From an uncultured Lachnospiraceae bacterium (GTDB lineage Bacteria; Bacillota; Clostridia; Lachnospirales; Lachnospiraceae), in NCBI GenBank assembly GCA_947652735.1, contig CANTEG010000003.1, positions 1 through 64,000 of the forward strand: 64,000 bases of DNA, written 5' to 3'. A program made the translations under genes and the position numbers. The notes under the pieces are model-generated. The model did not search any database and was not told the origin of the DNA. It worked only from the letters and a program-made list of their open reading frames with translations. Of the stretch, positions 1-64,000 are shown one piece after another. How positions within the stretch are numbered: position 1 is the first letter of the stretch; the number at the start of each line of letters is the position of its first letter.

Positions 1-1188
1 CAAATGCAGCATATGACGACAGAGCTTACGGAAACAGAATATGTGGAAGATGTTCTTGCATTTACGGATATTCACACTTTGAATGAGAGGATGAAGGATG
101 TAAATATAATCAGCAAGGAGTTTTTGGCAAAAAACGGACATTGGTGCAGGGCTTATTTTATTCTCGTCAGCAGGGATGACTTAGGAAACCTCAAGCAGGT
201 TATATATGCAATACAGTACATTGATGAGGAAAAACAACGGGAGTTTGATTATCAGAGTGCATTAAAACAGGCACTTGAAAATAAAAATGAAATTTATACG
301 GAAATGCTGCAAATGCAGAGTAGCGGTATTATTGCAATGGGAATTGACAAAAAGGAACTTCTGATGGTCAATAATGCGGCACTAAAACTGTTTGGAGTTG
401 CAGACAGAAGCGAGCTTGATGGGGGAATTGCCGCCCTTACAAGTAAAATTGTGTCAGGAGACAGAAATAAGATTTCGAAAAGTTTTATTGGGCTTACGGA
501 GGTAGGCGAAGAATATACGTGTGAATATACCGTCCCGAACAAGTTAAATGAAAACGGATATACGTGTATTTTGTCACAGTCAAAAGTGGTTGTCATTGCA
601 AATGGTGATAAGATAAATATAACTTCACTGACTGATGTTACAGAAAAGAAGAAAATGGAACAGAAGCTTATCATCCTTTCCCAGACAGACGCGCTTACCA
701 AGATAAACAACAGGGGAAGTGGAGAATACCAGATAGAAGCGATTTTAAAAGGAAATGTCAGCGGCATGTTCTGCCTTTGTGACGTGGATAAATTTAAGTC
801 AGTCAATGACACTTACGGACATACGGTTGGCGATAAGGTGCTAATTGAGATTGCCCACGCTTTAAAGAGAAGCTTTGGCAATGGGGATGTAATCATGAGA
901 CTGGGCGGTGATGAATTTGCTGTTTTTGCTGTAGGTATTTGTGACGAGGCGGAAGGCGGGAAACGCATAGAACAGTTTTTTGATGAGCTTGCCAAAATTT
1001 CCATTCAGGAAATGGAAGGGAAAGGCATTCGTGTAAGCCTTGGAGCTGTCATCCATAAAAAAGAAAACATTGAAACTTTTGACCAGCTCTATCAAAAGGC
1101 GGATGCGGCAATGTATATCTGCAAAAATGACAAAAATAATTATTTCAGTTTTTATAGACAGGCGGGTCAATTGGAAGGTTATAACTGA
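1..1188 (+). CDS. GGDEF diguanylate cyclase (5' end may lie outside window)
   Basis: Likely makes c-di-GMP from two GTP in the cytoplasm. The reading frame is open to base 1, and neither ATG at 4 nor 13 has a visible ribosome binding site, so the N-terminus may be missing. Residues about 100-210 look like a PAS-type sensory domain (counting from the ATG at 4), then a GGDEF domain at about 225-385. The active-site motif RLGGDEF is intact (GGDEF at residues 301-305). The inhibitory I-site RxxD, expected five residues before GGDEF, reads GNGD here, so product inhibition through that site is unlikely. No membrane segment is seen. An EAL protein follows 117 bp downstream under its own promoter, giving a synthesis/degradation pair. 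Family call is firm; the sensed signal is unknown. Confidence 0.9.
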   Translation, partial: QMQHMTTELTETEYVEDVLAFTDIHTLNERMKDVNIISKEFLAKNGHWCRAYFILVSRDDLGNLKQVIYAIQYIDEEKQREFDYQSALKQALENKNEIYTEMLQMQSSGIIAMGIDKKELLMVNNAALKLFGVADRSELDGGIAALTSKIVSGDRNKISKSFIGLTEVGEEYTCEYTVPNKLNENGYTCILSQSKVVVIANGDKINITSLTDVTEKKKMEQKLIILSQTDALTKINNRGSGEYQIEAILKGNVSGMFCLCDVDKFKSVNDTYGHTVGDKVLIEIAHALKRSFGNGDVIMRLGGDEFAVFAVGICDEAEGGKRIEQFFDELAKISIQEMEGKGIRVSLGAVIHKKENIETFDQLYQKADAAMYICKNDKNNYFSFYRQAGQLEGYN

Positions 1189-1241
1189 AGCCATGAAATT
1201 ACGAATTGTTATATAAACAGGTAGAAACCGTGTAAGGACAC

Positions 1242-1270
1242 TTGATTTAAAAGGAAACGTGAATTATAAT
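1242..1270 (+). promoter_or_regulatory. Sigma-A promoter of the EAL gene
   Basis: TTGATT at 1242-1247, 17-bp spacer, TATAAT at 1265-1270. It lies just upstream of the AAAGGAGG-type ribosome binding site region of the EAL gene, so that gene need not depend on read-through from the cyclase. Confidence 0.7.
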
Positions 1271-1305
1271 AAAGGAGGCGTTATAAAAGAAAAAGAGGAA
1301 AAACT

Positions 1306-3219
1306 ATGTCAATACAAATGCAGTGTTGCGGTATTGTTTTAATGCTGCTTTTATTCTATTTTTACATACGTCAGAGACGTATCTCTCTTGATACCCAAAA
1401 GGCATTTTTAAGAGTCTTTTGGGCTACTTTCTTTTGCCTTGTTTTCGATATATTATCAATTTTTGCCATTGATTACCGACATGTGATAGGAAACGGTATT
1501 GCTGAGTTTGTTGCAAAGAGCTATCTTATCACACTTCTTTTGGTAGCTTATAGTGCCCTGACTTACATGTGTGTGGATATCTATGAAACAAGGGAATTAT
1601 ATCGCTGCAAAATGAAAATATATTTTATTTTGCTTGTTATTGGCATAATAGGAACATATGCTGCTCCGATTGAATACCATTATGCCAAGGATGGAGAAAC
1701 AGTGCTTTATACCCACGGACCAAGTGTGATTATAACCTATGGTATGGCAGTGGTCTTTTTTATCGCAACGTTTTATCTGATGAAACGAAAAAAAGAAAAA
1801 ATCAACCCGCGGCGGCGTGAGGCAGTGTGCATTTGGCTGATTGTCTGGGTAGTCACAGCACAAATTCAATTTATATACACGAGTCTTCTTATGGTGGGCT
1901 ACGCAGGAGCAATCGGAATCATGGTTTTATATCTTAAGCTCGAAAATCCGGAGACAAATCTTGACAGACAAACGGGAATGTTTAATGGTGGTGCACTTCA
2001 CCAATATACGCGGCAGATGTTTGCAAAGAAACAGGACTTTGCCGTGGTTGGAATTTTCTTTGAGGATATTGCATACCAAAATATACAATCAGAAAAAAGA
2101 GAAGCAGTCAAAATGGAAATCATAGAGTATTTTTTGAAGGTGCCTGATGCACTTCCATTCAAAAAATCCCAAGGTGAAATTATTATGCTGTTTCATAACG
2201 CTGAGACAGCGAAAAAACAACTGGAAGAAATGCGGCAAAGGTTTACGCTGGGGTGGGAAGGCAGTGATACAAAACAGGTACATCCAAGGTGGTTGTTTCT
2301 TCCCCACGCAAATGTGATAAACCGCACAGAAGATTTTTTTGAGCTTCTGCGGGGTGTAAGGGATGATGAAAAACAATTTTCTGAAAAAGATTTTTGCCTT
2401 GTTAGTGATGAAATGATTGGAAAGCTAAACCGAAAAAACGAAACAGGACAACTGATTATAGATGCTATTAATAATGACAGGGTTGATGTATTTTACCAGC
2501 CGATTTTTTCAACGGATAAACAGCGCATTACATCGGCTGAGGCACTTGTCCGTATATGGGATGGTGATGGAAATTTGGTTATGCCGGGCTCATTTATAGA
2601 TATAGCCGAGGAAAGCGGAATGATACTGCGACTGGGAGAAATTGTGTTTGAAAAGGTGTGCAGCTTTATTAAACAAAATTCTTTAGAACGTTATGGGCTG
2701 CATTACATAGAAGTTAATCTTTCCGTTGTTCAATGTGCATATGATTATCTTGCAGCGGATTATATAAAAATAATGGACAAATATGGAGTTGACCCTAAAT
2801 TTATCAATTTGGAAATTACGGAGTCAGCCTCAACCAATGCAAAAAAGACATTGCTTGAAAATATGAATGCACTTATGGGATATGGCGTGAGTTTTTCACT
2901 GGATGATTTCGGAACGGGACAGTCAAATCTAAACTATATTGTTGATATGCCTGTTGAAATTGTCAAATTTGACAAAAGTATGACGAATGCATATTTTGAA
3001 AACAGAAAAGCAAAATATGTCATGGATGCAGCTATCCACATGATACATGGGATGGGACTTAAGATTGTGTCTGAGGGTATAGAGACAGAGGAACAATATC
3101 GGGCAATGGAGGATTTGGGAATCAGCCATATACAGGGATATTATTTCTCAAGACCGCTCCCAGAAAAAGAATTTGTTGAATTCTTAAATAGCAGGAACTG
3201 CGTTGAAATATTAGAGTGA
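1306..3219 (+). CDS. Membrane EAL-domain c-di-GMP phosphodiesterase with degenerate GGDEF
   Basis: Expected to hydrolyse c-di-GMP to pGpG. Residues 1-210 hold about six or seven hydrophobic helices, an integral membrane sensor. Residues about 220-360 look like a GGDEF-type fold that has lost its motif (SQGEI stands where GGDEF would be), so it is probably regulatory. The C-terminal EAL domain (about 385-630) keeps the catalytic set: EAL with E412, the Asn of EVNLS, EITES, the double Asp of LDDFGTG, the Lys of VKFDKS, the Glu of SEGIET and the Gln of IQGYYFSRPLP. It is therefore likely active. The partner cyclase is immediately upstream. The input signal is not visible. Confidence 0.9.
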   Translation: MSIQMQCCGIVLMLLLFYFYIRQRRISLDTQKAFLRVFWATFFCLVFDILSIFAIDYRHVIGNGIAEFVAKSYLITLLLVAYSALTYMCVDIYETRELYRCKMKIYFILLVIGIIGTYAAPIEYHYAKDGETVLYTHGPSVIITYGMAVVFFIATFYLMKRKKEKINPRRREAVCIWLIVWVVTAQIQFIYTSLLMVGYAGAIGIMVLYLKLENPETNLDRQTGMFNGGALHQYTRQMFAKKQDFAVVGIFFEDIAYQNIQSEKREAVKMEIIEYFLKVPDALPFKKSQGEIIMLFHNAETAKKQLEEMRQRFTLGWEGSDTKQVHPRWLFLPHANVINRTEDFFELLRGVRDDEKQFSEKDFCLVSDEMIGKLNRKNETGQLIIDAINNDRVDVFYQPIFSTDKQRITSAEALVRIWDGDGNLVMPGSFIDIAEESGMILRLGEIVFEKVCSFIKQNSLERYGLHYIEVNLSVVQCAYDYLAADYIKIMDKYGVDPKFINLEITESASTNAKKTLLENMNALMGYGVSFSLDDFGTGQSNLNYIVDMPVEIVKFDKSMTNAYFENRKAKYVMDAAIHMIHGMGLKIVSEGIETEEQYRAMEDLGISHIQGYYFSRPLPEKEFVEFLNSRNCVEILE

Positions 3220-3292
3220 AAGAAACAGACAAGGTTCGTTTGGAAATGACAGGTTTTAAATGAACTATAGTGAAAGCAGTGGAGGTACACAT

Positions 3293-3751
3293 GTGATTTA
3301 TACTACACTAACAAAGAAAGCGTTAAATATTTGTTACACGGCACATCATGGACAGTTTGATACAGGCGGCGTGCCATATGTGTTTCATCCGTTACATCTA
3401 GCCGAGCAGATGCAGGATGAGGACAGCGTGTGTGCGGCATTGCTTCACGATGTTGTGGAGGACGGTCATGTTGGGCTTGAGACATTAAGGGACGCGGGAT
3501 TTTCCGAGCAGGTTGTGGAAGCGGTCAGACTTCTTACCAGGGATAGGGAGACTGACTATATGGATTACATAAGAGGACTTGCACAAAATGAGTTGGCGGT
3601 AAGGGTTAAGCTTGCTGACCTTGCACACAATATGGACGTGTCGCGGCTTAGTGAAATCAAAGAAAAAGATAGGAAACGCGTGGAAAAATATAAAGAGGCA
3701 GAAAAAATATTAGGAGAACGTTATGGAAAAGAAAGAAATGGTTTATTATAA
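3293..3751 (+). CDS. Small HD-domain hydrolase, MESH1/SAH-like (putative alarmone hydrolase)
   Basis: About 152 residues resembling only the hydrolase domain of RelA/SpoT. Visible metal and catalytic motifs are the early H, FHPLHLA, LLHDVVED and LADLAHNMD, all in the order of the (p)ppGpp 3'-pyrophosphohydrolase family. No synthetase, TGS or ACT domain is present. I chose the GTG at 3293 because GGAGG lies 6-8 bp upstream; an ATG at 3260 in the same frame has no such site. The gene overlaps the following Lrp-family regulator by 29 bp, so the two are translationally linked. Substrate (ppGpp or another nucleotide) is inferred from the family only. Confidence 0.8.
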   Translation: MIYTTLTKKALNICYTAHHGQFDTGGVPYVFHPLHLAEQMQDEDSVCAALLHDVVEDGHVGLETLRDAGFSEQVVEAVRLLTRDRETDYMDYIRGLAQNELAVRVKLADLAHNMDVSRLSEIKEKDRKRVEKYKEAEKILGERYGKERNGLL

Positions 3752-4187
3752 GCTGGATGCCGTGGACGAGCATATACTCACAATGCTACAGGATAATGCA
3801 AGGGTTTCACTTAAGGACATAGCAGAGCAGGTGTTTATGTCCCCTACGGCAGTTGGTGCAAGAATAGATAAAATGCTTCAAGAAGGTGTGCTGGAGGGCT
3901 TCACAACGAGAATAAATCCGGAAGCAATGGGACATTACATAAAAGCATTCATTAATCTTCAGGTTGAGCCTGAGCAGAAAAAAGAATTTTACCCATATAT
4001 AGACAGTGTGATGAATGTGGTAGAATGTAATTGTGTTACGGGGGATTACTCGATGCTGATTGAGGTTAGATTTCCTACTACTACCGAGCTTGACCGTTTT
4101 ATCGGGGAGTTGCAGAAGTTTGGCAAGACAAAAACACAGATTGTATTTTCTACATGTGTAAAACACCGTTGTAAATATTGGAGGTAA
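3723..4187 (+). CDS. Lrp/AsnC-family transcriptional regulator
   Basis: 154 residues: an N-terminal winged helix-turn-helix (about 10-60, with LDAVDEHILTMLQDNAR and the recognition-helix region SPTAVGARIDKM) and a C-terminal RAM ligand-binding domain (about 75-150, with VTGDYSMLIEV). This family senses amino acids and controls their metabolism. The gene overlaps the HD hydrolase upstream and ends at a terminator directly before the gdhA promoter. An amino-acid-responsive regulator beside glutamate dehydrogenase suggests control of nitrogen metabolism, but this is inference from position only. Confidence 0.9.
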   Translation: MEKKEMVYYKLDAVDEHILTMLQDNARVSLKDIAEQVFMSPTAVGARIDKMLQEGVLEGFTTRINPEAMGHYIKAFINLQVEPEQKKEFYPYIDSVMNVVECNCVTGDYSMLIEVRFPTTTELDRFIGELQKFGKTKTQIVFSTCVKHRCKYWR

Positions 4188-4225
4188 GAAATGAAGTTTT
4201 GCCTTGCAAAAATATGTAATATGTC

Positions 4226-4262
4226 AAAAAACTTGTTTTTTTAAACTAAAAACAAGTTTTTT
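4226..4262 (+). terminator. AT-rich hairpin terminator after the Lrp-family gene
   Basis: A perfect 15-bp inverted repeat (AAAAAACTTGTTTTT at 4226-4240 against 4248-4262) with a 7-nt loop and its own T-run. The -35 box of the gdhA promoter starts two bases further on, so it cleanly separates the two units. It would work in both directions. Confidence 0.75.
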
Positions 4263-4263
4263 C

Positions 4264-4292
4264 TTTACAATCAAAAGTTGCTGTAATATAAT
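4264..4292 (+). promoter_or_regulatory. Sigma-A promoter of gdhA
   Basis: TTTACA at 4264-4269, 17-bp spacer, TATAAT at 4287-4292, followed by a roughly 50-nt untranslated leader before the gdhA ribosome binding site. Confidence 0.75.
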
Positions 4293-4316
4293 CTTCACAT
4301 CGGTTTCCTTTTTTGA

Positions 4317-5681
<1,365 letters not shown>

Positions 5682-5710
5682 TCACAGGTTTCTGATGTAA
5701 TATAAAAAGG

Positions 5711-5749
5711 AAAAGTCCTGTAAACATAGTGTTTATGGGACTTTTTTTG
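5711..5749 (+). terminator. Terminator of gdhA
   Basis: Stem AAAAGTCC (5711-5718) with GGACTTTT (5738-5745), extended by an inner TAAACA/TGTTTA pairing, then a T-rich tail. Confidence 0.85.
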
Positions 5750-5752
5750 TTT

Positions 5753-5868
5753 TATAGGAAAGTTCTCCAGACTTTCCTATAAGGCAGGATTAAAAATCCT
5801 GCTAGGATTCGCCCAAAGTGCCATAAAAGTAGTGGCAGCATAAAGAGCGGTGAAAGCACTTTGTTCTA
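5753..5868 (+). repeat. Dispersed palindromic intergenic element, diverged copy
   Basis: Directly after the gdhA terminator. It begins with a perfect 10-bp hairpin (ATAGGAAAGT/ACTTTCCTAT), continues with GCAGGATT...ATCCTGC and CTAGGATTCG, and ends in GCACTTTGTTCTA. The same order (ATAGGAAA hairpin, GCTAAGATTCG-like core, GCACTTTGTTCT end) occurs at 42472-42640 and, partly, at 51371-51442. Between this element and the next promoter at 6007 I see no gene. Confidence 0.65.
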
Positions 5869-6006
5869 CGAAAGGACAACGGAGTTGTCAGAATATGTAT
5901 GAAATAGTAAAATCTTATTGAAAATGCAAGAAATATCAACAATTCAGGCATAATAATTCGTATATTTACATGGTATATTGGTGTGCTTTAAACCTTAATG
6001 CCGCAT

Positions 6007-6035
6007 TTGACTGGGAAATTATAAAATGTTATGAT
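6007..6035 (+). promoter_or_regulatory. Sigma-A promoter of the BMP-domain gene
   Basis: TTGACT at 6007-6012, 17-bp spacer, TATGAT at 6030-6035, about 50 bp upstream of the start codon at 6090. Confidence 0.7.
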
Positions 6036-6089
6036 ACAAAATATGATGACAAATAATTGAGTTTACTTCCTACGGGGAAAGGAGAATAT

Positions 6090-8045
6090 ATGTCATATGT
6101 TGAATATGAAAAGGCACAAAAATTAGGAATAAAAGCCTTTAAAAATGCAATAGCAAAGGGAGAGTCTGAATACCTGCCTGTGCTTGATGAAATACTTGAG
6201 GACGTTGAAATACAAAGTGAAGTAAATCTTGGACTTGTGGATATTCCTCTCGACAGGGTTGTGGGAACAAGCAACATGGGTAGAACCTATGCATTTGCCA
6301 ATAACTTTATGCCGATTCTTGACTACAAAACGGAGTTTGGTGCAAAGTGGTCCTCCCTTTGTGACAGTCAGGTTGAGGAAGGAATACGTGACCCGATTAA
6401 GGTTTATGAATATATGAACTACTTCTATGTAGTGGAGGGGAATAAAAGGGTTTCTGTATTAAAATATTTTGAAGCGGTAACAATTCCTGCAATGGTTACA
6501 CGAAAAATACCTAAGAAGACAGACGATTTGCAGGTTAAAATATATTATGAATTCATGGATTTCTATAAAATCACGGGAATCAATTATCTGTGGTTTTCCC
6601 AGGAGGGTTGTTTTCAAAGGATGCTTGAACTTACATCCTCGGACGTGGAAGCTGAATGGGATGAGGATCAGGTCAAGGATTTTGGCTCGGCACACCACAA
6701 TTTCTGTCAGGCACTGAAGACGAAAAAAGGAGCTAAGCTGCCAATAACAAGCGGTGATGCATTTTTGATATTTATAGACTTATATGGATATGATGAAGTC
6801 AAAAATCTCACGGAAGCCGAAATGAAAGAAAAAATAAATCTTCTTTGGGATGAGTTTCTCATAGAATCAAAGGGCAGGGAAGTAAAGCTTGCAATGGAGC
6901 CGTCAAAAAAAGGCAAAAAGAAGCTGACGGATTACTTCTCAAGCTCATCGCCAAAGAAAGTTATGGTGGCGTTTGTATTTGACAAAAATCCGGATGAATC
7001 AGATTGGCTTTATGGTCATGAATTGGGAAGAATCTATCTGGAGGAAAACTGCAAAGACCGAATCAAAACTGTTAAGGTGCATAACCTGAATTCAGAGGCG
7101 GATGCCGTGATTGCCATGGAGGATTTGATTCTCATGGGTGTGAAGATTATTTTCACAACCTCATCAAAGCAGGTTAAGGCAAGCCTTAAGGTTGCAGTGA
7201 ATCACCCTGATGTCAGTATATTGAACTGCTCACTGAATACGTCGCACAAAATTATAAGCACCTACTATGCAAGGCTCTATGAGGTTAAATTCCTTGCGGG
7301 AATGATTGCGGGAGCTTTGACCAAAAACGGAAAGATAGGATATATAGCGGACTATCCTATTATAGGAATGCCTGCAAATATAAATGCATTTGCACTGGGT
7401 GCAAAAATGGTAAACCCTTATGCAACGGTCTACTTGGAATGGACGACAGTTAAGGGTGTATCAATTGAAAGTGTGTTGGAAAAATTTAGAGAGCGGAATA
7501 TTGAGTATGTCTCTGATCAGCTTATGTTCCGTCCGGAAGTAAACAACAGACGGTTTGGACTGTACAGTATAGTCGGTGACAAGATAGAAAATCTTGCCAT
7601 GCCTGTATATTTATGGGGCGCATTTTACGAAAAACTCGTAGATTCTATTATCAGTGGTGCGTTAAATGAGGAAACCTCCAATATTGATGAGGCACTAAAT
7701 TACTGGTGGGGGCTGTCGTCAGGTGTTGTTGACCTGATATGTTCTGAGAAGATACCTGAGGGAACAAAGAAGCTTGTTGAAATTATGAAAGAACTCATAA
7801 TGGAGAATAAAATAAGTCCGTTTCAGGGAAACATTACCTCAAAGACTGGTGAGAAAAAAAATGACGGTAGCGAAGAAATGCTTCCTGAGAACATTATGCT
7901 TATGAATTGGCTCGTAGACAACATTGAAGGAGAAATACCAGAGAAAGAGGAGCTTAAGGACGAGGCAAAACGAATCGTTGAGCTTAAGGGTGTTGCAGAG
8001 AGCACGGAAGATGCAGAAAATGCAATATCAAATGAGGAGAAGTAG
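6090..8045 (+). CDS. Cytosolic BMP-domain (nucleoside-binding lipoprotein-like) protein with ParB-like N-terminal region
   Basis: 651 residues from the ATG at 6090, chosen because GGAAAGGAG lies directly upstream; a TTG at 6057 has no such site. Residues about 20-130 contain DRVVGTSNMGR and DPIKVYEYMNYFYVVEGNKR, recalling the ParB/Srx fold with its xGNKR element. Residues about 288-560 match the BMP family of periplasmic-binding proteins (KKVMVAFVFDKNP, YEVKFLAGMIAGALTK, GKIGYIADYPI). Unlike transport BMP proteins it has no signal peptide or lipobox, so it should act inside the cell. No permease or ATPase is adjacent; the next gene, 3 bp downstream, is a metallophosphoesterase, probably co-transcribed. 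Function is unknown; intracellular ligand sensing is inference. Confidence 0.7.
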   Translation: MSYVEYEKAQKLGIKAFKNAIAKGESEYLPVLDEILEDVEIQSEVNLGLVDIPLDRVVGTSNMGRTYAFANNFMPILDYKTEFGAKWSSLCDSQVEEGIRDPIKVYEYMNYFYVVEGNKRVSVLKYFEAVTIPAMVTRKIPKKTDDLQVKIYYEFMDFYKITGINYLWFSQEGCFQRMLELTSSDVEAEWDEDQVKDFGSAHHNFCQALKTKKGAKLPITSGDAFLIFIDLYGYDEVKNLTEAEMKEKINLLWDEFLIESKGREVKLAMEPSKKGKKKLTDYFSSSSPKKVMVAFVFDKNPDESDWLYGHELGRIYLEENCKDRIKTVKVHNLNSEADAVIAMEDLILMGVKIIFTTSSKQVKASLKVAVNHPDVSILNCSLNTSHKIISTYYARLYEVKFLAGMIAGALTKNGKIGYIADYPIIGMPANINAFALGAKMVNPYATVYLEWTTVKGVSIESVLEKFRERNIEYVSDQLMFRPEVNNRRFGLYSIVGDKIENLAMPVYLWGAFYEKLVDSIISGALNEETSNIDEALNYWWGLSSGVVDLICSEKIPEGTKKLVEIMKELIMENKISPFQGNITSKTGEKKNDGSEEMLPENIMLMNWLVDNIEGEIPEKEELKDEAKRIVELKGVAESTEDAENAISNEEK

Positions 8046-8048
8046 CAA

Positions 8049-8639
8049 ATGAGAATTCTGTTATTGGCAGATGAAGAGTCCAGATATTATTGGGATTTTT
8101 TTGATAAGAAAAAGCTTGAAGATATAGATCTCATTATATCGTGTGGCGATTTGGCACCACAGTTTTTATCATTTCTTGCAACATTTTCCAAGGTTCCGAT
8201 ATTGTATGTAAAGGGTAACCATGATTACTGTTATGATGAGACACCACCGGATGGATGCATCTGCATTGATGACGATATATATGTGCATGATGGACTGAAA
8301 ATAATGGGGCTTGGAGGATGTATGAGCTACAATTACGGACCGCTCCAGTTCACCGAGGCAGAAATGAAAAAGAGAGCAAGAAAGCTTAGGCGAAAGGCGA
8401 AAAGACTGGGTGGGGTTGACGTACTAATTACACATTCGCCTGCATACAGGTTAAATGACGGAAAAGACCTGCCTCATACGGGCTTTCAGGTGTTTCTTGA
8501 TTTGATGGATGAGTATAAACCACAGCTTTTTGCCCATGGTCATGTACACATAAATTATGGCAGGGATTTTAAGAGAGAATCCATGTATAACGGCACTAAG
8601 GTTATAAATGCATTTGAAAAATATATTGTGGAAATATAA
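8049..8639 (+). CDS. Calcineurin-like metallophosphoesterase
   Basis: 196 residues with the family blocks GDLAP, GNHDY, the His of ITHSP, and GHVH near the C-terminus. The first metal-ligand block, usually DxH, reads DEE (residues 8-10), so a metal ligand is altered, though Glu may substitute. It starts 3 bp after the BMP-domain gene and is probably its operon partner. It resembles YfcE/YmdB-like phosphodiesterases in size, but the substrate cannot be told. Confidence 0.85.
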   Translation: MRILLLADEESRYYWDFFDKKKLEDIDLIISCGDLAPQFLSFLATFSKVPILYVKGNHDYCYDETPPDGCICIDDDIYVHDGLKIMGLGGCMSYNYGPLQFTEAEMKKRARKLRRKAKRLGGVDVLITHSPAYRLNDGKDLPHTGFQVFLDLMDEYKPQLFAHGHVHINYGRDFKRESMYNGTKVINAFEKYIVEI

Positions 8640-8644
8640 AGAAG

Positions 8645-8673
8645 TTGTGTATAAGCACATGTTTTGGTATAAT
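8645..8673 (+). promoter_or_regulatory. Sigma-A promoter of the Ser/Thr kinase gene
   Basis: TTGTGT at 8645-8650, 17-bp spacer, TATAAT at 8668-8673, 35 bp upstream of the kinase start. Confidence 0.7.
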
Positions 8674-8708
8674 TATTAACATCTTTTGTTTTAAGTAGGA
8701 GGAACCAT

Positions 8709-11108
8709 ATGCAAACAAGGTACGACAGATGCCCGAATTGCATGCAGGCAATTCAGGAAAATGAGGATACATGTTCATATTGCGGATTTGACATAATAGG
8801 ATACGAGGAACGTACCAATTGTCTCAAGCCGTTTACGGTTTTGGAAAATAAATATATGCTTGGACGTGTAATAGGAGTTGGCGGCTTTGGCATAACATAT
8901 ATAGGATGGGATTTAAATCTTCAGACATATATAGCCATTAAGGAATATTTTCCTGACAGCATAGCAAGCCGTGACGCAGCAAGGTCTGAGGAGGTTATAC
9001 CAAATGAGGGAAGCAGGGAAATATATGATAAGGGCTTGAAGCGTTATGTGGAAGAAGCACAAAATATTTCCAAGTTCTACCAGCTTCAGGGTATTGTTTC
9101 TGTAAAAGATTTCTTCTATGCAAACGGAACAGCGTACATAGTAATGGAATACATAAACGGAATTAACCTTAAGGAGTATCTTAAAAACTGTGGAGGAAGA
9201 CTTGATGAGGCAACGGTGCTTGCACTTATGAAGCCTGTGTTTGAGTCGTTATATCAAATACATAATTCGGGGCTTGTCCACAGGGATATCAGTCCTGATA
9301 ACATAATGGTTGATAATGAAGGGAAAATAAAGTTAATAGACTTTGGCTCAGCAAGAGGACAGTCTGCGGAGAGCGATAAGACATATACAGTAATTTTAAA
9401 ACACGGTTATGCACCGTCGGAGCAGTATTATGCAAAGGGCAATCAGGGACCGTGGACAGATATATACAGCCTTTGTGCAACCATGTACAAAATGCTTACA
9501 GGTACGATACCGCCAAACAGTGTGGAGCGGATGGAGCAGGATATGTACCAGACTCCGTCTTCTATGGGCATTCCTGTTTCGGAGCGTACGGAACGTGTGC
9601 TTGCAAAGGGGCTTGCAGTTAAAATAAATGACAGATATCAGGATATCGGACAGCTCCTTACAGACCTTTACGGGGAAGCTCCTGTTATGCAGACGGGCAG
9701 TAGTATTCCGATAGCTTCAGCTTCAGCACAGGCAAACGGGGTGTCATTGTCAAGTCAGTCCATGCATATCAGCAGGGCAGTGGAAACAAATAACAAGGCG
9801 AAGGACAATAAAAAGGCGGGCTATATTATTATTGGCTCACTGGCTGCAATTGTGATTGTGGCGGTGCTTGTGGTGCTCCTTGGAGGCAAAGGAGATAAAA
9901 AGAAGACGACAACGGCTGAACCGCAGCCAACGGCATCTTCAGGAGATTCTGTTACGGATGAGCCAACGGATGATACTGAGGAGCCGACAACAGAGGCAAG
10001 TACAGAAAATGGAGGCTATGTATATGAAAGCCCGAAAGAGCTTTCGAATAACTGGAGAGATTATCAGTTTAAGCTGAGTGGTACAATGTATCAGCTTCCT
10101 GTGCCATATAGTGTGTGGATGGAGGCAGGCTGGAAGACTGACAGTATGCCGACCACATTGGCAGCAGGAGAAGATACTTACATCCTGTATTACATGGATG
10201 ATGTAAAGTTATATGCCATGGTAGCTAATTTGGGATTGTCAGAGGCAGACATAAAGGACTGCTTTATCATAGGAATCAGCGTTGATATGGATGAGGGCGG
10301 TGAGAATGCGGAGCTTGAGCTTCCAGCAGGAATCAAGCTTGGAAAATCCACAGAAGCAGATATAAAATCAAGCTATGGGGCGCCTGAATACAGAGACGAG
10401 GATGAGGAAGACAAAGAAGTCCGCCTTAATTACGCAGGAGATTCATGGGATGACGGAATGGATTTGGTGCTAGGTGCTGACGGAACGCTCAAGTCGGTGA
10501 GGATGATAGATATTGCCGTACCTGAGGGACTTCAGACTGAACCGTCACAAATCAGCACGGATGCACCGGGGATTAATGATTTATACAAGGCACCTTCTGG
10601 CCCGTCAACAGACCGGTTTGATGCAATCATCACCTTGGATGGAGCGAATTATCAGCTTCCTGTACCTGCGTCGGTGCTCGCTGCAGATGGCTGGATACTG
10701 GATACTGCAACGGATGATTACATTTTGGGCGACTCTACAATTACAACCTATATGGAAAAGAACGGAAGCAGAATAGAGGTTAAACTTCACAATTATACCC
10801 AGGATGCCATACTTCCGATTAATGCTTATGTGATTCGTCTTGGAGTCGAGGCGGGATATATTGATGTTGATGTTGTTTTCCCAGGAGGACTTAAGCTTGG
10901 AGCAGATGCATCAGAGTTTAAGAATCTATATGGTGACTTGGGAGATGATTATTCCATTAATGAATACACGACCTCGGCCTTTGAGTATGCGTATTATTAT
11001 TATTCTGAGCAATCCTATGATTGTATTGTGATGTCTATCATGTCAAATTTGGAAACGGGAAAGATAGAGACAATAAATTGTGAGAACCAACCAAGCAAAA
11101 TAAATTAA
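8709..11108 (+). CDS. Membrane Ser/Thr protein kinase with N-terminal zinc ribbon and duplicated outer domain
   Basis: 799 residues. A zinc ribbon (C8, C11, C22, C25) precedes an Hanks-type kinase domain (about 48-310): glycine loop IGVGGFG, Lys in IAIKEYF, catalytic VHRDISPDN and metal-binding IDFGSARG. Residues about 371-392 form one transmembrane helix, then an acidic Thr/Glu/Pro linker and two related C-terminal domains, each opening with a YQLPVP block (about 460 and 652). These replace the PASTA repeats of PrkC. The ribosome binding site AGGAGG lies at the right distance from ATG 8709. It probably couples an envelope signal to phosphorylation; the ligand and targets are unknown. No phosphatase gene is adjacent. 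Confidence 0.88.
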   Translation: MQTRYDRCPNCMQAIQENEDTCSYCGFDIIGYEERTNCLKPFTVLENKYMLGRVIGVGGFGITYIGWDLNLQTYIAIKEYFPDSIASRDAARSEEVIPNEGSREIYDKGLKRYVEEAQNISKFYQLQGIVSVKDFFYANGTAYIVMEYINGINLKEYLKNCGGRLDEATVLALMKPVFESLYQIHNSGLVHRDISPDNIMVDNEGKIKLIDFGSARGQSAESDKTYTVILKHGYAPSEQYYAKGNQGPWTDIYSLCATMYKMLTGTIPPNSVERMEQDMYQTPSSMGIPVSERTERVLAKGLAVKINDRYQDIGQLLTDLYGEAPVMQTGSSIPIASASAQANGVSLSSQSMHISRAVETNNKAKDNKKAGYIIIGSLAAIVIVAVLVVLLGGKGDKKKTTTAEPQPTASSGDSVTDEPTDDTEEPTTEASTENGGYVYESPKELSNNWRDYQFKLSGTMYQLPVPYSVWMEAGWKTDSMPTTLAAGEDTYILYYMDDVKLYAMVANLGLSEADIKDCFIIGISVDMDEGGENAELELPAGIKLGKSTEADIKSSYGAPEYRDEDEEDKEVRLNYAGDSWDDGMDLVLGADGTLKSVRMIDIAVPEGLQTEPSQISTDAPGINDLYKAPSGPSTDRFDAIITLDGANYQLPVPASVLAADGWILDTATDDYILGDSTITTYMEKNGSRIEVKLHNYTQDAILPINAYVIRLGVEAGYIDVDVVFPGGLKLGADASEFKNLYGDLGDDYSINEYTTSAFEYAYYYYSEQSYDCIVMSIMSNLETGKIETINCENQPSKIN

Positions 11109-11147
11109 ACTGATTAACAAAGACGTATTCAAGGAGGAGATAATAGA

Positions 11148-12506
11148 ATGGCAGAAATAAATTTTGGTGAGATATTAGATGAATACGTTCGTTTCTGTAA
11201 CGAATCAGGTAAAATAGACCTGAATTTATACGAGGAATATAACGTAAAAAGAGGACTTAGGGACTCTAATGGACGAGGTGTGCTGACAGGTCTTACAGAG
11301 GTTTCTGATGTTGTGGCATTTAAGGTAGAGGAAGGTAAGAGAATACCAATCCAAGGAGAACTGTATTTTCAGGGATATGAGGTTAAGAAGCTTGTGGAGG
11401 GGTTTAGAAACAGTCTCTACGGATTTGAGGAAACAACCTATCTGCTGCTGTTTGGAGAGCTTCCTACGAAGCCGCAGCTTGAGAGCTTTGTTGGGGTCTT
11501 AGAGGATTTAAGGCAGCTTCCTGAGTCGTTTAACAGGGATGTTATCATGAAAGCACCAAGTAATGATATGATGAACGTACTGCAAAAGTGCGTGCTGACG
11601 CTTTATTCCTACGATGCAAATCCAAATGATTTGAGCATAAAAAATGTTTTGATGCAGTGTCTGAAGCTGATTGCACAGTTTCCTGTTATGGCAGCTTATG
11701 GTTATCAGGCATACAGACATTACTATATGGACAAGAGCCTTGTGATTCACAGACCGAAGAAGGGACTTTCAACGGCGGAAAACATTTTAAGGCTTCTTCG
11801 GACAGACGGCAAATATACGGAGCTTGAGGCAAAGGTACTTGATGTATGTCTGGTTATTCATGCCGAGCACGGCGGTGGTAACAACTCAACCTTTACGACA
11901 CATGTACTTTCATCAACAGGAACGGATACATATTCTGCTGTGGCGGCTTCACTTGGGTCTCTTAAGGGACCACGGCACGGTGGTGCTAACCTTAAGGTTC
12001 AGCAGATGTTTGATGACTTAAAGAGTCATGTTAAGGATTGGGAAAATGAAGACGAGGTATCGGATTACCTCCAAAGTCTTCTTGATAAGAAGGGCTTTGA
12101 TCAGTCGGGACTCATATATGGTATGGGACATGCGGTTTACAGTGAGTCGGATCCGAGAGCGGTTATACTGAAAAAATACGCAAAAAAACTGTCAGAGGAG
12201 AAAGGACTTGAAGAAGAATTTGCACTTTATGACAGGGTTGAGAACATAGCTGCAAAGCTCATAGCGGAGCATAGAAAGACATTTAAGACAGTGAGCGCAA
12301 ATGTTGATTTTTACAGTGGTTTTGTATATACAATGCTGAAGCTGCCGATAGAAATATTTACACCGATATTTGCGATATCAAGAATATCAGGATGGTCAGC
12401 ACATCGTATAGAGGAGCTTGTCAACAAGGGTAAAATCATAAGACCGGCGTACAAATTTGTTGGTTTGCACAAGGACTATGTCCCTATTGAACAAAGGAAG
12501 TGGTAG
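11148..12506 (+). CDS. gltA: Citrate/2-methylcitrate synthase
   Basis: 452 residues, condensing acetyl-CoA (or propionyl-CoA) with oxaloacetate. Catalytic signatures are visible: first His in IHAEHGGGNNSTF, second His in YGMGHAVYSESDPRA, and the Asp in SANVDFYSGFVY. It belongs to the longer type found in anaerobic Clostridia. AAGGAGGAG precedes the ATG. The gene sits 39 bp after the kinase and 10 bp before a methyltransferase. In such anaerobes it feeds an incomplete TCA cycle towards 2-oxoglutarate and thus towards glutamate dehydrogenase; that link is inference. Confidence 0.93.
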   Translation: MAEINFGEILDEYVRFCNESGKIDLNLYEEYNVKRGLRDSNGRGVLTGLTEVSDVVAFKVEEGKRIPIQGELYFQGYEVKKLVEGFRNSLYGFEETTYLLLFGELPTKPQLESFVGVLEDLRQLPESFNRDVIMKAPSNDMMNVLQKCVLTLYSYDANPNDLSIKNVLMQCLKLIAQFPVMAAYGYQAYRHYYMDKSLVIHRPKKGLSTAENILRLLRTDGKYTELEAKVLDVCLVIHAEHGGGNNSTFTTHVLSSTGTDTYSAVAASLGSLKGPRHGGANLKVQQMFDDLKSHVKDWENEDEVSDYLQSLLDKKGFDQSGLIYGMGHAVYSESDPRAVILKKYAKKLSEEKGLEEEFALYDRVENIAAKLIAEHRKTFKTVSANVDFYSGFVYTMLKLPIEIFTPIFAISRISGWSAHRIEELVNKGKIIRPAYKFVGLHKDYVPIEQRKW

Positions 12507-12515
12507 GGGAATTTT

Positions 12516-13382
12516 ATGTGGATTGCAGACGGTTGGAATGATTATGAGGTTATAGACTGTAGTGAGGGAGAAAAGCTGGAAAGATGGGGCGAGTATGTTT
12601 TGCTTCGTCCTGACCCTCAGGTTATATGGAATACACCAAGGCAAAATCAAGCTTGGAAAAAAATCAATGCCCGATACCACAGAAGCAAAAGTGGTGGAGG
12701 TGAGTGGGAATTCATAAAGCTGCCTGAGCAATGGCAGATAGGATACAAGGGGCTGAGATTTAATCTTAAGCCCTTCGCCTTTAAGCATACGGGACTTTTT
12801 CCTGAACAGGCGGTTAACTGGGATTGGTTTGGGAATATTATAAGGAAAGCAGACAGAAAGGTTAAGGTTCTGAATCTCTTTGCCTATACAGGCGGTGCAA
12901 CTCTTGCGGCTGCCAAAGCAGGTGCAAATGTTACACATGTTGATGCGTCAAAGGGAATGGTGAGTTGGGCAAAGGAAAATGCGGTATCTTCAAATTTGTC
13001 GGATGCACCTGTGAGATGGCTTGTTGATGACTGCGTGAAGTTTGTGGAGAGAGAAATAAGGCGTGGAAATAAATATGACGGAATTATAATGGATCCGCCG
13101 TCCTATGGCAGGGGACCAAAGGGAGAGATTTGGAAGCTGGAGGAACGTATTTATCCGTTTATAGAATTGTGCAGTGAACTTTTGACGGACGAGCCGTTGT
13201 TTTTTCTCGTTAATTCATACACTACAGGGCTTGCCCCATCAGTGCTTCATTATATGATAGAAACTACTGTGGGAAAAAAATACGGAGGCAAGACAGAAGC
13301 CTCTGAAATTGGGCTTCCTGTAACAGAGACAGGGCTTTATCTTCCGTGTGGGGCTTCGGGAAGATGGATGAGTAAGGAGTAA
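12516..13382 (+). CDS. Class I SAM-dependent methyltransferase, RlmI-like
   Basis: 288 residues. The Rossmann motif VLNLFAYTGGATLAAAKAG (about 129-147), the acidic VTHVDASK and the DPPSYGRG block place it with the RlmI/YccW-type RNA cytosine or guanine methyltransferases. It lacks the PUA domain usual at the N-terminus of RlmI; the first 110 residues are of another kind. It follows citrate synthase by 9 bp and precedes cardiolipin synthase by 7 bp, so the three are likely co-transcribed without an obvious shared pathway. The substrate is not determinable. Confidence 0.85.
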   Translation: MWIADGWNDYEVIDCSEGEKLERWGEYVLLRPDPQVIWNTPRQNQAWKKINARYHRSKSGGGEWEFIKLPEQWQIGYKGLRFNLKPFAFKHTGLFPEQAVNWDWFGNIIRKADRKVKVLNLFAYTGGATLAAAKAGANVTHVDASKGMVSWAKENAVSSNLSDAPVRWLVDDCVKFVEREIRRGNKYDGIIMDPPSYGRGPKGEIWKLEERIYPFIELCSELLTDEPLFFLVNSYTTGLAPSVLHYMIETTVGKKYGGKTEASEIGLPVTETGLYLPCGASGRWMSKE

Positions 13383-13389
13383 TAATTGA

Positions 13390-14961
13390 ATGGAAAAAGG
13401 CGAAAAAAAGGTTAATATAGGTTCGGCAAACAAAAACAGGCAGATGTTTGTTTTTAAAATGCTTGTTGTCGTAACCCTTATAATTTTGCAGATTGTATTA
13501 TCTGTTAAAGTATATAGTGCACTTAAGCAGTACGTTATATACTGGCGTTCAGGTGCAGTGCTGCTCAGTATGTTTGTAGTGCTTTATATTGTAAATAAAC
13601 AGGACAACCCTGCCTATAAGCTGGCATGGGTTGTCGTTGTGCTTTCAGCACCTCTTATCGGTGGCGCTTTATATGTAATACTTGCGGGAAACAGGACAAG
13701 GGTTAAGTTTATAGAGGAGGCACTGGAAAATCACACGGAAACATTTGAGTACCTGCCAGATGATACAGGAAATCTTGAGGAGATTAAAAAAATTTCAAAG
13801 AGTGCAAATGTACAGTCGACATATATATCAAAAACAGCAGGATATCCGGTTTATAAAAATACAAGCGTGAAATATTTCTCTCTTGGAGAGGAAAACTATG
13901 CATGCCTTATGGAAGAACTGAAAAAGGCAAAGCATTTTATTTTCATGGAATATTTTATTATAAAGCAGGGAGAAATGTGGGAGAGCATACTTGAGGTGCT
14001 GGCGGAAAAGGCGGCAGCAGGTGTTGATGTACGACTGATTTATGATGATTTCGGATGTGCCATGTGGATACCGTCGAGATTTATAGATAATATGAAGTCA
14101 TTGGGCATCAAGGTTGCACCATTTAATCCAGTTGTACCGATTATATCACTCAGACAAAATAACAGGGACCACAGAAAGATAACTGTTATAGACGGACACA
14201 CGGGCTTTACGGGCGGAATCAATATTGCAGACGAATATATAAATAAAATAAGCAGGTTTGGACACTGGAAGGACACGGGCATTATGCTTAAGGGTGAGGC
14301 AGTGTGGAACTTGACCGTAATGTTTTTGCAGACATGGCGAATGCTCACAAAGGAGGAAGATGATTACTCCATGTATGGGCCTATGAAATATAAAAATACA
14401 CCTGTATATTCAGATGGATATATTCAGCCTTATGGGGACACGCCTGTTGATGATGAGATAGTCGGAGAAAATATATATCTTAACATGATAACGAAGGCAA
14501 AGCATTATGTGTATATTACTACGCCATATCTTATTATTGACAACGAAATGTTTACCGCGCTTACCCTTGCAGCAAAGGGAGGCGTGGATGTAAGGATAAT
14601 AACGCCGGGTATACCAGACAAGAAAGCTGTATATATGGTGACACAGTCATACTATTATCACCTTATCAAGGCAGGAGTAAAAATATATCAGTATACCCCT
14701 GGGTTTATTCATGCAAAAACCTTTGTCATGGATGACCAGGTTGCTACGGTTGGAACAATCAATATGGACTTTAGAAGTCTGTATCTCCATTTTGAATGCG
14801 GTGTGTGGATGTTTAATTCCAGTGCAATTTTTGATATCAAGGAGGATTATATTAAAACTCTTGAAAAATGTGATGAGGTAACCCTTGAGGAGATCGAGAA
14901 GACTGGTATAGTCAAGCGCTGCTTCCAAAGTATATTAAGGTTAATTTCACCATTGATGTAA
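13390..14961 (+). CDS. cls: Cardiolipin synthase (phospholipase D type)
   Basis: 523 residues. Two N-terminal transmembrane helices (about 18-40 and 52-70) are followed by a PLD-nuclease N region and two HKD motifs: HRKITVIDG at about 261 and HAKTFVMDD at about 439. It joins two phosphatidylglycerol molecules to cardiolipin plus glycerol at the inner face of the membrane. Length and layout match bacterial ClsA. It begins 7 bp after the methyltransferase. Confidence 0.95.
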   Translation: MEKGEKKVNIGSANKNRQMFVFKMLVVVTLIILQIVLSVKVYSALKQYVIYWRSGAVLLSMFVVLYIVNKQDNPAYKLAWVVVVLSAPLIGGALYVILAGNRTRVKFIEEALENHTETFEYLPDDTGNLEEIKKISKSANVQSTYISKTAGYPVYKNTSVKYFSLGEENYACLMEELKKAKHFIFMEYFIIKQGEMWESILEVLAEKAAAGVDVRLIYDDFGCAMWIPSRFIDNMKSLGIKVAPFNPVVPIISLRQNNRDHRKITVIDGHTGFTGGINIADEYINKISRFGHWKDTGIMLKGEAVWNLTVMFLQTWRMLTKEEDDYSMYGPMKYKNTPVYSDGYIQPYGDTPVDDEIVGENIYLNMITKAKHYVYITTPYLIIDNEMFTALTLAAKGGVDVRIITPGIPDKKAVYMVTQSYYYHLIKAGVKIYQYTPGFIHAKTFVMDDQVATVGTINMDFRSLYLHFECGVWMFNSSAIFDIKEDYIKTLEKCDEVTLEEIEKTGIVKRCFQSILRLISPLM

Positions 14962-15177
14962 CGGATGAAACACCCCTTTTCTAAACCACCGCTGCACAAT
15001 GCCTTGCTTGCGGTGTTGCCTGTATTGTACAACTATGTTTTGGATATAGCAAATTTTGTGCCTGCTTGAGTTTACATAAATATTTGCGATATTATAATTT
15101 TTTTTCATTTTTTACATCCATAAGAGAGAAATTGCCATATTATCCTAAGAATTCCTTGTGATTTGTCAACGTTTTTC
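14962..15177. other. Intergenic stretch without a gene
   Basis: After cls a short inverted repeat (ACCGC with GCGGT, about 14989-15017) may form a weak hairpin but lacks a T-run. The rest is AT-rich and shows no coding potential or RNA gene that I recognise. Confidence 0.5.
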
Positions 15178-15207
15178 TTGACGCACCATATAGGCAGGGT
15201 GTAAAAT
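15178..15207 (+). promoter_or_regulatory. Promoter of the 15.2-25.7 kb cluster
   Basis: TTGACG at 15178-15183, 18-bp spacer, TAAAAT at 15202-15207. Transcription would start near 15214, which favours the downstream start codon at 15253 over the ATG at 15211. Confidence 0.6.
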
Positions 15208-15252
15208 GTTATGTTAAGTAGGAATATTATACCCTGGTGGGCGGAGCTGTTT

Positions 15253-16467
15253 ATGGATAATGTAAATATAAGGGCTGTTATACAGGATGAAATAAAGGGT
15301 AAACCTTACAGAATTGTCGTGAGCAACAGGCAGGATAACAGCTATCAGTATAAAAAACTGGATATACGGTATATGGAATCAGATGGGAAGTTGTTATACC
15401 AGATTACGTCATATACGGATAAGCAGGCATTTCAAAACAATGTTGAGCCTGACAAGGTTGCGGATTACATAGCGGAATTGTTTCCGGACAGATTAAAGCA
15501 GATAAACATTTACTTTGAAGGACGGGAAAAAAGCTATAAGCAGTCAAAGGGCGGAAAACTGCTTAGCCATGAGAATAAGCTGATGAACACTGAAAAACAG
15601 AGCTACAGTCAGCATAACAGAACCAAAAAATATATACTGAAAGAGGGCATGGTTATACCGCCGCTTATTGACATGGGTGTGTTTACAAAGGACGGAAAGG
15701 TGGTAAACGCCATGTACGATAAATTTAAGCAAATTAACAGATTTGTCGAGATGGTTGATGATGTGGTCAGATACAATACAAATGATGAGCTTAATATCAT
15801 TGATTTCGGGTGTGGAAAATCTTATCTTACATTTATATTGTATTATTACCTGACTTACATAAAGCATATAAAGACGAATATTACAGGCCTTGACCTTAAG
15901 GAAGATGTCATCCGAAAATGTAATGTTGCATCCGAAAAATACGGATATGACAGATTGCATTTTCAGGTGGGGGATATACAGGATTTTGATACAGGCATGC
16001 GGGTGGATATGGTGGTTACGCTTCACGCTTGTGACACGGCAACGGACTTTGCACTGTCGAACGCGGTCCGTTGGAATGCAAACTATATATTGTCAGTCCC
16101 CTGCTGTCAGCATGAGGTGAATGGACAGATTGACTGTAAGGAGCTTGCACCGATGATGAAGCACGGTCTTGTCAAGGAGCGGATGTCGGCACTTGCCACG
16201 GATGCCATAAGAGGTTCCATGTTGGAATTTTGCGGTTACAGGGTACAGCTTATGGAGTTTGTGGATATGGCACACTCGCCAAAGAACATTCTGATTCGGG
16301 CGGTGAAAAGCAATATACCAAAGGCAAAGAAAGAGAAAGCTAAGTCTGATGCGGAGCTTATGTGTCAGACCTTAAACATAAATCCCACAATATATCATTT
16401 GCTAAAGAATTATGGTATGAAGGGAAAACAAAATTTAGTGAACGAAGAGGAGATGGAATATGAGTAA
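15253..16467 (+). CDS. SAM-dependent methyltransferase (Methyltransf_32/METTL25-like)
   Basis: 404 residues from ATG 15253; GGCGGAG lies 6-8 bp upstream and the mapped promoter points to this start. A SAM-binding motif IIDFGCGKSYLTF, an acidic ITGLDLKEDVI and the family-typical LSVPCCQHE block are visible in the middle of the protein. The family carries COG0500-type methyltransferases of unknown substrate. Its last bases overlap the next gene by 8 bp, so the two are translationally linked. Confidence 0.8.
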   Translation: MDNVNIRAVIQDEIKGKPYRIVVSNRQDNSYQYKKLDIRYMESDGKLLYQITSYTDKQAFQNNVEPDKVADYIAELFPDRLKQINIYFEGREKSYKQSKGGKLLSHENKLMNTEKQSYSQHNRTKKYILKEGMVIPPLIDMGVFTKDGKVVNAMYDKFKQINRFVEMVDDVVRYNTNDELNIIDFGCGKSYLTFILYYYLTYIKHIKTNITGLDLKEDVIRKCNVASEKYGYDRLHFQVGDIQDFDTGMRVDMVVTLHACDTATDFALSNAVRWNANYILSVPCCQHEVNGQIDCKELAPMMKHGLVKERMSALATDAIRGSMLEFCGYRVQLMEFVDMAHSPKNILIRAVKSNIPKAKKEKAKSDAELMCQTLNINPTIYHLLKNYGMKGKQNLVNEEEMEYE

Positions 16468-17515
16468 TCAAAATCAAAAACCAAAATCAAAAGGCAAATA
16501 TCTGCTTGCGGCTATAGGGTGGCTGGCGTGTGCACTTATCTTTTTAGCTGCATTCGGATTTGGTTTTTCAAACGGGTATAAATACCTTTTTAACGGTGCA
16601 ACCAGCTATGAGGATATGATAGCTGAACATGGAAGCCTGCAAAAGGGAGAATATGTATCTGTGGATGCGAATGCCGTAGTTGACTGGTATGCTGAGACAA
16701 AGTATAAAATAAACGGAATTATACCTGCCGGCTCCAAGCAGCATTGTCTCTTATGGGTGGATAATTCGACTTTTGTTTCCCTTACCGTAAAGGGTAGTGA
16801 AAACAAAGAGAAGATTAACAGACTGATTGACCAGACATACTCGTATCTCAATTATGAGACAGATGAGCTTCCTGAGACAATACGGTTTGAGGGTGAGGTT
16901 ACAAGCATTGGTTCAGAGGTGAGCAAGTATTATGATGAAATATTGAGCAACTGGCAAATTTCGGGGGATCCTGACCTTAAAGTGTACTATCTGACAATAG
17001 ACACAACAAGCACAAAGGCTTCCATTATAGGGTACTCAGTATTTGGGCTTGCCATGATTATTATATTTATTGTGCTGTTTATATCTAACATAAAGGGCTT
17101 TAAGAACTTTGGAAAAGTAAATGCACAGCCTGCATCGGGACAGGGCATGGCACCGATGTCAGGTGATAACGTGTTTGGCAATATGTACAATGCCCAAAAT
17201 ACTTACGCAGGCAATACAGATGCAAATGCATATGGGCAGAACAATTACGCAGGTAATACAGGTACAAACGCATATGGACAGAACATGTACAACGGAAATA
17301 CCAATGCAGACATGTATTCACAGAATGCTTATACGGGAAATACAAACACCGATACGTATTCACAAAATACATATGGGGATAACATAAATACACAAAACAA
17401 TTACGCAGATAATACAAATAACTATGCAACGGATGACGATGATGAAAAAACAGTTCTGATATCAGGAATGTCATTTGGTTATACGGAGGATGCTGAAAAA
17501 AATTTAAAGGAGTGA
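16460..17515 (+). CDS. Two-helix membrane protein with Asn/Tyr/Gly/Thr repeat tail
   Basis: 351 residues, not recognised. Two hydrophobic helices (about 14-40 and 187-210) flank a roughly 145-residue loop that is probably outside the cell. The C-terminal third carries about five degenerate 14-residue units (for example NTYAGNTDANAYGQN) at about 246-316, then an acidic DDDDEKTVLISGM end that would be cytoplasmic. The low-complexity tail resembles aggregation-prone or phase-separating segments; EKTVLI-type tails are seen in proteins around bacterial kinases and FHA domains, but this is only a resemblance. It overlaps the methyltransferase and ends 5 bp before the giant adhesin. Confidence 0.75.
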   Translation: MSNQNQKPKSKGKYLLAAIGWLACALIFLAAFGFGFSNGYKYLFNGATSYEDMIAEHGSLQKGEYVSVDANAVVDWYAETKYKINGIIPAGSKQHCLLWVDNSTFVSLTVKGSENKEKINRLIDQTYSYLNYETDELPETIRFEGEVTSIGSEVSKYYDEILSNWQISGDPDLKVYYLTIDTTSTKASIIGYSVFGLAMIIIFIVLFISNIKGFKNFGKVNAQPASGQGMAPMSGDNVFGNMYNAQNTYAGNTDANAYGQNNYAGNTGTNAYGQNMYNGNTNADMYSQNAYTGNTNTDTYSQNTYGDNINTQNNYADNTNNYATDDDDEKTVLISGMSFGYTEDAEKNLKE

Positions 17516-17520
17516 TTTAG

Positions 17521-20500
17521 ATGAAAAACATTACAAAACGTTTTAAAACTAAAGCTTCGAGAAAGCAGATTGTGGCTTTGATGCTCACACTTCTTATGAT
17601 TGTTACATTGATTCCATCGAGCATCAGAGCTTTGGGGGCAGAGGCAGACCTGTTCACAGGCGGTAACATCAATATGGATAAGTTTGAGCTGGGTGCTGCC
17701 TACAAGGATGAGAACGGAAAGACACAGTCTATCGTACTGGAAAACGGTGGGGATTACACACTGCCGTATGATGCGACGGTCGACCTTAACATGCACTTTA
17801 AGGTGGTAGATCCAAATGCAATTGACGGTGACACAGATTATATTTATACGGTTCCGGCAGGAATCCGTGTGGATGTAGATACAGATAAACCGCTTATAAC
17901 AACCAATGGTACACAGATAGGTACGGTTAATATTTCAAGTTCTGGAAAACTGACATTTAACTTTTACGAGGATGCCCTGAACAATGGTGACGGAGTAGAA
18001 TTTTACGTCGGTTTTAACGGTGGCTTTTCATCTGATTTTGAAGAAGACGGACATAAGGCACAGATATCGTTTCCGACAGGCGGCGGTACTTATACCTTTG
18101 GTGTGACCTCTGAGGGAAAGACCGAGCCTGATGATGACGATGACGTTAAGGACGTGGAAGCTTACAAAAGTGGAAGCATGGAGATAGTTGACGGAAAAAG
18201 ATATATCAAGTGGACGGTTTCCCTTAGGGGCGAAGGACGTAAATACTTTGGCGGTCAGGTGATAGACAGCCTTCCTGACAATGTAAAGTATGTAGATTAT
18301 GACAGTCTTCCTGCATCCCTGAAAGGCAACTATGCAGGAGGGTACCCTAGTATAAGTGGAAATGGCTGGGGGAAAGGAGACCCTACGATTAGCGCACAGG
18401 TTTCAGGCAACAAGCTGACCATTGACGTTGGCAATTGTGCACCTGACTGGCGGTCTGACATCACATTTTATACGGAGGTTCTGGATACTGCTTTTGGCGG
18501 ACAGATTACAAACGACACATCTGTAACGGTAAACAACAATGTAGTCTTTAACCCTGATGATGAAACGCCGCCGGCAACCGGTAATGGAACTGTAAACATA
18601 AAGCCTGATATGATGAGCAAGTCTGCAAGTGTATCAGGGGATACTATAACATGGACGGTTGTTATCAATGCATCTAAGTTTGATATAAGTAACACTACAT
18701 ATGAAGATATATTTGGCAGCAATATTGATGTAAATTCAATCGTTGGCGGTGTAAATGGAATAACCGTAAGCGGGGCAAATGCAACTCCTGTACTTACTGC
18801 TAACGGATTCAAAATTGATATGCCTGCAAACACGACAGGCACTGTTACGGTTACCTATAAAACGAAGGTTGATGATGTGACGCAGGATACAAAAAATACT
18901 GCCAAGCTTACAGGGGGTAGTGACCCAAGCTTTGATGTGTCTTCTGAGGCGACTGTCCCGGGAGCCAAAATGATAAGCAAGCGTTTTGCAGGTTACGACC
19001 CAATTGGGCATACCCTTACATGGAACATTACAGTAAATCAGGACAGTAAAAAACTTACAAATGTAAAGGTGACCGATACCTTTGACACATCCAAACTGGA
19101 ATTTGTCAGTGTTCAGGGTGCCAAGCTGGATGCTTCCTCTGATAAAGCAAACGGAACACTTGTGTTTAATCTTGGCAATATTAGTGCACCGGTAACGATT
19201 ACAGTTGTTACGCAGGTGGCTGATAGCATCCTCAATGCAGATGATGCATATACAAAGGACATATATTATGAAAATCATGTTAATTTGACCTCGAATGAGT
19301 ATCCGGATGGCATTGATACTTCTGACGGTACATGGCAGAGACTTCAAAAGATTTCTCTTATCAGTAAGCGTGGAGAGGCAAGTAGTGAACATGATGGTAC
19401 CATAACATGGACGGTTGAGGTTAAGGGACAGAAACAGACACCGTTAGGCTTTGCGTTTGAGGATGTGCTTCCTGAAAAGATGAAGTACGTTGAGGGCAGC
19501 TTCCGGATTCAGGAAATGTATTATGATGCTGCTCCGTCCTATAGAACTGTAAAAGTGGTGACGGATGCGGGTGGCAGACAAACCATTTCATATACCTTTG
19601 ACAAAAAAGCTGACGAGAAATTTTTGGGCAGGACAGACCGCTCTTTCTGGATTGTATATAAAACAGTTGCATCGGATTATGTTGCCGCTGACAGCAACAG
19701 GGAATATGTAAATCATGCCAAGCTTAAGGCGGAATTCCCAAATGACGTGACACACGAGGAGGAAGCGGAAGCAACAGTGACAACGGTTGCAGGTGGAGTT
19801 CTTGACAAGGATTTCAGCTACAAGAAAGGAAACAGGGATGTCACTTGGAACGTAATGATAAATGAAGCGAGAACTGATATGTCGGATATTAAAAATCCGA
19901 GGTTGACGGATAGACTTGCGGATTATTTCGATTACGTGGAAGGAAAGCTTTACAGGGTAGATGCGTCGGGAAATAAAAAAGAAGTTTCTAAAAATGATTA
20001 TAAAATAATCGTTGTAAACGGAATGCTTACGGTAAAGATGCCAAATATAGGAAGTGACTGCTTCCTGTTCCAGTTCACAACAAGGTTTAATTGTCTTGAG
20101 GCAAATTTGCCGAATGATATTGTAAATAAAATCAGTCTGGAAGGTGATGGACAGACATTTGAGACAACAAGCTCAAATGTTGAAAACGTTTCATTTAATT
20201 CTGCGATTGCGGGAGCTACAATAAAGCGTGATATCCGAATTATGAAGGTGGATAAATCAAATCACGCAAAGGCACTTGAAGGAGCGGTATTTGAGCTTTA
20301 TCTTGCGGATAGGAAAACACTTGTGGGAACTGCAACGACCGACAAAGACGGTATGGCTGTATTTGTGGATGCAGGTTCTTTGCTGGGAGAGGTTCTTTAT
20401 CTCAAGGAGACAGAAGCTCCGGAAGGATACAAGTTAAATGAGGACTGGATTCGGATTGACGATTATGATGAGGCTCATTTGATTACGGATCCTGTTACCG

Positions 20501-23500
20501 GAAGAAGATATTATTCTAAGCAGGTTGAAAATACAAGTGATGCGGAAAGCAACACAGGAACAATCAAACTGGAAAAACAGGATAGCGGCAAGTCGAGTGT
20601 TAAGCTTCGTGGCGCAGAGTTTAGCTTATACAGTGATGCGGCATGTAAGAAGCTTGTTGCTAAAAAGGACACGGATGTGAATGGCTATTTGTCATTTGCC
20701 AATATTCCGCTTGGAACTTACTGGTTGAAGGAAACGGCTTCACCTGTGGGGTATAAGCTGAATTCAGAGGTTGTGATGGTAGAAGTTTCAAATGACGGTG
20801 ATGGTGTTGTCGTAAAATATGGAGCGGATGCTGACAGCCTTGCTGAAGTGCCGGATGGAGTATACATAGCCGTTAATGAAAAAGCAACGGCGTCACTGAA
20901 AATAACAAAACGTGACTCTGAGGATGACACTCCGCTTGCAGGAGCCAGATATGAAGTTTATCTAGGTGAAAACGGTACGGTACGTGTCGGCTATGGTGAG
21001 ACAGATGCAAACGGTATTGTGACTTTCCAGGGACTGGAGCTTGGAAGAACATATTATTACCGTGAGGTCGAAGCACCGGCAGGTTATGCGCTTGATCCGA
21101 CGATGAGAAGCTTTGTTGCAGGAAGTGCCAGCGGCAGAGAGGATATCGTTATTGAAAAAGAGCATACGAACGATTTGCAGATCGGTAGTATCGCAATTCG
21201 TAAGACGGATGATGGAGTGCCAAATGCAAATTTACTTGCAGGCGTTGAATTTACACTGTATAGCGTTGATGCTGATGGTAACGAAACGGTATACATGAAA
21301 GACGGAGTACCATATAAGGTAGTTACAGGACCTTATGGTAATGCACGGTTTATAGATATTCCATTTGGAAAATATGTGATTAAGGAAGGCAACAATCCGG
21401 GATACCATGCGGTTGCTGATATCGATGTTATCGTGGAGGAAACAGGCTTTGTTGATGTTGAAGTTGTAAATGAAGTACTTAGATTTGACCTTGAGATTTT
21501 AAAGCTTGAGGACGATGATGATGCAGATGACAGCAATAACAAAAAACTTGCAGGCGTAAAATTTGGATTATATAACGACAGTGGGGCAAATATTGCAAGC
21601 GGAGTTACGAATGCGAATGGAACGCTTACGTTTGAAAACGTTGCACTTAAAGATTATACGGGTGACTTTACAATAAAGGAAGAGTCAGTGCCGGACGGAT
21701 ATATTAAAGCAGAAGATGTTGTGATATCAAATGCGGAAGCGAAAGCAGCTGCCAACAACAGGGTTGCCATTTCAAAAACAATTAAGAATAAGAAGGAGTC
21801 AGGAGCACTCCTTGTCAAAAAGATTGACGAGGGAAATGGAAACGGTTTGGCAGGAGCAGAGTTTAGCCTTTTGGATGCGAATAAATTAACGGTTGCGACA
21901 GCAAAATCCATGACGGCTGAGGAAGCGGCTGAAAAAGTGAATGCAGGTGTAACGGATGCGGTAGAGGGTTCTGTATATTTTGAAAATCTGAAATATGGAA
22001 CATACTATCTTGTTGAGACAAAGGCACCTGTAAACGGCAATGAAATTTACATTTTAAATACGACAGAGTATAAGGTACAAATCACGGATAATGATATTGT
22101 AACGACCGTGATTGGAGCTGGCAATAGCACGATTGGTGAAATACCGAACGAAAAACAGAAGACGGCAGCACCTATTGTAAGCTTCTGGTTTGAAAAGACA
22201 GATGGCGAGGGCAATCCTCTGGCAGGCGCATCCTTTGTGATGCAAAGGAAACCTGTTGGGGCAAGTACATGGACGACAATTGCTACATCTGTCAGCAATG
22301 ACGACGGAAAAGTATTTTTCAGACGTGTATCAATTAAGGATGATGCAGATACCACAGCATACAGAATTATAGAAGCGGCATCGCCTGCGGGATATATGAT
22401 GGATAAGGATTTTGCAGTTAATATCCCGAATAAGGCATGGTTTGCGGAAGAATATTCAGACAGTGAAACTGCACCATTGGATGATGCACATATAAAACGG
22501 CTTCTTGAAAATGGACTGAACGGTGATGAGGTTTCAGTTGAAAATAATAAAATACTTGGCAAGATACAGGTTACAAAAACCATCATTAATTCAGATGAAA
22601 CGCTTGCGGGTGCGGAGTTCATGCTCTATGACATAAACGGAAATGAAATAGAAGGCATTACTCCAAAGACAACAAATGATGAGGGTATTGTATTGTTTGA
22701 CAAGCTTCCGATTGGAACCTACGTGGTGAAAGAAATCGGGGCACCTAAGGGATATACGTTAAGCACGCAGGAAAGCAGGGTTGCAGTGAATGACGACACC
22801 CTGAAAAAGGTTGAGTTTAAGGATACACCAATCAATCTTACAATCTCCAAGAGGAGCCTCACAGGTGCACTTGAGTTAAGAGGAGCCAGTCTTGAGCTTC
22901 GGGACGCTGATGGAAAGCTGCTTGACAGTTGGGTGTCGGGAGGAAGTGCACACAGGGTAAAATCGTCACTTCTCACAATAGGAGAAACATATACCCTTGA
23001 GGAAGTCGGAGCGCCTAAGGGCTATGCATACAGCAAAAAAATTGTGTTTGAAATCACAGAAACGGGTGCAATTGTCCTTAAGGAAGATAGCTCGGATGCT
23101 AATGCATCGAAAAGCGGACAGACTATTATCATGAGAGATACACCGCTCAACGTAACGATTACCAAAGTAAATGAAAACGGTACACCGCTTTCGGGTGCAA
23201 TTCTTGAGATAATAGATGACAAAGGCGCTTCCGTTGCAAAGTGGACAACAAATGGAAATGGCTACAAGGCAGGACCTGTGCTTAGTGTACCGGAGCCTGG
23301 AACGGGAGTAAAGGAGTATACTCTGATTGAGCAGGGAGCACCTGCAAAATATGAAATTGCAGAGGAAATTAAGTTTACTGTTTCCTCCGATGGAACAATC
23401 AGGGATGAAAGTGGTGCAGTCATTAACAGTATCACAATGCAGGATAATTTAAAGACAGGTATTTATGTAAGAAAGCTTGATGATGATTATAATACTTTGG

Positions 23501-25653
23501 TGGGAGCTGAATTTGCTGTTTACGAGGGTGACGACAGAACATCGCCAGTTCAAAGCTGGACGTCAGGAAGAACACCAAAACAGCTTGATGTAGGCGCAGG
23601 TGATGGAGAAATCCACCGCAATACAGAGTATGTGCTTGTTGAGACACAAGCTCCTGTGGGATACGTAAAGGCACCTGACTTGAAATTCATGGTGGGCGAT
23701 GACGGTAAGGTGACAATTGTGTCAGGCGGAAGCAGCGATACATTAAACCATGACAGAGATATGATTAACATCATTGATAAAAAGCTTGAACTTAAGATTA
23801 AAAAGACAGATGCATATGGTATCGTGTTAAAGGGAGCGACATTGAAGCTTTCCGTATATGACCGTGACAATTACTGTGCAAATAAAGAAAAGGTTATATT
23901 TGCCGAAAAGGTTACGGGCAATGATGTGATTTTGGTTGACCCGAATCTTCTTACCGCAGGAGAAATGTATATACTTGAGGAGCTTCATGCACCAGCAGGA
24001 TTTTTGAAGGCAAGACCAATTGTATTTACGATTGACGAACAGGGAACTGTTACAAGAAACTACATTATAAATGAAGCAGGTCATCCTGTTAATGACAACA
24101 CCTATGTTGCAGACAACACCATCGTTATGGAGGATGAGGAGGCAGGACTCAGTGTTGGAAAGATAGACAAGGCAAGTGTGGGTGGCGAACCTGTATATGT
24201 TGCAGGCTCTACGCTTCAGCTTACAACGGTTGATGATCCTGAATTCAGGGATGAATTCTTCGTGACAAAGACGTGGGAGAGTACAAAGTATCCTGAATCA
24301 TGGTCAATTAATGATTTCACACCGGGATGCAAATATGTTCTGACAGAAATAGGTGCACCTGACGGATATGCTTACACGGATCCGATTGAATTTACTATTG
24401 ATGAGGATACACATGATATCATTATAGAAACGATTAATGATGATACGCAGGATGTAGAAAAGGTTCCGCAGGAAAACCGTACAGTATTTATAGCGGATGC
24501 AAGGATAAACTTAAATGTGGCAAAGGTTGATGCCATTACGGATCAACCGCTTGCGGGAGCAAAATTTGAGATACTGGATGCGGACGGTAAGGTTGTTGCA
24601 AGCTGGATTAGCACAGGTAAGGTGAAATCAGTTGACACATCCAAGCTGCTTGCGGGCGGCTCTGATACTGCTGACTATAAGGTATATACGCTCCATGAAG
24701 CGTCTGCACCAAAAGGATATCAGCTTGCGGAGGATGTGAAGTTTGCAATTGACAGGGATGGATATATGTTCACCGTAACTGTCGGAGCTGATGGAGCAGA
24801 GGTGTATACACCGATTTCCACAACGGTTGGTGAAAACATAATCAACATAATAAAAGTTTCGGATGAACCACAGACGGTTATCCGAAAGCAGGATTTAAAC
24901 GGCAAGAATGTTTCGGGAGCAAAGCTTACCATTTATGCAAAGAATGAGAACAGCAGCTTTGAACCAATAACATGGAATACAGCCGATACTCCGGTTATGT
25001 ATATTGATACAGATACATTTGCGGTTTCTGAGAGATATATAATAGAGGAAACAGAGACACCATCGGGATATACATATGCAGGAAATATTGAATTTTACTA
25101 TGATGCGGACGGCAACCTTTTCATAGATGGTGTACAGAGTGATACAAGAACCATCACCATGATAAATAAAAAGATAAACGTTGTCATCAGCAAGCAGGAT
25201 GCAGAAAATGGAAATGAGCTGAAAGGTGCAACCCTTTCCATTAAGGACAGTAACGATGAGATTATTTACACATATGAAAGTAATGGTAAGCCAAAGCTGA
25301 TACCTGCTGACACATTTAATGTAAATAAGGAAGGACTCACATACTACGTGCTTGAGGAAACAAATGCACCAAAGGGCTATAAGGTGGCAAAGCCGATACA
25401 GTTCGCCCTTGACAGCGCAGGAAATATTTACATAAGAAATGCAAAGGGTAAATATGTACCTGTATCTGCGGAGGATGGAATGATTGTCATGGAGGATGAG
25501 CGGGAACAGACACCGCCTGAGGTAAATCCGCCTGAGCCGCCAAGACCTAATGGACCGAATACGGGAGACAACACACCTGTTGCATTCCTGTTTATGACAG
25601 GTATACTTGCACTCGGTGGAATCCTATTCATGCTAAAAAAGAGAAAACGTTAA
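17521..25653 (+). CDS. Giant sortase-anchored SpaA/Cna-B repeat surface protein
   Basis: 2710 residues, one of the largest proteins possible in 8.1 kb. A signal peptide (about 1-42, ending near ALGAEA) leads to some 860 residues of about five adhesin-type beta domains, each with an ITWTV-like strand. From about residue 900 there are about 16 SpaA-like isopeptide repeats with the plan K-x-D, LAGAxF, GxxxF, GTYxLxExxAPxGY; the last eight form a variant with an IxFxID end. The C-terminus is a sorting signal: GPNTGD (2678-2683), a hydrophobic helix and KKRKR. The LPXTG motif is thus degenerate. It is a likely wall-bound pilin-like adhesin. No sortase lies in the window. Confidence 0.92.
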   Translation: MKNITKRFKTKASRKQIVALMLTLLMIVTLIPSSIRALGAEADLFTGGNINMDKFELGAAYKDENGKTQSIVLENGGDYTLPYDATVDLNMHFKVVDPNAIDGDTDYIYTVPAGIRVDVDTDKPLITTNGTQIGTVNISSSGKLTFNFYEDALNNGDGVEFYVGFNGGFSSDFEEDGHKAQISFPTGGGTYTFGVTSEGKTEPDDDDDVKDVEAYKSGSMEIVDGKRYIKWTVSLRGEGRKYFGGQVIDSLPDNVKYVDYDSLPASLKGNYAGGYPSISGNGWGKGDPTISAQVSGNKLTIDVGNCAPDWRSDITFYTEVLDTAFGGQITNDTSVTVNNNVVFNPDDETPPATGNGTVNIKPDMMSKSASVSGDTITWTVVINASKFDISNTTYEDIFGSNIDVNSIVGGVNGITVSGANATPVLTANGFKIDMPANTTGTVTVTYKTKVDDVTQDTKNTAKLTGGSDPSFDVSSEATVPGAKMISKRFAGYDPIGHTLTWNITVNQDSKKLTNVKVTDTFDTSKLEFVSVQGAKLDASSDKANGTLVFNLGNISAPVTITVVTQVADSILNADDAYTKDIYYENHVNLTSNEYPDGIDTSDGTWQRLQKISLISKRGEASSEHDGTITWTVEVKGQKQTPLGFAFEDVLPEKMKYVEGSFRIQEMYYDAAPSYRTVKVVTDAGGRQTISYTFDKKADEKFLGRTDRSFWIVYKTVASDYVAADSNREYVNHAKLKAEFPNDVTHEEEAEATVTTVAGGVLDKDFSYKKGNRDVTWNVMINEARTDMSDIKNPRLTDRLADYFDYVEGKLYRVDASGNKKEVSKNDYKIIVVNGMLTVKMPNIGSDCFLFQFTTRFNCLEANLPNDIVNKISLEGDGQTFETTSSNVENVSFNSAIAGATIKRDIRIMKVDKSNHAKALEGAVFELYLADRKTLVGTATTDKDGMAVFVDAGSLLGEVLYLKETEAPEGYKLNEDWIRIDDYDEAHLITDPVTGRRYYSKQVENTSDAESNTGTIKLEKQDSGKSSVKLRGAEFSLYSDAACKKLVAKKDTDVNGYLSFANIPLGTYWLKETASPVGYKLNSEVVMVEVSNDGDGVVVKYGADADSLAEVPDGVYIAVNEKATASLKITKRDSEDDTPLAGARYEVYLGENGTVRVGYGETDANGIVTFQGLELGRTYYYREVEAPAGYALDPTMRSFVAGSASGREDIVIEKEHTNDLQIGSIAIRKTDDGVPNANLLAGVEFTLYSVDADGNETVYMKDGVPYKVVTGPYGNARFIDIPFGKYVIKEGNNPGYHAVADIDVIVEETGFVDVEVVNEVLRFDLEILKLEDDDDADDSNNKKLAGVKFGLYNDSGANIASGVTNANGTLTFENVALKDYTGDFTIKEESVPDGYIKAEDVVISNAEAKAAANNRVAISKTIKNKKESGALLVKKIDEGNGNGLAGAEFSLLDANKLTVATAKSMTAEEAAEKVNAGVTDAVEGSVYFENLKYGTYYLVETKAPVNGNEIYILNTTEYKVQITDNDIVTTVIGAGNSTIGEIPNEKQKTAAPIVSFWFEKTDGEGNPLAGASFVMQRKPVGASTWTTIATSVSNDDGKVFFRRVSIKDDADTTAYRIIEAASPAGYMMDKDFAVNIPNKAWFAEEYSDSETAPLDDAHIKRLLENGLNGDEVSVENNKILGKIQVTKTIINSDETLAGAEFMLYDINGNEIEGITPKTTNDEGIVLFDKLPIGTYVVKEIGAPKGYTLSTQESRVAVNDDTLKKVEFKDTPINLTISKRSLTGALELRGASLELRDADGKLLDSWVSGGSAHRVKSSLLTIGETYTLEEVGAPKGYAYSKKIVFEITETGAIVLKEDSSDANASKSGQTIIMRDTPLNVTITKVNENGTPLSGAILEIIDDKGASVAKWTTNGNGYKAGPVLSVPEPGTGVKEYTLIEQGAPAKYEIAEEIKFTVSSDGTIRDESGAVINSITMQDNLKTGIYVRKLDDDYNTLVGAEFAVYEGDDRTSPVQSWTSGRTPKQLDVGAGDGEIHRNTEYVLVETQAPVGYVKAPDLKFMVGDDGKVTIVSGGSSDTLNHDRDMINIIDKKLELKIKKTDAYGIVLKGATLKLSVYDRDNYCANKEKVIFAEKVTGNDVILVDPNLLTAGEMYILEELHAPAGFLKARPIVFTIDEQGTVTRNYIINEAGHPVNDNTYVADNTIVMEDEEAGLSVGKIDKASVGGEPVYVAGSTLQLTTVDDPEFRDEFFVTKTWESTKYPESWSINDFTPGCKYVLTEIGAPDGYAYTDPIEFTIDEDTHDIIIETINDDTQDVEKVPQENRTVFIADARINLNVAKVDAITDQPLAGAKFEILDADGKVVASWISTGKVKSVDTSKLLAGGSDTADYKVYTLHEASAPKGYQLAEDVKFAIDRDGYMFTVTVGADGAEVYTPISTTVGENIINIIKVSDEPQTVIRKQDLNGKNVSGAKLTIYAKNENSSFEPITWNTADTPVMYIDTDTFAVSERYIIEETETPSGYTYAGNIEFYYDADGNLFIDGVQSDTRTITMINKKINVVISKQDAENGNELKGATLSIKDSNDEIIYTYESNGKPKLIPADTFNVNKEGLTYYVLEETNAPKGYKVAKPIQFALDSAGNIYIRNAKGKYVPVSAEDGMIVMEDEREQTPPEVNPPEPPRPNGPNTGDNTPVAFLFMTGILALGGILFMLKKRKR

Positions 25654-25666
25654 AATAATCTAAAAG

Positions 25667-25706
25667 GGCTGATGTGCTGGGAATATTCCTGGTACATCAG
25701 TCTTTT
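25667..25706 (+). terminator. Terminator of the adhesin gene
   Basis: GGCTGATGT (25667-25675) pairs with ACATCAGTC (about 25693-25701), followed by TTTTT. It isolates the adhesin from the ribosomal promoter. Confidence 0.85.
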
Positions 25707-25749
25707 TATGTTAAGCAGGGAAAAACTTGAAAATAATAAAAAAAAGTCC

Positions 25750-25778
25750 TTGCAATATGCGTTTCCTTGTTATATAAT
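25750..25778 (+). promoter_or_regulatory. Main promoter of the S10-spc-alpha superoperon
   Basis: TTGCAA at 25750-25755, 17-bp spacer, TATAAT at 25773-25778: a near-consensus sigma-A promoter about 260 bp upstream of rpsJ. Confidence 0.85.
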
Positions 25779-25785
25779 AGCCATT

Positions 25786-26037
25786 GCTGTGACATTGATA
25801 GCGTGGAAGCGAAGGTTGCTGCGTAACATGGAAGCAGGTTATTTCGTGGAGCGAATGTCAATTAAAGATAACTGGCGACAAGTCACTGTACTGAATACCA
25901 TCCGCAGGTTACTACCGAAAAGGCGGAGATGACGTGTGAAAGTTAACGAATGTTTAAATTTATGACACACACGGGAAAGTTGTACAGTCACCACTTGTCG
26001 TACTACTATTAAGTGCGAAAAGGAGGCGGCTTTTTTT
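25786..26037 (+). promoter_or_regulatory. Structured leader of rpsJ (candidate ribosomal-protein autoregulatory RNA)
   Basis: About 250 nt between the promoter and rpsJ with no credible gene. A long-range stem pairs CGACAAGT plus ACTGTAC (25876-25891) with GTACAGT plus ACTTGTCG (25982-26000), 15 bp with one internal bulge, enclosing about 90 nt that contain a further CGTGTG/CACACG hairpin. S10 operons in other bacteria are controlled by L4 binding such a leader; that this one works so is inference. The rpsJ ribosome binding site (AAGGAGG, about 26020) lies just 3' of the stem. Confidence 0.55.
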
Positions 26038-26349
26038 ATGGCAAGTCAAATTATGAGAATCACATTGAAGGCGTACGATCACAAGTTAATCGATCAGGCT
26101 GCAAAGCAGATTATCGAAACTGTAAAGAGTACAGGAGCAAAGGTTAGCGGACCGGTTCCGATGCCTACAAAGGTTGAGAAGGTTACAATCCTCAGAGCTG
26201 TTCATAAGTATAAGGATTCCAGAGAGCAGTTTGAGCAAAGAACCCACAAGAGACTCATTGATGTCTTGACACCATCACAGAAGACAATTGATGCTTTACA
26301 GAAGCTTGATATGTCAGCTGGTGTATATATTGATGTTAAGATGAAGTAA
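26038..26349 (+). CDS. rpsJ: Ribosomal protein S10
   Basis: 103 residues, full length. Matches S10 throughout, including the loop segment SGPVPMPTK and the [10 protein letters not shown] end region. Part of the 30S head and also the NusE partner in antitermination. First gene of the superoperon; AAGGAGG stands upstream of ATG 26038. A 127-nt gap to rplC contains no gene. Confidence 0.98.
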
Positions 26350-26476
26350 TTAAGAAAGAAAAATGCAGTAAATACCTAATTACATTTTATAAGGAAGTAT
26401 CCTTGAAAATGAATTTAGTATGATTACCTTACTTAAGGCAATCCGCTGTGAATTAAAATTAGGAGGAAGTTTAATA

Positions 26477-27160
26477 ATGAAGAAAGCTATTTTAGCAACA
26501 AAAGTCGGAATGACTCAAATCTTCAACGAAGACGGTGTGCTTACACCGGTAACAGTATTAGAGGCTGGTCCATGTGTTGTAACTCAGGTGAAAACAGTTG
26601 ATAATGACGGTTACGATGCAATTCAGGTTGGACTCGGCGAAAAGAAAGAGAGAGTTACTACTAAGGACGTTTCAGGTAAGAAAGTTATCAGAAACCCACA
26701 TGGCGCCGGTAAGGCTGAGGTAGGACACTTCAAGAAGGCAGGAACAACACCTAAGAGATATGTAAGAGAGTTCAGATTGGAGAACGCTGCAGATTTTAGT
26801 GCAGGCGACGAAATCAAGGCTGATATCTTTGCAGAGGGTGACAAGATTGATGTTACTGCTAAGTCAAAGGGTAAAGGATATGCGGGCGGTATCAAGAGAT
26901 ACGGCATGAAGTCAGGTCCTTCAGCTCACGGTTCAAAGTACCACCGTCATGCGGGCTCAAATGGTTCTGCAACTACTCCGGGTAGAGTATTCAAGGGAAA
27001 GAAGATGCCTGGACATATGGGTAACGTAAGAGTTACAGTACAGAATCTTGAGATAGTTAAGATAGATGTTGAAAACAATGTAATCTTGGTAAAGGGCGCA
27101 GTTCCGGGACCGAAGAAATCATTAGTAATGATTAAGGAAACAGTAAAAACCGGCAAGTAA
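26477..27160 (+). CDS. rplC: Ribosomal protein L3
   Basis: 227 residues from ATG 26477, which has AGGAGG at good spacing; an in-frame ATG at 26420 lacks one and adds a non-homologous tail. Typical L3 start [16 protein letters not shown] and the central loop [19 protein letters not shown] that reaches towards the peptidyl-transferase centre. One of the first assembly proteins of the 50S subunit. Confidence 0.98.
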
Positions 27161-27189
27161 TCGGTTTTTAAGGAAGGAGGAACATTTAG

Positions 27190-27810
27190 ATGGCAACAGT
27201 AGCTGTTTATAACATCGAAGGTAAGGAAGTAGATAAGCTTGAGCTTAATGACAACGTGTTCGGTGTTGAAATAAATGAACATTTAGTACACCAGGCTGTA
27301 GTAAGCCAGTTAGCAAATAGTCGTCAGGGAACACAGAGTACAAAGACACGTTCTGAAGTATCAGGCGGCGGAAGAAAGCCTTGGAGACAGAAGGGAACCG
27401 GTCATGCAAGACAGGGTTCAACAAGAGCTCCTCAGTGGACAGGCGGTGGAGTTGTATTTGCTCCAAAGCCAAGGGATTATTCAAAGAAGATGAACAAGAG
27501 AGAAAAGCAGATTGCAATGAAGTCTGCACTTACTTCAAAGGTTCAGGATTCAAAGCTTATCGTTGTAGATGAGATTAAGCTTGACGAGATTAAGACTTCA
27601 AGATTCGTTAAGATACTTGACAATCTTAAGGCTCCTAAGGCGTTGGTTGTAACAAAGGATAAGGATGAAAAGATTATTCTTTCTGCAAGAAACATTCCAA
27701 CGGTAAAGACTACAATGACAAATTCAATTAATGTATATGACATTCTTAAGTATGATTCACTTGTAATCACTAAGGATGCTGTAGCAGCAATCGAGGAGGT
27801 GTACGCATAA
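27190..27810 (+). CDS. rplD: Ribosomal protein L4
   Basis: 206 residues. The extended loop lining the peptide exit tunnel is visible ([19 protein letters not shown]). In several bacteria L4 is also the repressor of its own S10 operon, relevant to the leader upstream. Its stop codon overlaps the rplW start by one base. Confidence 0.98.
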
Positions 27811-28109
27811 TGGCAGATATTAAATATTATGACGTTATACAGAAGCCTGTTCTTACTGAAAAGAGTATGAACGCTATGGCAGAGAAAAAATACACTTTCC
27901 TTGTACATCCGGAAGCAACCAAGACTCAGATTAAAGAGGCTGTTGAGAAGATGTTTGAGGGAACTAAGGTGGCTAAGGTAAATACCATGAACGGTGAGGG
28001 AAAGACCAAGAGACGTGGCACGGTATACGGAAAGACTGCAAAGACTAAGAAGGCAATTGTTCAGCTCACGGCTGAAAGTGCTGATATAGAGTTATTTGAG
28101 GGACTGTAG
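27810..28109 (+). CDS. rplW: Ribosomal protein L23
   Basis: 99 residues. L23 signature near the start ([14 protein letters not shown]) and the [13 protein letters not shown] extension. It sits at the exit of the peptide tunnel, where trigger factor and SRP dock. Start and rplD stop share a base (TAATG), giving translational coupling. Confidence 0.97.
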
Positions 28110-28134
28110 AATGTAAATCGAAAGGAGAAAGAAA

Positions 28135-28977
28135 ATGGGAATTAAGACGTACAACCCATATACACCTTCTAGAAGGAACATGACTGGTCTTGATTTTGAG
28201 GAAATTACAAAGAGCACTCCTGAGAAGTCTCTTTTAGCTAAGAAAACAAAGACAGCCGGTCGTAACAATCAGGGAAAAATCACAGTGAGACATCACGGTG
28301 GTGGAAATAGACAAAAATACAGAATCATCGATTTCAAGAGAAGAAAAGATGATATACCTGCTAAGGTGGCAGCAATCGAGTATGACCCGAACAGAACTGC
28401 AAACATTGCACTTCTTCATTATGTAGATGGCGAGAAGGCATACATTATTGCTCCTGTAGGACTTAAGGTCGGCGATGAGCTTATGAACGGTTCAAACGCA
28501 GAGGTTAAGGTTGGCAACTGCCTGCCACTTGCTGATATTCCGGTTGGTACGGAAATTCACAACATCGAGCTTTATCCTGGTAAGGGCGCACAGCTTGTTC
28601 GTTCAGCAGGTAACTCCGCTCAGCTTATGGCTAAGGAGGGAAAGAATGCAACACTTCGTCTTCCTTCAGGTGAGATGAGAATGGTTCCTATCGTTTGTCG
28701 TGCAACAATCGGTCAGGTTGGAAATATTGAGCACGGACTTGTTAACATCGGTAAGGCGGGACGTAAGCGTCACATGGGAGTAAGACCTACAGTAAGAGGT
28801 TCTGTTATGAACCCGAACGACCATCCACATGGTGGTGGTGAAGGTAGAACCAGTATTGGTAGACCAGGACCATCTACTCCATGGGGTAAGCCGGCACTGG
28901 GACTTAAGACCAGAAAGAAGAATAAACAGTCTAACAAGATGATAATAAGAACAAGAGACGGTAAGAACGTTAAGTAA
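28135..28977 (+). CDS. rplB: Ribosomal protein L2
   Basis: 280 residues, usual length. Shows the conserved C-terminal block around [17 protein letters not shown], with the histidine important for peptidyl transfer, and [12 protein letters not shown] in the N-terminal part. AAAGGAG precedes the ATG. Confidence 0.98.
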
Positions 28978-28988
28978 GGAGGTAACAT

Positions 28989-29270
28989 ATGGCTCGTTCA
29001 TTAAAAAAAGGACCATTTGCAGATGATTATTTATTAAAGAAAATAGATGCTCTTAATGCGGCAAATGATAAGCAGGTTATTAAGACCTGGTCACGTCGCT
29101 CAACTATCTTTCCTTCATTTGTAGGTCATACAATAGCAGTATATGATGGAAGAAAGCATGTGCCTGTATATGTAACTGAGGATATGGTTGGCCATAAGCT
29201 TGGTGAGTTCGTTGCAACCAGAACATACAGAGGACATGGCAAGGATGAGAAAAAGGGTAAGAAGAGATAA
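28989..29270 (+). CDS. rpsS: Ribosomal protein S19
   Basis: 93 residues, [10 protein letters not shown] start and the [21 protein letters not shown] core typical of S19, a 30S head protein contacting the A-site tRNA region. It follows rplB by 11 bp with AAGGAGG in between. Confidence 0.98.
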
Positions 29271-29290
29271 GTTGAAAGGAGGAGACATTC

Positions 29291-29677
29291 ATGGCAAAAG
29301 GACATAGATCCCAAATTAAGAGACTCAGAAATGAGAACAAGGATACAAGACCAAAAGCTACAGTATCTTACGCCAGAGTTTCAGTGACAAAGGCATGTTT
29401 CGTATTAGATGCAATAAGAGGCAAGGATGTAACTTCAGCACTTGGTATTCTTGCTTATAACAACAGATATGCTTCAAAGGTTATCGAGAAGCTTTTAAAG
29501 TCTGCTATTGCAAATGCAGAGAATAACAACGGAATGAAGGCAGAGGACCTTTACATTGCAGAATGTTATGCAAATAAAGGACCGACAATGAAGAGAATTC
29601 AACCAAGGGCACAGGGTAGGGCTTACAGAATCGAGAAGAGAACAAGCCACATTACAATTGTGCTGGATGAAAGATAG
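29291..29677 (+). CDS. rplV: Ribosomal protein L22
   Basis: 128 residues. The conserved beta-hairpin end, PRAQGRAYRIEKRTSHITI, which lines the exit tunnel and is a macrolide-resistance site in the family, is complete. AAAGGAGGAG stands upstream. Confidence 0.98.
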   Translation: MAKGHRSQIKRLRNENKDTRPKATVSYARVSVTKACFVLDAIRGKDVTSALGILAYNNRYASKVIEKLLKSAIANAENNNGMKAEDLYIAECYANKGPTMKRIQPRAQGRAYRIEKRTSHITIVLDER

Positions 29678-29689
29678 GAGGTAAGCAGA

Positions 29690-30355
29690 GTGGGACAGAA
29701 GGTTAATCCACATGGTTTAAGAGTTGGAATAATCAAGGATTGGGATTCAAAGTGGTATGCTGATACCAAGAACGGTGAATTCGCAAACAACCTTGTTGAA
29801 GACTATAAAATCAGAGAGTATTTAAAGAAAGAGCTTTATGCGGCAAATATTTCTAAGATTGAGATAGAGAGAACAGCAGACCGGGTAAAGGTTAGTGTAT
29901 ATACTGCAAAGCCTGGTGTCGTAATAGGTAAGGGTGGAGCCGGTATTGAGAAAGTTAAGACTAAGGTTCAGAAGCTTACTTCCAAGAAGCTTATCATCGA
30001 CATTAAGGAAATCAAGAAACCAGATTTGGATGCACAGCTTGTTGCAGAGAATATTGCAGCACAGCTTGAGAACCGTATCTCTTTCAGAAGAGCAATGAAG
30101 TCATGCATGGGCAGAACAATGAGAGCCGGTGCACTTGGTATTAAGACTGCATGTTCAGGAAGACTTGGCGGAGCAGATATGGCAAGAACAGAGTTTTATA
30201 GTGAGGGAACAATACCACTTCAGACTCTTCGTGCTGATATTGATTATGGATTTGCTGAGGCGGATACAACATACGGTAAAGTTGGTGTTAAGACATGGAT
30301 TTACCACGGAGAAGTACTTCCTACGAAGGGAAATAAGGAAGGGAGCGATAAATAA
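29690..30355 (+). CDS. rpsC: Ribosomal protein S3
   Basis: 221 residues. Starts with GTG at 29690 after [24 protein letters not shown] is the standard S3 beginning. A KH-type motif [14 protein letters not shown] follows. S3 lines the mRNA entry of the 30S subunit. The stop codon overlaps the rplP start (TAATG). Confidence 0.98.
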
Positions 30356-30789
30356 TGTTAATGCCTAAAAGAGTTAAGCGTCGTAAACAGTTCAGAGGTT
30401 CTATGGCAGGTAAGGCGCTTAGAGGAAATAAAATAACAAACGGTGAATATGGTATCGTGGCTATGGAGCCTGCATGGATTAAGTCAAACCAGATAGAGGC
30501 AGCCCGTATTGCCATGACACGTTATGTAAAGCGTAATGGTAAGGTTTGGATTAAAATATTCCCTGATAAGCCTGTAACGGCTAAGCCGGCTGAAACCCGT
30601 ATGGGTTCAGGTAAGGGTTCCCTTGAGTACTGGGTAGCAGTAGTTAAGCCAGGCAGAGTTCTTTTTGAGATTGCCGGTGTACCAGAGGAAACTGCAAGAG
30701 AGGCACTTCGTCTCGCAGTACACAAATTACCATTAAAGTGTAAGATAGTTGCTAAGGCGGACTTAGAAGTTGAAGAGGGAGGTAAATAG
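30355..30789 (+). CDS. rplP: Ribosomal protein L16
   Basis: 144 residues. [15 protein letters not shown] start and the conserved [16 protein letters not shown] block with the tRNA-contacting region. Either the ATG at 30355 or at 30361 could be used; the former overlaps the rpsC stop and is typical of the family. Confidence 0.98.
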
Positions 30790-30791
30790 CA

Positions 30792-30992
30792 GTGAAGCTT
30801 AAGGAATATAAAGAAGAATTAAAGGCAAAATCACTTGAGGATTTACAGAGCGATTTAGTAGCTGCTAAGAAGGAATTATTTAATTTAAGATTCCAGAATG
30901 CCACTAATCAGCTTGAAAATACAAGCAGAATTAAGGATGTTAGAAAAAACATCGCAAGAATTCAGACAGTTATAGCCCAGAAGGCTGAGTAA
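30792..30992 (+). CDS. rpmC: Ribosomal protein L29
   Basis: 66 residues, GTG start two bases after rplP. Two-helix L29 with the [19 protein letters not shown] signature. It borders the tunnel exit near L23. Confidence 0.97.
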
Positions 30993-31015
30993 TTATCGTA
31001 AAAGGAGGAAATATT

Positions 31016-31270
31016 GTGGACAGAAATCTGAGAAAAACACGTGTAGGTTTAGTTACAAGTGATAAGATGGATAAGACAATTGTTGTGTCAATCGTTGATA
31101 ATGTAAAGCATCCTCTTTACGGTAAAATTGTAAAGAGAACTTACAAGCTCAAGGCTCATGATGAGAATAATGAGTGCAAGATTGGTGATAGAGTAAGAGT
31201 TATGGAGACAAGACCACTTTCAAAGGATAAGAGATGGAGACTTGTTGAGATAATTGAAAAGGCTAAGTAA
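31016..31270 (+). CDS. rpsQ: Ribosomal protein S17
   Basis: 84 residues with GTG start after [26 protein letters not shown] and the [16 protein letters not shown] block identify S17, an early 30S assembly protein. Confidence 0.97.
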
Positions 31271-31284
31271 GGGAGGCGTAAACA

Positions 31285-31653
31285 ATGGTTCAGCAGGAAA
31301 CAAGACTCAAGGTTGCTGATAATACAGGTGCTAAGGAAATCCTTTGTATCAGAGTATTAGGCGGTTCAACCAGAAGATATGCAAACATCGGTGATATCAT
31401 AGTTGCCTCTGTTAAAGATGCAACACCAGGCGGAGTTGTAAAGAAGGGTGACGTTGTAAAGGCAGTAGTTGTACGTTCAAAGAAGGGCGCACGCCGTAAG
31501 GACGGTTCATACATTAAGTTTGATGAAAACGCAGCAGTTATTATAAGAGATGACGGAAACCCAAGAGGAACCCGTATATTTGGACCTGTAGCAAGAGAGC
31601 TTCGTGATAAGAAGTTTATGAAGATAGTATCTCTTGCACCAGAAGTATTATAG
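31285..31653 (+). CDS. rplN: Ribosomal protein L14
   Basis: 122 residues, exactly the usual length. [17 protein letters not shown] start and [16 protein letters not shown] end are diagnostic. L14 forms an intersubunit bridge. First gene of the classical spc part, but with no separate promoter that I can see. Confidence 0.98.
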
Positions 31654-31665
31654 GAGGTAAAGACT

Positions 31666-31983
31666 GTGGCAACAATGAAAATCAAAAAAGACGATCTTGT
31701 CAAAGTAATTGCCGGCAAGGATAAAGGCAAAGAAGGAAAAGTATTGGCAGTTGATACTAAGAATAATACAGTTTTAGTTGAAGGTGTTAATATTGTTCAC
31801 AGACACAGCAAGCCTAGTATGCAGAATCAGCAGGGCGGAATTATAGATAAAGAAGCTCCTATCGATATATCTAACGTAATGTACCTTTACAAGGGTAAGC
31901 CGGTAAGAATCGGATTTACAGGCGAGAAAAAGGACAAGGTAAGAGTGGCAAAGGTAAACGGCAAGCTCGAAGTCATCGATTAG
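31666..31983 (+). CDS. rplX: Ribosomal protein L24
   Basis: 105 residues, GTG start after AGGAGG. KOW motif near the start (DLVKVIAGKDKGKEGKV). An assembly initiator of the 50S subunit. Confidence 0.97.
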   Translation: MATMKIKKDDLVKVIAGKDKGKEGKVLAVDTKNNTVLVEGVNIVHRHSKPSMQNQQGGIIDKEAPIDISNVMYLYKGKPVRIGFTGEKKDKVRVAKVNGKLEVID

Positions 31984-32010
31984 GAATTATAGGAAAGGAG
32001 GCACAGCAAC

Positions 32011-32550
32011 TTGAGCAGACTTAAGGATATGTATAGCAATGAAATTAAAGATGCTATGACAAAAAAATTCGGATATAAAAATGTTATGCAGGTACCAAGG
32101 CTTGAAAAGATTGTTATCAACATGGGCGTTGGTGAGGCAAGAGAAAATGCTAAGGTATTGGATGCAGCTATAAAGGACCTTGAGACGATAACGGGTCAGA
32201 AGGCTGTTGTTACACGTGCGAAGAAGTCAGTTGCAAACTTCAAGCTTAGAGAGGGTATGCCTATAGGATGTAAGGTTACTCTTCGTGGAGAGAAGATGTA
32301 TGAGTTTACTGACAGACTTGTGAACCTTGCACTTCCACGTGTACGTGATTTTAGAGGTGTTAATCCTAATGCATTTGACGGTAGAGGAAACTACGCACTT
32401 GGCATTAAGGAACAGCTTATTTTCCCGGAAATAGAGTACGATAAGATTGATAAGGTAAGAGGTATGGACATTATATTTGTTACTACGGCAAATACTGATG
32501 AGGAAGCTCGTGAATTATTAGGTCTTTTCGGTATGCCATTTAAGAAGTAA
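32011..32550 (+). CDS. rplE: Ribosomal protein L5
   Basis: 179 residues starting with TTG at 32011, supported by AAAGGAGG about 10 bp upstream; the first residues [15 protein letters not shown] fit the family start. [15 protein letters not shown] and the [16 protein letters not shown] end are typical. L5 binds 5S rRNA. Confidence 0.97.
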
Positions 32551-32564
32551 TAGGAGGGATTAAC

Positions 32565-32750
32565 ATGGCTAAAACATCAATGAAGATTAAGCAGCAGCGT
32601 CCTCAGAAGTTTTCAACAAGAGAGTACACTCGTTGCAAGATATGTGGTCGTCCACATGCATATTTGAGAAAATACGGAATCTGTAGAATCTGCTTCCGTG
32701 ATTTAGCATATAAGGGACAGATACCGGGCGTTAAGAAGTCAAGTTGGTAA
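32565..32750 (+). CDS. rpsZ: Ribosomal protein S14, zinc-binding type
   Basis: 61 residues, the short zinc form, with C24, C27, C40 and C43 (CKIC and CRIC). It is the normal S14 of Firmicutes under zinc-replete conditions. Its stop codon is followed directly by a tandem repeat array, which breaks the otherwise tight spacing of this operon. Confidence 0.97.
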
Positions 32751-32752
32751 AT

Positions 32753-32957
32753 GTCCTAAGGAGGGACCCACGAAGTGGGAGGATACCTTAGGACAGTCCC
32801 ACGGAGCAAAGGGACCCACGAAGTGGGAGGATGCCTTAGGACAGACCCGCAGAGCAAAGGGGTCCGCGAAGTGGGAAGCTTTCTTAGGACAGACCCGCGG
32901 AGAGTGGGAGGGACAGGTCCTCAGGACTCCGTCTGCTACGCAGACACCTCAGGACAA
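32753..32957 (+). repeat. Tandem palindromic repeat array inside the ribosomal operon
   Basis: About 205 bp of G+C-rich repeats between rpsZ and rpsH. Three units start at 32763, 32811 and 32859, an exact 48-bp period, each with a CCCAC-GAA-GTGGG-type hairpin and a CTTAGGACAG end. The first unit is framed by GTCCTAAGG and CCTTAGGAC, a perfect dyad also present at 38409-38449. A fourth, different unit (32918-32954) is TCCTCAGGA...CCTCAGGA, and its reverse complement recurs at 42558-42594 with about 34 of 37 positions alike. The array holds an open frame only because its period is a multiple of three. Confidence 0.85.
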
Positions 32958-32998
32958 ACCACGCAGCAATTTCTAAATAAATAGGAGGCAAAAGAATT

Positions 32999-33400
32999 AT
33001 GTCAATGAGCGATCCAATTGCAGATATGCTTACAAGAATCCGTAATGCAAATACTGCAAAACATGATACAGTAGATATACCAGCATCAAAGATGAAGCTG
33101 GCGATTGCAGATATTCTTCTCAAAGAGGGTTATATCAAGGCAGTTGACGTTGTGGAGGAAGGAAACTTCAAGACAATAAAAATTACACTCAAGTACGGTG
33201 CAAATAAGAATGAGAAGATTCTTACAGGCCTTAAGAGAATTTCTAAGCCTGGTCTTCGTGTTTACGCATCAAAGGATGAGCTTCCAAAGGTTCTCGGAGG
33301 ACTTGGAACAGCTATTATCTCAACAAATAAGGGTGTACTTACAGATAAGGAAGCAAGAAAGCAGAATGTTGGCGGAGAAGTGCTTGCTTTCATTTGGTAA
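32999..33400 (+). CDS. rpsH: Ribosomal protein S8
   Basis: 133 residues. [19 protein letters not shown] start and the C-terminal [14 protein letters not shown] are typical. In enteric bacteria S8 represses the spc operon; here it lies directly after the repeat array, with its own AGGAGG site. Confidence 0.98.
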
Positions 33401-33444
33401 TAAATAGATAATCTATCTGAAATAATATAAGGAGGACAGGCGAA

Positions 33445-33984
33445 ATGTCACGAATTGGAAGAATGCCTATCGCTGTACCAGCAGGTGTTACTGTTGATAT
33501 AGCAGAAAATAATAAGGTGACTGTAAATGGACCTAAGGGAACACTTGAGAGAGTGCTTCCGGCTGAGATGGAAATCACTCAGGAGGGTGCCGAGATATTG
33601 GTAAAGAGACCAAACGATTTAAAGAAGATGAAATCACTTCATGGTCTTACAAGAACACTTATTAACAACATGGTGGTTGGAGTTACGGAAGGGTATGTAA
33701 AGACTCTTGAGGTTAACGGTGTAGGTTACAGAGCTGCAAAGCAGGGAAGCAAGCTTACACTTTCTCTCGGATATTCACATCCTGTAGAGATGACTGACCC
33801 AGAGGGAATCACAACAGCAGTTGACGGAAACAAGATTACCGTAAGTGGTATTGATAAAGAGAAGGTTGGCCAGTACGCTGCCGAAATCAGAGAGAAGAGA
33901 AGACCTGAGCCATATAAGGGCAAGGGTATCAAGTATGATTACGAGGTTATCAGACGTAAGGTTGGTAAGACCGGTAAGAAATAA
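33445..33984 (+). CDS. rplF: Ribosomal protein L6
   Basis: 179 residues. [15 protein letters not shown] start and the C-terminal [13 protein letters not shown] signature. It lies near the sarcin-ricin loop where translation factors bind. Confidence 0.98.
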
Positions 33985-34000
33985 TTAAGGAGTGAATGAA

Positions 34001-34369
34001 ATGATTAAGAAGGAATCAAGAAGTGCTATACGCGCTAAAAAACATTTAAGAATTCGTAACCGTTTTAGCGGCACAGCGTCAAGACCTCGTTTAGCAGTAT
34101 TCAGAAGTAATAATCATATGTACGCTCAGATTATTGATGATACGGCAGGTCACACTTTAGTGTCAGCTTCAACAGTTCAGAAGGATGTAAAGGATCAGCT
34201 TGAGAAAACAAACGATGTGGCAGCAGCAGCATACCTTGGCACAGTAATTGCCAAGAGAGCACTCGATGCAGGCATCACGACTGTTGTTTTCGACAGAGGC
34301 GGTTATATATATCAGGGTAAGGTTCAGGCATTAGCAGACGCAGCAAGAGAAGCTGGATTAGAATTCTAA
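34001..34369 (+). CDS. rplR: Ribosomal protein L18
   Basis: 122 residues from ATG 34001, eight bases after AAGGAG. An ATG three codons upstream (33992) overlaps that site and is rejected. [19 protein letters not shown] and [24 protein letters not shown] are standard for L18, which binds 5S rRNA. Confidence 0.97.
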
Positions 34370-34388
34370 TAAGGAGGAAAAGCGACGT

Positions 34389-34898
34389 ATGAAGCATGAA
34401 ATCATAGATGCCAGTAAGTTAGAATTGGAAGAAAATGTTGTAAACATTAAGCGTGTTACTAAGGTTGTTAAGGGCGGACGTAACATGAGATTCGCTGCTC
34501 TTGTAGTTGTGGGTGATAAGAATGGACATGTAGGTGCCGGTGTAGGAAAGGCAGCAGAAATTCCTGAAGCAATCCGCAAGGGTAAAGAGGACGCAATCAA
34601 GAAACTCGTTAAAGTAAACATAAACGAAAATGGAAGTATCCCTTATGATTGGGAGGGAAACTTTGGTAGTGCTAAGGTGTTACTTAAGTCTTCTCCAAAG
34701 GGTACCGGTATTATCGCAGGTGGTCCTGCCCGTTCCGTTTTGGAGCTTGCAGGCTACAAGAATATCCGTACAAAGTCCTTAGGTTCAAATAACAAGCAGA
34801 ACGTAGTTCTTGCTACTATCGAAGGTCTTTCAAAGATTAAAGCACCTGAAGAAATTGCAAGACTTCGTGGCAAATCTTTAGACGAGATTCTTAACTAA
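34389..34898 (+). CDS. rpsE: Ribosomal protein S5
   Basis: 169 residues. [19 protein letters not shown] and the [20 protein letters not shown] loop are typical S5, a fidelity-related protein at the mRNA entry. Confidence 0.98.
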
Positions 34899-34913
34899 GG
34901 AGGTAATTGTAAA

Positions 34914-35096
34914 ATGGCAGATAAGTTAAAGGTTACATTAGTTAAGTCACCGATTGGAGCTATTCCAAAGCACAGGGCAACAGTAGAAGCACTTGGTTTA
35001 AGAAAGCTTAATAAGAGTGTTGAGCTACCTAACAATGTTGCTACTCTTGGAATGGTAAAGCAGGTTAGTCACTTGGTTAAGGTAGAAGAGATTTAA
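34914..35096 (+). CDS. rpmD: Ribosomal protein L30
   Basis: 60 residues, normal size. VTLVKSPIGAIPKHRATVEALGL and a GMVKQVSHLVKVEE end identify L30. Confidence 0.97.
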   Translation: MADKLKVTLVKSPIGAIPKHRATVEALGLRKLNKSVELPNNVATLGMVKQVSHLVKVEEI

Positions 35097-35126
35097 TGAA
35101 AGATTTGAATTAAAGGAGGTACAGTC

Positions 35127-35567
35127 ATGGATTTATCAAGCTTAAAGCCAGCCGAAGGTGCTGTTCAAAGCGATAATTTCAGAAGAGGCCGTGGTCATGG
35201 TTCAGGAAATGGCAAGACCGCAGGTAAGGGACACAAGGGTCAGAAGGCTCGTTCAGGTGCGCCAAGACCAGGCTTCGAGGGTGGTCAGATGCCACTTTAT
35301 AGAAGAATTCCAAAGAGAGGCTTCACATGTAGAAATCACAAGGAGATAGTTGCAATCAACGTATCCGTTCTTGACAGATTTGAGGATGGTTCAGAGGTAA
35401 CTGTTGCAACACTCATTGAGGCCGGAGTAATTAAAAATCCTAAAGATGGTGTTAAGATATTAGGAAATGGAGAGTTGACAAAGAAGCTTACCGTTAAGGT
35501 AAATGCCTTCAGTAAGTCTGCTGCTGAGAAGATTGAGGCTCTCGGCGGAAAAGTAGAGGTGATTTAG
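35127..35567 (+). CDS. rplO: Ribosomal protein L15
   Basis: 146 residues with the Gly-rich N-terminal extension ([20 protein letters not shown]) and the [18 protein letters not shown] block. It ends two bases before secY. Confidence 0.97.
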
Positions 35568-35569
35568 GT

Positions 35570-36883
35570 ATGTTCAAAACCTTAAGAGATGCTCTTAGAG
35601 TAAAGGATATACGAAAGGGGTTACTCTTTACATTCTTTATTCTGGTTGTAGTCAGATTGGGATGTATAATTCCGGTACCAGGACTTGATACGGCAGCAAT
35701 CAAAGCATATATGGAGTCTGCATTCGGGGACGCCGGTGGACTGATTAGCACATTTACGGGCGGTTCATTTGAACAGATGTCAATATTTGCACTGAATGTC
35801 ACACCATATATCACATCTTCCATTATCATGCAGCTTCTCACCATAGCCATTCCTGCTCTTGAAGAGATGCAGAAGGACGGTGAGGATGGCCGTAAGAAGA
35901 TGACAGCCATCACTAGGTATGTGACAATTCTGCTTGCCATTATAGAAAGCTTAGGACTTGCAATTGGATTTGACAGAGGAAACTACTACACAATCAATAC
36001 AACGCTTGGATATTTTGTTGTACTCATCACACTTACCGCAGGTAGTGCCTTTGTTATGTGGCTTGGAGAAAAGGTTACAGAGTACGGTGTGGGAAATGGT
36101 ATTTCTATCATACTTTTGATAAACATTGTTTCAAGGATGCCGAGCGATTTTAAGGACCTTTATGTTATGTTCGTAAAGGGTAAGGATATTGTAGATCAGG
36201 TTATTGCAGTAGCCATTGTTTTGGGAGTTATATTGGTTACGGTTGTACTTGTTGTACTGCTTCAGGACGGTGTCAGAAAGATACCTGTCCAGTATGCACA
36301 GAAGGTACAGGGCAGACGAAATGTCGGCGGACAGCAGAGCCATATACCGCTTAAGGTAAATACCTCAAGTGTTATTCCTGTCATCTTTGCATCTTCAATA
36401 CTCTCAGTTCCATCTGTAGTAATGAACTTGTTTAATTTGAAAGCATCGGGAACTTGGGCAAAAATATTGGAGGGCTTAAATCAGGGATACTGGTGTAATC
36501 CGAACCATCCGTGGGCAAGCATAGGTTTGATTGTTTATATTCTTCTTGTTGTTTTCTTTGCATATTTCTATACATCGGTTACATTTAATCCGATGGAAAT
36601 AGCAAATAACATGAAGAAAGGCGGAGGATTTATTCCAGGTATCAGACCAGGTAAGCCTACTCAGGACTATCTGAATAAAATATTGAACTATATAGTATTT
36701 ATAGGAGCAGTTGGTCTTATAATAGTTGCTATCATTCCAATATTCTTTAACGGTTGGTTTGGAGCAAATGTTTCCTTTGGTGGAACATCACTTATCATTA
36801 TCGTAGGTGTTATTATAGAGACAATTAAGCAGATAGAGTCAAAGATGATTGTAAGGAATTATTCAGGATTCTTAAACAGCTAA
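35570..36883 (+). CDS. secY: Preprotein translocase subunit SecY
   Basis: 437 residues with about ten transmembrane helices. The channel of the Sec translocon. Signatures include VRLGCIIPVPGLD in helix 1, GGSFEQMSIFALNVTPYITSSI in the plug/helix 2 region (first 20 residues only are diagnostic) and IPVQYAQKVQGRR in the cytoplasmic loop. It starts two bases after rplO and is needed for export of the adhesin and other secreted proteins. Confidence 0.98.
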   Translation: MFKTLRDALRVKDIRKGLLFTFFILVVVRLGCIIPVPGLDTAAIKAYMESAFGDAGGLISTFTGGSFEQMSIFALNVTPYITSSIIMQLLTIAIPALEEMQKDGEDGRKKMTAITRYVTILLAIIESLGLAIGFDRGNYYTINTTLGYFVVLITLTAGSAFVMWLGEKVTEYGVGNGISIILLINIVSRMPSDFKDLYVMFVKGKDIVDQVIAVAIVLGVILVTVVLVVLLQDGVRKIPVQYAQKVQGRRNVGGQQSHIPLKVNTSSVIPVIFASSILSVPSVVMNLFNLKASGTWAKILEGLNQGYWCNPNHPWASIGLIVYILLVVFFAYFYTSVTFNPMEIANNMKKGGGFIPGIRPGKPTQDYLNKILNYIVFIGAVGLIIVAIIPIFFNGWFGANVSFGGTSLIIIVGVIIETIKQIESKMIVRNYSGFLNS

Positions 36884-36890
36884 TGAGTGA

Positions 36891-36930
36891 GGCTGTCGTA
36901 CAGAGATAAAAGCGACTCTGTGCGACAGCC
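36891..36930 (+). repeat. GGCTGTCG-type hairpin between secY and adk
   Basis: GGCTGTCGTACAGAG (36891-36905) pairs with CTCTGTGCGACAGCC (36916-36930), 15 bp with one G-T pair. No T-run follows, so it should not terminate. Its outer bases equal those of the ilvE terminator at 51324-51357, and related GGCTGTC/GACAGCC hairpins occur at 42430, 58389 and 60320. Confidence 0.7.
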
Positions 36931-36985
36931 CTGTTATGATATTAAAGAGTTATTAGAAAATATATGTATTAGGAGGTTGTGTTTT

Positions 36986-37630
36986 ATGAAGATAATTATG
37001 TTAGGAGCACCTGGTGCAGGTAAGGGAACACAGGCTAAAATGATAGCAGCAAAGTATGGTATACCACATATTTCAACAGGAGATATATTCAGGGCAAACA
37101 TAAAGAACAAAACAGAGCTTGGCGCAAAGGCTAAGGAGTATATGGATAAGGGTCTTCTTGTTCCGGATGAGCTTGTTGTAGACCTTATCATGGACAGATT
37201 TAAGGAAGATGATTGTAAGAATGGCTATGTGCTTGACGGTTTCCCAAGAACCATACCTCAGGCAGAGGCACTTGACAGTGCACTTTCAGCTAACGGTGAA
37301 AGTATAGATTATGCTATAAATGTTGAAGTTCCTGACGAGAACATCGTTAACAGAATGTCAGGAAGAAGAGCATGCGTAGGTTGTGGAGCAACTTATCACA
37401 TTAAGTACAATCCTCCAAAGGTCGAAGACAAATGTGACGCATGTAACGAGGCGCTTATCTTAAGGGATGATGATAAGCCAGAGACAGTATTAAACAGACT
37501 TTCCGTTTACCATGAGCAGACTCAGCCACTCATTGAATATTACACGAAGAAGGGTGTTATCGCTGAGGTTGATGGAACGGTAGACATGCAGGATGTGTTT
37601 AATGCGATTGTCAGTATATTAGGAGAGTAA
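36986..37630 (+). CDS. adk: Adenylate kinase, zinc-lid type
   Basis: 214 residues from ATG 36986 with AGGAGG upstream; the frame extends further 5' through the hairpin but without homology. P-loop [10 protein letters not shown] at residues 7-16, and a lid with four Cys (CVGC and CDAC) that bind zinc in Gram-positive enzymes. Makes 2 ADP from ATP and AMP. Confidence 0.98.
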
Positions 37631-37637
37631 GAAAAAA

Positions 37638-38405
37638 ATGGCTATTATTATTAAATCTCAAAGAGAAATCGAATTAATGAAGGAGGCTGGCAGAATACTT
37701 GCCATAACCCATGAGGAAATTAAGAAGATTATCAGACCGGGTATATCAACCTATGATATTGATAAGCGGGGAGAAGAGGTAATAAGAAGCTTTGGATGTA
37801 TACCATCATTTTTAAATTATAATGGTTATCCGGCGTCTATATGTACCTCGGTAAATGATGAAGTGGTACATGGTATTCCGTCAAAAAAGAGAATACTACA
37901 GGAGGGCGATATTATAAGCCTTGATGCCGGAGTAATATATAAGGGATATCATTCGGACTCAGCAAGAACTTATCCGGTGGGTGAGGTCAGCGAGAAAGCC
38001 GAGAAGCTTATGAAGGCTACAAAGGAAAGCTTCTTTGAGGCTCTGAAAGTGTGTAGGGAAGGAAACTATGTAAATGATATTTCAAAGGCAGTGTTTGATT
38101 ATATCACTGCAAGAGGTTACTCTGCCGTAAGAGATTTAGTGGGACATGGGGTCGGAGCAAATCTCCATGAGGCTCCAGAGGTTCCGAACTTCACGAGAAA
38201 CAGAAAAGGTCCAAAGCTTAAGGCGGGCATGACCATAGCTGTAGAGCCTATGATTAATATAGGTACTTATGAGGTAGAGTGGTTAGATGATGATTGGACG
38301 GTAGTTACGGCAGACGGAGAGCTTTCAGCACATTATGAGAATACAATTCTTATCACAGAGGGTGATCCGGTAATTCTGTCACAGGCAGAGGGGATTGAAT
38401 TATAG
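37638..38405 (+). CDS. map: Methionine aminopeptidase type I
   Basis: 255 residues. Metal ligands visible: D in ISLDAGVIYKGYHSD (two Asp), H in LVGHGVGANLHEAP, E in AVEPMI and E near the C-terminus (HYENTIL). Removes initiator methionine. In many Firmicutes a small KOW-domain gene sits between map and infA; here only a palindromic repeat does. Confidence 0.97.
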   Translation: MAIIIKSQREIELMKEAGRILAITHEEIKKIIRPGISTYDIDKRGEEVIRSFGCIPSFLNYNGYPASICTSVNDEVVHGIPSKKRILQEGDIISLDAGVIYKGYHSDSARTYPVGEVSEKAEKLMKATKESFFEALKVCREGNYVNDISKAVFDYITARGYSAVRDLVGHGVGANLHEAPEVPNFTRNRKGPKLKAGMTIAVEPMINIGTYEVEWLDDDWTVVTADGELSAHYENTILITEGDPVILSQAEGIEL

Positions 38406-38408
38406 TAT

Positions 38409-38467
38409 GTCCTAAGGAGAGACCCACTTGCGGGAGGATACCTTAGGACCAGCACGCACCAGCGTGC
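38409..38467 (+). repeat. CCTAAGG-type palindromic repeat between map and infA
   Basis: GTCCTAAGG (38409-38417) and CCTTAGGAC (38441-38449) are perfect reverse complements, enclosing GACCCAC..CGGGAGG as in the rpsZ-rpsH array. A second hairpin, GCACGC-ACCA-GCGTGC (38452-38467), follows and reappears as GCACGC-TGAT-GCGTGC at 41753-41768. Confidence 0.8.
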
Positions 38468-38491
38468 AGCAGAATATAGGAGGAACAGTTT

Positions 38492-38710
38492 ATGCCAAAA
38501 GCAGACGAAATAGAAATGGAAGGCGTTGTTCTTGAAAAACTTCCAAATGCAATGTTTCAGGTTGAGTTGGAGAACGGACTCAAAGTTCTTGCACATATAA
38601 GCGGAAAGCTTAGAATGAATTATATTAAGATTCTTCCAGGAGATAAGGTTACGGTTGTTTTATCTCCATATGATCTTACAAAAGGAAGAATAACCTGGAG
38701 AGCAAAATAA
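38492..38710 (+). CDS. infA: Translation initiation factor IF-1
   Basis: 72 residues, S1-like OB fold, the standard length. [21 protein letters not shown] and the [10 protein letters not shown] end are diagnostic. It binds the 30S A site during initiation. Confidence 0.97.
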
Positions 38711-38725
38711 TATGTTAAAAATTGC

Positions 38726-38754
38726 TTGCAATATATTCTGATAAATGTTAGAAT
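38726..38754 (+). promoter_or_regulatory. Internal promoter upstream of rpmJ (alpha section)
   Basis: TTGCAA at 38726-38731, 17-bp spacer, TAGAAT at 38749-38754. It has the same -35 box as the rpsJ promoter and could drive rpmJ and the alpha-operon genes separately. Confidence 0.65.
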
Positions 38755-38794
38755 ACCAATTTGTAGCGGACTTTTTTGAAAGGAGTGCATTTTA

Positions 38795-38908
38795 ATGAAG
38801 GTTAGAGCATCAGTAAAACCGATTTGCGATAAGTGCAAAGTCATTAAAAGAAAAGGCAGTATTCGTATAATCTGCGAAAATCCAAAGCACAAACAGCGTC
38901 AGGGTTAG
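38795..38908 (+). CDS. rpmJ: Ribosomal protein L36, zinc type
   Basis: 37 residues. Start ATG 38795 after [27 protein letters not shown] with C11, C14, C27 and H32 as zinc ligands. A large-subunit protein; the zinc-free paralogue is not in the window. Confidence 0.96.
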
Positions 38909-39243
38909 TTTAAAACCAAACGACGAGGAGTTAGAACAAGGTATGTAGGATGATGGCCCATCTGTAACTATGCCTTGTATTTGTGCACGTAATATTATTC
39001 CGTATTACGTTTCTAACGTATGGCAGGGTATGACTCTGTAGGGAGAAAACAAGGTTTTCTGCCAATTTTTAAAGCGGCTGTAGCATTTGATATGCTATCT
39101 ATATAACTATTACAGATTTGTTTTTCTGTTACTGTCGGTATGCATTTCACCTTTGTATGTGAGTATAGTGCACCAATTCAGGACAAAGGATACCGAAAAA
39201 GCAGAAAAAGGTGCAAGAAGAAAAATTTCGGAGGTATGTTAGA
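38909..39243 (+). promoter_or_regulatory. Structured leader of rpsM (candidate S4-type autoregulatory RNA)
   Basis: 335 nt without a gene, far longer than other gaps in the operon. Several local hairpins (ACGTAATA/TATTACGT near 38987-39010, GAAAAC/GTTTTC near 39047) are followed by a large coaxial structure: TTTTTCTG (39121-39128), CGGTAT (39136-39141) and CCTTTGT (39150-39156) pair in order with CAGAAAAA (39202-39209), ATACCG (39190-39195) and ACAAAGG (39183-39189). It ends about 25 nt before the rpsM ribosome binding site. Alpha operons elsewhere are controlled by S4 binding here; that assignment is inference. Confidence 0.5.
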
Positions 39244-39612
39244 ATGGCTCGTATTTCAGGTGTTGATTTACCAAGAGAGAAGCGTGTCGAGATAGGTCTT
39301 ACTTATATATATGGTATAGGTAGAACTTCAGCAACAAGAATTCTTAAAGAAGCAAATGTTAATCCTGATACCAGAGTTCGTGATTTGACTGATGACGAGG
39401 TTAAGAGAATCAGCGAAATCATCAATGAGACTCAGGTGGTAGAGGGTGATTTACGTAGAGAAATAGCACTTAATATTAAGCGTTTACAGGAAATAGGCTG
39501 CTACCGCGGAATCCGTCACAGAAAGGGATTACCTGTGCGTGGACAGAAGACTAAGACAAACGCAAGAACTCGTAAGGGTCCTAAGAAGACAGTTGCTAAC
39601 AAGAAGAAGTAA
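39244..39612 (+). CDS. rpsM: Ribosomal protein S13
   Basis: 122 residues from ATG 39244, with GGAGG upstream (an earlier in-frame ATG at 39211 lies within the leader). [20 protein letters not shown] and the [16 protein letters not shown] end are typical. Confidence 0.97.
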
Positions 39613-39669
39613 TCAGGCTTGCGTGATTGATTCACGTCAGATATAGAATAACCAGGGAGGTTTAGGTTA

Positions 39670-40068
39670 ATGGCTAAGAAAGTTACTAGTAAAAAAGTGA
39701 CAAAGAAGCGTGTCAGAAAGAACGTTGAACGTGGACAGGCTCATATTCAGTCATCATTTAACAATACAATTGTTACATTAACAGATGCCGAGGGTAATGC
39801 ATTATCTTGGGCAAGTGCAGGCGGATTAGGATTCAGAGGTTCTAAGAAGTCTACACCTTACGCTGCTCAGATGGCAGCAGAAACAGCAGCAAAGGCTGCT
39901 GCACCATACGGACTTAAGACAATTGACGTTATGGTAAAGGGACCTGGCTCAGGAAGAGAGGCAGCTATTCGTGCTCTTTCAGCATGTGGTCTTGAGGTTG
40001 TTAGTATTAAGGATGTTACACCTGTTCCACACAACGGATGTCGTCCACCAAAAAGAAGAAGAGTCTAA
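39670..40068 (+). CDS. rpsK: Ribosomal protein S11
   Basis: 132 residues. [15 protein letters not shown] and the [15 protein letters not shown] end identify S11, part of the 30S platform and the E-site mRNA path. Confidence 0.98.
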
Positions 40069-40085
40069 TAGGAGGTACAAAGAAA

Positions 40086-40679
40086 ATGGCAGTAGATAGA
40101 ACCCCAGTTCTTAAGAGATGCAGATCTTTGGGTATGGAGCCAATGTATCTCGGTGTTAATAAAAAGTCAAAGAGAAAGTTGAATAGAGCAAACAGAAAGG
40201 TAAGCGAGTATGGTTTGCAGCTTCGCGAGAAGCAGAAGGCTAAATTCATTTACGGTGTACTTGAGAAGCCTTTCCGTAATTTATTTGAGAAAGCACAGAA
40301 GATGCCGGGACTTGCAGGTCCAAACCTTATGGTTCTGCTTGAGTCAAGACTCGATAACATCGTATTCCGTATGGGATTTGCCAGAACAAGACGTGAGGCA
40401 AGACAGATTGTTGACCACAAGCACGTATTAGTAAACGGTAAGTGTGTTAACATCCCTTCATACAGAGTTGATATCGGGGACAAGATTGAAATAAGAGAAA
40501 AGAGCAAATCACTTCAGAGATATAAGGATATCGTGGAGGCAAATGCCGGACATACTTGTCCGGGATGGATGGAGTCTGACCTTGAGAGCTTAAGTGGTAC
40601 AGTGTTAGAGAGACCGCTCAGAGAGCAGATTGACGTTCCTGTAAATGAGACCCTTATTGTCGAGTTATATTCAAAGTAA
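40086..40679 (+). CDS. rpsD: Ribosomal protein S4
   Basis: 197 residues from ATG 40086, preceded by AGGAGG; an ATG at 40038 overlaps rpsK and is rejected. An S4-type RNA-binding segment (ESRLDNIVFRMGFARTRREA) is clear. No zinc-finger Cys set is seen at the N-terminus (single Cys). S4 starts 30S assembly and is the usual feedback regulator of the alpha operon. Confidence 0.97.
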   Translation: MAVDRTPVLKRCRSLGMEPMYLGVNKKSKRKLNRANRKVSEYGLQLREKQKAKFIYGVLEKPFRNLFEKAQKMPGLAGPNLMVLLESRLDNIVFRMGFARTRREARQIVDHKHVLVNGKCVNIPSYRVDIGDKIEIREKSKSLQRYKDIVEANAGHTCPGWMESDLESLSGTVLERPLREQIDVPVNETLIVELYSK

Positions 40680-40724
40680 AATCTAAAATGTAACTGGAGA
40701 TGACATATAAAAGGAGGGGCAGTA

Positions 40725-41681
40725 GTGTTTGAATTTGAGAAACCGAAAATAGAAATCGCCGAGATTTCTGAGGACAACAGATACGGAAGATTTGTAGTTG
40801 AGCCTTTGGAAAGAGGTTATGGTACTACACTTGGCAATTCGCTTAGAAGAATTATGTTATCTTCATTGCCAGGTACCGCAGTAAGCTTAATCAAAATTAA
40901 AGGCGTATTACATGAGTTTTCTTCTATACCAGGTGTGAAGGAAGACGTAACGGAAATCGTTATGAACATAAAAGAACTCTGTATCAAGAATAACGGAACT
41001 ACAAATGAAGTAAGACAGGCGTACATCGAAGCCTCAGGTGATTGTGTTGTAACAGCCGGTGATATTCAGTTGGATGGTGACCTTGAGATTCTGAATCCGG
41101 AGCTTGTAATAGCAAACTTAAGCGGTGCAGATGCAAAGCTTGAGATGGAACTTACAATTACAAGCGGCAGAGGTTATGTAGGCTCAGACAAGAACAAGGA
41201 TATCGATACATCGATTGATGCGATAGCGATTGATTCAATTTACACACCTGTTGAGCGTGTTAACCTTACGGTAGAAAACACACGTGTAGGACAGATAACA
41301 GACTACGATAAGCTTACACTTGATGTATATACAAATGGTACACTTGCACCAGACGAGGCTGTAAGCCTTGCTGCGAAGGTACTTAGTGAACATCTTAACC
41401 TCTTTGTGGATTTGTCAGAAAATGCCAAGACTGTGGATGTCATGGTAGAGAAGACGGATGATGCAAAGGAGAAGGTGCTTGAGATGAACATTGATGAGCT
41501 TGAACTTTCTGTTCGTTCATATAATTGTCTCAAGAGAGCTGGTATTAATACCGTAGAAGAATTGACAAACAAGACTTCAGAAGACATGATGAAGGTTCGT
41601 AACCTTGGTCGTAAGTCACTTGAGGAAGTTCTTGGTAAACTTAAGGAACTCGGCTTGTCACTGAAGACAGGAGACGAGTAA
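40725..41681 (+). CDS. rpoA: RNA polymerase alpha subunit
   Basis: 318 residues, GTG start after AAGGAGG. N-terminal dimerisation domain ([20 protein letters not shown]) and C-terminal domain (about 250-318) with [18 protein letters not shown] and [11 protein letters not shown], which contacts UP elements and regulators. Confidence 0.98.
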
Positions 41682-41702
41682 GGCAAGGCTTCGCGGGACG
41701 GC

Positions 41703-41798
41703 CCTAAGGAATCCGTCACTGTGTGACACCTTAGGACAAAAATCATAAGGAAGCACGCTGATGCGTGCGTAGGTCGTATGTGATATGACACATACGAC
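41703..41798 (+). repeat. Triple palindrome between rpoA and rplQ
   Basis: Three hairpins in a row: CCTAAGG (41703-41709)/CCTTAGG (41729-41735) with an inner GTCAC-TGT-GTGAC; GCACGC-TGAT-GCGTGC (41753-41768); and GTCGTATGTG (41773-41782)/CACATACGAC (41789-41798). The first two match the map-infA repeat in order and spacing type; the third is unique in the window. No T-run follows, so read-through into rplQ is expected. Confidence 0.8.
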
Positions 41799-41874
41799 AT
41801 GTCCACTTAAGCCGAATAATAGTAAGCAAAGTGAAGACTCTAATGGAAATTAGAGGTAAGGAGGAAAATTTATC

Positions 41875-42411
41875 ATGGCTATGTATAGAAAGCTTGGAAA
41901 GAAGTCAGACCAGAGAAAGGCATTACTTCGCAATCAGGTTACGCAGTTGCTTTATCACGGAAAGATTGAGACAACAGAGGCAAGAGCGAAGGAAGTTCGT
42001 AAGGTTGTTGAGCACCTTATCACACTTGCAGTTAGAGAGAAGGATAACTATGATGAGGTTACCGTAACTGCTAAGGTTGCAAAGAAAGATAAGGACGGAA
42101 AGAGAATTAAGGAAGTTGTAGATGGCAAGAAAGTAACCCAGTATACTGACGTTGAGAAGACTGTTAAGAAGGATCAGCCTTCCAGACTTCATGCCAGAAG
42201 ACAGATGCTTCAGGTTCTTTATCCTGTAGTTGAGGTTCCTGCAGAAGCTGCCGGAAAAAAGGCAGGTACAAAGAAGGTTGACCTTACTGCAAAGCTTTTT
42301 GATGAGTATGGAACAAAGTATGCATCCCGCAAGGGTGGATACACAAGAATAATCAAGATTGGCGAGCGCCGTGGTGACGGAGCTATGAAGGTTATACTTG
42401 AGCTTGTATAA
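41875..42411 (+). CDS. rplQ: Ribosomal protein L17 with internal insertion
   Basis: 178 residues, against about 115-130 in most bacteria. The N-terminal [18 protein letters not shown] and the C-terminal [20 protein letters not shown] are normal, but residues about 53-103, rich in Lys, Val and Asp, are inserted before RLHARRQ. The insertion has no stop or frameshift and looks like a true extension, perhaps lineage-specific. L17 lies near the tunnel exit. Last ribosomal gene of the superoperon, followed by a terminator. Confidence 0.95.
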
Positions 42412-42429
42412 TAATAAGTAATTGAAAGA

Positions 42430-42466
42430 GTCTGTCGCACAACTATCGTGTGACAGACCCTTTTTT
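42430..42466 (+). terminator. Terminator of the ribosomal superoperon
   Basis: GTCTGTCGCACA (from 42430) with TGTGACAGAC (to about 42458), then CCTTTTTT. Its sequence belongs to the same GGCTGTC/GACAGCC hairpin family as the elements at 36891 and 51324. Confidence 0.85.
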
Positions 42467-42471
42467 ACTTA

Positions 42472-42650
42472 ATAGGAAACTGCGTTTCCTATCGGCACGT
42501 TCCTGCGGAACCTGCTAAGATTCGAACTGCAGTGCCAAAGGCACTTTGTTCTATATATCCTGAGGCGGCTGCGAAGCAGACGGAGTCCTGAGGATTTGCT
42601 AAGATACGAACTGTAGTGCCGAAAGCACTTTGTTCTATATGTCCTGAGGT
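42472..42650 (+). repeat. Composite intergenic repeat with 84-bp duplication, upstream of ecfA
   Basis: It opens with ATAGGAAAC-TGC-GTTTCCTAT, then GTTCC-TGC-GGAAC, then the core GCTAAGATTCGAACTG followed by GTGCC-AAA-GGCAC and TTTGTTCTATAT (42514-42556). After a TCCTGAGG...TCCTGAGGA unit (42558-42594) the core is repeated at 42598-42640, exactly 84 bp on, and a last TCCTGAGG begins at 42642. That last copy provides the GAGG ribosome binding site of ecfA, five bases before its ATG. Confidence 0.85.
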
Positions 42651-42654
42651 ATAT

Positions 42655-44409
42655 ATGATTAAAATAAGAAATCTTGCTTTTGAATATTTTGACAGGGATG
42701 ACGAGGGGCATTTAACAGAAATGATAAATGCAATCCGCGGCATTAATTTTAGTGCAAAAAAAGGGGATTTTATTGCCGTAACAGGAAAAAATGGTTCAGG
42801 CAAAAGTACATTTGCAAGAATACTGAACAGACTGCTTGTACCGATAGAGGGAACTGTCGTAATAACGGGACTAAACGCAATGGATGAAGCAAATACAATG
42901 GCAATCAGGAAAAAGGTTGGAATGGTTTTTCAAAATCCTGATGACCAGTTGATAGGAAGTATCGTTGCAGAGGATGTAGCATTTGGTGCGGAAAATATCG
43001 GTGTCCCTGAAAATAAGCTATGGAACCGTGTGATAGGTTCCATAGAGACGGTTGGCTTTCGTAATGCCAAAGAATTTATGGAAAAAAGGATAAATCAGTT
43101 GTCAGGCGGGGAGAGGCAAAAGGTGGCACTTGCAGGTGTGCTTGCGATGCAGCCTGCCTGTATCGTTCTTGACGAGGCGACAAGCATGCTGGATAAGAAA
43201 TCAAGAAACGAAATTCTATCCCTATTACGCGATTTAAATAAAAAGGTTGGCATCACAATTATTATGATAACACATTTAATGGATGAGCTGGTTTATGCCG
43301 ATCAGGTCTATGTTATGAATCAGGGAACCATAGCAATGAAAGGCCGCTGTCAGGAAATTTATTATAGGGAGGAGCAGCTTAAAAATCTGGGTCTGGAGGT
43401 GCCTGTCCAGGCAAAACTGGCAAGGATGTTGTTTCTGAAGGGAATATTGGACAGGGATGACCTGTTTACGGCAGATGAGGTTACTGCTAATATAAAGGGG
43501 AAATATCCACACAAGTTTTATCTGGATACGGCTATGCCAAAGGAGCGTGTTTCACATAGAAAGCAGAACCCGATGAGAGCCATTATCGTGGATAATGTAG
43601 ATTTTTCTTATGGCGGAAATAAGGTTTTAGAGCATGTGTCATTTTCCATTGAAAAGGGTGAATATGTAGCATTTGTCGGAAGAACGGGAGCAGGAAAGTC
43701 TACATTGCTCCAGCAGCTTCCAGGACTTTTAAAACCGTCACAGGGCAGCATTTTCGTTGACGGTGTGGATATATGGGACAAAACGACTGATTTACGAAGT
43801 ATAAGATGTAAGATTGGATATATTTTTCAGTATCCGGAACAGCAGTTATTTGCAAAAAATGTGTATGAGGACGTAGTGTTCGGACCAAGAAATGTAGGCG
43901 TATCCGAGGTGGAAGCGGAGCGGAGGGCATATGAGTCAATCAGGCTTGTAGGTTTGCCTGAAGATGTATATGATATGCCTATGGATAAGCTTTCAGGAGG
44001 GCAGAGGAGACGTGTTGCCCTTGCAGGTGTGCTTGCGATGCAGCCTGATTACCTGATATTGGATGAGCCGGTGGCAGGGCTTGACCCTGAGGGAAAAAGA
44101 GAAATTTTGCAGATTATAGATGCCCTTCACAAGCAGGCAGGAATAACAATTATTGTGGTAAGCCATGATGTGGAGAGTGTTTCACAATATGCGGACAGAG
44201 TGCTGATAGTTGAAAATAAGGGCGTGACGGACGGCGGAACTCCTGCGGAGGCATTTTACCGTCTTTATGGAGAAGACGGGGATATCAATATGCTGCCATA
44301 TTCCATGCAGCTTCTTGTAAGACTGAGGCAGATGGGGCTTGCTGTTGACTGCTTTGAAACAGATATCAATAAGTGTGTAGGAGAAATAGAAAAAGCTCTG
44401 GGAAGATAA
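42655..44409 (+). CDS. ecfA: Fused EcfA1-EcfA2 energy-coupling-factor ATPase
   Basis: 584 residues with two complete ABC ATPase domains in one chain, where most Firmicutes have two adjacent genes. Domain 1: Walker A GKNGSGKST (about 45), Q-loop region VFQNPDDQL, signature LSGGERQKVAL, Walker B IVLDEAT. Domain 2: GRTGAGKST (about 342), FQYPEQQLF, LSGGQRRRVAL, LILDEPVAGLDPEGK. Together with EcfT it powers vitamin or metal uptake through exchangeable S components, none of which is encoded here. ATG 42655 is chosen for its GAGG site; the frame extends 13 codons upstream through the repeat. EcfT follows at 14 bp. Confidence 0.93.
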   Translation: MIKIRNLAFEYFDRDDEGHLTEMINAIRGINFSAKKGDFIAVTGKNGSGKSTFARILNRLLVPIEGTVVITGLNAMDEANTMAIRKKVGMVFQNPDDQLIGSIVAEDVAFGAENIGVPENKLWNRVIGSIETVGFRNAKEFMEKRINQLSGGERQKVALAGVLAMQPACIVLDEATSMLDKKSRNEILSLLRDLNKKVGITIIMITHLMDELVYADQVYVMNQGTIAMKGRCQEIYYREEQLKNLGLEVPVQAKLARMLFLKGILDRDDLFTADEVTANIKGKYPHKFYLDTAMPKERVSHRKQNPMRAIIVDNVDFSYGGNKVLEHVSFSIEKGEYVAFVGRTGAGKSTLLQQLPGLLKPSQGSIFVDGVDIWDKTTDLRSIRCKIGYIFQYPEQQLFAKNVYEDVVFGPRNVGVSEVEAERRAYESIRLVGLPEDVYDMPMDKLSGGQRRRVALAGVLAMQPDYLILDEPVAGLDPEGKREILQIIDALHKQAGITIIVVSHDVESVSQYADRVLIVENKGVTDGGTPAEAFYRLYGEDGDINMLPYSMQLLVRLRQMGLAVDCFETDINKCVGEIEKALGR

Positions 44410-44422
44410 AGGAGACACTGTT

Positions 44423-45202
44423 ATGCTAAGAGATATAACGCTGGGGCAGTATTACAGTGCGAAGTCGCCTGTTCATAGCATTGACCCACGTGTAAAAATA
44501 AGATTTGTGCTTGTATATATCATATTGTCTTTACTCGACAGAAACAGCCTGCTGTTTGGAATGCTGACAATACTTTTACTGGCAGTGGCACTGCTTAGCC
44601 GCGTTCCGTTTGCATACATGCTTAAGGGGACAAGGGGCATGTTTTTGTTTATTACGGTTTGCTCTGCAATAAACATTTTTACTACTACGGGAGATGTGCT
44701 GATAAAGCTGGGAGGCATTACAATAACCACGCAGGGTATCATTAAATTTGGTTTCGTTTTGTGGAGAATGGTACTGATTATACTCATGTCCTCCATGCTC
44801 ATGTATACAACAACACCTTCTGAGCTTACGGATGGGCTGGAAAAATGCTTTCATTTAAGCGGGTCAGTGGCAATGACAATTACGATTGCCATGCGGTTTA
44901 TTTCAGTGATATCATCGGAGCTTGACAGAATACTAAAGGCACAGGAAGCAAGAGGTGTTGATTTTAAGAGTGGAAGTCCTGTTACCAGATTAAAAAGACT
45001 GAAAAATATTATTGTCCCCCTGTTTCAAAATTCAATAGACAGGGCAGGTAATCTTGGTGAAGCTATGGATGCAAGATGCTATACGGGAGGACAGGGCAGG
45101 ACAAAATTAAGACCTTTGTCATACGATATAAAAGATTTTATAATTTATGTGTTCCTTATTTGTGTCGTAGGTCTGGCACTGTTTTTAGCTGTAAAATTTT
45201 AA
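44423..45202 (+). CDS. ecfT: Energy-coupling-factor transporter transmembrane protein EcfT
   Basis: 259 residues with about five or six membrane helices. Contains the coupling-helix signatures, of which AQEARGVDF and GEAMDARCYTGG are clearly visible. It links the ATPase to substrate-binding S components. AAAGGAG-like site upstream; forms a two-gene unit with the fused EcfA. Confidence 0.95.
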   Translation: MLRDITLGQYYSAKSPVHSIDPRVKIRFVLVYIILSLLDRNSLLFGMLTILLLAVALLSRVPFAYMLKGTRGMFLFITVCSAINIFTTTGDVLIKLGGITITTQGIIKFGFVLWRMVLIILMSSMLMYTTTPSELTDGLEKCFHLSGSVAMTITIAMRFISVISSELDRILKAQEARGVDFKSGSPVTRLKRLKNIIVPLFQNSIDRAGNLGEAMDARCYTGGQGRTKLRPLSYDIKDFIIYVFLICVVGLALFLAVKF

Positions 45203-45323
45203 CTCCCTGTTTGGGAACTATGAGGAATTTTGTAAAAAAAGTGTGAAAGTATTTTTTAATTTTTAAAATTATGATAAAATGTCACTTGGAACAAAGAACA
45301 AAGTCAAAAGAAGGAGAATAACA

Positions 45324-46475
45324 GTGAAAAAGAAGATTGGGATAATATGTTTGATTATAGCCGCTATGGCACTTACAGGATGTGGTTCCAAAAAGGACAA
45401 GGATGAAAAAAAGAACGCTACATCAAGTGATGCCACTGTATCAGAGGCTGGCAAGGAATTTAAGCTTGGTCAGTACAAGGGATTGGCGGCGAATAAGGTT
45501 GTATATGATGTTACTGCTGATGAGATACAGTCTGAGATAGACTCATTGTTATCTGATTATGTCGATTATAATGAGGTTGACCGGCCATCGCAGGCAGGAG
45601 ATTATGTAAATGTGTTGTTTACAGGTAAAATTAAAGATGAGTTTATACTGGACTTTTCTGATGAGGAAGAAGGCGGATACGACTTCTTAATTGGAATGGC
45701 TGATTTGGGACAGGAGTTTGACGAGAAGCTTACAGGAGTTTCTGCCGGTGACACCCTGAACTTTGAAATCACATATCCTGAGGATTATGATGATACTGAT
45801 TTCGCAGGACAGACAATAGCATATAGTGTATATGTTACATCAGTTACAGAAGAAGTTATGCCTGAGCTTACGGAGGACTTAATTGCTGAGTTTGGCTATG
45901 AGTCTGAGGCTGATATGAGGGCACAAATTACAGAGGAACTTAAATCTTCCAATGAAACATACAGTATTCAGGATGTAAGGGAAAACCTGATTCAGCAGGT
46001 TATCGAAGATACGACATTTGCAGGCTACACAGATGAAATGTACAATAAGTGCAAGGAAATCTTGGATGGAAGCTATACAGCATATATGGAAATGTTCGGA
46101 TGCAAAACCGTGGAAGAAGTATACGAAATGTTCGGACTTACGGACGAGGATATCGAAAATGAAATCATCCAGCTTGTTTACAGACAGATGGTAATTGAAG
46201 AAATCAGTAAAATTGAAAAAATCGTTGTTACAGACGAGGAATATAACAAGCGGTTGCAGGACTATGCGGAGATGTATGGTTATGAGACTGCAACGGAGAT
46301 GGAGGCATCTGTAGAGCGTGAGGATATAAAGAGTGCAATGCTTGAGGATATGGTTTTAGACCTGATATATGAAAATGCCACGGTTACAGAAATGTCCATG
46401 GATGAATATGAGGAACTGCTTGATCAGGAAGCAGAGATAATAGACGAAGATTTAGAATATGAGGAAGTTGAGTAG
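45324..46475 (+). CDS. Lipoprotein resembling trigger factor without its ribosome-binding domain
   Basis: 383 residues from GTG 45324, which has AAGGAG eight bases upstream; the frame runs 15 codons further without a site. A type II signal peptide ends in the lipobox LTGC (C20), so it is anchored outside the membrane. Residues about 85-180 form an FKBP-like PPIase domain as in trigger factor (AGDYVNVLFTGKI, DLGQEFDEKLTGVSAGD, FAGQTIAYSVYVTSV), and 185-370 an acidic helical region like its C-terminal chaperone arm (IEEISKIEKIVVTDEEY). Expected role: folding of exported proteins, perhaps the giant adhesin. It is very acidic. Related in job to PrsA. Confidence 0.85.
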   Translation: MKKKIGIICLIIAAMALTGCGSKKDKDEKKNATSSDATVSEAGKEFKLGQYKGLAANKVVYDVTADEIQSEIDSLLSDYVDYNEVDRPSQAGDYVNVLFTGKIKDEFILDFSDEEEGGYDFLIGMADLGQEFDEKLTGVSAGDTLNFEITYPEDYDDTDFAGQTIAYSVYVTSVTEEVMPELTEDLIAEFGYESEADMRAQITEELKSSNETYSIQDVRENLIQQVIEDTTFAGYTDEMYNKCKEILDGSYTAYMEMFGCKTVEEVYEMFGLTDEDIENEIIQLVYRQMVIEEISKIEKIVVTDEEYNKRLQDYAEMYGYETATEMEASVEREDIKSAMLEDMVLDLIYENATVTEMSMDEYEELLDQEAEIIDEDLEYEEVE

Positions 46476-46501
46476 TAAATGATCCAAAGAGAGTATATAG
46501 G

Positions 46502-47239
46502 ATGATAAGAGTAAAGCTAATTGTAGCATATGATGGCACCCGCTATTGCGGATGGCAGATACAGGATAACGGAATAACGGTGGAGGAAGTACTCAATAAG
46601 GCATTGTCGGAGCTTTTAGGTGAGGATATACGTGTAATTGGAGCAAGCAGGACAGACTCAGGCGTACATGCACTTGGAAATGTTGCGGTTTTTGACACTG
46701 AAACAAGGATACCAGCGGAAAAACTTGCCTTTGCATTGAATCAGAGACTTCCTGATGACATCAGGATTCAAAATTCCTGTCAGGTTGCGGACGATTTTCA
46801 TCCCAGATATTGTGACTCTATCAAAACCTACGAATATAAAATATGGAATTCCAGATTTCCAAATCCACTGGTAAGATTATATTCCAAGTTTGTATATTAT
46901 AATATTGATATCGACAAAATGCAGCAGGCAGCAGGCTATCTGGTAGGGGAACATGATTTTAAATCATTTTGTTCTGCAAGGACACAGGTGGAGAGTACGG
47001 TGCGCCGTGTTACGGATATACAGTTCATAAAAGAGGGAAATATGATTACAATGCGCATAAAGGGCTATGGCTTTTTATATAATATGGTACGCATTATTAT
47101 GGGTACATTGCTGAAGTGCGGCATGGGAATGTATGAGCCGGAGCATGTCAGGGAAATTCTTGAGGCATGTGACCGTGGGAAGGCAGGACCTAAGGCAGAA
47201 GCATGTGGACTGACATTAATTGGAATTGAATTTCTTTAA
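46502..47239 (+). CDS. truA: tRNA pseudouridine(38-40) synthase
   Basis: 245 residues, usual length. The catalytic Asp is D52 in GASRTDSGVHALG; YDGTRYCGWQ and DDFHPRYCDSIKTYEY are family blocks. Converts U38-U40 of the anticodon stem to pseudouridine. The place after ecfT is the standard Firmicutes order, with the lipoprotein gene inserted between. Confidence 0.96.
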   Translation: MIRVKLIVAYDGTRYCGWQIQDNGITVEEVLNKALSELLGEDIRVIGASRTDSGVHALGNVAVFDTETRIPAEKLAFALNQRLPDDIRIQNSCQVADDFHPRYCDSIKTYEYKIWNSRFPNPLVRLYSKFVYYNIDIDKMQQAAGYLVGEHDFKSFCSARTQVESTVRRVTDIQFIKEGNMITMRIKGYGFLYNMVRIIMGTLLKCGMGMYEPEHVREILEACDRGKAGPKAEACGLTLIGIEFL

Positions 47240-47337
47240 GTGATAATTAATGGATGAAATTTGACATAATTTATGATATACTGCATACATAACAAATGAG
47301 TCGCAGCGTACGGTGAGCGACGGAAATGGAGGAGTTT

Positions 47338-47907
47338 ATGCAAAAAGAAAATTTATCTGCAACAGAAGCTTTGGAGAAATTAAAAGAAGGAAACCAACGC
47401 TATTTATCAGCAACGACAAATCCGGGAGACATATCGCCGCAAATCAGAAAAACTACATGTGATGAGGGACAGACACCTTATGCAATTATTGTAACTTGCT
47501 CGGATTCCAGAGTAATTCCAGAAAGTATATTCTCGGCAGGAATCGGTGAGCTGTTTGTAATTCGTGTCGCAGGTAACGTAATTGACAAGCACCAGCTTGG
47601 AAGCATTGAATATGCAGCTGGTCATTTGGGTACAGGGTTGGTCGTTGTTTTGGGACATGACCATTGTGGAGCAGTAGGAGCAGCAATCCATCACAAGCCT
47701 GAGGGCTATATTAAGTACATAACAGATGAAATTTGTGCGGCAATCGGTGATGAAAAAGATGAATACAAGGCATGCTGCTTAAATGTCAAAAGAAGTGTGG
47801 ATACGATTGAGAACAGTCTTAGTATCAAGGAACTGGAAGAAAAAGGCGGTCTTAAGGTTTGCGGAGCTGTTTATCATATTGATGACGGCTTGGTTGAATT
47901 TTTGTAG
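47338..47907 (+). CDS. Beta-class carbonic anhydrase
   Basis: 189 residues from ATG 47338, which has GGAGGAG directly upstream; an ATG four codons earlier lies inside that site. Zinc ligands C54, H107 and C110 and the Asp-Arg dyad D56/R58 are present (CSDSR, HDHC). Interconverts CO2 and bicarbonate in the cytosol, useful for carboxylations in anaerobes. Confidence 0.95.
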   Translation: MQKENLSATEALEKLKEGNQRYLSATTNPGDISPQIRKTTCDEGQTPYAIIVTCSDSRVIPESIFSAGIGELFVIRVAGNVIDKHQLGSIEYAAGHLGTGLVVVLGHDHCGAVGAAIHHKPEGYIKYITDEICAAIGDEKDEYKACCLNVKRSVDTIENSLSIKELEEKGGLKVCGAVYHIDDGLVEFL

Positions 47908-47918
47908 TATTAAGGCTC

Positions 47919-47947
47919 TTGACAAAGAGTATTCAATATTGTACAAT
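47919..47947 (+). promoter_or_regulatory. Promoter of tRNA-Arg
   Basis: TTGACA at 47919-47924, 17-bp spacer, TACAAT at 47942-47947. A 10-bp hairpin (CCACTGTTGC/GCAACAGTGG, 47950-47980) lies between it and the mature tRNA and would be part of the 5' leader cut off by RNase P. Confidence 0.85.
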
Positions 47948-47985
47948 AACCACTGTTGCTGAGTATAACGGCAACAGTGGTATAT

Positions 47986-48059
47986 GCGGTTGTAGCTCAG
48001 CTGGATAGAGCACTTGGCTACGGACCAAGGTGTCGGGAGTTCGAATCTTCTCAGCCGCG
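47986..48059 (+). tRNA. tRNA-Arg (anticodon ACG)
   Basis: 74 nt. Acceptor GCGGTTG/CAGCCGC, D arm GCTC...GAGC, anticodon stem CTTGG/CCAAG with loop CTACGGA (ACG), T arm with TTCGAAT loop. The 3' CCA is not encoded. The A34 would be edited to inosine to read CGU/CGC/CGA. Confidence 0.95.
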
Positions 48060-48066
48060 TTAAATA

Positions 48067-48146
48067 AATCTGTCATACGAATATTATTTATACTGTGATG
48101 GTAATGCTGTTACAGAATACATGTTATTCGTATGGCAGATTTTTTG
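48067..48146 (+). terminator. Terminator of tRNA-Arg
   Basis: A 17-bp stem, AATCTGTCATACGAATA (48067-48083) with 48125-48141, one G-T pair, with an inner hairpin in the loop and a T-run after it. Confidence 0.85.
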
Positions 48147-48207
48147 TTAAGGAAAAATGCTTTGCATGTAGGACGTAACACACTGGCAGGGAACAAAATT
48201 TTAAAAT

Positions 48208-48236
48208 AAAAAAACCGACTTCTAGTGAAATCGGTT
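48208..48236 (-). terminator. Terminator of tRNA-Gln (minus strand)
   Basis: On the minus strand AACCGA and TCGGTT (48231-48236 and 48213-48218) form a hairpin followed by a long T-run. It lies 6 bp after the tRNA 3' end. Confidence 0.85.
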
Positions 48237-48242
48237 CTTAAG

Positions 48243-48314
48243 CTGGGCTACAAGGATTCGAACCTTGAAATGCTGGAGTCAGAGTCCAGTGCCTTACCAT
48301 TTGGCGATAGCCCA
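48243..48314 (-). tRNA. tRNA-Gln (anticodon CTG)
   Basis: 72 nt on the minus strand. Acceptor TGGGCTA/TAGCCCA with discriminator G, anticodon stem CTGGA/TCCAG with loop CTCTGAC (CTG), T arm CAAGG-TTCGAAT-CCTTG. No encoded CCA. It converges on the tRNA-Arg gene. Confidence 0.95.
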
Positions 48315-48346
48315 TCAGAATGACTTATTGCGTCATCCAAAAACTG

Positions 48347-48375
48347 ATTATAAAGGATGAAAGGAAAAAATGCAA
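48347..48375 (-). promoter_or_regulatory. Promoter of tRNA-Gln (minus strand)
   Basis: Read on the minus strand: TTGCAT (48370-48375), 17-bp spacer, TATAAT (48347-48352), about 33 bp before the tRNA. Confidence 0.8.
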
Positions 48376-48438
48376 GCTTTTTTTTAAACTATTTTAATAT
48401 TAATTTCGACATAAAAAATAAATTATTTTCTAAATAGT

Positions 48439-48467
48439 TTGACAAAACGATAATCTTGGGTTAGAAT
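48439..48467 (+). promoter_or_regulatory. Promoter of the small unknown gene at 48.5 kb
   Basis: TTGACA at 48439-48444, 17-bp spacer, TAGAAT at 48462-48467, 32 bp before the start codon. Confidence 0.75.
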
Positions 48468-48498
48468 TGCCGTGTTATAAACATTTAGGAGGAAAGTT

Positions 48499-48849
48499 AT
48501 GAGTAGCATAGTTTATGTAGTACCATGGGCTATATGTGATACTGATAGTGTGTATATAAAAAAGGTTCCGAGTGATGAGGTTGCAGAGCTTGCCGTGGGA
48601 GACTCTGTGTGGGATTGGTGTATAAAAAAGATTATTCCAAACCCTGACAAGAGAAGTAAGGACAAGTATGCAATCATAGATGTTTATAACGGATATGAGT
48701 CCAAGAAAAATGAAAAGGGAATTTCTGTTTTTTCGTTAAATAATTCAGCAGACAAGCTGTTGGAGTATGGTTTTGAAAAGGCATCAGACCAAGAGGCTGC
48801 ATTTATAAAGCAGAGAGTTTTAAAAACGGACAAGTCTGTAAAGAAATAG
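48499..48849 (+). CDS. Small protein of unknown function
   Basis: 116 residues, not recognised. It has a good promoter, an AGGAGG site and a terminator, so it is a real gene. No signal peptide or membrane helix. The N-terminal half is hydrophobic and aromatic (VYVVPWAICDTDSVYI, VWDWCIKKIIP), the C-terminal half basic and Lys-rich. It is a single-gene unit between tRNA-Gln and cvfB. Confidence 0.75.
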   Translation: MSSIVYVVPWAICDTDSVYIKKVPSDEVAELAVGDSVWDWCIKKIIPNPDKRSKDKYAIIDVYNGYESKKNEKGISVFSLNNSADKLLEYGFEKASDQEAAFIKQRVLKTDKSVKK

Positions 48850-48863
48850 AAACATTTTTTGGA

Positions 48864-48890
48864 GGAGCTCGAAGTTATTCGGCTCCTTTT
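48864..48890 (+). terminator. Short terminator after the unknown gene
   Basis: GGAGC (48864-48868) pairs with GCTCC (48882-48886), followed by TTTTG. A weak stem with limited efficiency expected. Confidence 0.5.
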
Positions 48891-48921
48891 GTATTAGCTG
48901 TTAGCAAGTTGGGAGAAAAAC

Positions 48922-49776
48922 ATGATTGAAGTTGGAAAATGGAACACACTTAAGGTTATCCGCTCGAAGGATTTTGGTATTTATTTGGGAGAGGGTAAGG
49001 ATGCGGGGGAAACGATTTTGTTACCGCGAAAGCAGGTGCCCGAGGATATAAAGGCAGGAGCCACGATGAATGTATTTGTGTATCGTGATTCCCAGGACAG
49101 ACCGATTGCTACTACAAATGTTCCGTATATAACACTGGGTGAAATAAAAAGACTGAGAGTAAGAAATGTGACGGAAATAGGAGCATTTATGGATTGGGGA
49201 TTGGAAAAGGACATTTTCCTCCCGTTTAAGGAGCAGACAGCAAAGGTTGAAGAAGGCAGGGAATACCTTGTGAGAATGTATGCGGATAAATCCGACAGAC
49301 TTTGTGTGACTATGAAGCTTTATAAATATCTTAAGCCCATAGAGGGCTATGAAAAAGGACAGCACTTTAAGGGAATTGTATATGAGTACAAAAAGGGGCT
49401 TGGTGCTTTTGTTGCCATTGATGACAGTTATCCCGGACTTATACATGAAAGTGAGCTTTATAATAAAGTGTATCCGGGAGATGAGGTTGAGGGTAGAATC
49501 ATTGATATAAGAGAAGACGGCAAGGCAAATGTCACATTGAGAAATCCTGCCTACAAGCAGATGGAGGAGGACAGTGACATGGTTTATGCCATTATAAAGA
49601 GTTATCAAGGTGTACTTCCGTTTACGGACAAAGCAGATAAGGAAATAATAAAAAGAGAGTTCGGCCTTAGCAAAAATGCATTTAAACGGGCAGTGGGAAG
49701 ACTTCTCAAGGAGAAAAAAATAAAGATAACAGAAAAAACGATTGAGATTATAAATCAATCTGACAGTAAATTATAA
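48922..49776 (+). CDS. cvfB: CvfB-family S1-like RNA-binding protein
   Basis: 284 residues. Tandem S1-like OB domains (GEIKRLRVRNVTEIGAFMDWG and GIVYEYKKGLGAFVAIDD regions) and a C-terminal winged helix with FGLSKNAFKRAVGRLLKE. This layout matches CvfB/YitL, which influences virulence gene expression in staphylococci by an RNA-linked route. It precedes ridA by 16 bp and is probably co-transcribed with it. Confidence 0.9.
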   Translation: MIEVGKWNTLKVIRSKDFGIYLGEGKDAGETILLPRKQVPEDIKAGATMNVFVYRDSQDRPIATTNVPYITLGEIKRLRVRNVTEIGAFMDWGLEKDIFLPFKEQTAKVEEGREYLVRMYADKSDRLCVTMKLYKYLKPIEGYEKGQHFKGIVYEYKKGLGAFVAIDDSYPGLIHESELYNKVYPGDEVEGRIIDIREDGKANVTLRNPAYKQMEEDSDMVYAIIKSYQGVLPFTDKADKEIIKREFGLSKNAFKRAVGRLLKEKKIKITEKTIEIINQSDSKL

Positions 49777-49792
49777 AAAGGAGAATGATATT

Positions 49793-50176
49793 ATGAAAAC
49801 AATTATTTCAACAAACAAGGCACCGGCAGCTATCGGACCATATTCACAGGCTGTCGTAGTGGGAGATATGATTTACACATCCGGTATGATACCGATTATA
49901 CCTGAGACCGGAGAGCTTGAAACAGGAGATATAAAGGCACAGGCGAAACAGGCATTTAAAAATCTTGTTGCACTTTTGGAGGCATCAGGTTCAGATGCAG
50001 GGTCAGTGGTTAAAACAACGGTATTTATTAAGGATATGAATGATTTCGCAAAGGTGAATGAAGTGTATGCTGAATTTTTTACAAACGATTATCCTGCACG
50101 TTCCTGTGTTGAGGTTGCAAGGCTTCCTAAGGATGTGCTTATTGAGATAGAGGCGGTCGCAATCAAGACAAAGTAG
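49793..50176 (+). CDS. ridA: RidA-family reactive intermediate deaminase
   Basis: 127 residues. The catalytic Arg is in PARSCVEVARLP, and APAAIGPYSQAV and SGMIPIIPETGEL are family blocks. It hydrolyses the enamine/imine products of PLP enzymes and so protects IlvE, whose gene is the next one. 117 bp without a clear riboswitch or T-box separate them. Confidence 0.96.
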   Translation: MKTIISTNKAPAAIGPYSQAVVVGDMIYTSGMIPIIPETGELETGDIKAQAKQAFKNLVALLEASGSDAGSVVKTTVFIKDMNDFAKVNEVYAEFFTNDYPARSCVEVARLPKDVLIEIEAVAIKTK

Positions 50177-50293
50177 TGTAAAACTATTGCGAATTTAATA
50201 TACTGGTGGTAAACTAAATTAGAAATTTATTCTGAGAAACAATGGATAAAATATAAGGCATTTATATATCGCCGATAGAAAGGGAGTAATCAT

Positions 50294-51316
50294 ATGAGCA
50301 AAAATATTGACTGGTCTAATATTGGATTTGGCTATATGGAGACGGATAAGAGATTCGTATCTAATTATAAAGACGGGGCATGGGATCAGGGAGCACTTGT
50401 TTCAGATGCAACTGTAACAATAAGCGAATGTGCCTGTGTTCTTCAGTATGCACAGACATGCTTTGAGGGTTTGAAAGCGTATACCACTGAGGATGGACAC
50501 ATTGTATGTTTCAGACCTGACCTTAATGCAAGCAGAATGTCAGATACATGTAAGAGACTTGAGATGCCTGTTTTCCCTGAGGACAGATTTGTACAGGCTG
50601 TCGCAGATGTTGTTAAGGCAAATGCAGATTATGTGCCGCCATTTGGGTCCGGTGCAACTCTTTATATACGTCCGTATATGTTTGGAAGCAATGCTGTCAT
50701 AGGCGTAAAGCCGGCAGATGAATATCAATTCCGTATATTTACAACTCCTGTAGGACCATATTTCAAGGGAGGGGCAAAGCCGATTGTAATTCGTGTCAGT
50801 GATTTTGACAGGGCAGCACCTCACGGAACAGGCCATATTAAGGCAGGACTTAATTATGCAATGAGTCTTCATGCAATTGTTGATGCCCACAACCAGGGCT
50901 ATGCGGAAAATATGTATCTTGATGCGGCAACACATACAAAGGTTGAGGAGACAGGCGGAGCAAACTTTATCTTTATCACAAAGGACGGCAAGCTTGTAAC
51001 ACCGAAATCAGACAGTATTCTGCCATCCATTACAAGGCGTTCCCTTATGGTTGTTGCCGAGAAGTATCTTGGTATGACAGTTGAGCACAGAGAAGTATAT
51101 TTTGATGAGGTTAAGGACTTTGCTGAGTGTGGCTTATGTGGAACTGCGGCTGTTATTTCCCCTGTTGGAAAGATAGATGACCATGGCAAGGAGATATGCT
51201 TCCCAAGTGGTATGGATGATATGGGTCCTGTAACGAAAAAGCTTTATGATACGCTTACAGGAATTCAGATGGGCAAAATAGAAGCTCCAGAAGGATGGAT
51301 TCACGTAATACAATAA
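50294..51316 (+). CDS. ilvE: Branched-chain amino acid aminotransferase
   Basis: 340 residues, fold-type IV PLP enzyme of the longer (eukaryote-like) type. The PLP Lys is in GTGHIKAGLNYAMS, the cofactor-phosphate region in ETGGANFIFI, and CGTAAVISPVG near the C-terminus. Transfers amino groups between glutamate and branched-chain keto acids. AAAGGGAG precedes ATG 50294. It ends at a strong terminator. Confidence 0.95.
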   Translation: MSKNIDWSNIGFGYMETDKRFVSNYKDGAWDQGALVSDATVTISECACVLQYAQTCFEGLKAYTTEDGHIVCFRPDLNASRMSDTCKRLEMPVFPEDRFVQAVADVVKANADYVPPFGSGATLYIRPYMFGSNAVIGVKPADEYQFRIFTTPVGPYFKGGAKPIVIRVSDFDRAAPHGTGHIKAGLNYAMSLHAIVDAHNQGYAENMYLDAATHTKVEETGGANFIFITKDGKLVTPKSDSILPSITRRSLMVVAEKYLGMTVEHREVYFDEVKDFAECGLCGTAAVISPVGKIDDHGKEICFPSGMDDMGPVTKKLYDTLTGIQMGKIEAPEGWIHVIQ

Positions 51317-51323
51317 TAAAATT

Positions 51324-51366
51324 GGCTGTCGTACTAAATATGCCCTATACGACAGCCGTTTTTTTA
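51324..51366 (+). terminator. Terminator of ilvE
   Basis: GGCTGTCGTA (51324-51333) with TACGACAGCC (about 51348-51357), then a T-run. Member of the GGCTGTC hairpin family. Confidence 0.88.
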
Positions 51367-51370
51367 CATA

Positions 51371-51442
51371 ATGGGAAATATTGGCACGCTTCTTACGAAG
51401 CTTGCTAAGACTCGAACTACAATGCCAAAGGCACTTTGTTCT
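51371..51442 (+). repeat. Dispersed intergenic element, third copy
   Basis: Follows the ilvE terminator. GGCACGCTTC, GAAGCTTGCTAAGACTCGAA and GCCAAAGGCACTTTGTTCT match the element at 42490-42552 over about 60 bp. As there, it stands directly after a GGCTGTC-type terminator. Confidence 0.8.
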
Positions 51443-51454
51443 TTAACAATTGCG

Positions 51455-52216
51455 TTACCTTTTTGTATTGATGCTGTTCATATACTCTGACAGATTTTTA
51501 GCTCCGCTTGCAGAGATTGGCAGTGTGTCATTGTTGGACATTGTAACAATTTTATTGCCAAAATCCACAGATTTAACGTGGGCAGTGTTGATTAAGACAG
51601 AGCGGTGACAAAGTATGAACTCGTCAGTAAGGACATTCTGCAAATCACGCAGGCTGCTTCTCAGTGTATTTGTAAGTTTCGTTGTGACAACATTAATATG
51701 ATGAGGCACATCGGCAGTGTTAAGATATATGATATCAGACTGCTTGTAAATGTAACTTTCACCGCTGCTGCGAACGGTAAGTGTAGGTGTATCGGCTTTA
51801 TCCAAAACCCTGAGTGATGCCTGTTTCAGGCATGCAATAATTCTATTGTTAAAATCAGAAATATTATCCTTTATAATGAAGTCCATAGCTTCAACATGAA
51901 GCCGAAAGCTCATAAGTGCCAAGTTTGAGTGCGTTGTAATAAATATGATGAAAGCACGGCTGTCAATTTTGCGGATTAACTTCGATAATGTAAAACCATT
52001 TATGTGGTTATTTAAGTCGATATCTAAAAAATATATACCACGTACATTTCCCAATTCAATTTGATTTTTTGCGGCAGAAATCAGTGAGTACGGGTTTGTG
52101 AAGGCACCCACTATTTCCATTGGATAGTCTTCTATAATAATATTTTTTTGAATTAGTGATTTGTATTGCTCGGCAAGCTCACGCCTATCTTCGCAGATGT
52201 ATACAGGTGTTACCAT
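51455..52216 (-). CDS. AgrA-like LytTR response regulator
   Basis: 253 residues on the minus strand. Receiver domain about 1-125 with phosphoacceptor D65 (YFLDIDL) and acidic pair E9/D10; LytTR DNA-binding domain about 145-250 (YIYKQSDIIYLN, LCHRSVLINTAHVKSVDF). LytTR regulators bind pairs of direct repeats two helix turns apart; three such pairs lie beyond the kinase gene (53.68, 54.32 and 54.53 kb). It follows the kinase gene by 4 bp. The agr assignment rests on this context and the peptide gene. Confidence 0.9.
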   Translation of the reverse strand: MVTPVYICEDRRELAEQYKSLIQKNIIIEDYPMEIVGAFTNPYSLISAAKNQIELGNVRGIYFLDIDLNNHINGFTLSKLIRKIDSRAFIIFITTHSNLALMSFRLHVEAMDFIIKDNISDFNNRIIACLKQASLRVLDKADTPTLTVRSSGESYIYKQSDIIYLNTADVPHHINVVTTKLTNTLRSSLRDLQNVLTDEFILCHRSVLINTAHVKSVDFGNKIVTMSNNDTLPISASGAKNLSEYMNSINTKR

Positions 52217-52220
52217 AATA

Positions 52221-53543
52221 TTAATTCTCCTTACTGGTACGTGGTATTGAAAGTTTCTGTGTAAACATATTTTTTTCTATAATTGTATTATGTATAATAT
52301 TCTTATTTTTTTCAAGTATCTTATTGGCTAAATATAACCCCATTCCTCTGTCTTCGCCCTTGGTCGAATAACCTAAACGATTTAGTGAGCGGAAATCCAA
52401 ATCTGTTGCATAAAACCTATTGGATATAATAAAGTTTATATTGTCGTTATCGGCAAATGCCGTAAAAAATAAATCTTTTTCAGTGCCATCAGGGACATCG
52501 GCAAGGGCATCTATTGCATTATCAAGGTATATCCCAAGGATTTCAGCAATTTGGGCTTGTAATTCAAAACTGCTTATCAGGGAAGTTACTTCAACATGAA
52601 CCGTAAAACCTAACTCCTGTGCACGGATAAGCTTATTGTATACAAGGCTTTTTATTTCTGTAATATCAAGATTTTTCAAATTGGTAAAGTCCTGAATAGA
52701 GCTTGTCATTCTGCCTTTTGTGGGCAGGATGTAGGTTCTGTAATATTCTCTTAAGGCATCGTTGTCACCGGATTCTATATAAAAATGCATGGTAAGCAGC
52801 AAATTTAAATATTCATGTTTAAATTCCCTGATATTTCGGTACATTTTTTCCAGTTTGAGGGTATAGTCGTTGAGTGAGCTATATTGTGCATTTTGGTGTT
52901 TTATCTGCTCGTTGTTGAGTAAAAGTTTGATTGCAACCATAAGGAACACAGCCGTAAGTATAAAAAATACAATGAAAATGATACTGTTATACATGACAAG
53001 CTCCTGTGAAAATCCCTTTGCCTGTTCATAGGTGATGTTCAGCAAAAACAGTACAAGGCAGGTTGCAATAAACGCCATAAGAAGTATTAAGGGTTTACGG
53101 GAACCTGACAGGGAAGAACGTAAAAATCTTAATTGAAGCCTTGAAAAAACCAAGGCGGAACCGACAACAATAACAAGCTGAATTAATGAGATGATTAATG
53201 TATATGATTGATTTTTTGCCATTTCAGCTTCGGTCAGGTGTGCAAAGCTGTATGCAATACTTAAAATGATGTAGTTGCTGCACACGAGAAACAAATAGTT
53301 TGTATAGGAAAAGAAAAGTGCTGTTATTTTATTCATGGAAAAAATGCATAAAATTAAGCTGCTTAAAATGCATACACAAATAGCGTAATAGTTTTGCAAA
53401 AAAACAGCAATCACGACATTAGAAATAAGTAATGAAATAAAGGCGGCAGGCTTTTTCCTTGATGGAATGTTGTGTATGTTTGTAATAAAAAAATTACACA
53501 TCGTATATATTACACTGAAGGCGTAATTTATAAATATTTCCAT
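52221..53543 (-). CDS. AgrC-like GHKL sensor histidine kinase
   Basis: 440 residues. About six transmembrane helices in the first 220 residues, then a coiled segment with the phosphoacceptor His in REFKHEYLN and a GHKL ATPase domain: N box LGIYLDNAIDAL and G box GEDRGMGLYLANKI. This is the plan of AgrC-type peptide receptors. It is transcribed away from the AgrD-like gene; AGGAG lies before its ATG. Confidence 0.9.
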   Translation of the reverse strand: MEIFINYAFSVIYTMCNFFITNIHNIPSRKKPAAFISLLISNVVIAVFLQNYYAICVCILSSLILCIFSMNKITALFFSYTNYLFLVCSNYIILSIAYSFAHLTEAEMAKNQSYTLIISLIQLVIVVGSALVFSRLQLRFLRSSLSGSRKPLILLMAFIATCLVLFLLNITYEQAKGFSQELVMYNSIIFIVFFILTAVFLMVAIKLLLNNEQIKHQNAQYSSLNDYTLKLEKMYRNIREFKHEYLNLLLTMHFYIESGDNDALREYYRTYILPTKGRMTSSIQDFTNLKNLDITEIKSLVYNKLIRAQELGFTVHVEVTSLISSFELQAQIAEILGIYLDNAIDALADVPDGTEKDLFFTAFADNDNINFIISNRFYATDLDFRSLNRLGYSTKGEDRGMGLYLANKILEKNKNIIHNTIIEKNMFTQKLSIPRTSKEN

Positions 53544-53684
53544 AACAGTTTTCTCCTATAGCTTCTTAAATATGACAATTTTTCATAAGGTTACAATATT
53601 TTCCCTATAAAATCACTAAACAAATCATACAATAGCAAGCTTGAAATCTGCCTTTCTTTTGTAAGTTATTTCAGAGGAGTTTGT

Positions 53685-53749
53685 ATTCAGGACAAATTTT
53701 AATATGCTTGGGACAGATTTAAAAATCAGCGACAAAAATATGATATAGT
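53685..53749 (+). promoter_or_regulatory. LytTR-type operator and promoter of the AgrD-like gene
   Basis: Direct repeats ATTCAGGACA (53685-53694) and GCTTGGGACA (53706-53715) are 21 bp apart, with a weaker third ATCAGCGACA at 53725. A -10-like TATAGT (53744-53749) follows about 28 bp after the second repeat, and no good -35 box is present, as expected of an activator-dependent promoter. The remaining sequence between agrC and the peptide gene shows no other feature than a short ACAGAT-TT-ATCTGT hairpin near 53837. Confidence 0.65.
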
Positions 53750-53948
53750 AGTGAGGAATTCTAAGAAGATTTTAACACATTATGAATAAATTGAAAAGCT
53801 GAAAATCGGCTAATAGGTAAAAAGTTGGGAAAAGACAGATTTATCTGTTAAAAAGGCTATAAATATGGATGTAAGTTTACATAATAAAGAACCAATATCC
53901 GTGTATATAGAGGCACAGCCTATCATTGCGAAAGAGAAAGGAGGGGGA

Positions 53949-54092
53949 GTGGCAGTGAAGAAGATAAAGGACGCAGTATGTTCCTTGGGTAAGCATACTG
54001 CTTATAATTCCGTAGGAAAGAGTTTGCCTGCATATTTGTATGAGCCAAAGCTTCCACATGCTTTAAAGGAAAAGGCATCTGAGAAGAAGTAA
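53949..54092 (+). CDS. AgrD-like cyclic lactone autoinducer pre-peptide
   Basis: 47 residues from GTG 53949 (or 45 from GTG 53955), both placed after AAAGGAGG; a longer frame from ATG 53865 has no binding site. The plan fits AgrD: a basic amphipathic N-terminal helix (KKIKDAVCSLGK), a central segment, and a C-terminal processing motif YEPKLPHALKE close to the EPKxP element of staphylococcal AgrD. The residue closing the ring in most AgrD is Cys; here the segment before YEPKLP is SLPAYL, so S25 would give a lactone. The only Cys is C11 in the helix. It faces the AgrC/AgrA pair and has its own operator and terminator. No AgrB is in the window. Confidence 0.7.
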   Translation: MAVKKIKDAVCSLGKHTAYNSVGKSLPAYLYEPKLPHALKEKASEKK

Positions 54093-54116
54093 AACAAAAT
54101 AAGAAACAAAATCCCC

Positions 54117-54157
54117 AAAGCAATGCTGCCATTTATGTATGGAAGCATTGCTTTTTT
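54117..54157 (+). terminator. Terminator of the AgrD-like gene
   Basis: AAAGCAATGCT (54117-54127) with AGCATTGCTTT (54144-54154), then Ts. It closes a short peptide transcript of about 400 nt. Confidence 0.85.
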
Positions 54158-54319
54158 GGTTGAGGGAATCATAACCATGAGTTGGAAAAAGTTTAATCAA
54201 ATTATCAGGTGATACTATATTTGTATAGTTTTTAAAAATAATATAATAATCAGCATAATGTATGATAAAACAGGTATTTGAAATGGTGAAAATTGTCTGA
54301 AATTGCCAACAGTAATTTT

Positions 54320-54350
54320 ACTCGGGACAAAAAAACAGCAATTCGGGACA
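54320..54350 (+). promoter_or_regulatory. Second LytTR-type direct-repeat pair
   Basis: ACTCGGGACA (54320-54329) and ATTCGGGACA (54341-54350), again exactly 21 bp apart. No convincing -10 box stands about 30 bp downstream, so it may be a weak promoter, an auxiliary site, or a site that loops to its neighbours. An 8-bp AGAAAATT/AATTTTCT hairpin near 54435 is the only other structure up to 54528. Confidence 0.55.
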
Positions 54351-54528
54351 TATGGTTTTGGGGCGTTTATTTGAAAAAATAAAGCATTTTGAGTGTTTTT
54401 TGTTAAAAAAACAAACACAATGTGTATTTGGAGCGAGAAAATTATAAATTTTCTGAAACTTACAAAAAGTTAAGGATTTTACCCTGAAAAATTACCTTGA
54501 TACGCCCTTTATATGGGCTGGGAATTTA

Positions 54529-54596
54529 ATTCAGGACGTTTTTCATGCTATTCAGGACAAAAATGGTAATAACACACAAAAATATGTTACTATAAT
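54529..54596 (+). promoter_or_regulatory. Third LytTR-type operator with promoter of the candidate RNA
   Basis: ATTCAGGACG (54529-54538) and ATTCAGGACA (54550-54559), 21 bp apart, then 31 bp to a consensus TATAAT (54591-54596). No -35 box lies at the expected place, which the second repeat partly occupies. Best-conserved pair of the three. Confidence 0.7.
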
Positions 54597-54602
54597 TTTG
54601 GC

Positions 54603-54921
54603 ATTAAAAGATGCCCTTAAGTAGAGCATGAGATTGATGATGTGGCGGTTAGATTGTAAGGTAATATACAATTATTATTGTGGGTCAATGTTTCAAATAT
54701 AAAAAACAAAACATTCCGAAGGGGAGCATGGATTGTTTTTGTTTGAAAAAGAGCGGACTATTACAATTCTTGGGGAGCAATTTGAAATATTGGCGGAATA
54801 CAAGTTGATATATCATTTAAATTGACACATGCATCATCTCATGCTTTAAAAAAATATAATAGCAACAACAAACAAAACCTGTAAATGGATAATATAATAC
54901 ATTTACAGGTTTTATTTGTTG
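54603..54921 (+). ncRNA. Candidate quorum-controlled regulatory RNA (RNAIII-like in position)
   Basis: About 320 nt from the predicted start after TATAAT 54591 to a strong terminator. No ordinary gene fits. AGCATGAGAT plus GATG plus ATGTG (54625-54644) pairs with CACAT, CATC and ATCTCATGCT (54826-54845): 19 bp with two single-base bulges, which closes some 180 nt of inner sequence. Inside, GGGGAGCA occurs twice (about 54721 and 54772) and TGGCGG twice (about 54643 and 54791), possible loop sequences for RNA targets. A 26-codon frame at 54728-54808 exists but its GGGGAG is too near the ATG. The role is inferred from position and structure only. Confidence 0.55.
54866..54921 (+). terminator. 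Strong terminator of the candidate RNA
   Basis: A 22-bp stem with one mismatch (54866-54887 against 54900-54921, core AACCTGTAAATG/CATTTACAGGTT), 12-nt loop. The T-rich 3' arm makes it work on the plus strand; the A-rich 5' arm allows use from the other side. Confidence 0.85.
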
Positions 54922-54961
54922 TCTGACATGAATAATTATTTATTTGCAGAAGCTATGGGTG

Positions 54962-54990
54962 TTGACCAATTTAATATAAATGTATAAAAT
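54962..54990 (+). promoter_or_regulatory. Promoter of the ABC exporter operon
   Basis: TTGACC at 54962-54967, 17-bp spacer, TAAAAT at 54985-54990. The exporter therefore has its own start separate from the agr-like locus. Confidence 0.65.
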
Positions 54991-55035
54991 AAAGTATCTG
55001 ATGAAATATAGAATTAAATGTAATTCGGAGGGTGT

Positions 55036-55737
55036 ATGAGCTACGTAGAATTTAAACATGTATACAAGACATATCAAAGCGGTGATATAAAGGTAGAGGC
55101 ATTAAAAGATGCCAGCTTTGAGATTGGTAAGGGTGAAATATGTGTCATAGTAGGACAGTCAGGTGCAGGAAAAACTACTTTGCTTAACATACTCGGAGGT
55201 ATGGATAAGCTCACGAATGGTAATGTTTTTTTGGACGGAAAGGACGTGGCGGAATATAATAAAAAACAGCTTGCAACATACAGGAGACAGGACATAGGTT
55301 TTGTATTTCAGTTTTATAATCTGATTCCTAATCTTACTGCCATTGAAAACGTGGAAATTGCGACACAGCTTTCAAAGAATCCAATGAATCCTGAGGAGGT
55401 ACTTGAGATGGTGGGATTAAAGGAACGGCGTGATAATTTCCCGGCACAGCTTTCAGGCGGTGAACAGCAAAGAGTATCCATTGCAAGAGCACTGGCAAAA
55501 AATCCTAAGCTTCTTTTGTGTGATGAGCCTACAGGTGCACTTGATTATGAGACGGGAAAAGCTGTTCTGAAGCTGCTTCAGGATTGCAGCAGAAAAAATG
55601 GTATGACAGTTGTTATCATAACCCATAATCAGGCACTCACGGCAATGGCAGACAGAATAATAAAGGTAAAGAATGGTCAGATTTCATCAGTGGCAATCAA
55701 CGAAAATGTTGTTCCGATAGAAAAGATAGAGTGGTAA
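55036..55737 (+). CDS. ABC transporter ATP-binding protein (MacB/LolD type)
   Basis: 233 residues. Walker [11 protein letters not shown]-loop FQFYNLIPN, signature [14 protein letters not shown], Walker [14 protein letters not shown]-loop ITHN. Partner of the FtsX-like permease that begins at the end of this gene. GGAGGG precedes ATG 55036. Such pairs move lipids, peptides or act in antimicrobial-peptide defence. Confidence 0.93.
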
Positions 55738-55742
55738 AAAAC

Positions 55743-58376
55743 ATGAAGAATGCATATGGAAAAAATATAGCCCGTACAATTAAAAAAAGTATTGGAAGAT
55801 ATTTGGCAATTATGGCAATCGTTGCGTTGGGAGTCGGCTTTTTTTCGGGACTTAAGGTCTCAAAGCCTGCCATGGTTGAAACGGGAAATTCTTACATAAA
55901 GGAGCATAATCTGTACGATTTTAAGCTTCTCTCCACATACGGCTTTACATCAGATGAGGTTGACACAATGAAAGAGTCATTTATGGCAGCAGAGGGAGCA
56001 TACAGTCAGGATTTTATTTATGTGGATTCTGAAGGAAATGAATCGGTTATCAAGGCTTGCTCCATAACGGAAACTGTAAATAATCTTAAGCTTGTTGAGG
56101 GACGTCTCCCTGAAAATAAAAATGAGTGTGTGTTAGATGCGTATTCCTATAGTGCAGATATGATAGGAAAAGAGCTTTCCATAGATGACAGTAACACGGA
56201 TGAGATAAAGGATATGTTTGACAGTAACACATATACGGTTGTGGGTACTGTTTCTTCCCCGGTTTATCTTAATTATGAGAGGGGTACCACTTCTCTCGGT
56301 AATGGAAGATTAGGGGGCTTTGTTTATATGCCTAAAGAATCATTTGCATCAGAATATTACACGGAGATGTATTTGAAGTGTCAGGACAGCTTTGATATTT
56401 ATACGGATGAATATGATGACTATATTGAGAGTATAACCAATTATGTTGAAAGCAAGCTGGAAGAAACCATAGATGTAAGATATGAGGAGCTGCTTGAGGA
56501 CATTGACAGGGAATATAATGAAGCGGTTGACGAGATATCGGCTAAGGTTAAAGAGCAGTATACGCTTGCATTTTACAATAACCTGATTGAATCGGGGTAC
56601 ACCGAGAGTATCGTGGATGAGATGTTAAGGGATGGTACACTTTCGCTTCCACAGGAAGAAATTGATAAACAGATAGATGAGCTGGTCAGCGAGATAGAAC
56701 TACCTGAGCCAGCCGAGCCAGAGACGTATGTTTTGGATAGAAATTCCAATATAGGTTATGTGTGCTTTAAAAATGATTCCTCAATCGTTGAGGGAATAGC
56801 AAGGATTTTCCCTGTATTTTTCTTTTTGATAGCAGCACTTGTGTGTTCCACAACAATGACAAGAATGATTGATGACGAGAGGGGACAGATTGGAACCTTG
56901 AGAGCACTGGGATATAGTAATGGTTCCATTATATTAAAGTATGTCATATATTCGGGAAGTGCCGCAGGAATTGGCGGAATAGCAGGCTTTTTTGGCGGTA
57001 CGGTTGTATTTCCGTATGTCATATGGAATGCGTATGATTTGATGTATGGGTTTGCGGATATTGAGTATTATTTTTCACCGGTGATGCTTGTAATATCATT
57101 GATTGTTGCATTTTTATGCTCGGCAGGAACGACATACATTGCATGTAAAAATGAGCTGAAATGTACTCCTGCGGACTTAATAAGACCTAAGGCTCCAGCC
57201 GCAGGAAAAAGAATTTTGCTTGAGAGAATTACGCCTGTATGGAAGCGTATGAAGTTTCTGTATAAGGTTACGGCAAGAAATGTATTCAGATTTAAAAAGC
57301 GTATGTTTATGATGATTCTTGGCATTGCAGGATGTATGGCTCTTGTGGTGACGGGACTTGGACTGAAGGATTCAATCTCAAACATAGCGGCTTTTCAGTA
57401 TGACGAGATAGAGATATTTGATATTGATGCGACATTTTCTGAACCTATAAATGACAGCCTGAGAGATGAGGTTAACGAGGCATTTGGGGATGATATAGAG
57501 GCGTGTGCAGAGCTTTACAAAACGTCCTTGGAATATAAGTCATCAGATATGTCAAAGACGGTTTATCTTACGGTAGCGGAAGGTGAGAGTCTCAACGGCT
57601 TTGTTGACTTTCACAAAAACGGAAAGCAGGTTGAGTATCCTGAATATGGTAAGGTGATGCTCTCCAAAATGCTGGCGGATACGGCAGGGGTAAAAGCGGG
57701 AGATACATTTACATTGACTGACAGTGATGGAAAAAGGGTTGAGCTTGTAGTATCAGGCATATTTGAAAATTATGTATGGCATTATGCATACATAACACCA
57801 AAAACCTATGAGGATTTCTTTGGAAAGAAGTATGAACCGAATTCCTTGTACATAAATTTCAAGGATGCTGCTGTCTCCTATGAGGCAGGTGCAGCACTGA
57901 CAGATATCGAGGGTGTTATGAATGTAAATGTTGTTATGGCACTTAAGGACAGGATTGCAAATATGATGAAAATGCTCAATTCTGTTGTATGGCTTGTTAT
58001 AGGCTGTGCGGCAGCACTGGCATTTATCGTGCTGATTAACCTGAGCAATATAAATATAACGGAGCGTGTCAGGGAAATCGCAACGATAAAAGTGTTGGGT
58101 TTTTATGCAGGAGAGACAGGGTCTTATGTATTTCGGGAAAATGTTGTGTTGACGCTGCTTGGAATCCTCGTCGGGCTTCCGCTCGGAAAGTGGCTGCATG
58201 CATTTGTCATATCCCAGATTAAAATTGACCTTATTGCCTTTAAGATAACAATATTCCCTATCAGCTATATTTTGAGTGTGCTGATTGTATTTCTGTTCCT
58301 TATCATAGTTGACCTGATAATGAGAAGAAAGCTTGATGCAATAGACATGGCAGAATCACTCAAATCTATTGAGTAG
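55743..58376 (+). CDS. FtsX-like ABC permease with long external domain
   Basis: 877 residues from ATG 55743 (a GTG at 55731 overlaps the ATPase gene and is the alternative). One N-terminal helix, a large outer region (about 45-350) with an acidic coiled-coil stretch near 230-325, three helices with an FtsX core (ARIFPVFFFLIAALVC, DERGQIGTLRALGYS), a second outer domain and a last FtsX core (ERVREIATIKVLGFYAGE). The duplicated FtsX plan matches exporters such as YknZ/MacB-like or SalY-type. Substrate unknown; export of a peptide is possible but not shown. Confidence 0.88.
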   Translation: MKNAYGKNIARTIKKSIGRYLAIMAIVALGVGFFSGLKVSKPAMVETGNSYIKEHNLYDFKLLSTYGFTSDEVDTMKESFMAAEGAYSQDFIYVDSEGNESVIKACSITETVNNLKLVEGRLPENKNECVLDAYSYSADMIGKELSIDDSNTDEIKDMFDSNTYTVVGTVSSPVYLNYERGTTSLGNGRLGGFVYMPKESFASEYYTEMYLKCQDSFDIYTDEYDDYIESITNYVESKLEETIDVRYEELLEDIDREYNEAVDEISAKVKEQYTLAFYNNLIESGYTESIVDEMLRDGTLSLPQEEIDKQIDELVSEIELPEPAEPETYVLDRNSNIGYVCFKNDSSIVEGIARIFPVFFFLIAALVCSTTMTRMIDDERGQIGTLRALGYSNGSIILKYVIYSGSAAGIGGIAGFFGGTVVFPYVIWNAYDLMYGFADIEYYFSPVMLVISLIVAFLCSAGTTYIACKNELKCTPADLIRPKAPAAGKRILLERITPVWKRMKFLYKVTARNVFRFKKRMFMMILGIAGCMALVVTGLGLKDSISNIAAFQYDEIEIFDIDATFSEPINDSLRDEVNEAFGDDIEACAELYKTSLEYKSSDMSKTVYLTVAEGESLNGFVDFHKNGKQVEYPEYGKVMLSKMLADTAGVKAGDTFTLTDSDGKRVELVVSGIFENYVWHYAYITPKTYEDFFGKKYEPNSLYINFKDAAVSYEAGAALTDIEGVMNVNVVMALKDRIANMMKMLNSVVWLVIGCAAALAFIVLINLSNINITERVREIATIKVLGFYAGETGSYVFRENVVLTLLGILVGLPLGKWLHAFVISQIKIDLIAFKITIFPISYILSVLIVFLFLIIVDLIMRRKLDAIDMAESLKSIE

Positions 58377-58388
58377 AAAAGTGGCAGA

Positions 58389-58462
58389 GGGGCTGTCTGC
58401 CAAGGCTGTCAGTACGGATATATTGTATATGCGTATTGACAATTCTTGGCACGGCAGCCCCC
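58389..58462 (+). repeat. GGGGCTG long hairpin after the ABC permease
   Basis: GGGGCTGTCTGCCAAG (58389-58404) pairs with CTTGGCACGGCAGCCCC (58445-58461); inside, TGTCAGTACG pairs with CGTATTGACA. It is followed by CTTCTTG rather than a clean T-run, so termination is possible but not certain. Related to the element at 60320-60420 (both end TTGTATATnCGT...CAGCCCC). Confidence 0.7.
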
Positions 58463-58501
58463 TTCTTGTTGCTTTAATTAGGAAACTTCGTTTTTTTAAT
58501 T

Positions 58502-59200
58502 CTAATCGGCAAAAAGTATTACCCAGTAGCTTCCGTAGCCTGTGTCACAGCTTAGATATGCAACACCGCATCTGGTAAAGCTTGGGTCAAGTATGTTTGC
58601 CATATGGGTGGCGGATGCCATCCAGTCGGCTGCAACTTCTGCGGCTGAGTAATATCCCGCTGCCAAATTTTCGCCCCATACCGACGCGGATATCCCAAGG
58701 TCTGTATATACAGTGCTACAGCTTCGGGCGTCAGGTCGTGTATGGGACATATTGGTTACAAGCTCACGGCAGCGGATAGCGGCTGCCGTGTCAAGCTCAC
58801 TGCTGTGGGATAAGCTAAGAAGTCCGCTTGCAGCCCGATAACTGTTTACCTGTTCAATAAGGGCAACAGGATTAGACACGCATAAGTCACAGGCGTCTGC
58901 TTCAGTGAGTGGTTCCTCACATGTGTCCTGTAAATCCTCTGAAGTTGTTTCGCTATGATTATTTTGTAGGCTTTCGTTATTTGGTTTTGGCCTGGTATCA
59001 ATGTCTTGTACGTCTTCGGTGGTTGCATGAGCGTGAACATCCTGAAGCGTTTCCGCGGTAGATGCATCTTGCTCACCGCAGGCTTGCGTTTCTGGCTGTG
59101 GATTCATAAAAGCATATTTAAAAAATATGCTTTCCCGTATGTTTAACAGGTACAATAAAAAGGTGCATGGTATGATAAATAATGGTATGAGTCTGTTCAT
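58502..59200 (-). CDS. Secreted CAP-domain (SCP/PR1-like) protein
   Basis: 232 residues on the minus strand, start ATG at 59200 with AAGGAG eight bases upstream (GTG at 59209 is too close to it). An N-terminal hydrophobic helix (about 5-20) acts as a signal or anchor, then a Glu/Asp/Thr-rich linker (35-105) and a CAP domain (about 115-232) with SHTRPDARSCSTVYTDLG, GENLAAGY and VAADWMASATHMANIL. CAP proteins are secreted, often cell-wall or host interacting; the molecular role is not known. It converges with the ABC permease. Confidence 0.88.
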   Translation of the reverse strand: MNRLIPLFIIPCTFLLYLLNIRESIFFKYAFMNPQPETQACGEQDASTAETLQDVHAHATTEDVQDIDTRPKPNNESLQNNHSETTSEDLQDTCEEPLTEADACDLCVSNPVALIEQVNSYRAASGLLSLSHSSELDTAAAIRCRELVTNMSHTRPDARSCSTVYTDLGISASVWGENLAAGYYSAAEVAADWMASATHMANILDPSFTRCGVAYLSCDTGYGSYWVILFAD

Positions 59201-59349
59201 AAGTATCACTCCTTATCAAACAAACATCTGTTCGAGTTTTATTGTATCATTTTTTCTCTTCTTTTACAACACTTAATGTATAGATTATTCCAAGTAAATG
59301 TGTTACAATCATACTATTATTTTATACAAAATGAGAGGTGGGTGAGCAA

Positions 59350-60300
59350 ATGAACGTATTGATTATAGGAGCAGGTGCTGTTGGTATTGGGGTAGGCGCG
59401 TCACTTGCGTATGGAGGAATCGGTGTAGATTTCATTGCAAGAGGTGAAACAAAAAGTTCCATATCAGCAAATGGTATTTCGAGAAAAGGTTCGGTTAAAA
59501 ACATTGATATTTCATCACAGATTGTGGGATGCTTTGATAAATATGAGGAGCTTGTTGAGGGCAAGTATGATTTTGTCATTATAGCTACAAAGACGACTGC
59601 CAATGAGGATGTGAGCAGTGAACTTGCACGTAACAGAAAGTGTATGAAGGAAGACTGTAAGCTTATATTTATGCAGAATGGAATTGGATATGAAAATGCA
59701 TTTTTAGAGTATTTTGATGAGTCTTACGTATATCACAGCAGAGTCATCACAGGCTTTGTCAAATCTGCAAATAATGTAAGTGAGGTTATGGTTCATCAGG
59801 CACCTATACTTTTAGGCTCCATTTATGGAAATGATAACAGCATTTTAGCACCTCTTGTGGATGCCTTAAATTCGTCAGGACTTTCAGCAGAGGTATCTGA
59901 TAACATAGAGATGGATTTGTGGGCGAAGCTTATCTATAATACAACGCTTAATCCGTTGGGGGCAGTTTTGGGTATGTCATATGGAGAGCTTGCAGATTCT
60001 GAATATGCACATGCTATCATGGATACGATGATAGAAGAAACCTTTGAAATTATAAAGGCAGTCGGTGCAAATACGTATTGGCAGGATGCAGATGCATACA
60101 GGGAGGAGCTGTTTGAAAAGCTTATTCCTGAAACTTATGAGCACAGGTCATCGACGCTTCAGGATATAGAAAAGAAGAAAAAAACGGAGATAGATACATT
60201 GACAGGCAGTCTGCTTGCACTCGCGTCAGAAAATAATGTGCCTGCACCTGTCCATAGCATGATATACTGGCTTGTAAAAGCACTGGAAGAGAAATTTTAA
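59350..60300 (+). CDS. Ketopantoate reductase family protein
   Basis: 316 residues from ATG 59350 (GAGAGGTGGGTGAG upstream). Rossmann motif VLIIGAGAVGIGVG for NADPH, and the catalytic-Lys region LWAKLIYNTTLNPLGAVLG. The C-terminal helix has HRSSTLQDIEKKKKTEID, as in PanE. PanE reduces ketopantoate for pantothenate and CoA synthesis. No panB, panC or panD is nearby, so it could also be a related 2-ketoacid reductase. Confidence 0.88.
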   Translation: MNVLIIGAGAVGIGVGASLAYGGIGVDFIARGETKSSISANGISRKGSVKNIDISSQIVGCFDKYEELVEGKYDFVIIATKTTANEDVSSELARNRKCMKEDCKLIFMQNGIGYENAFLEYFDESYVYHSRVITGFVKSANNVSEVMVHQAPILLGSIYGNDNSILAPLVDALNSSGLSAEVSDNIEMDLWAKLIYNTTLNPLGAVLGMSYGELADSEYAHAIMDTMIEETFEIIKAVGANTYWQDADAYREELFEKLIPETYEHRSSTLQDIEKKKKTEIDTLTGSLLALASENNVPAPVHSMIYWLVKALEEKF

Positions 60301-60319
60301 TTCATAATTTTTATTTAAT

Positions 60320-60420
60320 GGGGTTGCTGCACTGGGAATTGTCTGCACAAATATACGATAATTAAAAATTGTTTTTGCTTATTGTATATCCGTGTAGAAA
60401 GGTTTTAGTGTGACAGCCCC
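60320..60420 (+). repeat. GGGGTTG/CAGCCCC long hairpin
   Basis: GGGGTTGCTGCACT (60320-60333) faces AGTGTGACAGCCCC (60407-60420), with inner ATATACGATAAT/ATTGTATAT pairing. About 100 nt, same outer bases and a TTGTATATnCGT segment as the element at 58389. No T-run; it stands between the reductase and the acetyltransferase genes. Confidence 0.65.
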
Positions 60421-60445
60421 ATTCGTATGTCTGGAGGAGAATATA

Positions 60446-60880
60446 ATGATTGAAATAAATTGTATGACAAAAGAATATGCTGACGAGGTCATTGATATGA
60501 TGCGGATTTTTTATGCATCGGATGCTGTTTCGACAAATGGCTCTGAGGAAATTTTTCGGAGTAATGTCGGGCAGTGTATAAGCGATAATACATATTTAGA
60601 GGGGTATGTATTTACGGATGATGATAAGGTGGCGGGCTATGCCATGATTGCCAAAAGCTTTTCTACGGAATTTGGGAAAAAATGTATTTGGATTGAAGAT
60701 TTATATTTGAAGCCGGAGTACTGCGAAATGGGGATGGGGACAAAGTTTTTGAACTATATTGAACAAAAATATGCAGATGCCATACTGCGCCTTGAGGTAG
60801 AGGAAGAAAATGAGAGAGCCGTTTATGTGTACCGCAAAAATGGGTTTGACGTTTTACCATATATGGAGATGAAAAAATAA
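60446..60880 (+). CDS. GNAT-family N-acetyltransferase
   Basis: 144 residues from ATG 60446, preceded by GGAGGAG; the frame reaches back to 60410 through the hairpin. The acetyl-CoA-binding loop is in IEDLYLKPEYCEMGMGTKFLNYIE, and the LRLEVEEENERAVYVYRKNGFD end is typical of the fold. Acceptor unknown. Confidence 0.88.
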   Translation: MIEINCMTKEYADEVIDMMRIFYASDAVSTNGSEEIFRSNVGQCISDNTYLEGYVFTDDDKVAGYAMIAKSFSTEFGKKCIWIEDLYLKPEYCEMGMGTKFLNYIEQKYADAILRLEVEEENERAVYVYRKNGFDVLPYMEMKK

Positions 60881-60936
60881 ATTGTAAAATTTGTGCTCCA
60901 CACCAACTCCACACAGGAATGATAAAATATTCCCAA

Positions 60937-61001
60937 TAGTTAATTGCGAAACATGGTTTGTACAACTACTTTTCGATAATATGACATTTCGCAATTGACT
61001 A
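60937..61001 (+). promoter_or_regulatory. Long dyad upstream of the OmpR-type regulator
   Basis: TAGTTAATTGCGAAA (60937-60951) and TTTCGCAATTGACTA (60987-61001) are reverse complements except for one base. A GATAAT (60975-60980) lies six bases before the right arm; there is no -35 box. The same layout occurs at 63128-63196, so this is probably the regulator's own operator. Confidence 0.7.
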
Positions 61002-61035
61002 ATAAAGTTTTCCCAATATAAAAGGAGATATGTGT

Positions 61036-61698
61036 ATGTATCAAATATTGGTGGTTGAGGATGACAACAACACAAATCAGGTGATTTGTGAATTTTTAAA
61101 GGATGCGGGTTACCGTGTCACTGCTACACATGATGGTGAGGATGCCATAACGAAATTTTACGATACACACTGTGATTTAGTCGTTTTAGACATTATGATG
61201 CCAAAGAAAAATGGTATGGAGGTGCTTCGGGATATCCGTGCCTTGAGCAATGTTCCCGTTATTATGCTTACGGCACTTGGGGATGAGTATACTCAAATTA
61301 AGAGCTTCGATTTACAGGCGGACGAATATGTAACGAAGCCATTCTCACCAGCCGTACTTGTAAAACGTGTAACAGCGCTCCTGCGCCGAAGCAATCCTGT
61401 TGATAAAACAACTGTCTGTTTTGAAGATATCGTTGTGGATTTTTCTGCATATACGGTGACAAAAAATGGCAAAGAAATTCCCATGACAACAAAGGAAATA
61501 GAGATTTTAAGAGTGCTTGTTGAACATGAGGGCAGGGTTCTTTCACGTACGCAGATATTGGATGCAGCGTGGAGCTTTGGCAGTGATATATCTGACCGTA
61601 TCGTGGATACACATATTAAAAATTTGAGAAAAAAGCTTGAGACAGATGCGATTTTCACGGTGAAAGGTGTCGGTTACAAATTTGAGGTGGAAAAATGA
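61036..61698 (+). CDS. OmpR/PhoB-family response regulator
   Basis: 220 residues from ATG 61036, eight bases after GGAG (the ATG at 61030 is too close). Receiver domain with acidic E8-D10, phosphoacceptor D52 (LVVLDIMMPKKNG), Lys in EYVTKPF, then a winged-helix domain (about 130-220) with LVEHEGRVLSRTQILDAAW and RIVDTHIKNLRKKL. Overlaps the kinase gene by ATGA. Confidence 0.95.
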   Translation: MYQILVVEDDNNTNQVICEFLKDAGYRVTATHDGEDAITKFYDTHCDLVVLDIMMPKKNGMEVLRDIRALSNVPVIMLTALGDEYTQIKSFDLQADEYVTKPFSPAVLVKRVTALLRRSNPVDKTTVCFEDIVVDFSAYTVTKNGKEIPMTTKEIEILRVLVEHEGRVLSRTQILDAAWSFGSDISDRIVDTHIKNLRKKLETDAIFTVKGVGYKFEVEK

Positions 61699-63074
61699 AA
61701 AATATGAAATTATTTCCCAAAACATTCATTCATTGTCTGGCACTGATTGTAGCGGTATTGCTTATAGCGTTTCTTCTGCTATACAGCTTCTTACCGTCGT
61801 TTTACCGTCGGTATAAGCAAAAGGAAATCGATAAAGCGGTGGAACATCTGGTATCAAAGTTACAGGGGACAGATGTGGCGGAACTGGCTGTGGGATTATC
61901 AGAGTATGCAGTAGGTAAGGAATACGGGTATATTGCAGCATATGAAAACGGAGAAATTATCTGTGCAGTAAATATAGGTGCAGGTGTTATGTTTTCAGAG
62001 GGCGATATAAATGGAGCTGTTGGCGGTGACATTTCAATGAACGTGGCTCTTGAATTTGCAGAAGCTTCCCAAACAGTTCAGACAGCAGACGACGAAACGG
62101 TTCTTGTGACACTTCGTGCATCTTTACAGCCGATTGATGATGCGGTTTCCGTTTTGCTGTTAGTGTTTCCGCCATTGTTGTTGCTATGCATTTTGATATC
62201 GGCAGTCGTATCATTTTTATATGCCCGTTCTATTGTAAAGCCGATTCAGGCATTGACGGACGCAACTGTTCAAATGTCGGAATTAACATCAAACGCTGCC
62301 TGTGATATCAGGCGTGACGATGAAATCGGTATTTTATCCCAAAACATTAACGATATGTATAATAAGCTCCTTTCCGTAATATCTGACTTGAAGAAGCAGG
62401 TTGGAATTGTCAAAAAAGTGGAGCAGGAAAAGCTGGATTTTCTTTTGCTTGCTTCCCACGAACTAAAAACACCTGTCACCGCTGTCCGTGGGATGGTGGA
62501 CGGAATGCTTTACAATGTAGGAGTATATAAGGACCGTGATACATATTTGCAGGAATGTCAAAATGTACTCACAGATTTAACGAAGTTACTGCACAGCATT
62601 CTGGAAAATTCGAAAATGGATGTATTTACGATAGCAAAAAATAAAAGCCACACAAATATCGGAGCATTGCTGCGTAAGGTTTCAGGTACATACCATACTA
62701 TTGCACAGTCACTTGGAATTACCATAAACATTAGCGTAAAACAGGATTTGTATGTCATGGTATCTGGGGAACTGATTGAGAAAGCATTTTCGAATATCAT
62801 TTCCAATGCCGTTAAATATACGGACGCAGGTAAAAATATCAATATTGTTATGCAGGGGAATACCGTTATTATAGAAAATGAATGTATACCTTTAAATGAA
62901 GAAGAACTGTCACATATAGGCGAGCCTTTTTACCGCTCCAAACGGCAAGGAGACGAAAATCAGGGAAGTACGGGACTGGGGCTGTATTTTACGGAGCAAA
63001 TACTAAGTGCCTGTGAGCTGGCTTATTCTTTTGAACCATATGAAAATGGTATGCGGTTCAGGTTACATTTCTAA
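61695..63074 (+). CDS. HAMP sensor histidine kinase
   Basis: 459 residues. Two transmembrane helices (about 10-33 and 150-178) enclose a 115-residue outer sensor domain; HAMP about 178-230; phosphoacceptor His in LLASHELKTPVTAVRG; ATPase boxes SNAVKYTDAG and GSTGLGLYFTEQI. Translationally coupled to the regulator. It probably reports an envelope or peptide signal to the permease downstream. Confidence 0.94.
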   Translation: MKNMKLFPKTFIHCLALIVAVLLIAFLLLYSFLPSFYRRYKQKEIDKAVEHLVSKLQGTDVAELAVGLSEYAVGKEYGYIAAYENGEIICAVNIGAGVMFSEGDINGAVGGDISMNVALEFAEASQTVQTADDETVLVTLRASLQPIDDAVSVLLLVFPPLLLLCILISAVVSFLYARSIVKPIQALTDATVQMSELTSNAACDIRRDDEIGILSQNINDMYNKLLSVISDLKKQVGIVKKVEQEKLDFLLLASHELKTPVTAVRGMVDGMLYNVGVYKDRDTYLQECQNVLTDLTKLLHSILENSKMDVFTIAKNKSHTNIGALLRKVSGTYHTIAQSLGITINISVKQDLYVMVSGELIEKAFSNIISNAVKYTDAGKNINIVMQGNTVIIENECIPLNEEELSHIGEPFYRSKRQGDENQGSTGLGLYFTEQILSACELAYSFEPYENGMRFRLHF

Positions 63075-63127
63075 AATATCCTGTATCTCCATATGTGCTC
63101 CATGTTCCTCTTTTATAATATGTTGTA

Positions 63128-63196
63128 TAGTCAATTGCTAAACTTTATTTTTCGTAAACATTCATTGTGATAATGAAAACGTTTCGCAATTGACTA
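63128..63196 (+). promoter_or_regulatory. Second copy of the long dyad, upstream of the permease
   Basis: TAGTCAATTGCTAAAC (63128-63143) and GTTTCGCAATTGACTA (63181-63196) are reverse complements with one mismatch, with GATAAT (63169-63174) seven bases before the right arm. Near-identical in arms and layout to 60937-61001. Confidence 0.72.
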
Positions 63197-63247
63197 AATA
63201 AGCTATGCATTGGGCAAAACATACAGTTTATAAAGGAGGTACAGGAC

Positions 63248-64000
63248 ATGTATATTTTTCAAAATTCATGTAAAAATCTGTGGCGTAACAAGGGGCGGAA
63301 TTTCATTATTTTTCTGATTGCCATGATTACGCTCACGTCAGTAACATTGGCATCCGCCATTCATACACTATCAAACCAATCAATAGAACAGTACAGAAAC
63401 AGTTTTCATGTTGATGCGACCCTTGATTTTGACTGGGAAAAGCTGGAAAATGATTTTCCGCCTAAGGAAATCAAAAATGAGGATGGCAGCACCACGTGGG
63501 AATCTAATTATGAGCTTCCTGAAACGGAGCTTTCGGATTACATAAGCTATTCCAATTCTGAATATGTGACAGGAATGCAATATCTGGCATATGTTCAATT
63601 TGCTTCTGACAGGCTTGAACCCGTACCCGATAATCTCCATGAAGATGAAAATTTTATTACTTTGGACGGCATGAGCATGGAGGAGTTGAAAAATTTTTTT
63701 CATGTGGAAACCGAGGCGGAGATTGCGGAACAACTGGGCGGCGAAAAGGCACTACAGCAGGTTTTGAACACGAAAAACAATTGTGCGGGAACATTGTTTG
63801 GTTATACAAATCTCTCGCTTGTGGAAGAATTTTCCAATGGCGAAAATCAGTTAAAAGACGGACGTTTTCCCGAGCAGGATAATGAGTGCATTGTGAGCAG
63901 CAGATATGCGGAGCATAACGGCTTAGATATTGGAGACACCCTTACAATATCGGGTCCTGACAAATCAGATACGGACAATATCATACTTACAATAACGGGA
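63248..64000 (+). CDS. FtsX-like ABC permease, N-terminal part (cut by window end)
   Basis: The frame is open from ATG 63248 (AAAGGAGG upstream) to the last base, 251 codons. Starts with a short cytoplasmic segment (NSCKNLWRNKGRN), one helix (FIIFLIAMITLTSVTLASAI), then an acidic outer domain as in MacB/FtsX-type permeases, with EFSNGENQLKDGRFPEQDNECIVS before the cut (key part LKDGRFP..ECIVS). No ATPase gene stands between the kinase and this gene; it may follow outside. It is probably the regulon target of the two-component pair. Confidence 0.85.
   Translation, partial: MYIFQNSCKNLWRNKGRNFIIFLIAMITLTSVTLASAIHTLSNQSIEQYRNSFHVDATLDFDWEKLENDFPPKEIKNEDGSTTWESNYELPETELSDYISYSNSEYVTGMQYLAYVQFASDRLEPVPDNLHEDENFITLDGMSMEELKNFFHVETEAEIAEQLGGEKALQQVLNTKNNCAGTLFGYTNLSLVEEFSNGENQLKDGRFPEQDNECIVSSRYAEHNGLDIGDTLTISGPDKSDTDNIILTITG

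Follow-up and report, generated by a model that had tools for sequence, protein, structure and literature searches.

The agr-type module and its neighbourhood

The window, i.e., the whole 64,000-nucleotide stretch of DNA analysed here, carries a predicted structured RNA gene between ilvE and an ABC-transporter gene, where, judged by gene order, it is part of an agrC-agrA/agrD/RNA module. The genes and flanking features are the following (window positions):

51455–52216, minus strand: AgrA-like response regulator with a LytTR domain (NF046049, 140.4 bits, under the cut-off of 400; Pfam LytTR and receiver domains)
52221–53543, minus strand: AgrC-like histidine kinase (NF046015, 170.6 bits, under the cut-off of 500; GHKL ATPase domain)
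53955–54092, plus strand: 45-aa precursor of an agrD-like signal peptide, read from GTG (orthologues in genomes G028 and G011; open reading frame readable from 53865)
54600–54921, plus strand: gene of the structured RNA, with a predicted transcript length of about 320 nt (fold z −8.96; homologues in G028 and G011, two paralogues in the same genome)
54962–54990, plus strand: sigma-70-type promoter of the ABC gene, TTGACC-17-TAAAAT (separate from the RNA; by eye, G028 and G011 have a similar one in the corresponding position)
55036–58376, plus strand: ABC transporter ATPase and FtsX/MacB-type permease, flanking and outside the module (permease in 29 of 37 genus genomes)

The two NCBIfam models listed are the best matches of the kinase and the regulator, both of which score below the equivalog cut-offs. 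No family match was found for the 75-aa agrD-like reading frame; its reading as AgrD is supported by more distant AgrD-like homologues in genome G033, since these sit directly behind agrB. Where a ring Cys would be expected, the peptide has Ser (S-L-P-A-Y-L, ahead of YEPKLP); this part varies between species, and a Ser-linked or linear signal is possible. The agrB gene is not linked to the module: it lies on contig C8 of the same genome (G000), is orthologous to the agrB of G028 and G011, and its product would be the one that processes the window peptide. A second agrB with an adjacent kinase and regulator was also seen in this genome (L046:4686–7298, contig C1), with 25–29% identity to the window system.

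In three relatives (G001, G036 and G034) the site is empty, the gap between ilvE and the ABC gene being 71, 325 and 332 nt, respectively. In G011, only 17 nt lie between the end of the kinase gene and that of contig C8, and agrD is found close to the beginning of another contig, C22, an arrangement consistent with the same gene order; three extra genes separate agrD from the RNA in that genome. The promoter of the ABC gene is, as a match alone, weak, as the promoter scan there returned 14 promoter-like sites vs. 9.6 expected.

Direct repeats and promoters

Upstream of agrD and of the RNA lie direct repeats of the LytTR/AgrA type:

53686–53715, plus strand: repeat pair of agrD (3 mismatches; −10 at 23 bp)
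54321–54350, plus strand: distal repeat pair, upstream of the promoter-proximal pair by about 210 bp (3 mismatches; counterparts at a similar distance in G028, with 3 mismatches, and G011, with 0)
54530–54559, plus strand: promoter-proximal repeat pair of the RNA, 9-12-9 bp (1 mismatch to TTCAGGACA-N12-TTCAGGACA; same place in G028 and G011)
54583–54593, plus strand: extended −10 TATG-T-TACTAT, 23 bp behind the proximal pair (layout common to 11 of 14 sites)

The pattern TTCAGGACA-N12-TTCAGGACA, allowing up to three mismatches, matches the window three times (53686, 54321 and 54530), each time at the RNA locus, vs. 0.03 matches expected, which bears out the LytTR-type repeats placed before the RNA in the initial annotation. 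The same 9-12-9 layout is stated for LytTR regulators in a passage of PMC2766830. No −10 element is seen behind the distal pair, which is perhaps an accessory site. Genome-wide, sites with at most two mismatches number 3, 6 and 5 in G000, G028 and G011, respectively, and those with at most three number 12, 13 and 16, vs. 10, 4 and 4 for a reversed-pattern control; the weak matches in G000 are thus mostly noise. All three species have repeat pairs before both agrD and the RNA, and G028 and G011 also before agrB, while the agrB of the window genome has one half-site-like stretch only. Further sites precede two genes in G028 (DUF6034 and LytTR), one for an exported protein in G000, one for a 176-aa product in G000 and G011 alike (with a weak HTH_3 match for one of the two products) and, by eye, one for an ABC-type ATPase in G011.

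For the promoter layout, 14 sites were compared, i.e., 12 of the 14 matches with at most two mismatches and two with three (agrD of G000 and G011); the G011 distal site, which was read separately, G028 C7:22080 and most three-mismatch matches were left out. An extended −10 of the form TRTG-N-TA follows at 23 bp in ten of these sites and at 22 bp in one, and the three lacking it (G000 C6, G028 C29 and G011 C24) are all perfect or near-perfect repeats. Because this layout is common to agrD and other genes, the −10 of the RNA is read as TACTAT at 54588–54593, with TG at 54585–54586. This puts the most likely transcription start at about 54600, where a 5′ hairpin begins. The TATAAT named earlier is indeed present (54591–54596), but the common layout favours TACTAT as the −10, and the start first given as 54603 appears slightly off; the hairpin that begins at 54600 is kept in four of five copies. 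With a start at about 54600, the repeat pair would be centred near −55; for S. aureus, a repeat centre near −60 is given in a section of PMC4227749.

Homologues and distribution

Of 61 genomes searched at the DNA level, six gave matches. Besides the window genome itself these are G028 (82% identity) and G011 (74%), together with three in which the match is limited to stretches of 30–39 nt. The window genome holds two tandem paralogues, C4a and C4b, on contig C4, with 69% identity to the window RNA. They lie at L016:8420–9160, flanked by two fragments of an ABC ATPase frame; by eye, C4a keeps the promoter region in a decayed form, and C4b has a different sigma-70-type promoter and no 5′ hairpin. 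Two quorum-type promoters elsewhere (L080:4370–4500 and L083:4090–4290) have a further element, TTTTGTCCTAGTGACAA, in common, and the similar CTAGTGACA precedes C4b, which hints at a second regulator.

All five homologues contain an identical 19-nt core, TATTACAATTCTTGGGGAG. As a pattern with at most three mismatches, the core matches in 3 of the 37 genus genomes, i.e., the window genome, G028 and G011. An exact 18-mer of it has seven matches in the genome_contigs collection (the two known relatives and five without wider similarity) and one match in viral contigs, by chance and likewise without wider similarity; plasmid and phage collections gave no copies of the RNA at the sensitivity used. 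A covariance model of the core, run with strict filters, scored above chance in the window genome alone when applied to 392 order genomes, which evidently did not include G028 and G011; its three further matches (E 0.0015–0.004) are at about the level expected by chance for 392 genomes. As far as tested, the RNA is confined to three related species.

Judged by the ABC permease of the window, these three species are close (88–91% identity; 78% in the next genome). G028, which is placed in the genus of the window genome, has an ilvE 97% identical to the one there. Of the 37 genus genomes, only the three with the RNA have the orthologous AgrA-like regulator, whose best matches among the 392 order genomes outside the genus are 35–39% identical; given how close the carriers are, this co-occurrence may reflect one inheritance event. 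Weaker AgrD-like peptides occur in five further genomes of the 37 without a core match, and the RNA therefore belongs to this one module.

Structure and conserved motifs of the RNA

The predicted fold begins with a 5′ hairpin, continues as a rod of about 227 nt that a long-range stem closes, and ends in a terminator hairpin. Its elements are the following:

54600–54615, plus strand: 5′-terminal hairpin GGCAU/AUGCC (in four of five homologues, missing from C4b)
54622–54644, plus strand: basal long-range stem, 5′ arm (over the five sequences, 97.9% of cells are paired; 19 pairs entered the count)
54704–54747, plus strand: hairpin H1, tipped by AAGGGGAG (GGGGAG at 54721–54726; stem with 89.8% of cells paired and three double-changed pairs)
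54749–54777, plus strand: hairpin H2, AAGAG/UUCUU around CGGACUAUUACAA, then GGGGAG at 54772–54777 (holds the 19-nt core)
54826–54848, plus strand: basal long-range stem, 3′ arm (partner of 54622–54644)
54865–54922, plus strand: terminator hairpin with a U-rich 3′ side (inverted repeat 54865–54893/54894–54922, 90% complementary)

Measured against dinucleotide shuffles, the fold has a z of −7.5 for 54603–54921 and of −9.0 when the start is moved to 54600; minus the terminator, the window RNA has −6.2 and the five homologous RNAs range from −4.0 to −6.2. In 256 background windows of 250 nt the mean z was −0.9 (sd 1.4), and the one window below the RNA overlaps a tRNA. The opposite strand folds as well: the reverse complements of the five RNAs (without terminator) range from −0.9 to −5.2, with −5.1 for that of the window RNA, each being less extreme than its RNA. 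These values and the fold, most of which the homologues share, bear out the reading of the locus as a structured RNA gene, and both the long-range stem and the terminator stem lie where they had been placed at the outset. The terminator repeat was missed by a consensus scan for terminators, whose loop limit is 8. Terminator-like hairpins also follow the RNA in G028 and G011, and no convincing one was found behind C4a or C4b.

The five sequences have the inner helices and the strictly kept H2 loop in common, and the apical part is the most conserved region, the ends being less so. For 39 pairs, chosen from 74 RNAalifold consensus pairs with weaker and core pairs left out, 94.7% of 189 cells pair, compared with 24–49% in slid versions, and five pairs are double-changed, a number reached by none of 500 shuffles. 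The basal stem alone has two double-changed pairs, and 34 of 500 shuffles do as well. In the H1/H2 core, counted apart on a structure drawn by hand from single-sequence folds, 92.9% of cells pair and three pairs are double-changed; 118 of 500 shuffles equal that count and 15 of 500 the covariation score. The RNAalifold covariation term is +1.9, a penalty and thus slightly unfavourable for these five sequences. The modelled fold is well supported by consistent pairing and energy and less so by covariation, the modest covariation support reflecting the number of sequences, which is five. Stem and loops are kept in both relatives that have the orthologous AgrA-like regulator.

The hexamer GGGGAG occurs exactly twice in each of the five RNAs, vs. 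0.03–0.05 expected from single-base shuffles; in the window copy the two occurrences are those noted from the start as GGGGAGCA, at 54721 and 54772. The first is mostly unpaired in four of the five predicted folds and mostly paired in the window copy, and the second, which is within CUUGGGGAG beside a 13-nt conserved loop, is only partly open in most copies. TGGCGG, the other motif pointed out as a possible target-binding loop, is also found twice in the window copy, but it is not conserved, with one occurrence in G028 and none in the other three RNAs.

Comparison with known agr-type RNAs

The Rfam model of RNAIII has no match in the window at its gathering score and none among the matches up to E 10 for 54500–55030, in line with the initial view that the sequence is unrelated to RNAIII. 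Those matches number 20, all under gathering and mostly microRNA models on the terminator hairpin, with weak ones to psm_mec_RNA, LhrC and RsaJ. Identity with RNAIII was rejected on the lack of an Rfam match, of UCCC loops and of a conserved reading frame (no hld). The window RNA resembles RNAIII of S. aureus in that it is a long, structured, terminated RNA gene in an agr locus with AgrA-type direct repeats upstream; it differs in its purine motifs (GGGGAG instead of UCCC), in having no hld and in its unlinked agrB.

FasX of Streptococcus pyogenes is a regulatory RNA tied to an agr-related two-component locus, a setting like that of the window RNA. According to PMC4691137, however, it pairs through CU-rich stretches such as UCAAUCCCC, whereas the five RNAs described here contain neither UCCC nor CUCC from the 5′ hairpin to the end of the rod. 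Because of this absence, their polarity is opposite to that of the CU motifs of RNAIII, FasX and LhrC, which are tabulated in PMC4691137. The same paper gives RNAIII 14 hairpins, in contrast to the one rod of the window RNA.

RNAs in the regulon of agr/VirR-type regulators, as described in portions of PMC10602386 and PMC4691137, include RNAIII, VR-RNA and SpoZ. In SpoZ of Clostridioides difficile (RgaS-RgaR/Agr1), direct repeats 21 bp apart likewise precede the RNA and the regulator also drives agrB1D1, whereas AgrD1 does not activate RgaS-RgaR, the kinase and regulator being orphans (PMC10602386, in part). VR-RNA of Clostridium perfringens (VirS-VirR) is a 386-nt RNA activated by an agr-linked two-component system, and it differs in that its 3′ region acts on the colA mRNA (PMC4691137, in part). 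The window RNA has the traits of such effectors at the sequence level: it is linked to agr genes, it stands behind LytTR-type repeats with a 12-bp spacer, and it is a separate unit with a conserved structure. As far as searched, with Rfam models for the sequence and published descriptions for SpoZ and VR-RNA, it forms a new family within a kind of RNA that is already known.

Proposed role and alternatives

Taken as a whole, we consider it fairly probable that this RNA regulates in trans, as the effector of an agr-type quorum-sensing module. At the sequence level, a quorum-activated RNA wired like RNAIII has good support. The layout of repeats and promoter suggests that it is probably switched on by the adjacent quorum-sensing system, and it may play a part like that of RNAIII in staphylococci. 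The initial proposal of a functional analogue of RNAIII thus stands as to a separate structured RNA gene in an agr-like module behind AgrA-type repeats, but not as to the exact start, the −10 and the TGGCGG motifs.

In the proposed mechanism, the window agrD peptide would be made by the unlinked AgrB and sensed by the AgrC-like kinase, and the phosphorylated AgrA-like regulator would bind the two 9-bp direct repeats of 21-bp period, rendering the extended −10 promoter active. The RNA would start at about 54600 and end at the hairpin 54865–54922, its 5′ hairpin and rod stabilising it and presenting AAGGGGAG at the H1 tip and CUUGGGGAG beside the 13-nt conserved loop. These purine elements would most likely pair with CUCCCC/CUCCUU-type stretches of target RNAs, whose translation or stability would change. 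The pairing step by itself, GGGGAG with pyrimidine-rich targets, is a tentative proposal that we hold with a little less than even confidence; when targets were predicted among 208 upstream regions of the fetched loci (118 + 43 + 47, each running from −120 to +60 of an open reading frame picked mechanically), the results stayed within the range of shuffled controls.

Other roles can be envisaged for the same two elements. Being Shine-Dalgarno-like, they might titrate small RNAs rich in C, or a protein or ribosomal component that recognises such elements, so that many mRNAs would be released at once at high density; such a sponge, which we regard as rather unlikely, would invert the polarity of C-rich loops that block Shine-Dalgarno sites. 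To our knowledge, no earlier agr-type effector RNA has such an inverted polarity. The elements might instead sequester an RNA-binding protein such as CsrA, as do CsrB and RsmZ, which are decoys of CsrA in Gammaproteobacteria. CsrA is encoded in 33 of the 37 genus genomes, including all three RNA carriers, one genome has three copies of the RNA, and the two identical elements contain GGA, one of them at a hairpin tip. However, compared with single-base shuffles, none of the five RNAs shows a clear excess of GGA or A-N-GGA (GGA in G028 comes closest, with eight occurrences, reached by 7.7% of shuffles), and A-N-GGA, the motif considered for CsrB/RsmZ-type RNAs, is found zero to two times per RNA. 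The 19 conserved nucleotides exceed what a GGA site needs, and 30 genomes have CsrA without the RNA core, which makes a protein decoy unlikely. A small mRNA for a quorum-regulated peptide, partly like the hld portion of RNAIII, would account for AAGGGGAG as a ribosome-binding-site-like stretch, followed after 6–7 nt by a start codon in the window (TTG), G028 and C4b (both ATG). G011 and C4a lack such a start, though, the frames differ between copies despite the conserved nucleotides, and the two window reading frames tested have no Pfam match, so we judge this quite improbable. A coding RNA in general was rejected because no frame is conserved among the five copies, which agrees with the earlier remark that the stretch holds no normal gene.

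In all three species the RNA immediately precedes the ABC gene, which would suit a cis-acting leader or attenuator of the transporter operon, but a separate predicted promoter serves the ABC gene downstream of the RNA terminator, no intact ABC ATPase directly follows the C4 copies, and the RNA is absent from all seven further upstream regions read, although the permease occurs in 29 of the 37 genomes; we therefore place little credence in a leader. Least of all do we expect a DNA-level element (a MITE-like inverted repeat) or a 6S-type RNA in place of a dedicated regulatory RNA. The long inverted repeat, a rod shape like that of 6S RNA, good folding on both strands and the two tandem copies between ABC ATPase frame fragments on C4 speak for it, whereas the apical part rather than the ends is most conserved, and the copies seen are three in the genome and none in plasmid or phage collections at the sensitivity used. 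Identity with 6S RNA was itself rejected: canonical 6S RNA (RF00013) matches elsewhere in all three genomes and not in the window.

The reading we prefer, an effector RNA of the agr-type module, would extend a group whose members in the literature found come from pathogens. No agr-type regulatory RNA of Lachnospiraceae was found in the portion of the open-access PMC literature searched, and the main text of a screen for structured RNAs in human microbiomes (PMC8040213) contains neither agr, quorum nor Lachnospir-. The module is compact (kinase, regulator, peptide and RNA), with an empty site in relatives and an orphan agrB that has the same kind of promoter in two relatives, and the RNA core is short, almost invariant and directly testable. 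If the GGGGAG elements are the active part, the RNA would work with a polarity opposite to that of C-rich pairing RNAs such as RNAIII, FasX and LhrC. A set of genes for a DUF6034 lipoprotein-like protein, an exported protein of about 160 aa and a protein of about 300 aa was also seen to recur near RNA copies or repeat sites (L015:596–3369, L016:13048–15879 and L083:1113–4124), and a secreted output of the quorum system is a possible role for it.
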